The notes beneath the pieces were generated by a model, which was given only the letters and a program-made list of their open reading frames with translations, did not search any database and was not told the origin of the DNA. DNA of 24,883 nt from a virus. The stretch lies in IMG/VR virus record IMGVR_UViG_3300042691_035211, positions 1 through 24,883 of that record. One strand, 5' to 3'. Below are positions 1-24,883 of this stretch, piece after piece; the first letter of the stretch is position 1, and every line of letters begins with the position of its first letter. The position numbers and the translations under genes were made by a program.

Positions 1-1
1 T

Positions 2-142
2 TATAAATACCCTGGCTCATATAGTAGAAACCCTTATGAACGGGCAGCACGATACGCTGAAAGAAAACATACACCCGCCTGTTGGGCACACATAAGACAA
101 CAAATAAAAAGAAACAAATGGAATTTGCAATACAAAAACTAA
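2..142 (+). CDS. Possible C-terminal end of a gene cut by the window edge
   Basis: Frame 2 is open from the first base to a TAA at 140-142, giving about 46 residues rich in Arg, Tyr and Lys (starting YKYPGSYSRNPYERAARYAE) that read like ordinary protein. It would overlap the start of the next gene (118) by about 25 bases, which other gene pairs here also do on a smaller scale. No start is visible and no family is recognised. A T4-type late-promoter octamer (TATAAATA) lies at 2-9, inside this frame, so the stretch could instead be intergenic. Low confidence. Confidence 0.3.
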   Translation, partial: YKYPGSYSRNPYERAARYAERKHTPACWAHIRQQIKRNKWNLQYKN

Positions 143-348
143 AAGAAGATGAGATCGTACTAATGAAAAAAATCAAATCACTTAAGGACGGTAAACCTAA
201 GTGGTCCGCAAGTAGACAGTTGGACGAGTTGAGAATGGCAATCAAACTGCTTGAAAGGTACAATAGTATCGTTGAGAGCGAGGTAGAGTATGAAGATGAA
301 ATACTGGTTGATATGTTCACAGCACATCCACCACAAGCGAAAGCATAA
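118..348 (+). CDS. Small charged hypothetical protein (76 aa)
   Basis: This is a 76-residue helical, charged protein. The N-terminal half is Lys/Glu-rich with heptad-like Ile/Leu spacing (MEFAIQKLKEDEIVLMKKIK), followed by a second amphipathic helix (LDELRMAIKLLERYNSIV) and an acidic stretch. The frame extends upstream to a TTG at 82, but the ATG at 118 after an A-rich stretch is the better start. No family is recognised. The pattern suggests a short coiled coil or helical hairpin, perhaps a small early phage protein. The next gene follows after 37 bases in the same direction. Confidence 0.6.
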   Translation: MEFAIQKLKEDEIVLMKKIKSLKDGKPKWSASRQLDELRMAIKLLERYNSIVESEVEYEDEILVDMFTAHPPQAKA

Positions 349-385
349 CGCGGACAACCTTAACAAAAATAAATTCAGCAAGGAT

Positions 386-631
386 ATGAACTACATAATA
401 GACAACATAGATATAGACAGATATAATAGTATAGAGAGAGAAAGAGAGAAAGTACAAAGTGACACCCAATTTCAAAACTGGTGTAAGCAGTACCATATAG
501 GTAGTAGAGTAGAGCACGTAGACTGGCGGGCAGTAGAGCTTACTCGCCAGTATACCGGCTATGCTAAGTGGCTGAGTAGTGAGAGTGAAAAGCGAAGCTG
601 GTTGCCTGAATTCATTGTAAGAATGTTTTAA
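386..631 (+). CDS. Small hypothetical protein (81 aa)
   Basis: This encodes an 81-residue protein beginning MNYIIDNIDIDRYNSIERER. The frame is open further upstream (to 290), but that part overlaps the preceding gene and reads as low-complexity out-of-frame sequence, so the ATG at 386 is preferred. The C-terminal half has several Trp and Arg residues (WRAVELTRQYTGYAKWLSSE) and could be a small globular or nucleic-acid-binding domain, but no family is recognised. Nothing else in the window resembles it. The gene is followed by a hairpin and a strong intrinsic terminator, so it is the last gene of its transcription unit. Confidence 0.55.
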   Translation: MNYIIDNIDIDRYNSIEREREKVQSDTQFQNWCKQYHIGSRVEHVDWRAVELTRQYTGYAKWLSSESEKRSWLPEFIVRMF

Positions 632-657
632 TACCCTTCATACCCATACACTAACGG

Positions 658-676
658 AGTGAGCCGAAACCTCACT
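658..676 (+). other. Short inverted repeat upstream of the terminator
   Basis: AGTGAG (658-663) and CTCACT (671-676) form a perfect 6-bp stem with a 7-base loop, CCGAAAC. It lies three bases before the terminator stem at 679, so the transcript end would carry two tandem hairpins. This may protect the 3' end from nucleases; that role is inferred. Confidence 0.45.
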
Positions 677-678
677 AA

Positions 679-711
679 CCCGCTATGATTAATTTCGTAG
701 CGGGATTTTTT
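679..711 (+). terminator. Intrinsic terminator after the 81-aa gene
   Basis: CCCGCTATGA (679-688) pairs with TCGTAGCGGG (695-704) in a 10-bp stem with one G-U pair and a 6-base loop, followed by ATTTTTT (705-711). This is a textbook rho-independent terminator and ends the transcription unit holding the two small genes at 118 and 386. Confidence 0.85.
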
Positions 712-1110
712 ATGTCTCCTTTTTCCGTTTTCTCGATAGTTATAAATGCTGACTTTAACGAGTTAGATAAAAGCTGAAGCTGATGAAGTGGAAGCAGCTT
801 AGTTGGACTAATTTCGTGTAACTAAGAAAAAGGAGTCGTTGTAAATATCGGTCGGACTCGTTTAGATCCCGGGGTTAATTTTTTCCTATATAGAACCCTT
901 TTTGACACTATTGTTACCACAATACTAGCTGTTCCCCAGTCCTTTTTTAACCCTTCTAGCAAAAATAATTTTATCTAAGAACCTTTATTTTGAGTACTCT
1001 ACGAATGCTCACCATAAAATTTTTGGGTTTATGTGGGTTTTAGGAATACTTATTTATACGATATCGGACGAAGTAGGTTGACTTTATTTATTAACCAAAA
1101 TCAACGAAAA
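712..1110 (+). other. Noncoding stretch with several complementary segments
   Basis: About 400 bases hold no convincing gene. Several segments are complementary: AACGAGT (757-763) with ACTCGTT (856-862), 7 bp; CTTAGTT (798-804) with AACTAAG (820-826), 7 bp; GAGTC (833-837) with GACTC (855-859); and AAGCTG near 775 with CAGCTT (795-800). Some are mutually exclusive, so alternative folds are possible. A 12-codon ORF (783-821) with two Trp codons lies inside. No tRNA T-arm motif (GTTCRANNC) is present. The stretch could be a small structured RNA, a regulatory leader, or remnant intergenic DNA. Confidence 0.35.
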
Positions 1111-1221
1111 ATGGCAGTATTAGATTTCGTCCTTTCATTACAGTTTGTAGTGGGAGCGGTAATTGGGGTGTTTTTAAGACCTCACTTAGTAAAATGGGTT
1201 TCAATGTTCAAACGTGGATAG
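1111..1221 (+). CDS. Small single-span membrane protein (36 aa)
   Basis: This predicted 36-residue protein starts MAVLDFVLSLQFVVGAVIGV, forms one hydrophobic segment (about residues 4-22) and ends in a short basic tail. The frame is open back to a GTG at 1033, but the ATG at 1111 follows an A-rich stretch and gives a clean membrane-protein N-terminus. It could be a holin-like or other small phage membrane peptide; size and one transmembrane segment are the only evidence. It ends nine bases before an intrinsic terminator stem, so it is probably a monocistronic unit. TTATTTATT at 1084-1092 resembles the candidate late element seen elsewhere in the window. Confidence 0.5.
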   Translation: MAVLDFVLSLQFVVGAVIGVFLRPHLVKWVSMFKRG

Positions 1222-1229
1222 TACCAAAG

Positions 1230-1258
1230 ACCCTCATCAGAAATGGTGGGGGTTTTTT
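1230..1258 (+). terminator. Intrinsic terminator after the 36-aa membrane protein
   Basis: ACCCTCATC (1230-1238) pairs with GGTGGGGGT (1245-1253) in a 9-bp stem with two G-U pairs and a 6-base loop, followed by a run of six T (1253-1258). The in-frame ATG at 1243 lies inside this hairpin, which is why it was not used as the start of the next gene. Confidence 0.8.
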
Positions 1259-1281
1259 ATTACTCAGATATTTATAGGTGT

Positions 1282-1581
1282 ATGTTAAGAGAAGAAATAT
1301 ATCAGAAAACCGCAGTGGAGTTTGCTACACCAGTGGGGGTTGCAAATATCATTGGGTATAAGACAAAGGCAGAGACAGTTAAGGAATGGACAGAGAGCGG
1401 ATTTAATAAGTTGAGTAAGGATATGGAGATTAATGATATTATTCGTTCTGCAATACAATCTGGCAGATATAAGAGGTTAAGTAGAGGAGTATGGAAATTA
1501 AGAAAGGATAATAGAAGATTAAGTGACTTGGGAGTATATAGGAGGGTATGGGCGGAAATTAGAGGGGTAGTTAATATTTAG
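1282..1581 (+). CDS. Basic hypothetical protein (99 aa)
   Basis: This is a 99-residue, strongly basic protein with many Arg and Lys residues in its C-terminal half (RYKRLSRGVWKLRKDNRRLS). The start is set at the ATG at 1282 because the upstream in-frame ATG at 1243 falls in a terminator hairpin. ATATTTATA (1268-1276) just upstream resembles the candidate late element. No family is recognised. The charge suggests binding to nucleic acid or to an acidic partner. It ends eight bases before the next ATG, so the two are likely co-transcribed. Confidence 0.55.
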   Translation: MLREEIYQKTAVEFATPVGVANIIGYKTKAETVKEWTESGFNKLSKDMEINDIIRSAIQSGRYKRLSRGVWKLRKDNRRLSDLGVYRRVWAEIRGVVNI

Positions 1582-1589
1582 TAGTATAT

Positions 1590-2603
1590 ATGGAAAAGAT
1601 AAAAGAGATATCACAAAACGCGGACAGGTATTCCGTAACCCCTTCGGGATGGAAGGTTTCAGCATCCCCATCTGTAACACCATTAGAATTAATTAAAGAG
1701 GGATTAGATGTACCCTTATATCCCCTTCTTTCAGCTGATGGGATTATAGTAGACGTAGATGGGATATTATTATGCTCTCCCGCAACTTACGAATGGATAT
1801 CTAACCCTACTAATCCACATTACGATACCCGAATAAACGGAAGGGTTACCACTACATCGGGTCTCACTACTACTATTGGTGGAACTATTCCTACTATTCG
1901 TCTTACTACCGATTCACTTCGTAAACTTGCTGCCGAAAGGGATACACTAAACCGAAACGCGGGTGTAGAATCCGTTGATTATATATTTGAGGGTTCACCC
2001 ACCCCATCCGGTCTACCTTCCGCCCTAATAGAACAAATAAACTATACACTAACGGAAGAAAGGGAAAGACCGGAGGACGGATTTTCTCTTTGGAACTTAT
2101 CCCTTTCCGCTAATTATTCTATTGAAAAGTTAAAGGTTATCACTGCTCAATCCGAAACCGTATTCTCCCAAGCAAAATTGGATGAGTTTATAAAGGGTAT
2201 TGGTGAAAGGTTGGCCGTACTCCGCGAGGATTTCAATATGATTAAGGAAGTATTTTACAATGCGAATACCCCAACCAATAAGGGCAAGGTAGGATTCCGC
2301 CTAAGGGCTACCCCGGATACCGATACAAATCAAAACCATACCGTTGAATTCAAATATACGAAAGTGGTTGATACAAAAACTACTCAAACCCAAGCCACCG
2401 CCATTGCCGTTACGGATCAAAAGGCCGCTCTGGAAAAGGCTAAAACGGAATTGAGTTCACAAATCACTACTCAAAGTGAAGAACTCAAAAGGGCACAATC
2501 CGGCGATTCCGCTGCTCAATCCCGTCTTACTCAAGAATTGGCCGCTGCGAGAGCAGATTCGGCTACTCTCCGTAACGTATTAAAAGATAAAAAAATAATC
2601 TAA
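1590..2603 (+). CDS. Unknown 337-aa protein with C-terminal coiled coil
   Basis: This is a 337-residue protein of no recognised family. The N-terminal half is rich in Ser, Thr and Pro. A central region (about 190-265) has a charged helix and then beta-type sequence. Residues about 275-335 form an Ala/Gln/Lys/Glu-rich coiled coil (AALEKAKTELSSQITTQSEE) typical of oligomerising structural or tail proteins. There is no signal peptide or membrane segment. Codon use is visibly richer in C and G (ACC, CCC, GGG, TCC) than in the genes after 2.9 kb, suggesting a different history or expression class. A virion or scaffold role is a guess from the composition. Confidence 0.7.
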   Translation: MEKIKEISQNADRYSVTPSGWKVSASPSVTPLELIKEGLDVPLYPLLSADGIIVDVDGILLCSPATYEWISNPTNPHYDTRINGRVTTTSGLTTTIGGTIPTIRLTTDSLRKLAAERDTLNRNAGVESVDYIFEGSPTPSGLPSALIEQINYTLTEERERPEDGFSLWNLSLSANYSIEKLKVITAQSETVFSQAKLDEFIKGIGERLAVLREDFNMIKEVFYNANTPTNKGKVGFRLRATPDTDTNQNHTVEFKYTKVVDTKTTQTQATAIAVTDQKAALEKAKTELSSQITTQSEELKRAQSGDSAAQSRLTQELAAARADSATLRNVLKDKKII

Positions 2604-2607
2604 TCGG

Positions 2608-2778
2608 ATGAAGTGGTTGGATGCAATGATATCTATAATACTCTTACCTGTTGTTTTAATAGGGGCTGCTTTGTGTTTCTCCTACTATATCTTATATTTC
2701 CCTATTTGGATGGTAAGAAGGGAATTAAGATGGTTTGGTAAGGATGTAAGAAGGGCTGAAAGAGAAGCGGATAAGTAG
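2608..2778 (+). CDS. Small membrane protein with basic tail (56 aa)
   Basis: The 56-residue product starts MKWLDAMISIILLPVVLIGA. One long hydrophobic segment (about residues 6-35) is followed by a strongly charged tail (RRELRWFGKDVRRAEREADK). The start ATG lies four bases after the stop of the 337-residue gene, so the two are probably translated together. The topology (one membrane span and a basic cytoplasmic tail) fits a small holin-like protein, a membrane anchor or a host-membrane effector, but no family is recognised. Confidence 0.6.
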   Translation: MKWLDAMISIILLPVVLIGAALCFSYYILYFPIWMVRRELRWFGKDVRRAEREADK

Positions 2779-2837
2779 TTCTATCAATAGAGATACCAAA
2801 AAGTCTTTTACCGACGAAATTTTTTTTAAAAAACGAA

Positions 2838-2855
2838 CCCCCCAACCCCCGCCCC
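2838..2855 (-). other. G-rich tract on the minus strand, possible G-quadruplex
   Basis: The + strand holds C runs of 6, 5 and 4 (2838-2843, 2846-2850, 2852-2855) separated by AA and G. The complementary strand therefore has three G runs with 1-2 base loops, enough for a G-quadruplex if the six-base run is shared between two columns. It is conspicuous in this AT-rich DNA and sits just upstream of the promoter at 2859. Confidence 0.4.
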
Positions 2856-2858
2856 ATT

Positions 2859-2888
2859 TTTTGTAATTCCAATAATTATTTGTATATT
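2859..2888 (+). promoter_or_regulatory. Host-type promoter for the modification operon
   Basis: TTTTGTA (2859-2865) and TATATT (2883-2888) start exactly 24 bases apart, as in five other promoters in the window. The stretch between ends in TTATTTG, matching the TTTTTCG seen in other members. The ATG of the epimerase gene is nine bases after the -7 box, so the mRNA would have almost no leader. Confidence 0.65.
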
Positions 2889-2897
2889 GGTTATATT

Positions 2898-3737
2898 ATG
2901 AAAAAAGTACTTATTACGGGTGGATGTGGTTTTATCGGTCACGCACTCTCATTAGAATTAATTAAAAGAGGTTATTCAGTTAGTATCATTGATAATCTCT
3001 ATATTGGTAAAGAATCTCAACTTGCGGCAGGATGTGAATTCTTAGGTGGGGATATTAGAGGAATGAATAATATTGAAGAAAAGAAATACGATTATATATT
3101 TCATCTCGCTGCCATTAGTAGAATACAACCCTCATTTCAAAAACCGGCTTTAACCTTTTCAGTTAATGTGGATGGTACTAAACAGGTCGTTGAGTATGCT
3201 TTGAAAACGGGCTCTAAGTTAATATATGCAGGTTCATCATCCCGTCACCACAATCCATTTCTATCACCATACGCTCTTACAAAACATATGGGAGAAGAAT
3301 GGATAAAGATGTATAAGGGTGTTTACGGATTAAATGCTCAAATTGCCCGCTTCTATAATGTATATGGTCCAGGTGAATTAGTAGATTCCGATATGGCTGC
3401 AGTGATTGGTATGTGGAGGGCTGCAATACAAAGGGGTGAAACAATTAAGATACATGGTGATGGAGAACAAAGAAGGGATTTTACTCATATTGATGATATT
3501 GTTGATGGATTAATCAGAATTGCAGAATCGGATGAAGAACATGAAGATGCATGGGAATTGGGTACTGGTTGTAACTATTCAATAAATGAGGTAGCTAAAA
3601 TGTTTGGTGTCATATGTGAGTATGTAGGGGATGTAAAGGGTAATTATAGAGAAACGATACGAATTAACAATGATGCCGTTGAAAGATTAGGTTGGAAACC
3701 AAAAGATAGGTTAAGTGCATACATTAGTAGTTTATGA
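2898..3737 (+). CDS. NAD-dependent epimerase/dehydratase (nucleotide-sugar type)
   Basis: This is an extended short-chain dehydrogenase of the NAD-dependent epimerase/dehydratase family, whose members change the sugar of a nucleotide-sugar such as UDP-glucose. The N-terminus has the Rossmann motif GGCGFIG (residues 8-14) after a beta strand, then IDNL ending the second strand, FHLAA (about 68-72), and the catalytic YxxxK as YALTK (125-129). RRDFTHIDDIVDG and a C-terminal RLGWKP are also typical. At 279 residues it is shorter than GalE (about 330). The start is the ATG at 2898; the upstream TTG at 2880 lies in the promoter. It probably supplies the activated sugar for the glycosyltransferases downstream. 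The exact substrate cannot be told from sequence. Confidence 0.9.
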   Translation: MKKVLITGGCGFIGHALSLELIKRGYSVSIIDNLYIGKESQLAAGCEFLGGDIRGMNNIEEKKYDYIFHLAAISRIQPSFQKPALTFSVNVDGTKQVVEYALKTGSKLIYAGSSSRHHNPFLSPYALTKHMGEEWIKMYKGVYGLNAQIARFYNVYGPGELVDSDMAAVIGMWRAAIQRGETIKIHGDGEQRRDFTHIDDIVDGLIRIAESDEEHEDAWELGTGCNYSINEVAKMFGVICEYVGDVKGNYRETIRINNDAVERLGWKPKDRLSAYISSL

Positions 3738-4054
3738 ACGTCACAGTCATAGAAAAATTAGAAAAGGGGTGGATTAAAATGGATTGGAAAGAAACCATTC
3801 ACCGTGTCCGATTGGGTAAGGAAGACATGTCAGAATTAGTGGATAAAGTAGACCGATTTAAAGGAAATCGTTCAGCAAAAGAAATTATCCTATTTCGCTA
3901 TAAGGGATTACCCGTCTACGTTACAATACAAAGAAAAGAATACGGAGAACTATTAGATTGGTTGATGGGACGATTTATAGAAATGGAATGGTATGAAGGT
4001 TGCGTAAATGTTACAAAAATAAAAAGTAAAATCAAAAGTTTGGTAAATTCATAA
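3734..4054 (+). CDS. Hypothetical protein (106 aa)
   Basis: This is a 106-residue basic protein with the pattern of a small alpha/beta domain (KEIILFRYKGLPVYVTIQRK followed by a Trp-rich helix). No family is recognised. Its ATG overlaps the stop of the epimerase gene (ATGA), so translation is probably coupled. A host-type promoter begins inside the last codons of this gene (4039), so its end doubles as the control region of the methyltransferase gene. A role linked to the epimerase is possible but not shown. Confidence 0.65.
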   Translation: MNVTVIEKLEKGWIKMDWKETIHRVRLGKEDMSELVDKVDRFKGNRSAKEIILFRYKGLPVYVTIQRKEYGELLDWLMGRFIEMEWYEGCVNVTKIKSKIKSLVNS

Positions 4055-4068
4055 ATTTTTCGTATATT
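4039..4068 (+). promoter_or_regulatory. Host-type promoter for the methyltransferase/glycosyltransferase genes
   Basis: TTTGGTA (4039-4045), TTTTTCG (4056-4062) and TATATT (4063-4068) match the shared element, with a spacing of 24 between the starts of the outer boxes. The ATG at 4076 is seven bases after the -7 box, consistent with a leaderless transcript. Confidence 0.75.
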
Positions 4069-4075
4069 CAATGTT

Positions 4076-4831
4076 ATGATTACTGATAAAAAATATATTA
4101 AAGAATTTATATCAAATAACATAGAGTTTGATGAAGTGGGTGATCAAGTACTAAGAGATGTACCATATCGTTGGTCGCATGGTGCAACCGATGACCATTT
4201 GGGTGATGGATTAATTATCTATTCACTAATCCAATATATGAGAGCAAAAGTATGTGTATGTTTGGGAAGTGGTGGCGGATTCGTTCCTCGTATAATGACC
4301 CAAGCTCGAATTGACCTACATTCTCAGGGCATATTTGAGGGTAATCCGGATTATAATTGGGGTGATATAGGTACAACATATGTAGTAGATGCAATGAATG
4401 GTATTGGTGGAGTTGTAAATTGGTTCAACGAAGAAAGTTTTTTTAGAAGAACTTTTCTTCCACGTATCATAAACGATACAACTTATAACGCATTCCACAA
4501 CTTTTTTGTTTTACAGGACATTAAGATAGATTACCTTCATATAGATGCGGGCCATTCTTATGAAAATGTAAAAGAGGATTTTGAGTTGTATTCACAATTA
4601 CTTTCACCAAATGGTATCATATCAATACACGATACAGACCCTAACTACCATGACCGATTTATAGTTACGCAAGAGGTAAAGGATAGAGGTGTTCATGATG
4701 ATTGGTCGGGCCCTATACGTTTGGCAAAAGAAATAGATGAGGAAAAATTTGAAGTGTTTAATTTGTTTAACTTTGGTATCATAAAAAACAAACCCGCTTC
4801 AACGGGTCTAACCCTAATTCGTAAAAAATGA
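4076..4831 (+). CDS. Class I SAM-dependent methyltransferase
   Basis: This 251-residue protein has a SAM-binding Rossmann fold of the Methyltransf_24 type. A glycine-rich loop, VCLGSGGGF (residues 61-69), binds SAM. The segment IDYLHIDAGHSYENVKED (about 150-167), followed by LLSPNGIISIHDTDP, is characteristic of this family, which often methylates sugars or small metabolites and is common in polysaccharide clusters. It is followed with an ATGA overlap by a glycosyltransferase. A role in O-methylating a sugar or glycosylated product of this operon is inferred. It could also act on another small molecule. Confidence 0.8.
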   Translation: MITDKKYIKEFISNNIEFDEVGDQVLRDVPYRWSHGATDDHLGDGLIIYSLIQYMRAKVCVCLGSGGGFVPRIMTQARIDLHSQGIFEGNPDYNWGDIGTTYVVDAMNGIGGVVNWFNEESFFRRTFLPRIINDTTYNAFHNFFVLQDIKIDYLHIDAGHSYENVKEDFELYSQLLSPNGIISIHDTDPNYHDRFIVTQEVKDRGVHDDWSGPIRLAKEIDEEKFEVFNLFNFGIIKNKPASTGLTLIRKK

Positions 4832-5673
4832 TAAGATTAGTTACGGTTACTGGTAGTAGAATCCACACACTACGACATATGTTGAATCACTATAAAGATT
4901 TAGTAGATGAGATATATGTAGTTGTATATGAGTGGTCGGATATAAAAACATATGATTTAGTGGCTGCAATTGTTTCTGAATTTCCTACTGCAACGATAGT
5001 AGATAGAATTGTTGCAGAAAAATACAATTGGGAAAAGGTTACCGAATTATATAACAAAACGAAATCCTTATATCCTAACGATTGGTGGGTAGTAGCAGAT
5101 GATGATGAATTTCACATATACTCCAAGCCTTTAGAAAAGATTATTTCCGATTGTGAATGGAATGGTTGGAATATAGTAAGAGGTGGATTTATAGATAGAA
5201 TTGGATTAGATGGTGGGTTTCCAGAAATAAACGATAAGGAATCAATTTTTAACCAATTTCCAATTGCTGGATTTTTTCGTTATCCACTATCAGGAGCAAA
5301 TCCAAATAAAGTATGTATAATGAAAGGTAATGTAAAACTATTACCAGGTCAACATTATGCAGAAATTAATGGACATTCTAATTGGAGATGGCAGGGATGG
5401 TCTCACCCACAAATTGCACCGATTGATAAATACAATGTTCAGGTACATCATTTCAAATGGGATAGTACTTGTGGTGAACGTATTAGAGAAGTTGCTAATG
5501 TTAATAAAATATATGCATATTCAGAAGAATATAGAATTATGTATAGACAACTTGCCAAACTAAGATTTAAATTTGATTTAACAAATGAAGAATTTAAATT
5601 TGAGAATGTTGGGGATTATTATAATGGACATTCGCAGTGGAAAGAAATATTAAATGAAATAATATCAATATAG
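4828..5673 (+). CDS. Glycosyltransferase (GT2/GT92-like)
   Basis: This 281-residue protein starts with the beta strand and turn of a GT-A fold (MIRLVTVTGSR) and has an acidic metal-binding motif, VVADDDEF (residues 88-95), equivalent to the DxD motif that holds the nucleotide-sugar. Downstream Trp-rich segments (NWRWQGWSH) and VHHFKWD with a conserved-looking arginine-rich helix resemble the acceptor side of GT2/GT92-type enzymes. Donor and acceptor are unknown. Its start overlaps the methyltransferase stop (ATGA). It has no membrane segment, so it should be cytoplasmic and act on phage or host material before export or assembly. Confidence 0.75.
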   Translation: MIRLVTVTGSRIHTLRHMLNHYKDLVDEIYVVVYEWSDIKTYDLVAAIVSEFPTATIVDRIVAEKYNWEKVTELYNKTKSLYPNDWWVVADDDEFHIYSKPLEKIISDCEWNGWNIVRGGFIDRIGLDGGFPEINDKESIFNQFPIAGFFRYPLSGANPNKVCIMKGNVKLLPGQHYAEINGHSNWRWQGWSHPQIAPIDKYNVQVHHFKWDSTCGERIREVANVNKIYAYSEEYRIMYRQLAKLRFKFDLTNEEFKFENVGDYYNGHSQWKEILNEIISI

Positions 5674-5674
5674 T

Positions 5675-5863
5675 ATGACAGAAGAACAAATGAAATTAGA
5701 AGAAAGAAAAGTAAAAGCACTGGAGAAGATTGCATATTCATTGGATGCACTTACAATATGGTTTGAAGAAATAGACAAACAGGATTGGAGTGATAGAATA
5801 GAATACTATTTAGCTGAGTGGCATAACACAATCAAACCAAAAGACCCAACAATAGATGAATAA
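5675..5863 (+). CDS. Small acidic hypothetical protein (62 aa)
   Basis: This is a 62-residue helical protein starting MTEEQMKLEERKVKALEKIA, with a Trp-containing second half (WFEEIDKQDWSDRIEYYLAE). Small proteins of this general look occur in T4-like marine phages, but I cannot name a function. The start is one base after the glycosyltransferase stop, and the gene overlaps the following GT7 gene by eight bases, so it is embedded in the operon. The sequence suggests a helical adaptor, but nothing shows which partner. Confidence 0.6.
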   Translation: MTEEQMKLEERKVKALEKIAYSLDALTIWFEEIDKQDWSDRIEYYLAEWHNTIKPKDPTIDE

Positions 5864-7154
5864 TAAATTAGGAGTAATAGTACCATATAGAAATAGGGAA
5901 CAGCATCTTAATATTTTTAAAAAACATATAAGGGAATATCTTAACAAAAAGAATATTGATTTTGAATTAGTAATTGTAGAACAGGTTGATAATTTACCAT
6001 TTAATAGGGGTAGGTTACTTAATATAGGTTTTTTAGAAGCAGAAAAATTAGGATGTAACTATGTTGTATTTCATGATGTAGATATGCTACCAATGGATGT
6101 TGACTATTCATACTCTTCCGATGTACTACAACTTGCGAACAACTTCATTCCAGATGGGGATTATATAAAAGAAATATACGAAGGTTATTTCGGTGGAGTT
6201 ACAATGTTTCCTAATGAATTATTTAGAAAAGTAAATGGTTACCCAAATGATTTTTTTGGATGGGGATTTGAGGATGACGAATTGTTAAGAAGATGTGTTT
6301 ACTCAGGCATAGAAACTGAATCTCAAAAGATTATCAATAGGATAAACAATGGATATGTATTAAAATTCAATGGGACAGGTTCATATATAAAAGTAAAAAA
6401 TATTATAGATTATAAGAAAAACATAAAAATATCAACTACGTTTAGAGTTGGTACTGATATGGGTTCTAAAAAACCATATGATGAATTGACCTTATTTTCT
6501 GTACCAGGATACGATATGACGCTTACTGCTATTGATATATTTGGTACATATAAGTTTGAATTATTTGATTACAAAAGAAAAGTATATTCAATTACTACAA
6601 AAAAACTACCAATACATTCAACTAATATTACAATAGAAATAGATGTAGTAGACTCCATAGTAAACGTAATTCAAAATAGAGAATATGTAGGCTCTTTTAA
6701 TTATAATAAAAAATTATTTGATTACTCAAAAGAAGAATGGATTTATATTGGAATTGCAAACCCATATAGAGGAAATAATTTAAAAGAATTTTACGGATAC
6801 ATTGGAGAATTTAAAGTATGGAATGATTCTAAAAAAATAATAGATTTAGATATTTCTAATTATAAAAATGGAAATATCCAAAATAAATGTACCAAAGAAA
6901 ACTATGAAGTATTTTCTTGCAATTTAATAGACCCAAATGAAAATAAATACGAATATATACAAATACCAAAAAAAAGAAAAGGTATATTTAAATTATTAGA
7001 GCATAAAAATAATGGATTCATAGATGGAAAATGGGAAACCATATCAACCAGATATAATCAAATAAAATTTAATAATAAAGGTAATAAGACAGGATTATCC
7101 GATTTAAAATATACAATATTAGAAAACAAAAATAATTTTATAAAAGTAATATAA
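5856..7154 (+). CDS. GT7 (galactosyltransferase-type) enzyme interrupted by a LamG-like domain
   Basis: The first 150 residues carry the hallmarks of the beta-1,4-galactosyltransferase family (GT7): IVPYRNREQHL (8-18), FNRGRLLNIGF (49-59), the metal motif FHDVDMLP (72-79), YFGGVTMF (111-118) and GWGFEDDELLRR (135-146). Residues about 166-345 look like a concanavalin/LamG beta-sandwich (YVLKFNGTGSYIKV, EWIYIGIANPY, FYGYIGEFKVWN). The last 60 residues (KRKGIFKLLEHKNNG, then RYNQIK and GLSDLKYTIL) resemble the normal GT7 C-terminus. So the catalytic domain appears to be split by a lectin-like insert. It would transfer a sugar, possibly galactose, from a nucleotide donor. No signal peptide. It overlaps the preceding gene by 8 bases. 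Confidence 0.85.
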   Translation: MNNKLGVIVPYRNREQHLNIFKKHIREYLNKKNIDFELVIVEQVDNLPFNRGRLLNIGFLEAEKLGCNYVVFHDVDMLPMDVDYSYSSDVLQLANNFIPDGDYIKEIYEGYFGGVTMFPNELFRKVNGYPNDFFGWGFEDDELLRRCVYSGIETESQKIINRINNGYVLKFNGTGSYIKVKNIIDYKKNIKISTTFRVGTDMGSKKPYDELTLFSVPGYDMTLTAIDIFGTYKFELFDYKRKVYSITTKKLPIHSTNITIEIDVVDSIVNVIQNREYVGSFNYNKKLFDYSKEEWIYIGIANPYRGNNLKEFYGYIGEFKVWNDSKKIIDLDISNYKNGNIQNKCTKENYEVFSCNLIDPNENKYEYIQIPKKRKGIFKLLEHKNNGFIDGKWETISTRYNQIKFNNKGNKTGLSDLKYTILENKNNFIKVI

Positions 7155-8464
7155 TGGAAAAAACAGATTCTTTTTGTGCTATACCTTTTGTGAGTACTAT
7201 GATAAATACGGATGGTAAGTTTAAGTATTGTTGTATTGCAGAAGGTGATGAAGATACGAATTTACAAACAAACGGAAAAAAATTAAATGTAAAAGAAAAC
7301 TCATTGTTAGATGCGTTTAATTCGGATACTGTCAGAAAAGTAAGAAAAAAAATGATTGCCGGAGAACAAGTTTCTGCGTGTATGAAATGTGATTTACAAA
7401 ACAAAATAGGTAGAGAAAGTTATAGAGATATGATGACAGGAGAATGGATAAAAAGAATAGGCTCCGAACAAATGAACGCATTGATTGAAGATGCAAAAAA
7501 TAATGATGGTATAATAAATTCAATGCCAGTTTATCTTGACCTAAGATTGGGTAATCTATGTAATTTTAAATGTAGAATGTGTAATCCATTCAACTCCAAT
7601 TCAATAGCGAAAGAACATTTTCAGCTTTGGGGAGAATCTGCAGAATATAGAAGAGTATATACATCTGAATTTGGAAACAGTCCCATACATTTAAAAAATC
7701 AAGAAACTTGGTTTGAAAGTGATGTGTTATGGAACCAAATTGAAGATATGATACCAACTCTTAAAAAAGTTTATATGACAGGTGGAGAACCAACTCTTAT
7801 TGAAAATAATTTTTATTTTATGGAAAAATGTATTGAGAAAGGTAGAAAAGATTTATTATTATTTTTTAATACAAATTGCTCAAATGTAAATAAAAGATTT
7901 GCAGATGTTTTAACAAAATTTGATAAAGTTGATATTAATGCAAGTATAGACGGATATGGTACTATGAATGATTATATAAGACACCCATCACATTGGGAAA
8001 AAATAAGTAAAAATTTTGAAACACTTGCATCAATAAAAAACGTTAATTTAGGAATTTCACCTGTGGTACAAATTTACAATATATTCAATATTGATCAAAT
8101 TATTGATTACGTTTATGAAGTAAATAAAAAATACAATAGAAATATTTTTATTGATTTTTTAATAGATACACATCCAAAAAACTTAGATGTGAAAATATTA
8201 CCAACACAAATAAAAGATGCTGCAAGACTAAAATTAGAAAAATACATAGAAAAAAATAAACACAAAATAGAAAATAATCATTTAACAAAAAATAGTACAT
8301 ATGCTATTATAAATTTGTTAAAAGAAGATAGAATACCAAACTCTGATTTTTATATGGAAAGTTTTTTATCCTATACAAAAATTTTAGATAAAAATAGAAA
8401 CCAATTTTTTGAAGAAGTTTGTACCGAATTAAATGGTCACATAAAAAAACATTACGGTGAATAA
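7154..8464 (+). CDS. Radical SAM enzyme with N-terminal twitch domain
   Basis: This 436-residue protein has the radical SAM cluster motif CNFKCRMC (Cys136, 140, 143) and GGEP (210-213) for SAM binding. The N-terminus has FCAIPF, a CC pair (26-27) and CMKC (76-79), the cysteine pattern of N-terminal-twitch radical SAM proteins, suggesting a second iron-sulfur cluster. Such enzymes start radical chemistry on peptides, sugars or nucleotides. The gene starts on the stop of the GT7 gene (TAATG) and overlaps the next radical SAM gene by eight bases. The two are related, so they may be duplicated or act in sequence. The substrate is unknown. Confidence 0.88.
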   Translation: MEKTDSFCAIPFVSTMINTDGKFKYCCIAEGDEDTNLQTNGKKLNVKENSLLDAFNSDTVRKVRKKMIAGEQVSACMKCDLQNKIGRESYRDMMTGEWIKRIGSEQMNALIEDAKNNDGIINSMPVYLDLRLGNLCNFKCRMCNPFNSNSIAKEHFQLWGESAEYRRVYTSEFGNSPIHLKNQETWFESDVLWNQIEDMIPTLKKVYMTGGEPTLIENNFYFMEKCIEKGRKDLLLFFNTNCSNVNKRFADVLTKFDKVDINASIDGYGTMNDYIRHPSHWEKISKNFETLASIKNVNLGISPVVQIYNIFNIDQIIDYVYEVNKKYNRNIFIDFLIDTHPKNLDVKILPTQIKDAARLKLEKYIEKNKHKIENNHLTKNSTYAIINLLKEDRIPNSDFYMESFLSYTKILDKNRNQFFEEVCTELNGHIKKHYGE

Positions 8465-9719
8465 AGATAGAAAAAATAGTGAAACGTTTTGTATTTTACC
8501 TTGGATACATATAGCAACATATACGGATGGTACTGCATTATTGTGTTGTGTATCAAACCCAAACACTGGTGAAAATTTAAATGATAAAACAATTGATCAG
8601 GTTAAAAACAGTGAATACTTTAAGGAAGCAAGAAAAGCTTTATTAAACGGTGAAAAATTTAAAGGATGTAATGTATGTTGGAAAGAAGAAGCAGTTGGTG
8701 TTAATAGTCATAGGATGAATGAAAATAATTTATGGGATGCAATACTTGGAAAAAATCTAATAGATGAAATTGTAAAAAACACACATGAAGATGGTTCAAT
8801 TGATAATGATTTATATACATTAGATTTTAGATTGGGAAATACTTGTAATTTAGCATGTGTTATGTGTAGACCAACGGACAGTTCAAAATGGTTACCTGAA
8901 TCAAAATTACTAGCCAAAGATTTAGAAACCGATGCAAAATGGGATTGGAAACATAAATCTGAAATTGACATATCTAAATTTAATTGGTATAAACGAAACG
9001 AATTCTTAGAAGACTTTTATAATCACTGCGGAAATATAAAATTGATGATATTCGCCGGCGGTGAACCACTACTTATAAAACAACATAAAGATATAATTAA
9101 AGAGTTAGTAAAAAGAGATTTGGCAAAAGATATTAGAGTAAATTATCATACAAACGCTACAATTTATGATGAAGAATTAATGGAATTATGGAAACATTTT
9201 AAAAGAGTGGAATTATTTTTATCAATTGATGGTCCAAGACAAATCACAGAATATGTAAGATATCCATCAAAATTTGATACAATAGAAAAAAATTTAAGAT
9301 TATATGATGATAACGCATCGGACAATATGTTTTTTAAAATACTATATACCGTTCAGGCATTAAATATATTTTATCTGCCAGAATTTACTGATTGGTTATT
9401 AGATCAGGGTTATAAAAAAATAATAAGAAAAAACTATGAAACACTTTTCCACACAGGAGTTTTATGGGGGCCACGGTATTTATCAACAAAAGTATTATCT
9501 GATAAAGCAAAAGAAGAAATTACAAAAAAAATAAAAGATTACGTTAGAAAAAACCAAGGGTTTATTAATGTTAATAATTTTATAGAAATGGTTAATATCA
9601 TGAACTCAGCAGATGAATCTCATTTACAAAAACAATTTTTTGAATATCTAATTAAATTAGATTTGTATAGAAATTTAAATCACAAAGAAACATTTAAACA
9701 ATTATTAGAATTATTTTAA
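8457..9719 (+). CDS. Second radical SAM enzyme with N-terminal twitch domain
   Basis: This 420-residue protein shares its plan with the preceding one: FCILPWIHI (11-19), CC (30-31), CNVC (71-74), then the radical SAM cluster CNLACVMC (130-137) and GGEP (201-204). The start is the GTG at 8457; no ATG exists before the essential FCILPWIH motif, so this non-ATG start is well supported. It overlaps the preceding stop by eight bases, which implies coupled translation. It is probably a paralogue that modifies the same or a related substrate. Not an obvious member of a named pathway. Confidence 0.88.
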   Translation: MNKDRKNSETFCILPWIHIATYTDGTALLCCVSNPNTGENLNDKTIDQVKNSEYFKEARKALLNGEKFKGCNVCWKEEAVGVNSHRMNENNLWDAILGKNLIDEIVKNTHEDGSIDNDLYTLDFRLGNTCNLACVMCRPTDSSKWLPESKLLAKDLETDAKWDWKHKSEIDISKFNWYKRNEFLEDFYNHCGNIKLMIFAGGEPLLIKQHKDIIKELVKRDLAKDIRVNYHTNATIYDEELMELWKHFKRVELFLSIDGPRQITEYVRYPSKFDTIEKNLRLYDDNASDNMFFKILYTVQALNIFYLPEFTDWLLDQGYKKIIRKNYETLFHTGVLWGPRYLSTKVLSDKAKEEITKKIKDYVRKNQGFINVNNFIEMVNIMNSADESHLQKQFFEYLIKLDLYRNLNHKETFKQLLELF

Positions 9720-9720
9720 T

Positions 9721-10698
9721 ATGTACAATAAATTTTTAAAAATAACAATGTTAAAAAATGATGGTAGCGAAATTATTTTAACATATATGTTAGAGGATAA
9801 TAATCCGGTAGTTGATAAATGGATTGAAATGACAAAAAAATCCATAAAAAATAATATGAAAATAAAAGCATCTTTAAATAATGTTGAAATTAATAATATT
9901 TCAATACTATTAAAAAAAATAAATGATGTTTTATATTTTATAAACAATCATTATGATAAAAAACTACCAGTATTTACAAATTTTTATGAATTAGATAATA
10001 TAATTTTGAATTATTTACATGAAGAATTTGAAATTTATGGAGATAGAATTGAAGAACTTCAATCAAAAAATAATTGGTCTTACGAATTGCATGAAAACTT
10101 TTTATCACTAAATGAGTATATACATATGATTGAAACAGCGATGCATGGTTCGGAAGATAATTTTCCAAATTTTAGTTGTTTATATGATTTTACGCCAGCA
10201 GGCCTTCATGAACCTATAAAAGAGGAATATAAACATTTTTTAGAAAATAAATTTGAATGGGGAGGTCTTTATTGTGGTTACAATACATTGGGTAAAGATT
10301 ATCTATCAATTGCGCCAGAAAATGATTGGGAAGTTATAGAACGTGATGAAGTAAGGCCTCAAATTAGATTTGCAGCAGAGACATGGATGAACTTTGGTCC
10401 TGATTTGAAAACAACTATAAATAAAGAATTTTATAAATGGTATACAACTTTACCAAATAAAATTCAAAACAAAATACCAATTGATGATTTGAATAAACTT
10501 TCATTGGGTAGGTATAGTTTAGGTAAAATTATTATTGATGAAAATTTTTTATCAATAGAACCTGATGCAAAAAAATGGTTACTACCAACCGGATCAGTTT
10601 ATTCAATAATGGGTAAAGAAGATTGTAAAACAAAATGGAACAGAGAAGTTTTTGCAAAAATTGTTGATATAAAAAGAATAGAAATAATAGAAAAATGA
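9721..10698 (+). CDS. Unknown protein between two radical SAM genes (325 aa)
   Basis: This 325-residue protein has no recognised domain. The first 110 residues have beta-rich then helical sequence; residues about 135-240 are the most distinctive, with GGLYCGYNTLGKDYLSIAPE, then an acidic stretch and RPQIRFAAETWMNF. It has few cysteines, so it is not another iron-sulfur enzyme. Its start is one base after the second radical SAM gene and its stop overlaps the third (ATGA). Strict packing suggests a partner or substrate-binding protein for the radical SAM enzymes, or the protein they modify. This is inferred from position only. Confidence 0.75.
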   Translation: MYNKFLKITMLKNDGSEIILTYMLEDNNPVVDKWIEMTKKSIKNNMKIKASLNNVEINNISILLKKINDVLYFINNHYDKKLPVFTNFYELDNIILNYLHEEFEIYGDRIEELQSKNNWSYELHENFLSLNEYIHMIETAMHGSEDNFPNFSCLYDFTPAGLHEPIKEEYKHFLENKFEWGGLYCGYNTLGKDYLSIAPENDWEVIERDEVRPQIRFAAETWMNFGPDLKTTINKEFYKWYTTLPNKIQNKIPIDDLNKLSLGRYSLGKIIIDENFLSIEPDAKKWLLPTGSVYSIMGKEDCKTKWNREVFAKIVDIKRIEIIEK

Positions 10699-11648
10699 AG
10701 TTTAATATAAAGGAAATCAAAACTATTTATCCAGAAATTTTTCAATTAACATGGGTTTTAAATAATATTTGTTCAAATCAATGTTCGTATTGTAATCCAT
10801 TTTTATATGCAGGAAAAAATCATAATTATAAATGGGAAAATGCCAAAATATTTATAGATGAATTATTTAAAAGAAAAAATAAAATAAATTGTTCTATATC
10901 CGGTGGAGAACCAACAATGTCACCATTTTTATTAGAAATATGTAAATTGTTTTTTAATAACGGTCATACAATAGGAATAACAACAAATGGTACAAAAAGT
11001 GTACAATATTATAAAGAAATAAGTAAATATTTAAATCATATTTGTTTTTCATATCATCCAGAATATGGTGATAACAATAAATTATTAGAAAAAATACACG
11101 CATGTATTGAGAACACAAAAGTAACAGTTAGAATAATGATGCATCCTACTTATTGGGATGAATCTATCTCTTTTTTTGTAGAATGTTTAAAAAATAAAAA
11201 TATTGGAACAGAAGCCGTTAGGATTTTAGATAGAGGACAATCTGATAAAAATACATACACATATTCTGATGAACAATTAAAATGGTTTACTTTTTCTCAA
11301 ACAAGAAATAATGAAGCAATAATCTTCATTGATAACAAAGAATTTACAAAAATGGGTTCCGATTTTTTTTTAGAAGATGGTACTATTGATAAAAATGGCC
11401 ATGCTGTTGATTATATAAATGAAGGTTTAACTGATTTTTACGGATGGAAATGTAATATTGGATTGGAACACTTGTACATATCTGCAGAAGGATATATAAA
11501 AAGAGGAAATTGTGAAGTGGGAGGTTTTATTGGTAATATAGATGAACCACTTAATATTCAATGGCCGGAAAATTCAATCATCTGCAATAAACACATTTGT
11601 TTTTGTACACCAGATGTATTGGTTAGTAAAAAAAATTTGATAATTTAA
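10695..11648 (+). CDS. Radical SAM enzyme with C-terminal SPASM/twitch-like cysteines
   Basis: This 317-residue enzyme has the radical SAM cluster at residues 26-33 (CSNQCSYC) and GGEP at 70-73. Unlike the two upstream enzymes, the extra cysteines are at the C-terminus (Cys253, 273, 297, 302, 304), which resembles a SPASM or twitch auxiliary-cluster region found in peptide-modifying and some sugar-modifying enzymes. There is no membrane segment. It is the last gene of the operon; the next gene has its own promoter, whose -33 box lies in the last codons of this one. Confidence 0.87.
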   Translation: MKFNIKEIKTIYPEIFQLTWVLNNICSNQCSYCNPFLYAGKNHNYKWENAKIFIDELFKRKNKINCSISGGEPTMSPFLLEICKLFFNNGHTIGITTNGTKSVQYYKEISKYLNHICFSYHPEYGDNNKLLEKIHACIENTKVTVRIMMHPTYWDESISFFVECLKNKNIGTEAVRILDRGQSDKNTYTYSDEQLKWFTFSQTRNNEAIIFIDNKEFTKMGSDFFLEDGTIDKNGHAVDYINEGLTDFYGWKCNIGLEHLYISAEGYIKRGNCEVGGFIGNIDEPLNIQWPENSIICNKHICFCTPDVLVSKKNLII

Positions 11649-11667
11649 ATAAATTGTAATATATTTG
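11636..11667 (+). promoter_or_regulatory. Host-type promoter with perfect TAnnTTTG box
   Basis: TTTGATA (11636-11642) and TATATTTG (11660-11667) have the same 24-base start-to-start spacing as the other promoters, and the second box matches the Bacteroidota -7 consensus TAnnTTTG exactly. The ATG of the next gene (11672) is only four bases downstream, which favours leaderless translation. Confidence 0.7.
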
Positions 11668-11671
11668 TTTT

Positions 11672-11989
11672 ATGATTATAGTACCACAAACACCAATTAC
11701 AGAAGCAAGTTTTGATAAGTGGAAATGTCATAGAATAGATGTAAACGAAGAAGATGATAATTACCATTATTACATTATTCCTCTGATTGATATTGATGAG
11801 GATGAGATGAAAAGATTGGAAGTATTACCTACACTTTTTTCATCAGAGTCTGACATGTATGCAGATGAAAATGGCAATCCCATATTCACTATGAGATTAT
11901 TTGATGATGATCTACCGGAATTAACTACCGAAGAAGAGGTGGAAATCCTTTATAAGTTATTGACTAAGAAGGACTTATTACTAAGATAA
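11672..11989 (+). CDS. Small acidic hypothetical protein (105 aa)
   Basis: This is a 105-residue, very acidic protein (for example DIDEDEMKRLEVLPTLFSSE and DDDLPELTTEEEVEILYKLL). No family is recognised. Strong negative charge is typical of phage-encoded DNA mimics, inhibitors and small adaptor proteins, but no motif supports any of these. It is transcribed from its own host-type promoter, and the -33 box of the next promoter (11994) starts five bases after its stop, so it may be expressed early and separately. Confidence 0.6.
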   Translation: MIIVPQTPITEASFDKWKCHRIDVNEEDDNYHYYIIPLIDIDEDEMKRLEVLPTLFSSESDMYADENGNPIFTMRLFDDDLPELTTEEEVEILYKLLTKKDLLLR

Positions 11990-11993
11990 TAAA

Positions 11994-12023
11994 TTTGGTA
12001 ATATCAAAAATTTTTCGTATATT
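11994..12023 (+). promoter_or_regulatory. Host-type promoter for the HD-domain gene
   Basis: TTTGGTA (11994-12000), TTTTTCG (12011-12017) and TATATT (12018-12023) match the shared element. Unlike most others here, the gene start (12055) is 31 bases downstream, so a short leader is expected. Confidence 0.75.
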
Positions 12024-12050
12024 AGAGTATTGAAAATGATTAAACTCTAA
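12022..12050 (+). promoter_or_regulatory. Inverted repeat overlapping the -7 box, with a micro-ORF
   Basis: TTAGAGT (12022-12028) and ACTCTAA (12044-12050) form a perfect 7-base inverted repeat with a 15-base gap. It overlaps the end of the -7 box and the likely transcription start, a usual place for a repressor operator. A four-codon ORF (ATG at 12036, ending TAA at 12050) lies within it. Either could control the HD-domain gene; neither is proven. Confidence 0.4.
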
Positions 12051-12054
12051 ACGT

Positions 12055-12708
12055 ATGAAACAAAAAACAGAAGCCGAATTAAAGGCAAATTACGACCGTT
12101 TTATCGGTATTCTCAAAAAGTATTTTACTGGCGAAAGATTGGAAAAATTACTCCATATGTATTCCGAAAATGAATTAGGTGGAAACTTAATAGTATCTCC
12201 TGCGTCCGGAAACTTAAATTATCATAACGCATATACCGGTGGTTATATTGACCACATATTTAATGTGTGTAAGAATGCACTTCGTATGAAGAAAACATTT
12301 GAAGAAGCGGGTGGTGTTTGTGATTTTACCGAAGAAGAATTAGTATTCGTTGCCCTTCATCATGACTTGGGTAAGTTAGGTACTAAAGAAGAATTACATT
12401 ATGCACCTAACGATTCCGAATGGCATATAAAAAATAAGGGAGAAGTTTATAGACGTAATGACAAGAATTCATTTATGGCGATTACAGATAGAACTTTATA
12501 TACTCTTTCTCTTTACCAAATAACTATTTCTGAAAATGAATATTTTGGTATTAAACTTACCGATGGTCTTTATGATGAAGACAATGAGAAATACTATAAA
12601 GTATATGATACGTCAAAATATTTAAAATCAAATATTCAGTATATCATGCATTGGGCAGACCATATGAGTACGATAATAGAAAGACAAAATTACACAAATT
12701 CAAAATAA
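12055..12708 (+). CDS. HD-domain metal-dependent phosphohydrolase
   Basis: This 217-residue protein has the HD-domain signature: His67 in GGYIDHIF, the HHDLGK motif at 102-107 giving the metal-binding His-Asp pair, and a second Asp-His at 202-203 (WADHMS). HD-domain enzymes hydrolyse phosphate esters of nucleotides, including dNTPs and cyclic nucleotides. In T4-like phages related HD proteins occur outside the core gene set. The substrate is unknown: a role in nucleotide turnover, or in removing a host signalling nucleotide, would both fit. Cytoplasmic, with no added domain. It has its own promoter. Confidence 0.85.
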   Translation: MKQKTEAELKANYDRFIGILKKYFTGERLEKLLHMYSENELGGNLIVSPASGNLNYHNAYTGGYIDHIFNVCKNALRMKKTFEEAGGVCDFTEEELVFVALHHDLGKLGTKEELHYAPNDSEWHIKNKGEVYRRNDKNSFMAITDRTLYTLSLYQITISENEYFGIKLTDGLYDEDNEKYYKVYDTSKYLKSNIQYIMHWADHMSTIIERQNYTNSK

Positions 12709-12712
12709 TTAC

Positions 12713-12751
12713 TGACACTTTGTCAAAAATAATTCTTTGGTATAGTAATTG
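12713..12751 (+). promoter_or_regulatory. Weak promoter candidate and palindrome upstream of hsp20
   Basis: TGACA and TGTCA (12713-12725) form an inverted repeat around CTT. It contains a possible -33 TTTG (12719-12722), and TATAGTAATTG (12741-12751) could act as a poor -7 region. The spacing differs from the six matched promoters, so this is a weaker call. It would drive the Hsp20 gene with a leader of about 30-40 bases. Confidence 0.35.
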
Positions 12752-12790
12752 AACTATATAGAACATTATTAACTAAAAAAATATTAAATT

Positions 12791-13186
12791 ATGTTTTATT
12801 CAGAGATTGACAGAATTATGGATAGTATTACAGCTCATCCATTATGGGAACAGGCAACAAAAACAACAACATATGTTCCTAGTAAATTTGCAGTAGATGT
12901 AAAAGAAGAAGCAGCGGTAATTGCTTTATCAGTATTGGGACATGACCCAAAAGATGTTGAAATCAATTGTTTTGAAGACAAAATTGAAATCAAAGCAAAA
13001 AAATTCACAGAGGACAAAGAAAATCCTTTTAATCAATTAATTTCAGATATTGATGAAAGAGTACATGTTGGTAAAAATTTTGATGGAAAAAAAGCTAAAG
13101 CTGAAATTAAAAATGGTATTTTATTAATTACCATTGAAAGAAAGGAAGAGTCCAAACCTAAAAAATTAACTCCAAAAGTTGGTTAA
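12791..13186 (+). CDS. hsp20: Small heat-shock protein (Hsp20/alpha-crystallin)
   Basis: This 131-residue protein has an alpha-crystallin domain: residues about 30-120 form beta strands ending with NGILLITIERKEE (about 108-120), the family signature. A short N-terminal arm and a Lys/Pro-rich tail flank it. Small heat-shock proteins hold unfolding proteins in a soluble state without ATP. T4-like marine phages commonly carry one, and it may protect structural proteins or polymerase during infection. It ends nine bases before the -7-box region of the next promoter and just upstream of a terminator hairpin. Confidence 0.88.
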   Translation: MFYSEIDRIMDSITAHPLWEQATKTTTYVPSKFAVDVKEEAAVIALSVLGHDPKDVEINCFEDKIEIKAKKFTEDKENPFNQLISDIDERVHVGKNFDGKKAKAEIKNGILLITIERKEESKPKKLTPKVG

Positions 13187-13207
13187 TTCGGTTATTTTTC
13201 GTATATT
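13178..13207 (+). promoter_or_regulatory. Host-type promoter overlapping the hsp20 stop
   Basis: GTTGGTT (13178-13184), TTTTTCG (13195-13201) and TATATT (13202-13207) match the shared element, and the boxes start 24 bases apart. The -33 box overlaps the last codons of hsp20. The likely start site falls inside the 5' arm of the terminator at 13210, an unusual arrangement. Confidence 0.65.
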
Positions 13208-13209
13208 AC

Positions 13210-13243
13210 AAAGGTAGAGGGGTCATTACTTCTACCTTTTTTT
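13210..13243 (+). terminator. Intrinsic terminator after hsp20
   Basis: AAAGGTAGA (13210-13218) and TCTACCTTT (13231-13239) form a perfect 9-bp stem with a 12-base loop, and T runs through 13243. It ends transcription from upstream genes. A transcript started at the promoter just upstream would lack part of the 5' arm and might read through. Confidence 0.75.
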
Positions 13244-13251
13244 ATTTAAAA

Positions 13252-13260
13252 ATATTTATT
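13252..13260 (+). promoter_or_regulatory. Candidate late element ATATTTATT (site 1)
   Basis: ATATTTATT sits three bases upstream of the ATG at 13264. The same nine bases occur before the structural genes at 17770 and 20912. A gp55-type sigma factor is encoded in the window, so a shared late-promoter element is expected, but this sequence is not the T4 octamer and AT-rich DNA gives chance hits. Confidence 0.3.
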
Positions 13261-13263
13261 AGT

Positions 13264-13440
13264 ATGATATACAACGAAAAAATACAGACTTTATTAGAGT
13301 CTTTAGATGGAAAATTAAGAATTTTACAAAACGGAATCAAAGGTGCTCAACAATTAACACCATCTGATGCTAATTTAATCATTGATGATAGTAGAAAAAT
13401 CATTGAAAGAATAAATGAGCTAGTAACTATTAACAGATAA
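13264..13440 (+). CDS. Small helical hypothetical protein (58 aa)
   Basis: This 58-residue protein (starting MIYNEKIQTLLESLDGKLRI, ending RKIIERINELVTINR) is a predicted helical hairpin with regular Leu/Ile spacing. It was missed by a 60-residue cutoff. Its stop overlaps the ATG of the next gene (TAATG), so the two are probably translated together. No family is recognised. Proximity to the membrane/coiled-coil protein suggests a shared role. Confidence 0.6.
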   Translation: MIYNEKIQTLLESLDGKLRILQNGIKGAQQLTPSDANLIIDDSRKIIERINELVTINR

Positions 13441-14573
13441 TGAATTGGCTTAAATATTTAGTGGGTTTTTCCGCACTAATTATTGCAGGATGTGCGGCAT
13501 TTTTCTCAGTAACTGGATTGGGTGTACTGTTTAGTGGTGCATCTTTGTCTGTTATGATAATGGCAGGCTCTTTAGAACTTGCTAAACTGGTTGCTGCAAC
13601 CTATTTAAAACAAAAATGGAACGAAATTGGTGGGTTTAACAAATGGTATTTAACTTCTGCAGTAGCATTATTGATGTTAATCACATCTGCCGGTATTTTT
13701 GGGTATCTTTCTAATGCTTTCCAGGCACAATCACTTAAATTGCAAGTTGTAGATAGAGAAATTTTAGTTTATCAAACAAAAATTGATCAAAATACTGCCC
13801 AAATTACACAATTAAATGAACAATTGGGGAATTTATCATCAACTCAAAACACAATTTTAGAAAAGGGTAAGGTAAATTCACGTTTGTTACGTTCAGTTGA
13901 TGCGAAAGATAGACAAGTTTCTCAACTAAACAAAAAAATTGAGAATTTACAAACAGAAAATGCAAAAAATACAGAAAAAATCAACGAAATTAAACTTCAA
14001 AACTTAGATTTAGAGAAAGAAGTGGGTGGATTCCGTTTTGTTGCAGAAGCATTTGGTATGGAATTAAAAAATGTTGTAAAATTCTTCATATTTTTGATTG
14101 TAATTGTGTTTGACCCACTTGCGGTGGCTCTAATTATTGCATTTAACGGATTAATTGGTAAGAAAAAGGAAGAATTTAGCTATGATGCTGAGAGATTGGA
14201 TGATTTAATGGAAAAAAATTATCAAATTTACGGAGATAATGGAAATAATTCTACAAATGAAGAAAAAAACGAAGTTATAGTAGAAAATATTCTTAACAAA
14301 AACGAAAAAGATGAGATTAACACAAAAAATGAAGAAAAACCTACTGAGTCTAGTGATACTTTGGTTGATGTTACATCTAATAATGAATTTATAGAAGAAG
14401 AATTACCAAATTTGCAATGGGAAGAGTTTATGCATCCGGAATTTCCATGGCAAAAAAGACATTTATGGATAAATAATCCAAAAGCAGTTAGATTTTGGTT
14501 AAATTCAAAGAAAGGTACAGAAAAAGAATTAAGCAAACTTATTATCGAGGAAAACAATACCAAAACTTATTAA
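13440..14573 (+). CDS. Multi-span membrane protein with coiled coil and acidic tail
   Basis: This 377-residue protein has two adjacent hydrophobic segments near the N-terminus (about 5-50), a third (about 70-94), a long coiled coil (about 95-195; KKIENLQTENAKNTEKINEI) and a fourth at 210-236 (FFIFLIVIVFDPLAVALIIA). The tail (about 240-377) is rich in Asn/Glu and ends with a Trp-rich, then Lys-rich segment (WQKRHLWINNPKAVRFWLNS). The layout is a membrane-anchored coiled-coil protein, perhaps bridging membrane and cytoplasm. No family is named here. Function is unknown; an infection-associated membrane or lysis-related role is possible. The start overlaps the previous stop (TAATG). Confidence 0.75.
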   Translation: MNWLKYLVGFSALIIAGCAAFFSVTGLGVLFSGASLSVMIMAGSLELAKLVAATYLKQKWNEIGGFNKWYLTSAVALLMLITSAGIFGYLSNAFQAQSLKLQVVDREILVYQTKIDQNTAQITQLNEQLGNLSSTQNTILEKGKVNSRLLRSVDAKDRQVSQLNKKIENLQTENAKNTEKINEIKLQNLDLEKEVGGFRFVAEAFGMELKNVVKFFIFLIVIVFDPLAVALIIAFNGLIGKKKEEFSYDAERLDDLMEKNYQIYGDNGNNSTNEEKNEVIVENILNKNEKDEINTKNEEKPTESSDTLVDVTSNNEFIEEELPNLQWEEFMHPEFPWQKRHLWINNPKAVRFWLNSKKGTEKELSKLIIEENNTKTY

Positions 14574-14576
14574 AAA

Positions 14577-14606
14577 TTTGGTATTTTAGAATTATTTTCG
14601 TATATT
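14577..14606 (+). promoter_or_regulatory. Host-type promoter for the UV-endonuclease operon
   Basis: TTTGGTA (14577-14583), ATTTTCG (14594-14600) and TATATT (14601-14606) match the shared element with spacing 24. The ATG at 14613 is six bases after the -7 box, so the mRNA may be leaderless. Confidence 0.75.
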
Positions 14607-14612
14607 ACATAT

Positions 14613-15554
14613 ATGAATATAGGATATGCATGTATTAATATGACGATTGGTAAAAAAATTACCACAAATCGTTCAATGGTAAAAAAAACCTTTAATGCCA
14701 AAGGATTAGATTATGTTTCCGAACTTGCACTAAAAAATGCATCGGATATTATTAAGATACTTGAATGGAATAGATTAAATGGCATCTATTTCTTCCGATT
14801 ATCATCAACAATAGTTCCGTGGGGTGACCACATTGATTTAACCCAACTTAAAGATTACAAAGAGATTAAAAGTGAGTTGAAGAAAGCAGGTGATTTTGCT
14901 AAATTTCACAATATTCGTATAACTTGTCATCCTGGTCCATTCTGCGTACTTACTTCACCAAATGAAACGGTGGTTAGTAATACAATAGCCGACTTAGAAC
15001 TACATGGTAAAATATTTGATATGATGGGGTTATCTAAGACTCCTTACAATAAGATTAATATTCATTGTAATGGTGTTTACGGAGATAAAAAATCTGCAAT
15101 GGATAGATTCATCAAAAACTTTAAAAGACTCTCTAAATCGGTGCAAAATAGGTTGACAATAGAGAATGATGATAAGGCTTCTATGTATTCTGTTAAAGAC
15201 CTTATGTATATTCATAATAAAATAGGAACACCTATTGTATTTGATTATCACCATCATCAGTTTTGTACAGGTGACCTTTCAGAAGAACAGGCTCTTAAAC
15301 TTGCAGCATCAACCTGGCCGGAAGATATCACACCAGTGGTACATTATTCCGAATCAAAAGCATTGCATGAAAATAATCAAAAAGAAAAACCACAAGCACA
15401 CTCTGATTATATCAATGCCTTACCTAATACATACGGATTGGACGTGGATATTATGGTTGAGGCAAAAGCAAAAGAACTGGCAATACTCCCATTCATTAAT
15501 AAGCAAACTATTTGTGAATATAGTGGATTAAAAGCAGTTGAAGCATACGTTTAA
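14613..15554 (+). CDS. uvdE: UV-damage endonuclease (UvdE/UvsE family)
   Basis: This 313-residue TIM-barrel nuclease cuts DNA 5' of UV photoproducts and other distorting lesions. The sequence carries the metal ligands of the family in order: His106 (CHPGPF), His151 (IHCNG), Glu184 (TIENDD), Asp211 and His213-215 (FDYHHH), His244 (VVHYSE) and Glu283 (MVEAKAKE). Length is typical of bacterial UVDE proteins. It would repair phage DNA exposed to sunlight and, with the host-type promoter just upstream, be made early. No frameshift or missing ligand seen. Confidence 0.9.
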   Translation: MNIGYACINMTIGKKITTNRSMVKKTFNAKGLDYVSELALKNASDIIKILEWNRLNGIYFFRLSSTIVPWGDHIDLTQLKDYKEIKSELKKAGDFAKFHNIRITCHPGPFCVLTSPNETVVSNTIADLELHGKIFDMMGLSKTPYNKINIHCNGVYGDKKSAMDRFIKNFKRLSKSVQNRLTIENDDKASMYSVKDLMYIHNKIGTPIVFDYHHHQFCTGDLSEEQALKLAASTWPEDITPVVHYSESKALHENNQKEKPQAHSDYINALPNTYGLDVDIMVEAKAKELAILPFINKQTICEYSGLKAVEAYV

Positions 15555-15570
15555 AATATAAAATTTATAT

Positions 15571-15744
15571 ATGAAAAATTATTTTGATTATTGGTACAAA
15601 AGAACCATAAAAGATGGGTTGAAAGCAATGAAATTAGTAATAGGATTGGGATTATCTTTTGCATTAGGATATTCCGTTAATTTACCAATTGGTATCTTAT
15701 TTTTTGGATGGGTATTGGTTGAATCACTTATAGAAAAAAATTAA
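15571..15744 (+). CDS. Small two-span membrane protein (57 aa)
   Basis: This 57-residue protein has two hydrophobic segments (KLVIGLGLSFALGYSV and LPIGILFFGWVLVESLI) separated by a short loop, with a positively charged N-terminus. It starts 16 bases after uvdE and ends two bases before the next ATG, so it belongs to the same operon. It was not found by a 60-residue cutoff. A holin or membrane-partner role is possible but not supported by any motif. No family is recognised. Confidence 0.6.
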   Translation: MKNYFDYWYKRTIKDGLKAMKLVIGLGLSFALGYSVNLPIGILFFGWVLVESLIEKN

Positions 15745-15746
15745 TT

Positions 15747-16127
15747 ATGAAAAAATACGCAATGTTTATAGGTAGATGGCAGACATGGCACGCCGGACAC
15801 GAATGGTTAATTAGTCAACAATTAGATAAAGGAAAACATGTTTGGGTGGCTATTAGAGATGTTCCACAGGATGAGAACAATCCTAAATCCGCACATCAGG
15901 TTATGATGGATTTGTGTAAAGAACCCTTTTTTGTTAAAAATTCAAAAAAAATACATTTGTCAGTTATACCTGATATTGAAAGTATAAATTATGGTAGAAA
16001 TCCAAAATATGATGTAATTTATCATAATGCACCAAAAGAAATAAGTGATATTACTGGAATTGATGTAAATCATAAGTATATTGATTCAAATGGTGATGTA
16101 ATTGTTTATAATATAGATAAAAAATAA
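15747..16127 (+). CDS. Nucleotidyltransferase-fold protein with HxGH motif
   Basis: This 126-residue protein starts with a beta strand followed by GRWQTWHAGHEWL, giving the HxGH motif (His-Ala-Gly-His, residues 15-18) of cytidylyl/adenylyl-transferases. Such enzymes activate a phosphorylated substrate with CTP or ATP. It is shorter than NadM- or TagD-type enzymes and the usual C-terminal ISSTxxR motif is not obvious, so activity and substrate are uncertain. In phages related proteins are often annotated as cytidylyltransferases. It lies in the uvdE-deformylase operon; a role in cofactor or lipid metabolism, or in activating a group for the modification island, is speculative. Confidence 0.8.
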   Translation: MKKYAMFIGRWQTWHAGHEWLISQQLDKGKHVWVAIRDVPQDENNPKSAHQVMMDLCKEPFFVKNSKKIHLSVIPDIESINYGRNPKYDVIYHNAPKEISDITGIDVNHKYIDSNGDVIVYNIDKK

Positions 16128-16130
16128 AAT

Positions 16131-16766
16131 ATGAAATTAATAGTTGACAAAAGTAGTAATGGACTAGAAACAAAAGAATTTAGAGAATATCTTAAAACTC
16201 CTTGTCCAAAAACAGAAATCACACAACAAGAAGCTAATGAATTAAAAGAAACACTAACGGCCGCTTTAATAAAACATCCTGGATTGGGTATTTCAGCGAC
16301 TCAATTGGGAATTAAAAAAAGAGCCTGTTATATAAGTTTTGGAGAAGAAGAGTTATTTTTAGTAAACCCGATTATAATTGAACGTTCAAATGAAGGTTTT
16401 CTTTTCTATGAAGGATGTCTTTCAATACCTTCAACATTGATGAAACCTGTTAGAACAATTAGGTCAACTATGGTTAAAATACAAACTGATAATTTGGGTG
16501 AATTGACATTTCAAATTAATCCAGAAGGTGATAGAGCAAATGAGCAAGTTTCAAAAGAAACAATGATGACAGTTATAGTTCAACATGAAATTGATCATTT
16601 AGACGGCATTACTATTAAAGATAGAGTTTACACTACTACGGTTGTTAAAAAACAAACCTATGGTAGAAATGATAAAATTGTAATGAAATCTCCAACTGGA
16701 GAGTTGGAAGAAATTAAATACAAGCACGCAAACAAATTTTATTTAAAAGGATACGAAATAGTATAA
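16131..16766 (+). CDS. def: Peptide deformylase
   Basis: This 211-residue enzyme removes the formyl group from the initiator Met of new proteins. All three motifs are present: GLGISATQLG (51-60), with Ser in place of the first Ala of the usual AA pair, EGCLS (94-98) supplying the metal-binding Cys, and QHEIDHLDG (151-159) with the His-Glu-His set. It has an extended N-terminus (about 40 residues) and a basic C-terminal extension. Phage deformylases are known in marine T4-like phages and probably help mature phage or photosystem-type proteins quickly; here the host is probably not a cyanobacterium. Starts three bases after the previous stop. Confidence 0.9.
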   Translation: MKLIVDKSSNGLETKEFREYLKTPCPKTEITQQEANELKETLTAALIKHPGLGISATQLGIKKRACYISFGEEELFLVNPIIIERSNEGFLFYEGCLSIPSTLMKPVRTIRSTMVKIQTDNLGELTFQINPEGDRANEQVSKETMMTVIVQHEIDHLDGITIKDRVYTTTVVKKQTYGRNDKIVMKSPTGELEEIKYKHANKFYLKGYEIV

Positions 16767-16769
16767 ATT

Positions 16770-17042
16770 ATGGAAATAGTAATAACAACACTTATAATAT
16801 TATCTGCAGCATCATTTTATGTTGTTTGGAATTTATTAAAAAAATTAGAAAAATACGAAGAAATACTTGAACAAACTGAAGAGTTTATTCAAACAGAAAT
16901 TAACAGAAACGAAGCATTACTGGAGGCATTAAGACAAATTGATGAACGTCAAATGTTTGAGAAGGATGATGATGTAGGTTCTATATTTTATCAGATAAAA
17001 GAAACTATTGAAAGATTCAAAACTCAAAAAAACGATGCCTAG
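16770..17042 (+). CDS. Small membrane-anchored coiled-coil protein (90 aa)
   Basis: This 90-residue protein has one N-terminal membrane span (ITTLIILSAASFYVVWNLL, about 5-23), then a charged coiled coil (about 25-60) and a C-terminal segment, DERQMFEKDDDVGSIFYQIK, which looks like a conserved motif of hypothetical proteins in T4-like phages. Function is unknown. The C-terminus overlaps the ATG of the late sigma factor by eight bases, suggesting co-translation. It may anchor a partner to the membrane. Confidence 0.7.
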   Translation: MEIVITTLIILSAASFYVVWNLLKKLEKYEEILEQTEEFIQTEINRNEALLEALRQIDERQMFEKDDDVGSIFYQIKETIERFKTQKNDA

Positions 17043-17727
17043 AAAAAGAAGCCCAAATAGACAGTATTTTACTAAAGATACTGAAGATGCAATCATTGAG
17101 TATAATAAACTTGATGATAAATTAACCAAAGATAGAATTTATAAAGAGAGAATTCAAAAATCATTTGAAAAGCTTGCAGAGATTGTTTATAACAAATGGA
17201 AGTTCACATACTTTGATGATGATCCAAAAGATGTAATGGCAGAAGTAGTTGCCTTTATGATTGAGAAGATTCATATGTATAGAGAAGGTAAAGGCAAAGC
17301 TTTCTCTTACTTTACTATTGTTGCAAGAAATTATCTTATCCTAAATAACAATGCAAACTATAAAAGATACAAAGATACGGATATAATGTCAGGTTTACCG
17401 GAATCATTTGATACTGAAAATAATTTTAGAGAGGAAGAGAAAAATGATGAGTATAGAACATTCAATAATAGGATGTTAGCGTATTGGGATACACATTTAG
17501 AAAACTATTTCCAAAAGAAAAGAGATATTCAAATTGCAGATGCGGTATTAGAATTATTCCGTAGAGCCGAATATATTGAATCGTTTAATAAAAAATCTTT
17601 ATACCTTCTTATTAGAGAAATGACGGGACACCCTACCCATTATATAACTAAGGTGGTCAATAAAATGAGAGATAAACAAATGGAATTATATAATCAGTTT
17701 ATGGATAATGGTGATATAAAAATTTAA
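17035..17727 (+). CDS. 55: Late-transcription sigma factor (T4 gp55-like)
   Basis: This 230-residue protein resembles T4 gp55, the sigma factor that sends RNA polymerase to late promoters. YFTKDTEDAIIEYNKL (about 11-26) and DPKDVMAEVVAFMIEKIHMY (about 63-82), followed by KGKAFSYFTIVARNYLILNN (about 86-105), match the conserved polymerase-binding region 2 pattern of gp55 proteins. The ATG at 17035 overlaps the previous stop; the frame also reaches a TTG at 17008, inside the preceding gene, which is not needed. In T4, gp55 works with gp33 and the gp45 clamp; neither is visible here, but they may lie outside. Structural genes follow directly. Confidence 0.88.
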   Translation: MPRKRSPNRQYFTKDTEDAIIEYNKLDDKLTKDRIYKERIQKSFEKLAEIVYNKWKFTYFDDDPKDVMAEVVAFMIEKIHMYREGKGKAFSYFTIVARNYLILNNNANYKRYKDTDIMSGLPESFDTENNFREEEKNDEYRTFNNRMLAYWDTHLENYFQKKRDIQIADAVLELFRRAEYIESFNKKSLYLLIREMTGHPTHYITKVVNKMRDKQMELYNQFMDNGDIKI

Positions 17728-17742
17728 CTTTATAATATAGGA

Positions 17743-17751
17743 ATATTTATT
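17743..17751 (+). promoter_or_regulatory. Candidate late element ATATTTATT (site 2)
   Basis: This copy lies 18 bases before the first structural gene (17770) and is followed by TTATAAAG, which could itself contribute to an AT-rich -10 region. The position before the structural block fits a late promoter. Unproven. Confidence 0.35.
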
Positions 17752-17769
17752 TATAAAGAATATTAAGAT

Positions 17770-18174
17770 ATGGGTGCAGAATTTCAATTATTTGATGGTA
17801 AAAATTTATCATCATTATTTAAAGATATTTACGAAAACCAAATAAATAAAAAGAAAAACATTTCTGAATTAATCGAGTCTCTTCGTAAGTTAATTCGTAA
17901 TGTTGGTGAAGCAACTGTTATTGCTCCGATTATAAAAGATTTAATTGAGGTATCGGTTAAGAATGATGACCATTTAATTAAATTAGCAACTATTGCACAA
18001 AGATTAGCAGCTGCCGAAGCAAAAGGTATCGGTGAAGATGGATGGTTAAGTGAAACCGAAAAAGCTCAGTTACTTCAAGATATGGAAGAAACCGTTAATG
18101 AGATTGAAAAGAAAAATGATGAAAAATTAACGGATATTCAAATTGAAATTGAAGAAATTAAAACAAAAATATAA
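17770..18174 (+). CDS. Helical protein at the head of the baseplate block (134 aa)
   Basis: This 134-residue protein is almost wholly helical: a Lys-rich middle (YENQINKKKNISELIESLRK), a segment with Val/Ile/Leu heptads (VGEATVIAPIIKDLIEVSVK), an Ala-rich turn near 88-98 and an acidic C-terminal coiled coil (about 105-134). No enzymatic motif is visible. It is the first gene after the late sigma factor and overlaps the gp5-like gene (TAATG), so a structural or assembly role is likely. No family is recognised. Confidence 0.65.
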   Translation: MGAEFQLFDGKNLSSLFKDIYENQINKKKNISELIESLRKLIRNVGEATVIAPIIKDLIEVSVKNDDHLIKLATIAQRLAAAEAKGIGEDGWLSETEKAQLLQDMEETVNEIEKKNDEKLTDIQIEIEEIKTKI

Positions 18175-19463
18175 TGTTTGATGTAACTAATTATAACGAT
18201 TCTAGTAATAAAAAAACTTCAAACTTTCACGCGTTTTTATCAACCGTTGTAAAAGTATATACATCGGAAGAAGAATTTTTGGAATATCCAAAAGGAGAAG
18301 AAGGAAATGTGGCAGATAGTTTAGTGCTGTATAATGAAAATGATAAATTATCTACAACAGACACTAGATATTACGGTGCAATTGATTTTAAACAGGATGA
18401 TTCCTTTTCAATTAATCAATTATACCATGCATTTCCGTTTGATAAAAATAACTTTACTTTACCATTGGTAGGGGAAACCATATTAATTCTTCAAGTAGGA
18501 ACTGATTTTTTCTATTTACCTTACAGCAATACATTATATCCAAATTATAGACAGGATTATAAAACTACTGAAAAATTTTCAGACTATAAAATTCAAAAAG
18601 AAGATACTTCCGATAAAAATCAAAAATATAAAACAACACAACAAACCGGAACATCAACTACTAAAAATACAAATTCAGTAGAAAAAACTACCCCATATCA
18701 AGTTAATGAAAAAATAAAATTTCTAAAACCAAGACAAGGTGATACAATTATATCGGGTAGAGTTGGTAATACAATAAGATTTTCAGAGTTTTTCTTAACA
18801 GAAGATGGAAAAACATCTACTCCTGGAATTTATTTAAGAAATAAACAAAATCCTGAATTGGATTCAAAAGTTATAGGAACTCTTATAGATGAAGATATAA
18901 ACAAAGATGGTACATCAATATACATTACATCTGGTAAGGTGGATACAAAATTAAAACCAACCGTAACAAAACAAAAAATTGCATTTAAAGATTTTCCAAC
19001 ATCAGAAAAATTAAGAGGAGATCAGTTAACTGTAAATTCAGATAGGATAGTACTATCAGCAAAAGCAAATGAATTTATAATATTTGGTAAAGGAAACACC
19101 GGTGTAATAACTGATGGTAAATTTAGCGTAGATTCAATGGGAGATTCACATATACATAGTGATAATAATATTATATTGCAAACAAAAAGAAATATAGTTT
19201 TATCTTCCGATAATACTGGTACTATATGGTTGGGTGGTGTAAAGAAAACATCTGGAAAAGCGGGAGAAGATTACCAAAGAATGGTACTAGCTGGAGAATT
19301 AATTAAAATATTAGAAGAAATATTGGATGCAATTACAAAACAAGTATATCCAACACCAGTAGGGCCGACCGGAGTAGGTCCTGTAAATCAAGCAGTGTTT
19401 AAAGCTATAAAGGGTAAATTAAAAATTATAGAATCCGCTAGAAACTATTTAAGTAAATCATAA
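18174..19463 (+). CDS. Baseplate hub/spike protein (gp5-like OB fold)
   Basis: This 429-residue protein fits the non-lysozyme gp5-like proteins of T4-like phages. LPLVGETILILQVGTDFFYL (about 96-115) resembles the OB-fold strand pattern of hub/spike proteins; PRQGDTIISGRVGNTIRFSE (186-205) is a recurring motif of this class. A Ser/Thr-rich linker (about 145-175) lies between them, and the C-terminal part (SHIHSDNNIILQTKRNIVLS, about 320-345) has the alternating pattern of spike beta-helices. It lacks any lysozyme motif. It would sit at the central needle of the baseplate. It overlaps the previous gene by one base. Confidence 0.75.
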   Translation: MFDVTNYNDSSNKKTSNFHAFLSTVVKVYTSEEEFLEYPKGEEGNVADSLVLYNENDKLSTTDTRYYGAIDFKQDDSFSINQLYHAFPFDKNNFTLPLVGETILILQVGTDFFYLPYSNTLYPNYRQDYKTTEKFSDYKIQKEDTSDKNQKYKTTQQTGTSTTKNTNSVEKTTPYQVNEKIKFLKPRQGDTIISGRVGNTIRFSEFFLTEDGKTSTPGIYLRNKQNPELDSKVIGTLIDEDINKDGTSIYITSGKVDTKLKPTVTKQKIAFKDFPTSEKLRGDQLTVNSDRIVLSAKANEFIIFGKGNTGVITDGKFSVDSMGDSHIHSDNNIILQTKRNIVLSSDNTGTIWLGGVKKTSGKAGEDYQRMVLAGELIKILEEILDAITKQVYPTPVGPTGVGPVNQAVFKAIKGKLKIIESARNYLSKS

Positions 19464-19464
19464 T

Positions 19465-20865
19465 ATGTGGGCCATTTTCAAATTAAACATATTATTAAAA
19501 ATGGTTTCTGGACAATACGCAAAGGATCTTGATTCATTTGCATTAATGTATGCAAAGGAATATGATAAGTGTATTAAAAGAGGTGGAGATATGATTTATG
19601 GTGTACCGGTTATGAATGGAAACGTAACGGGTATGGCATCTGTTATAAAAGATGCTTTAAAAAAAGGACAAGAAAGTGGTGGAGAAAATTTTAATATTTT
19701 AGCAGAAATATATCCAGCAGCATTTGATGCTTATTGGTTAGGAGCAGAAATGGCCCCAATTCCAAATCCTTTACTAAAACCAGGTGGATGGCCATCAACT
19801 CCTCCTGCTCCTGGTACAATTATGAATATTGGACCAAACCCAATACAATTAACAATTACCGCTGCAATCCACAAAGCATTGGTTGAAACTTTAAAAGGTA
19901 TAATTGATGATTTAAAAAAAACAACGGTAAATATTCCTCCGATTGGAGATGTAAATGTTTATGAAACTGTTGTAAAATTAATAAATAAAGAACCAATTGC
20001 AGATGAAATAAAAAATAATCCAATAATAAAACAGGCCAAAGATATTTACGAAAAATACGAAGAAGCTAAAAAGAAAAAGCCGGCAATAGGTGCACAAATA
20101 AAAAAAGCTTTAAAGTTTCCATTTCCAGAATTACCAAAAAGACAAGAGATAATTGATAAAATACAAGAAGAATTAATTGATAAAGCGGTTGAAGAAATAA
20201 AAAAACAAATAATGGCCGCAATTGAAGAAATTATATTACAACCAATAATTCAACAAGTAGAAGCTGCTATTGCATTGGCAAATAATATACCAAAACCATT
20301 ACCTACAAAGAAAGAAATAAAGCAATTTGTAAAAGATACAATAGAGGGTGTTATTCCAAAAATAGATCTATCACAATACATTACAATACCAAAACTTCCT
20401 ACAAAAGAAGAATTTAAAAAAATGATTGATGATGCAATACCTAGCTTAGAAGAATTAAAAGCAATGGCGTTTGATGCTATTAAAGGATTAATTCCTGATA
20501 TACCTTATTTTCATTTTGTTCTACCAAATATTGTTTGGAGTACAAAAACAAATATAATGATTGACCCATTTATAAATGTTGCAAAATTTCATTTGTTGGG
20601 TGTTAGTGGTACGATGTCCGTTATGGCGCAATATCCACCACCTGCACCTCCCGCACCGGCAATAATTCAATGGACAGGATATAAAGTAATGGATGGCCCG
20701 ATGATACCCGATTTTCCATCAACCGTTGAATTACCTGAAATACCAGAAATACCTAAATTACCAGAGATTCCTGCTCTACCAGAATTACCTACATTTCCTA
20801 GTATAGAAATAACAAAACCTTCTATACCAACGATAGGAAATATAAAATTACCGGCGATTGGATAA
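19465..20865 (+). CDS. Virion-associated protein with Pro-rich C-terminal repeats
   Basis: This 466-residue protein has an N-terminal domain (about 13-130) with a Pro-rich loop (NPLLKPGGWPSTPPAPG), a helical, charged middle (about 135-340), and a C-terminal tail with repeated xPEIP/LPxLP units (LPEIPEIPKLPEIPALPELP) ending in GNIKLPAIG. Such tails adopt extended shapes and can bridge proteins. The position between gp5-like and gp25 points to a baseplate or tail component. An ATG at 19501 is an alternative start and would remove a hydrophobic 12-residue lead. No family is named; enzymatic motifs are not visible. Confidence 0.7.
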   Translation: MWAIFKLNILLKMVSGQYAKDLDSFALMYAKEYDKCIKRGGDMIYGVPVMNGNVTGMASVIKDALKKGQESGGENFNILAEIYPAAFDAYWLGAEMAPIPNPLLKPGGWPSTPPAPGTIMNIGPNPIQLTITAAIHKALVETLKGIIDDLKKTTVNIPPIGDVNVYETVVKLINKEPIADEIKNNPIIKQAKDIYEKYEEAKKKKPAIGAQIKKALKFPFPELPKRQEIIDKIQEELIDKAVEEIKKQIMAAIEEIILQPIIQQVEAAIALANNIPKPLPTKKEIKQFVKDTIEGVIPKIDLSQYITIPKLPTKEEFKKMIDDAIPSLEELKAMAFDAIKGLIPDIPYFHFVLPNIVWSTKTNIMIDPFINVAKFHLLGVSGTMSVMAQYPPPAPPAPAIIQWTGYKVMDGPMIPDFPSTVELPEIPEIPKLPEIPALPELPTFPSIEITKPSIPTIGNIKLPAIG

Positions 20866-20877
20866 TTATTAAATCAA

Positions 20878-20886
20878 ATATTTATT
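20878..20886 (+). promoter_or_regulatory. Candidate late element ATATTTATT (site 3)
   Basis: This third copy of the nine-base element lies 25 bases before the ATG at 20912, in the only sizeable gap of the structural block. It would give the gp25/gp6 genes their own late promoter. Unproven. Confidence 0.35.
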
Positions 20887-20911
20887 ACTAAAACATATAC
20901 AAACAATTATT

Positions 20912-21415
20912 ATGAAATCAGAAATTTTATTAACTTTAATCAAAGAAGTTGTTAAAAACGAAGTTAAGCAACAGGTTAAAGAAGAATTAACTAAGCTTAT
21001 CAAATCTGGTGCAGTTACATTGAACTCACAAAAGAAAACATCTACTCCATCATTAAGAGAGATGACAGAAGTTACACCTCCTCCTGTTAGAAAACAACAA
21101 CCAATTCAACAACAAAGACCAATTCAACCAATTAAAGAATATACAAAAAATCCAATGTTAAATGAGGTTTTAAGTATGACACAACCGTTTACTGCAGAAC
21201 AAAGAAAAGAGGGAGCTGTTGCGGTGAGTAGTGTGTTGGATATGTTGCAACCACAACAAAGTATGGAAGAAGATTGGGAAACTATGGATTATAGAATGAT
21301 ACATGATATTCCACAAAACACACCAAACTTTGAAACAACTGGTGATGGTTTACAAGATGCTACAATAAAAGCGTTGACAAGAGATTATTCCGAATTAGTA
21401 AAAAGATTTAAGTAA
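20912..21415 (+). CDS. Pro/Gln-rich hypothetical structural-region protein (167 aa)
   Basis: This 167-residue protein has a charged N-terminal helix (KEVVKNEVKQQVKEELTKLI, about 11-30), a Pro/Gln-rich linker (PPPVRKQQPIQQQRPIQPIK), then a second set of helices and an acidic stretch around MEEDWETMDYRMIHD. The layout suggests a flexible linker between two short domains, as in a scaffold or chaperone for tail assembly. No family is recognised. It overlaps gp25 by one base (TAATG), which supports a baseplate-related role. Confidence 0.65.
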   Translation: MKSEILLTLIKEVVKNEVKQQVKEELTKLIKSGAVTLNSQKKTSTPSLREMTEVTPPPVRKQQPIQQQRPIQPIKEYTKNPMLNEVLSMTQPFTAEQRKEGAVAVSSVLDMLQPQQSMEEDWETMDYRMIHDIPQNTPNFETTGDGLQDATIKALTRDYSELVKRFK

Positions 21416-21858
21416 TGGCAATAGAGCTTGGAAAAGTTAATGTAGCTGATTTAAAAGAAAATGATTATAAAATTCTTGGAATTGGAGTTAATAAATCTTC
21501 AAATTCTGCAGGGATATTTTCTGTCAACTATACAACATTAACCCAAGCAAGAGAAAATTTAAAAAATTTAATTCTTACAAGAAAAGGAGAAAGATTAATG
21601 CAGCCTGAGTTTGGTTGTGATATTTATAATTTGTTATTTGAGCAAATGTATTCAACTGATGAATTTGAAAATAGAATTGAATCTGCAGTTGAAGATGCAG
21701 TGAGACAATGGTTACCATATATAAACATAGATAGAATAAATTACGTTTGGGATAACAATAATATTGATAACCACACTATAAACTTAGAAATAAAGTTTTC
21801 ATTATTATCAAACCCAAATCTATCAGAATCAACGACAATAACTGTTAATACACAATAG
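21415..21858 (+). CDS. 25: Baseplate wedge protein gp25
   Basis: This 147-residue protein belongs to the gp25/lysozyme-related baseplate family. The segment YTTLTQARENLKNLILTRKG (about 39-58), followed by GERLMQPEFGCDIYNLLFEQ, is the typical core, and the C-terminal part has the expected short beta strands. In T4, gp25 is a conserved wedge component that joins the hub-proximal region to the wedge; it is among the few baseplate proteins conserved across contractile systems. It follows directly (TAATG) and precedes gp6, the same order as in T4. Confidence 0.88.
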   Translation: MAIELGKVNVADLKENDYKILGIGVNKSSNSAGIFSVNYTTLTQARENLKNLILTRKGERLMQPEFGCDIYNLLFEQMYSTDEFENRIESAVEDAVRQWLPYINIDRINYVWDNNNIDNHTINLEIKFSLLSNPNLSESTTITVNTQ

Positions 21859-21862
21859 AACA

Positions 21863-23866
21863 ATGGCAATAAAAAATGTAAATAAAAGTATAAATTATGT
21901 TGGAAAGGATTTTAGCCAACTAAAACAAAATCTTATTGATTTTACTAAAACATATTTTCCAAATAGTTATTCTGATTTCAACGAATCTTCTCCTGGTATG
22001 GTATTTGTTGAGCAGGCGGCTGCAATAGGAGATATACTATCATTCTATCAAGATGTTCAGTTAAAAGAATCAATGATAGCACATGCAACAGAAAGAAAAA
22101 ATGTTGTTGCACTTGCACAAACCATGGGATATAAGCCAAAAGTAACTTCACCGGCAGTTACAACAATTACTGTATATCAATTAGTTCCATCTGTTGGTTC
22201 GGGTTCATCAAATAAACCAGATGAGAAATATTATTTAAAAATAAAAGATGGATTAGAAATACAATCAACCTCAAATTCTACAATAATATTTAGAACAACT
22301 GATTCAGTTGATTTTGAAAATCCAACAGACAGAGAAATAGATGTATATGAAAGAGATAATACAGGTGAACCTACTTTTTATTTAATAAGTAAAAAAGTAA
22401 AAGCTATATCTGCTATACAAAAAGAAACAACTATATTATTTAATTCATCTAATGATTATCCATCTGCAACTATTAATGATGATAAGATAATTCAAATAGT
22501 TTCTGTAACTTCCGATGGTGGAGCAACTAAGTGGTACGAAGTTCCTTATTTGGCACAAGAAAGTATTTTTATAGAAAAAGCAAATACAGAAACAAATTCA
22601 GAATTATCACAATACTCTGGTTCAGTTCCTTATATTTTAGAAGTACAAAAAGTTCCAAATAGATTTTCAGTAAAAGTAAATTCAGATAATACAATGGATT
22701 TACAATTTGGTAGTGGTAACACTTCTGCAGGATATGAAGATGAAAAATTATTACCAAATACAAAAAATGTAGGATTAGGTTTAGCAAATTCAGTAACTCG
22801 TTTAAATCAGGGTATTGATCCTTCTAATTTCTTAAAAACAAATACGTTTGGTATAGCTCCTAGCGGAGAAACATTGACAGTAAAATATTTAACAGGTGGA
22901 GGAGTTGAATCAAATGTTAATCAAGGAGATTTGACAACAATAAGAAGAATTGATTTTGATGAAGATTTACTATCAGTTGATAATCAAACTTTATACAATA
23001 CGATAAAACAATCTGTTGCGGTTGAAAATTTAGAATCAGCAACGGGTGGTAGAGGAGCAGAATCTGTTGAAGAAATAAGACAAAACGCAATTGCTATGTT
23101 TGGTTCTCAAAACAGAGCGGTAACCAGACAAGATTATATAGTTAGAGCGCTATCTATGCCTGAAAGATATGGTAGTATTGCGAAAGTATATGTAAGTCCA
23201 GATGGTGATATTGATAATAATTCACCGGCATCAATTTTATCATCACCAAAAAATATAGCCGAGTTTGTTGGAGTTGTTGAAGGTTTGCAAGGAAAATCAA
23301 AAGTTGAAATTCAAAAAGAATTAGTAAAATATCTTTCACAAAAGAAATCAAACCTAGCAGAAACAAATAATCCATTTGCAATCAATATGTATGTATTGGG
23401 ATACGATAGTAATAAAAAACTAACTCAATTAAATCAGGCGGTTAAGCAAAATCTTAAAACATATTTGGGTGAGTATAGATTAATGACCGATGCTGTAAAT
23501 ATAATTGATGGTTTTGTAGTAAATATTGGTGTTGATTTTGAAATAGTTGCGTATCAAAATTATAATAAAAGAGAAGTTCTTGCAACGTGTTTAACAAAAT
23601 TACAAGAATATTTTGAAATAGATAGATGGACGTTTAACAAAACAATAAACATCTCAGAAATAGAATTAATATTGGCAAATGTAGATGGTGTAATGAGTGT
23701 ACCAATGGTTAAAATAACAAACTTATGTGGTGGAGATGGTAATTATTCTCCAAACAAATATAATATAGACGAAGCAACTAAAGGAAAGATTATTTATCCT
23801 TCATTGGATCCGTGTGTATTTGAAGTAAAATATCCAAACAAAGACATAAAAGGGAGGGCAATATAA
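21863..23866 (+). CDS. 6: Baseplate wedge protein gp6 (baseplate J-like)
   Basis: This 667-residue protein belongs to the gp6/baseplate J-like family. The N-terminus (YVGKDFSQLKQNLIDFTKTY, then FNESSPGMVFVEQAAAIGDI and ATERKNVVALAQTMGYKP, about 68-85) is the conserved part; the middle is beta-rich, and RAVTRQDYIVRALSMPERYG (about 413-432) is another hallmark. In T4, gp6 dimers form the ring that holds the wedges together. It is close to the T4 length of about 660 residues. The stop overlaps the ATG of the next gene (TAATG). Confidence 0.88.
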   Translation: MAIKNVNKSINYVGKDFSQLKQNLIDFTKTYFPNSYSDFNESSPGMVFVEQAAAIGDILSFYQDVQLKESMIAHATERKNVVALAQTMGYKPKVTSPAVTTITVYQLVPSVGSGSSNKPDEKYYLKIKDGLEIQSTSNSTIIFRTTDSVDFENPTDREIDVYERDNTGEPTFYLISKKVKAISAIQKETTILFNSSNDYPSATINDDKIIQIVSVTSDGGATKWYEVPYLAQESIFIEKANTETNSELSQYSGSVPYILEVQKVPNRFSVKVNSDNTMDLQFGSGNTSAGYEDEKLLPNTKNVGLGLANSVTRLNQGIDPSNFLKTNTFGIAPSGETLTVKYLTGGGVESNVNQGDLTTIRRIDFDEDLLSVDNQTLYNTIKQSVAVENLESATGGRGAESVEEIRQNAIAMFGSQNRAVTRQDYIVRALSMPERYGSIAKVYVSPDGDIDNNSPASILSSPKNIAEFVGVVEGLQGKSKVEIQKELVKYLSQKKSNLAETNNPFAINMYVLGYDSNKKLTQLNQAVKQNLKTYLGEYRLMTDAVNIIDGFVVNIGVDFEIVAYQNYNKREVLATCLTKLQEYFEIDRWTFNKTINISEIELILANVDGVMSVPMVKITNLCGGDGNYSPNKYNIDEATKGKIIYPSLDPCVFEVKYPNKDIKGRAI

Positions 23867-24883
23867 TGCATAAATTTTATACATCATCATACGATTCAAC
23901 TATCTACCTGCAGCAACCAAACCAAAATGCAGGTAGAGATGAAATATTAGAAGTAGGTAAACTATATTATGGTGCTACTAAGGACTTAAATAGAACCTTA
24001 ATCAAATTTGATGTTTCTACATTGGAAACTGGTAGTGGTTGGAAAGCGTACCTTAATTTAAAGGCTGCTAAATCTGAAGAAATTCCACTAGAGTATACAA
24101 TTTATGCAAACGCAGTTTCTCAAAGTTGGACAATGGGGACTGGTACTAAATTTGATAATATTACAACGGATGGTGTAAGTTGGTATTACAGAGATGGTAT
24201 TAATGAGTGGATGGAATATAATGTTATTCCTAATTCATACATTTCTGGATCAGATACTGGCTCAATATCAAATGGTGGAGGTGGTACTTGGTATACTGCA
24301 TCTATGGCATCTCAATCATTTTCTTATCAATCGGATGATGTTAGGATGGATGTAACAAATATAATACATCATTGGGTTAGTGGATCTTTACCTAATAATG
24401 GATTTATTATACACCATGCATTGGATAAAGAATCAGATACAAACGATTATGGTGTGTTGAAGTTTTTCTCAAAAGAGACTAATACGATATATGAACCTAA
24501 ATTGGAAATAGTTTGGGATGATAGTATTATATCAACTGGAAGTTTAGCTCCTGTTACTGGCTCTGCAGAGGATAATTATAAGGTAGTTGTATCTAATCTT
24601 AAAAAAGAATATCCTCAAAATCAAAAAGTAAAAATTAGAGTTAAAGGTAGAGATATGTTTCCATTAAAATCATTCGGAACAACCTTTGAATACGATCAAT
24701 CAAAATATTTACCAACTACATCATATTATCAATTAGAAGATTACACTACAAATGAAATCATAATTCCATTTGGACAATACACCAAATTAAGTTGTGATTC
24801 AACATCTAATTATTTTATTATTGATTTAAACAGCTTTCCTATTAATAGAGCATATAAATTAAAACTTAAAATAGATGAAGGTG
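23866..24883 (+). CDS. DNRLRE-type virion protein, partial at the window edge
   Basis: At least 339 residues are coded before the window ends; no stop is reached. The first 180 residues look like a DNRLRE domain, a beta-sandwich with a conserved early strand (YYGATKDLNRTLIKFDVSTL), Ser/Trp-rich strands and WVSGSLPNNGFIIHHALDKE. DNRLRE modules occur in surface and carbohydrate-binding proteins. In T4 the gene after gp6 is gp7, so this may be a wedge/adaptor component, but the domain also fits a receptor-binding or adhesion role. It starts on the gp6 stop (TAATG). Confidence 0.75.
   Translation, partial: MHKFYTSSYDSTIYLQQPNQNAGRDEILEVGKLYYGATKDLNRTLIKFDVSTLETGSGWKAYLNLKAAKSEEIPLEYTIYANAVSQSWTMGTGTKFDNITTDGVSWYYRDGINEWMEYNVIPNSYISGSDTGSISNGGGGTWYTASMASQSFSYQSDDVRMDVTNIIHHWVSGSLPNNGFIIHHALDKESDTNDYGVLKFFSKETNTIYEPKLEIVWDDSIISTGSLAPVTGSAEDNYKVVVSNLKKEYPQNQKVKIRVKGRDMFPLKSFGTTFEYDQSKYLPTTSYYQLEDYTTNEIIIPFGQYTKLSCDSTSNYFIIDLNSFPINRAYKLKLKIDEG

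Follow-up and report, generated by a model that had tools for sequence, protein, structure and literature searches.

A phage accessory cassette of glycosyltransferases and radical SAM enzymes that may decorate a tail fibre or other virion protein

Aquatic phages often carry radical SAM (rSAM) genes, to which the excerpts of the literature considered here assign no role. The closest described setting is that of the pelagimyophages, T4-like phages in which glycosyltransferase (GT) genes and rSAM cassettes sit in a hypervariable host-recognition region near the tail fibre genes (PMC7029224), and a T4-like marine environmental viral genome is comparable in its many rSAM genes, 12 in all (PMC5332604); judging from the available parts of these two reports, the kind of locus is thus already known. 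Jumbo cyanophages group carbamoyltransferase, 2OG oxygenase and methyltransferase genes in sugar/amino-acid clusters (PMC7824862), and mycobacteriophages glycosylate their virions at the C-termini of structural proteins, as far as the available text goes (Freeman 2023, as cited in PMC12619734). The locus described here is an apparent accessory cassette of a T4-like phage, and we put at roughly one half the probability that it decorates the virion, with a tail fibre or other appendage protein as the most likely target that we infer.

The window analysed here is an entire IMG/VR contig of 24,883 bases. Ten open reading frames (ORFs) on its plus strand span positions 2898-11648 (Table 1) and are joined at intervals of -4, +21, -4, +1, -8, -1, -8, +1 and -4 nt, so that six of the nine junctions overlap. 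The preliminary description of this DNA had reported exactly such a run of ten tightly packed, overlapping genes, and every one of its ORFs was recovered; the families it had named, an epimerase, a methyltransferase, GTs and three rSAM enzymes, were likewise identified with Pfam and NCBIfam and have intact catalytic motifs. None of the ten proteins contains a membrane segment. Its placing of the island in a phage is supported as well, with gp25-like and gp6-like baseplate genes located downstream. The gp6 homologue shares 40-41% identity with its counterparts in Flavobacterium phage immuto and Microcystis phage Mel-JY01, and several neighbouring genes also match these phages. Since neither of their whole records has a match to NF033640, the family of two of the rSAMs, the cassette is regarded as accessory. 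Only 2 of 30 starts are preceded by a Shine-Dalgarno-like motif, which suits a Bacteroidota host, and such a host is probable.

The left edge of the island looks to be at about position 2881. A relative with 96% identity (contig L116) matches the window from 1 to 2881 and stops there, which marks the left part as phage-like DNA and is consistent with the edge of a variable island. GC content is 0.38 in this part and about 0.25-0.30 rightward. The possibility of a chimeric contig at ~2.9 kb, raised by the GC drop from 0.38 to 0.25, was considered; the match over 1-2881 argues against a mis-join and makes it less likely. At the right edge, a match to the Bacteroidota-type promoter consensus faintly suggests that transcription may start anew after rSAM3; with five plus-strand matches in the window, it may also be a chance occurrence. 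Scans for sigma-70 promoters and terminators gave no more matches than shuffled sequences. The island is followed by an Hsp20-like gene (12791-13186) and a UV-damage endonuclease-like gene (14613-15554), ahead of a peptide deformylase gene.

Table 1. Features of the cassette, its borders and a candidate substrate in cultured phages (window positions unless a locus is given)
Feature	Position	Strand	Basis
Left island boundary, non-coding poly-T/poly-C stretch	2779..2897	.	Contig of the 96%-identical relative ends at 2881
g01, SDR nucleotide-sugar epimerase/dehydratase, GalE-like	2898..3737	+	PF01370 3e-45; motifs TGGxGFIG, YALTK
g02, 106 aa, no family	3734..4054	+	Pfam, PHROGs and NCBIfam searches
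g03, SAM-dependent methyltransferase (MT; Methyltransf_24)	4076..4831	+	PF13578 3.3e-11
g04, GT2-like glycosyltransferase	4828..5673	+	PF13704 E=4e-4, below Pfam gathering score; DDDE, HHFKWD
g05, 62-aa acidic small protein	5675..5863	+	Conserved, between GT2 and GT7 genes; no Cys
g06, GT family 7, beta-1,4-galactosyl/GalNAc-transferase type	5856..7154	+	PF13733/PF02709 1e-22/1e-18; DVD, WGFEDD
g07, rSAM1, N-twitch radical SAM enzyme	7154..8464	+	NF033640 348.8 bits (cut-off 170); N-terminal SPASM/twitch
g08, rSAM2, paralogous N-twitch radical SAM enzyme, GTG start	8457..9719	+	NF033640 358.7 bits (cut-off 170)
g09, apparently phage-only partner protein	9721..10698	+	AF2 pLDDT 87, no PDB fold match
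g10, rSAM3, radical SAM core and C-terminal Cys-rich twitch-like domain	10695..11648	+	PF04055 1.4e-10; CxxxCxxC, GGEP
Bacteroidota-type promoter consensus match, TTG-N-TAnnTTTG	11637..11667	+	Just before next gene; 5 plus-strand matches in window
Structural-like protein with C-H-x-S tail beside rSAM genes	L075:15119-16009 (Atu_ph07); L078:12001-12921 (Phosso)		

The first six genes bring together sugar and methyl chemistry, and four of them (MT-GT2-g05-GT7) form what we call module A. The epimerase g01 could supply donor sugars; it scores under the cut-off of TIGR01179 (1.5e-26), and an epimerase of its family adjoins the MT gene in four other loci (L082, L091-L093). For the product of g02 no counterpart was found in the related loci examined. 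Scanning with g03 recovered 35 viral loci at 58-87% identity, and a PHROG label of 'DNA methyltransferase' attaches weakly to this protein. The DDDE and HHFKWD motifs of g04 are kept in two aligned homologues. The GT7 assignment of g06 is firm (80.2 bits for PF13733, gathering 27; 66.8 bits for PF02709, gathering 23; DVD and WGxEDD present), and the protein has a long C-terminal region, which is LamG/concanavalin-like in a paralogue (Laminin_G_3 in L027).

The remaining four genes, rSAM1-rSAM2-g09-rSAM3, form module B. All three rSAMs contain the PF04055 core, and the two types distinguished earlier held up, namely an N-terminal twitch in rSAM1 and rSAM2 and a Cys-rich twitch-like C-terminal domain in rSAM3. 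The former two belong to NF033640, scoring about twice its cut-off and having relatives that keep both the N-twitch and CxxxCxxC: the N-terminal twitch cysteines are near-invariant across 14 aligned rSAM1 and 15 aligned rSAM2 sequences, and in rSAM1 C8, C26, C27, C76, C79 and the core CxxxCxxC are so. rSAM3, with its twitch at the C-terminus, lies outside this family (18.8 bits, under the cut-off). In three other loci (L011, L012, L015) its twitch-like domain is N-terminal, and the C-terminus in the window aligns with the N-terminus in L015 at a score of 139, the maximum in 1000 shuffles being 56. A comparison of L015:9229-10260 with window positions 10695-11648 displays this natural domain permutation.

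The partner protein g09 appears to be confined to phages. Copies turned up at 38 viral loci, among them overlapping loci and near-duplicates, and no copy was confirmed in 84,980 prokaryotic genomes by a pattern-based scan that could miss distant relatives; tblastn against cultured phages returned no match, and PDB profile searches with g09, C2 and C4 gave nothing useful. Its AF2 model (pTM 0.78) had no PDB match below E = 0.1 in Foldseek and nine viral ones, all uncharacterised phage proteins, including one from the cultured Agrobacterium phage Atu_ph07. The invariant residues include H100, E101, H135, E138, Y187, T189, G191, K192 and Q214, and it may be guessed that the first four bind a metal. 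In 33 of the 34 loci parsed, g09 is at most 21 nt away from an rSAM gene or is fused to rSAM3, and at the remaining locus it lies at the contig end. g09 and rSAM3 are one fused protein in two phages (L052 and L054); the AF2 model of the natural fusion (pTM 0.51) is too poor to orient g09 relative to rSAM3. On contig G009 (L069:5047-15404), several rSAM genes follow one another in tandem, and g09 is present in a second, divergent copy.

Both modules recur in other phages. Scanning with rSAM2 gave 17 viral loci, and the order rSAM1-rSAM2-g09-rSAM3 is kept in L004-L007, where rSAM2 is 73-74% identical; L011, L012 and L015 have the same module with rSAM3 and g09 exchanged. In many sister phages an Asp/Asn hydroxylase (PF05118) commonly stands next to g09/rSAM3, and a 451-aa protein of unknown type commonly follows module B; the window has neither. 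In L004 (11887-15399) this conserved 451-aa protein and a B12-binding radical SAM protein form a single fused chain of 1170 aa. An appendage-like protein is encoded upstream of the cassette in L011, L015 and L050 and probably in L036 and L043, that of L036 being Gly-rich. Module A is more widespread than module B, often comes with an epimerase and a further N-twitch rSAM, and has the recurrent order fibre - GT-like - MT - (epimerase) - GT2 - g05 - GT7 - GT7 - N-twitch rSAM, with giant fibre-like ORFs immediately upstream in its relatives. In 18 of 27 MT-bearing records an S74-type fibre-chaperone domain lies upstream, no more than 5 kb away and on the same strand, 1.25 being expected by random placement, a comparison that overstates independence because the 27 are related phages and include near-duplicates.

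Both modules occur together on a 176-kb phage contig (G001), in which MT-GT2-g05-GT7, five extra genes and rSAM1-rSAM2-g09-rSAM3 succeed one another in the window's order, behind a gene for a 1574-aa fibre-like protein and paralogous tip-like proteins. In a further phage (G002), the cassette sits between an S74 fibre and the tail sheath/tube. Because other phages repeat this order of genes, the island is not a chance assembly. The preliminary description had claimed a linked combination, to be given up if homologues always occurred separately, and the neighbourhoods bear it out. Its further idea of one pathway fared less clearly: A and B stand together in the window and in G001, but they are two separable modules, so a single pathway is plausible and unproved.

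If the cassette does decorate the virion, the chemical steps may be read from the enzyme families as follows. The epimerase would provide UDP-Gal/GalNAc-type donors; rSAM1 and rSAM2, together with g09 and rSAM3, would use radical chemistry to alter either the acceptor, through side chains of a structural protein, or its sugar; GT2 and GT7 would attach sugars, the LamG-like part of GT7 helping to hold the glycan or the fibre; and the methyltransferase would cap the product. In this scheme g09 would assist rSAM3, either by presenting the substrate or by taking part in catalysis. More specifically, and only tentatively, these genes could constitute a new post-translational modification system in which the N-twitch pair, the third rSAM and g09 radically modify a fibre or appendage protein before it is glycosylated and methylated. 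Four targets had been proposed initially (virion proteins, host surface sugars, a small peptide and modified DNA bases), among which the linkage of relatives to tail fibre genes favours virion proteins, and no gene for a peptide precursor or hallmark of DNA modification was recognised in the cassette. It counts against the virion that no fibre gene was recognised beside the cassette in the window, where the recognised baseplate genes begin ~10 kb downstream.

A link to fibre genes would also be in keeping with a change to the host receptor, and in the main rival reading the cassette builds or modifies a glycan of the host surface (LPS core, O-antigen or capsule) so that other phages cannot attach, with the rSAMs epimerising, deoxygenating or methylating sugars. 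GT8-rich pelagimyophage clusters were interpreted in this sense, in the text available (PMC7029224), as were the sugar clusters of jumbo cyanophages (PMC7824862), and sister cassettes contain GT8/glycogenin-like, UDP-glucose dehydrogenase, carbamoyltransferase and sulfotransferase-like genes. However, the ten genes include no flippase, polyprenol-phosphate transferase or membrane-anchored GT, although soluble LPS-core GTs would still fit; relatives are placed beside tail fibres, and the Asp/Asn-type hydroxylases of sister cassettes suggest a protein acceptor. We consider a host glycan possible, with odds clearly short of those for the virion. It is less probable still that two independent modules, one for glycosylation and one for radical chemistry, merely adjoin each other and serve different substrates. 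g09 is present in only 2 of the 27 module-A records, where its copies are distant and unlinked, and module B is accompanied elsewhere by other GTs (GT8, C2); yet an N-twitch(-like) rSAM is present in all 27 MT-bearing records searched, usually directly after the GT7 genes, and the two modules share their order, with overlapping genes, in G001 and the window.

The product is unlikely to be a small, diffusible compound such as a RiPP-like peptide or an aminoglycoside-like secondary metabolite. The only solved structure related to rSAM2 by profile is the peptide maturase SkfB, and sister sets with carbamoyltransferase and hydroxylases recall a proposed cyanophage metabolite cluster (PMC7824862), but the cassette in the window contains no precursor-like ORF as expected of rSAM/SPASM RiPP maturation, and neither an exporter nor a protease gene is among the ten. 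The small protein g05 was considered as a precursor and rejected, because it is conserved along its whole body and lacks Cys; it is also missing from most g09 cassettes. GTs and radical SAM enzymes act in some phage base-modification pathways, so hypermodification of phage DNA against restriction was weighed too. We hold it to be the least probable reading, as Pfam, PHROGs and NCBIfam recognised no hallmark gene among the ten cassette genes, the GTs are of glycan type (GT7, GT8) and the relatives are placed among structural genes and not in replication regions.

Cultured phages offer a view of possible substrates for the virion-decorating reading. Atu_ph07 has four rSAM matches within 7 kb, two above the Pfam cut-off, and amid them a 300-aa protein, which was assigned to the g09 match in BFVD by equal length only. 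Together with its homologue in Phosso it aligned with the g09 profile over 253 columns (hhalign, E 1e-4, probability 55%), suggesting a remote relative of g09. A cupin-like protein and a 296-aa protein adjoin these Atu_ph07 genes, with a giant structural gene nearby. The 296-aa, structural-like protein is 38% identical overall between Atu_ph07 and Phosso, with 18 of 23 matches in the last 23 residues, and ends in a C-H-x-S repeat tail, CH[ST]SCHASCH[NS]SRSRR (CHSSCHASCHNS), which makes it a candidate rSAM substrate on the phage particle. Among sister loci scanned for Cys-rich/HxS C-termini, only Atu_ph07 had a clear case. Two proteins near the G001 cassette have Cys-rich tails (L061:177-926 and L062:17713-19164) and are possible further substrates. 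Vibrio phage K566 has five strong NF033640-type matches, two above the cut-off, among GT-like genes and a tip-like protein (labels read from sequence); VPHK566_0304 was compared as a possible g09 homologue and gained no support.

In the literature searched, which left most subscription papers outside its scope, no description of a fixed rSAM-g09 module was found. The question now centres on a defined module of four genes, one of them coding for an apparently phage-only partner, in cassettes whose relatives are tied to tail fibre genes, and Atu_ph07, Phosso and K566 are cultured phages in which the target could be sought. If the virion reading is true, phage adhesins would bear residues that are both radically altered and glycosylated, which could affect adsorption, stability and recognition.

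Compared with known systems, the cassette resembles Hxs and other rSAM/SPASM peptide maturation in its paired rSAMs and partner protein, as well as in the C-H-x-S repeats of the candidate substrate in Atu_ph07 and Phosso, but the rSAMs of both the window and Atu_ph07 are far below the HxsB/HxsC cut-offs and the window has no HxS repeat (HxsA-type) protein. The jumbo cyanophage clusters are read as capsule or metabolite chemistry, and radical SAM/SPASM terms are absent from that report (PMC7824862). Mycobacteriophage virion glycosylation, in the part of the text available, has no described radical SAM component (PMC12619734), and the available part of the report on the 12-gene genome assigns its rSAMs to Fe-S metabolism and gives neither their gene order nor a partner protein (PMC5332604). 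The location near fibres described for pelagimyophages is seen in relatives of the cassette, whereas the window has no recognised adjoining fibre gene; in the available text, the pelagimyophage genes are read as acting on the host O-chain, while the virion is favoured here, and rSAM cassettes are named there without a fixed module (PMC7029224), whereas here the module rSAM1-rSAM2-g09-rSAM3 is defined together with its natural fusion and domain permutation.
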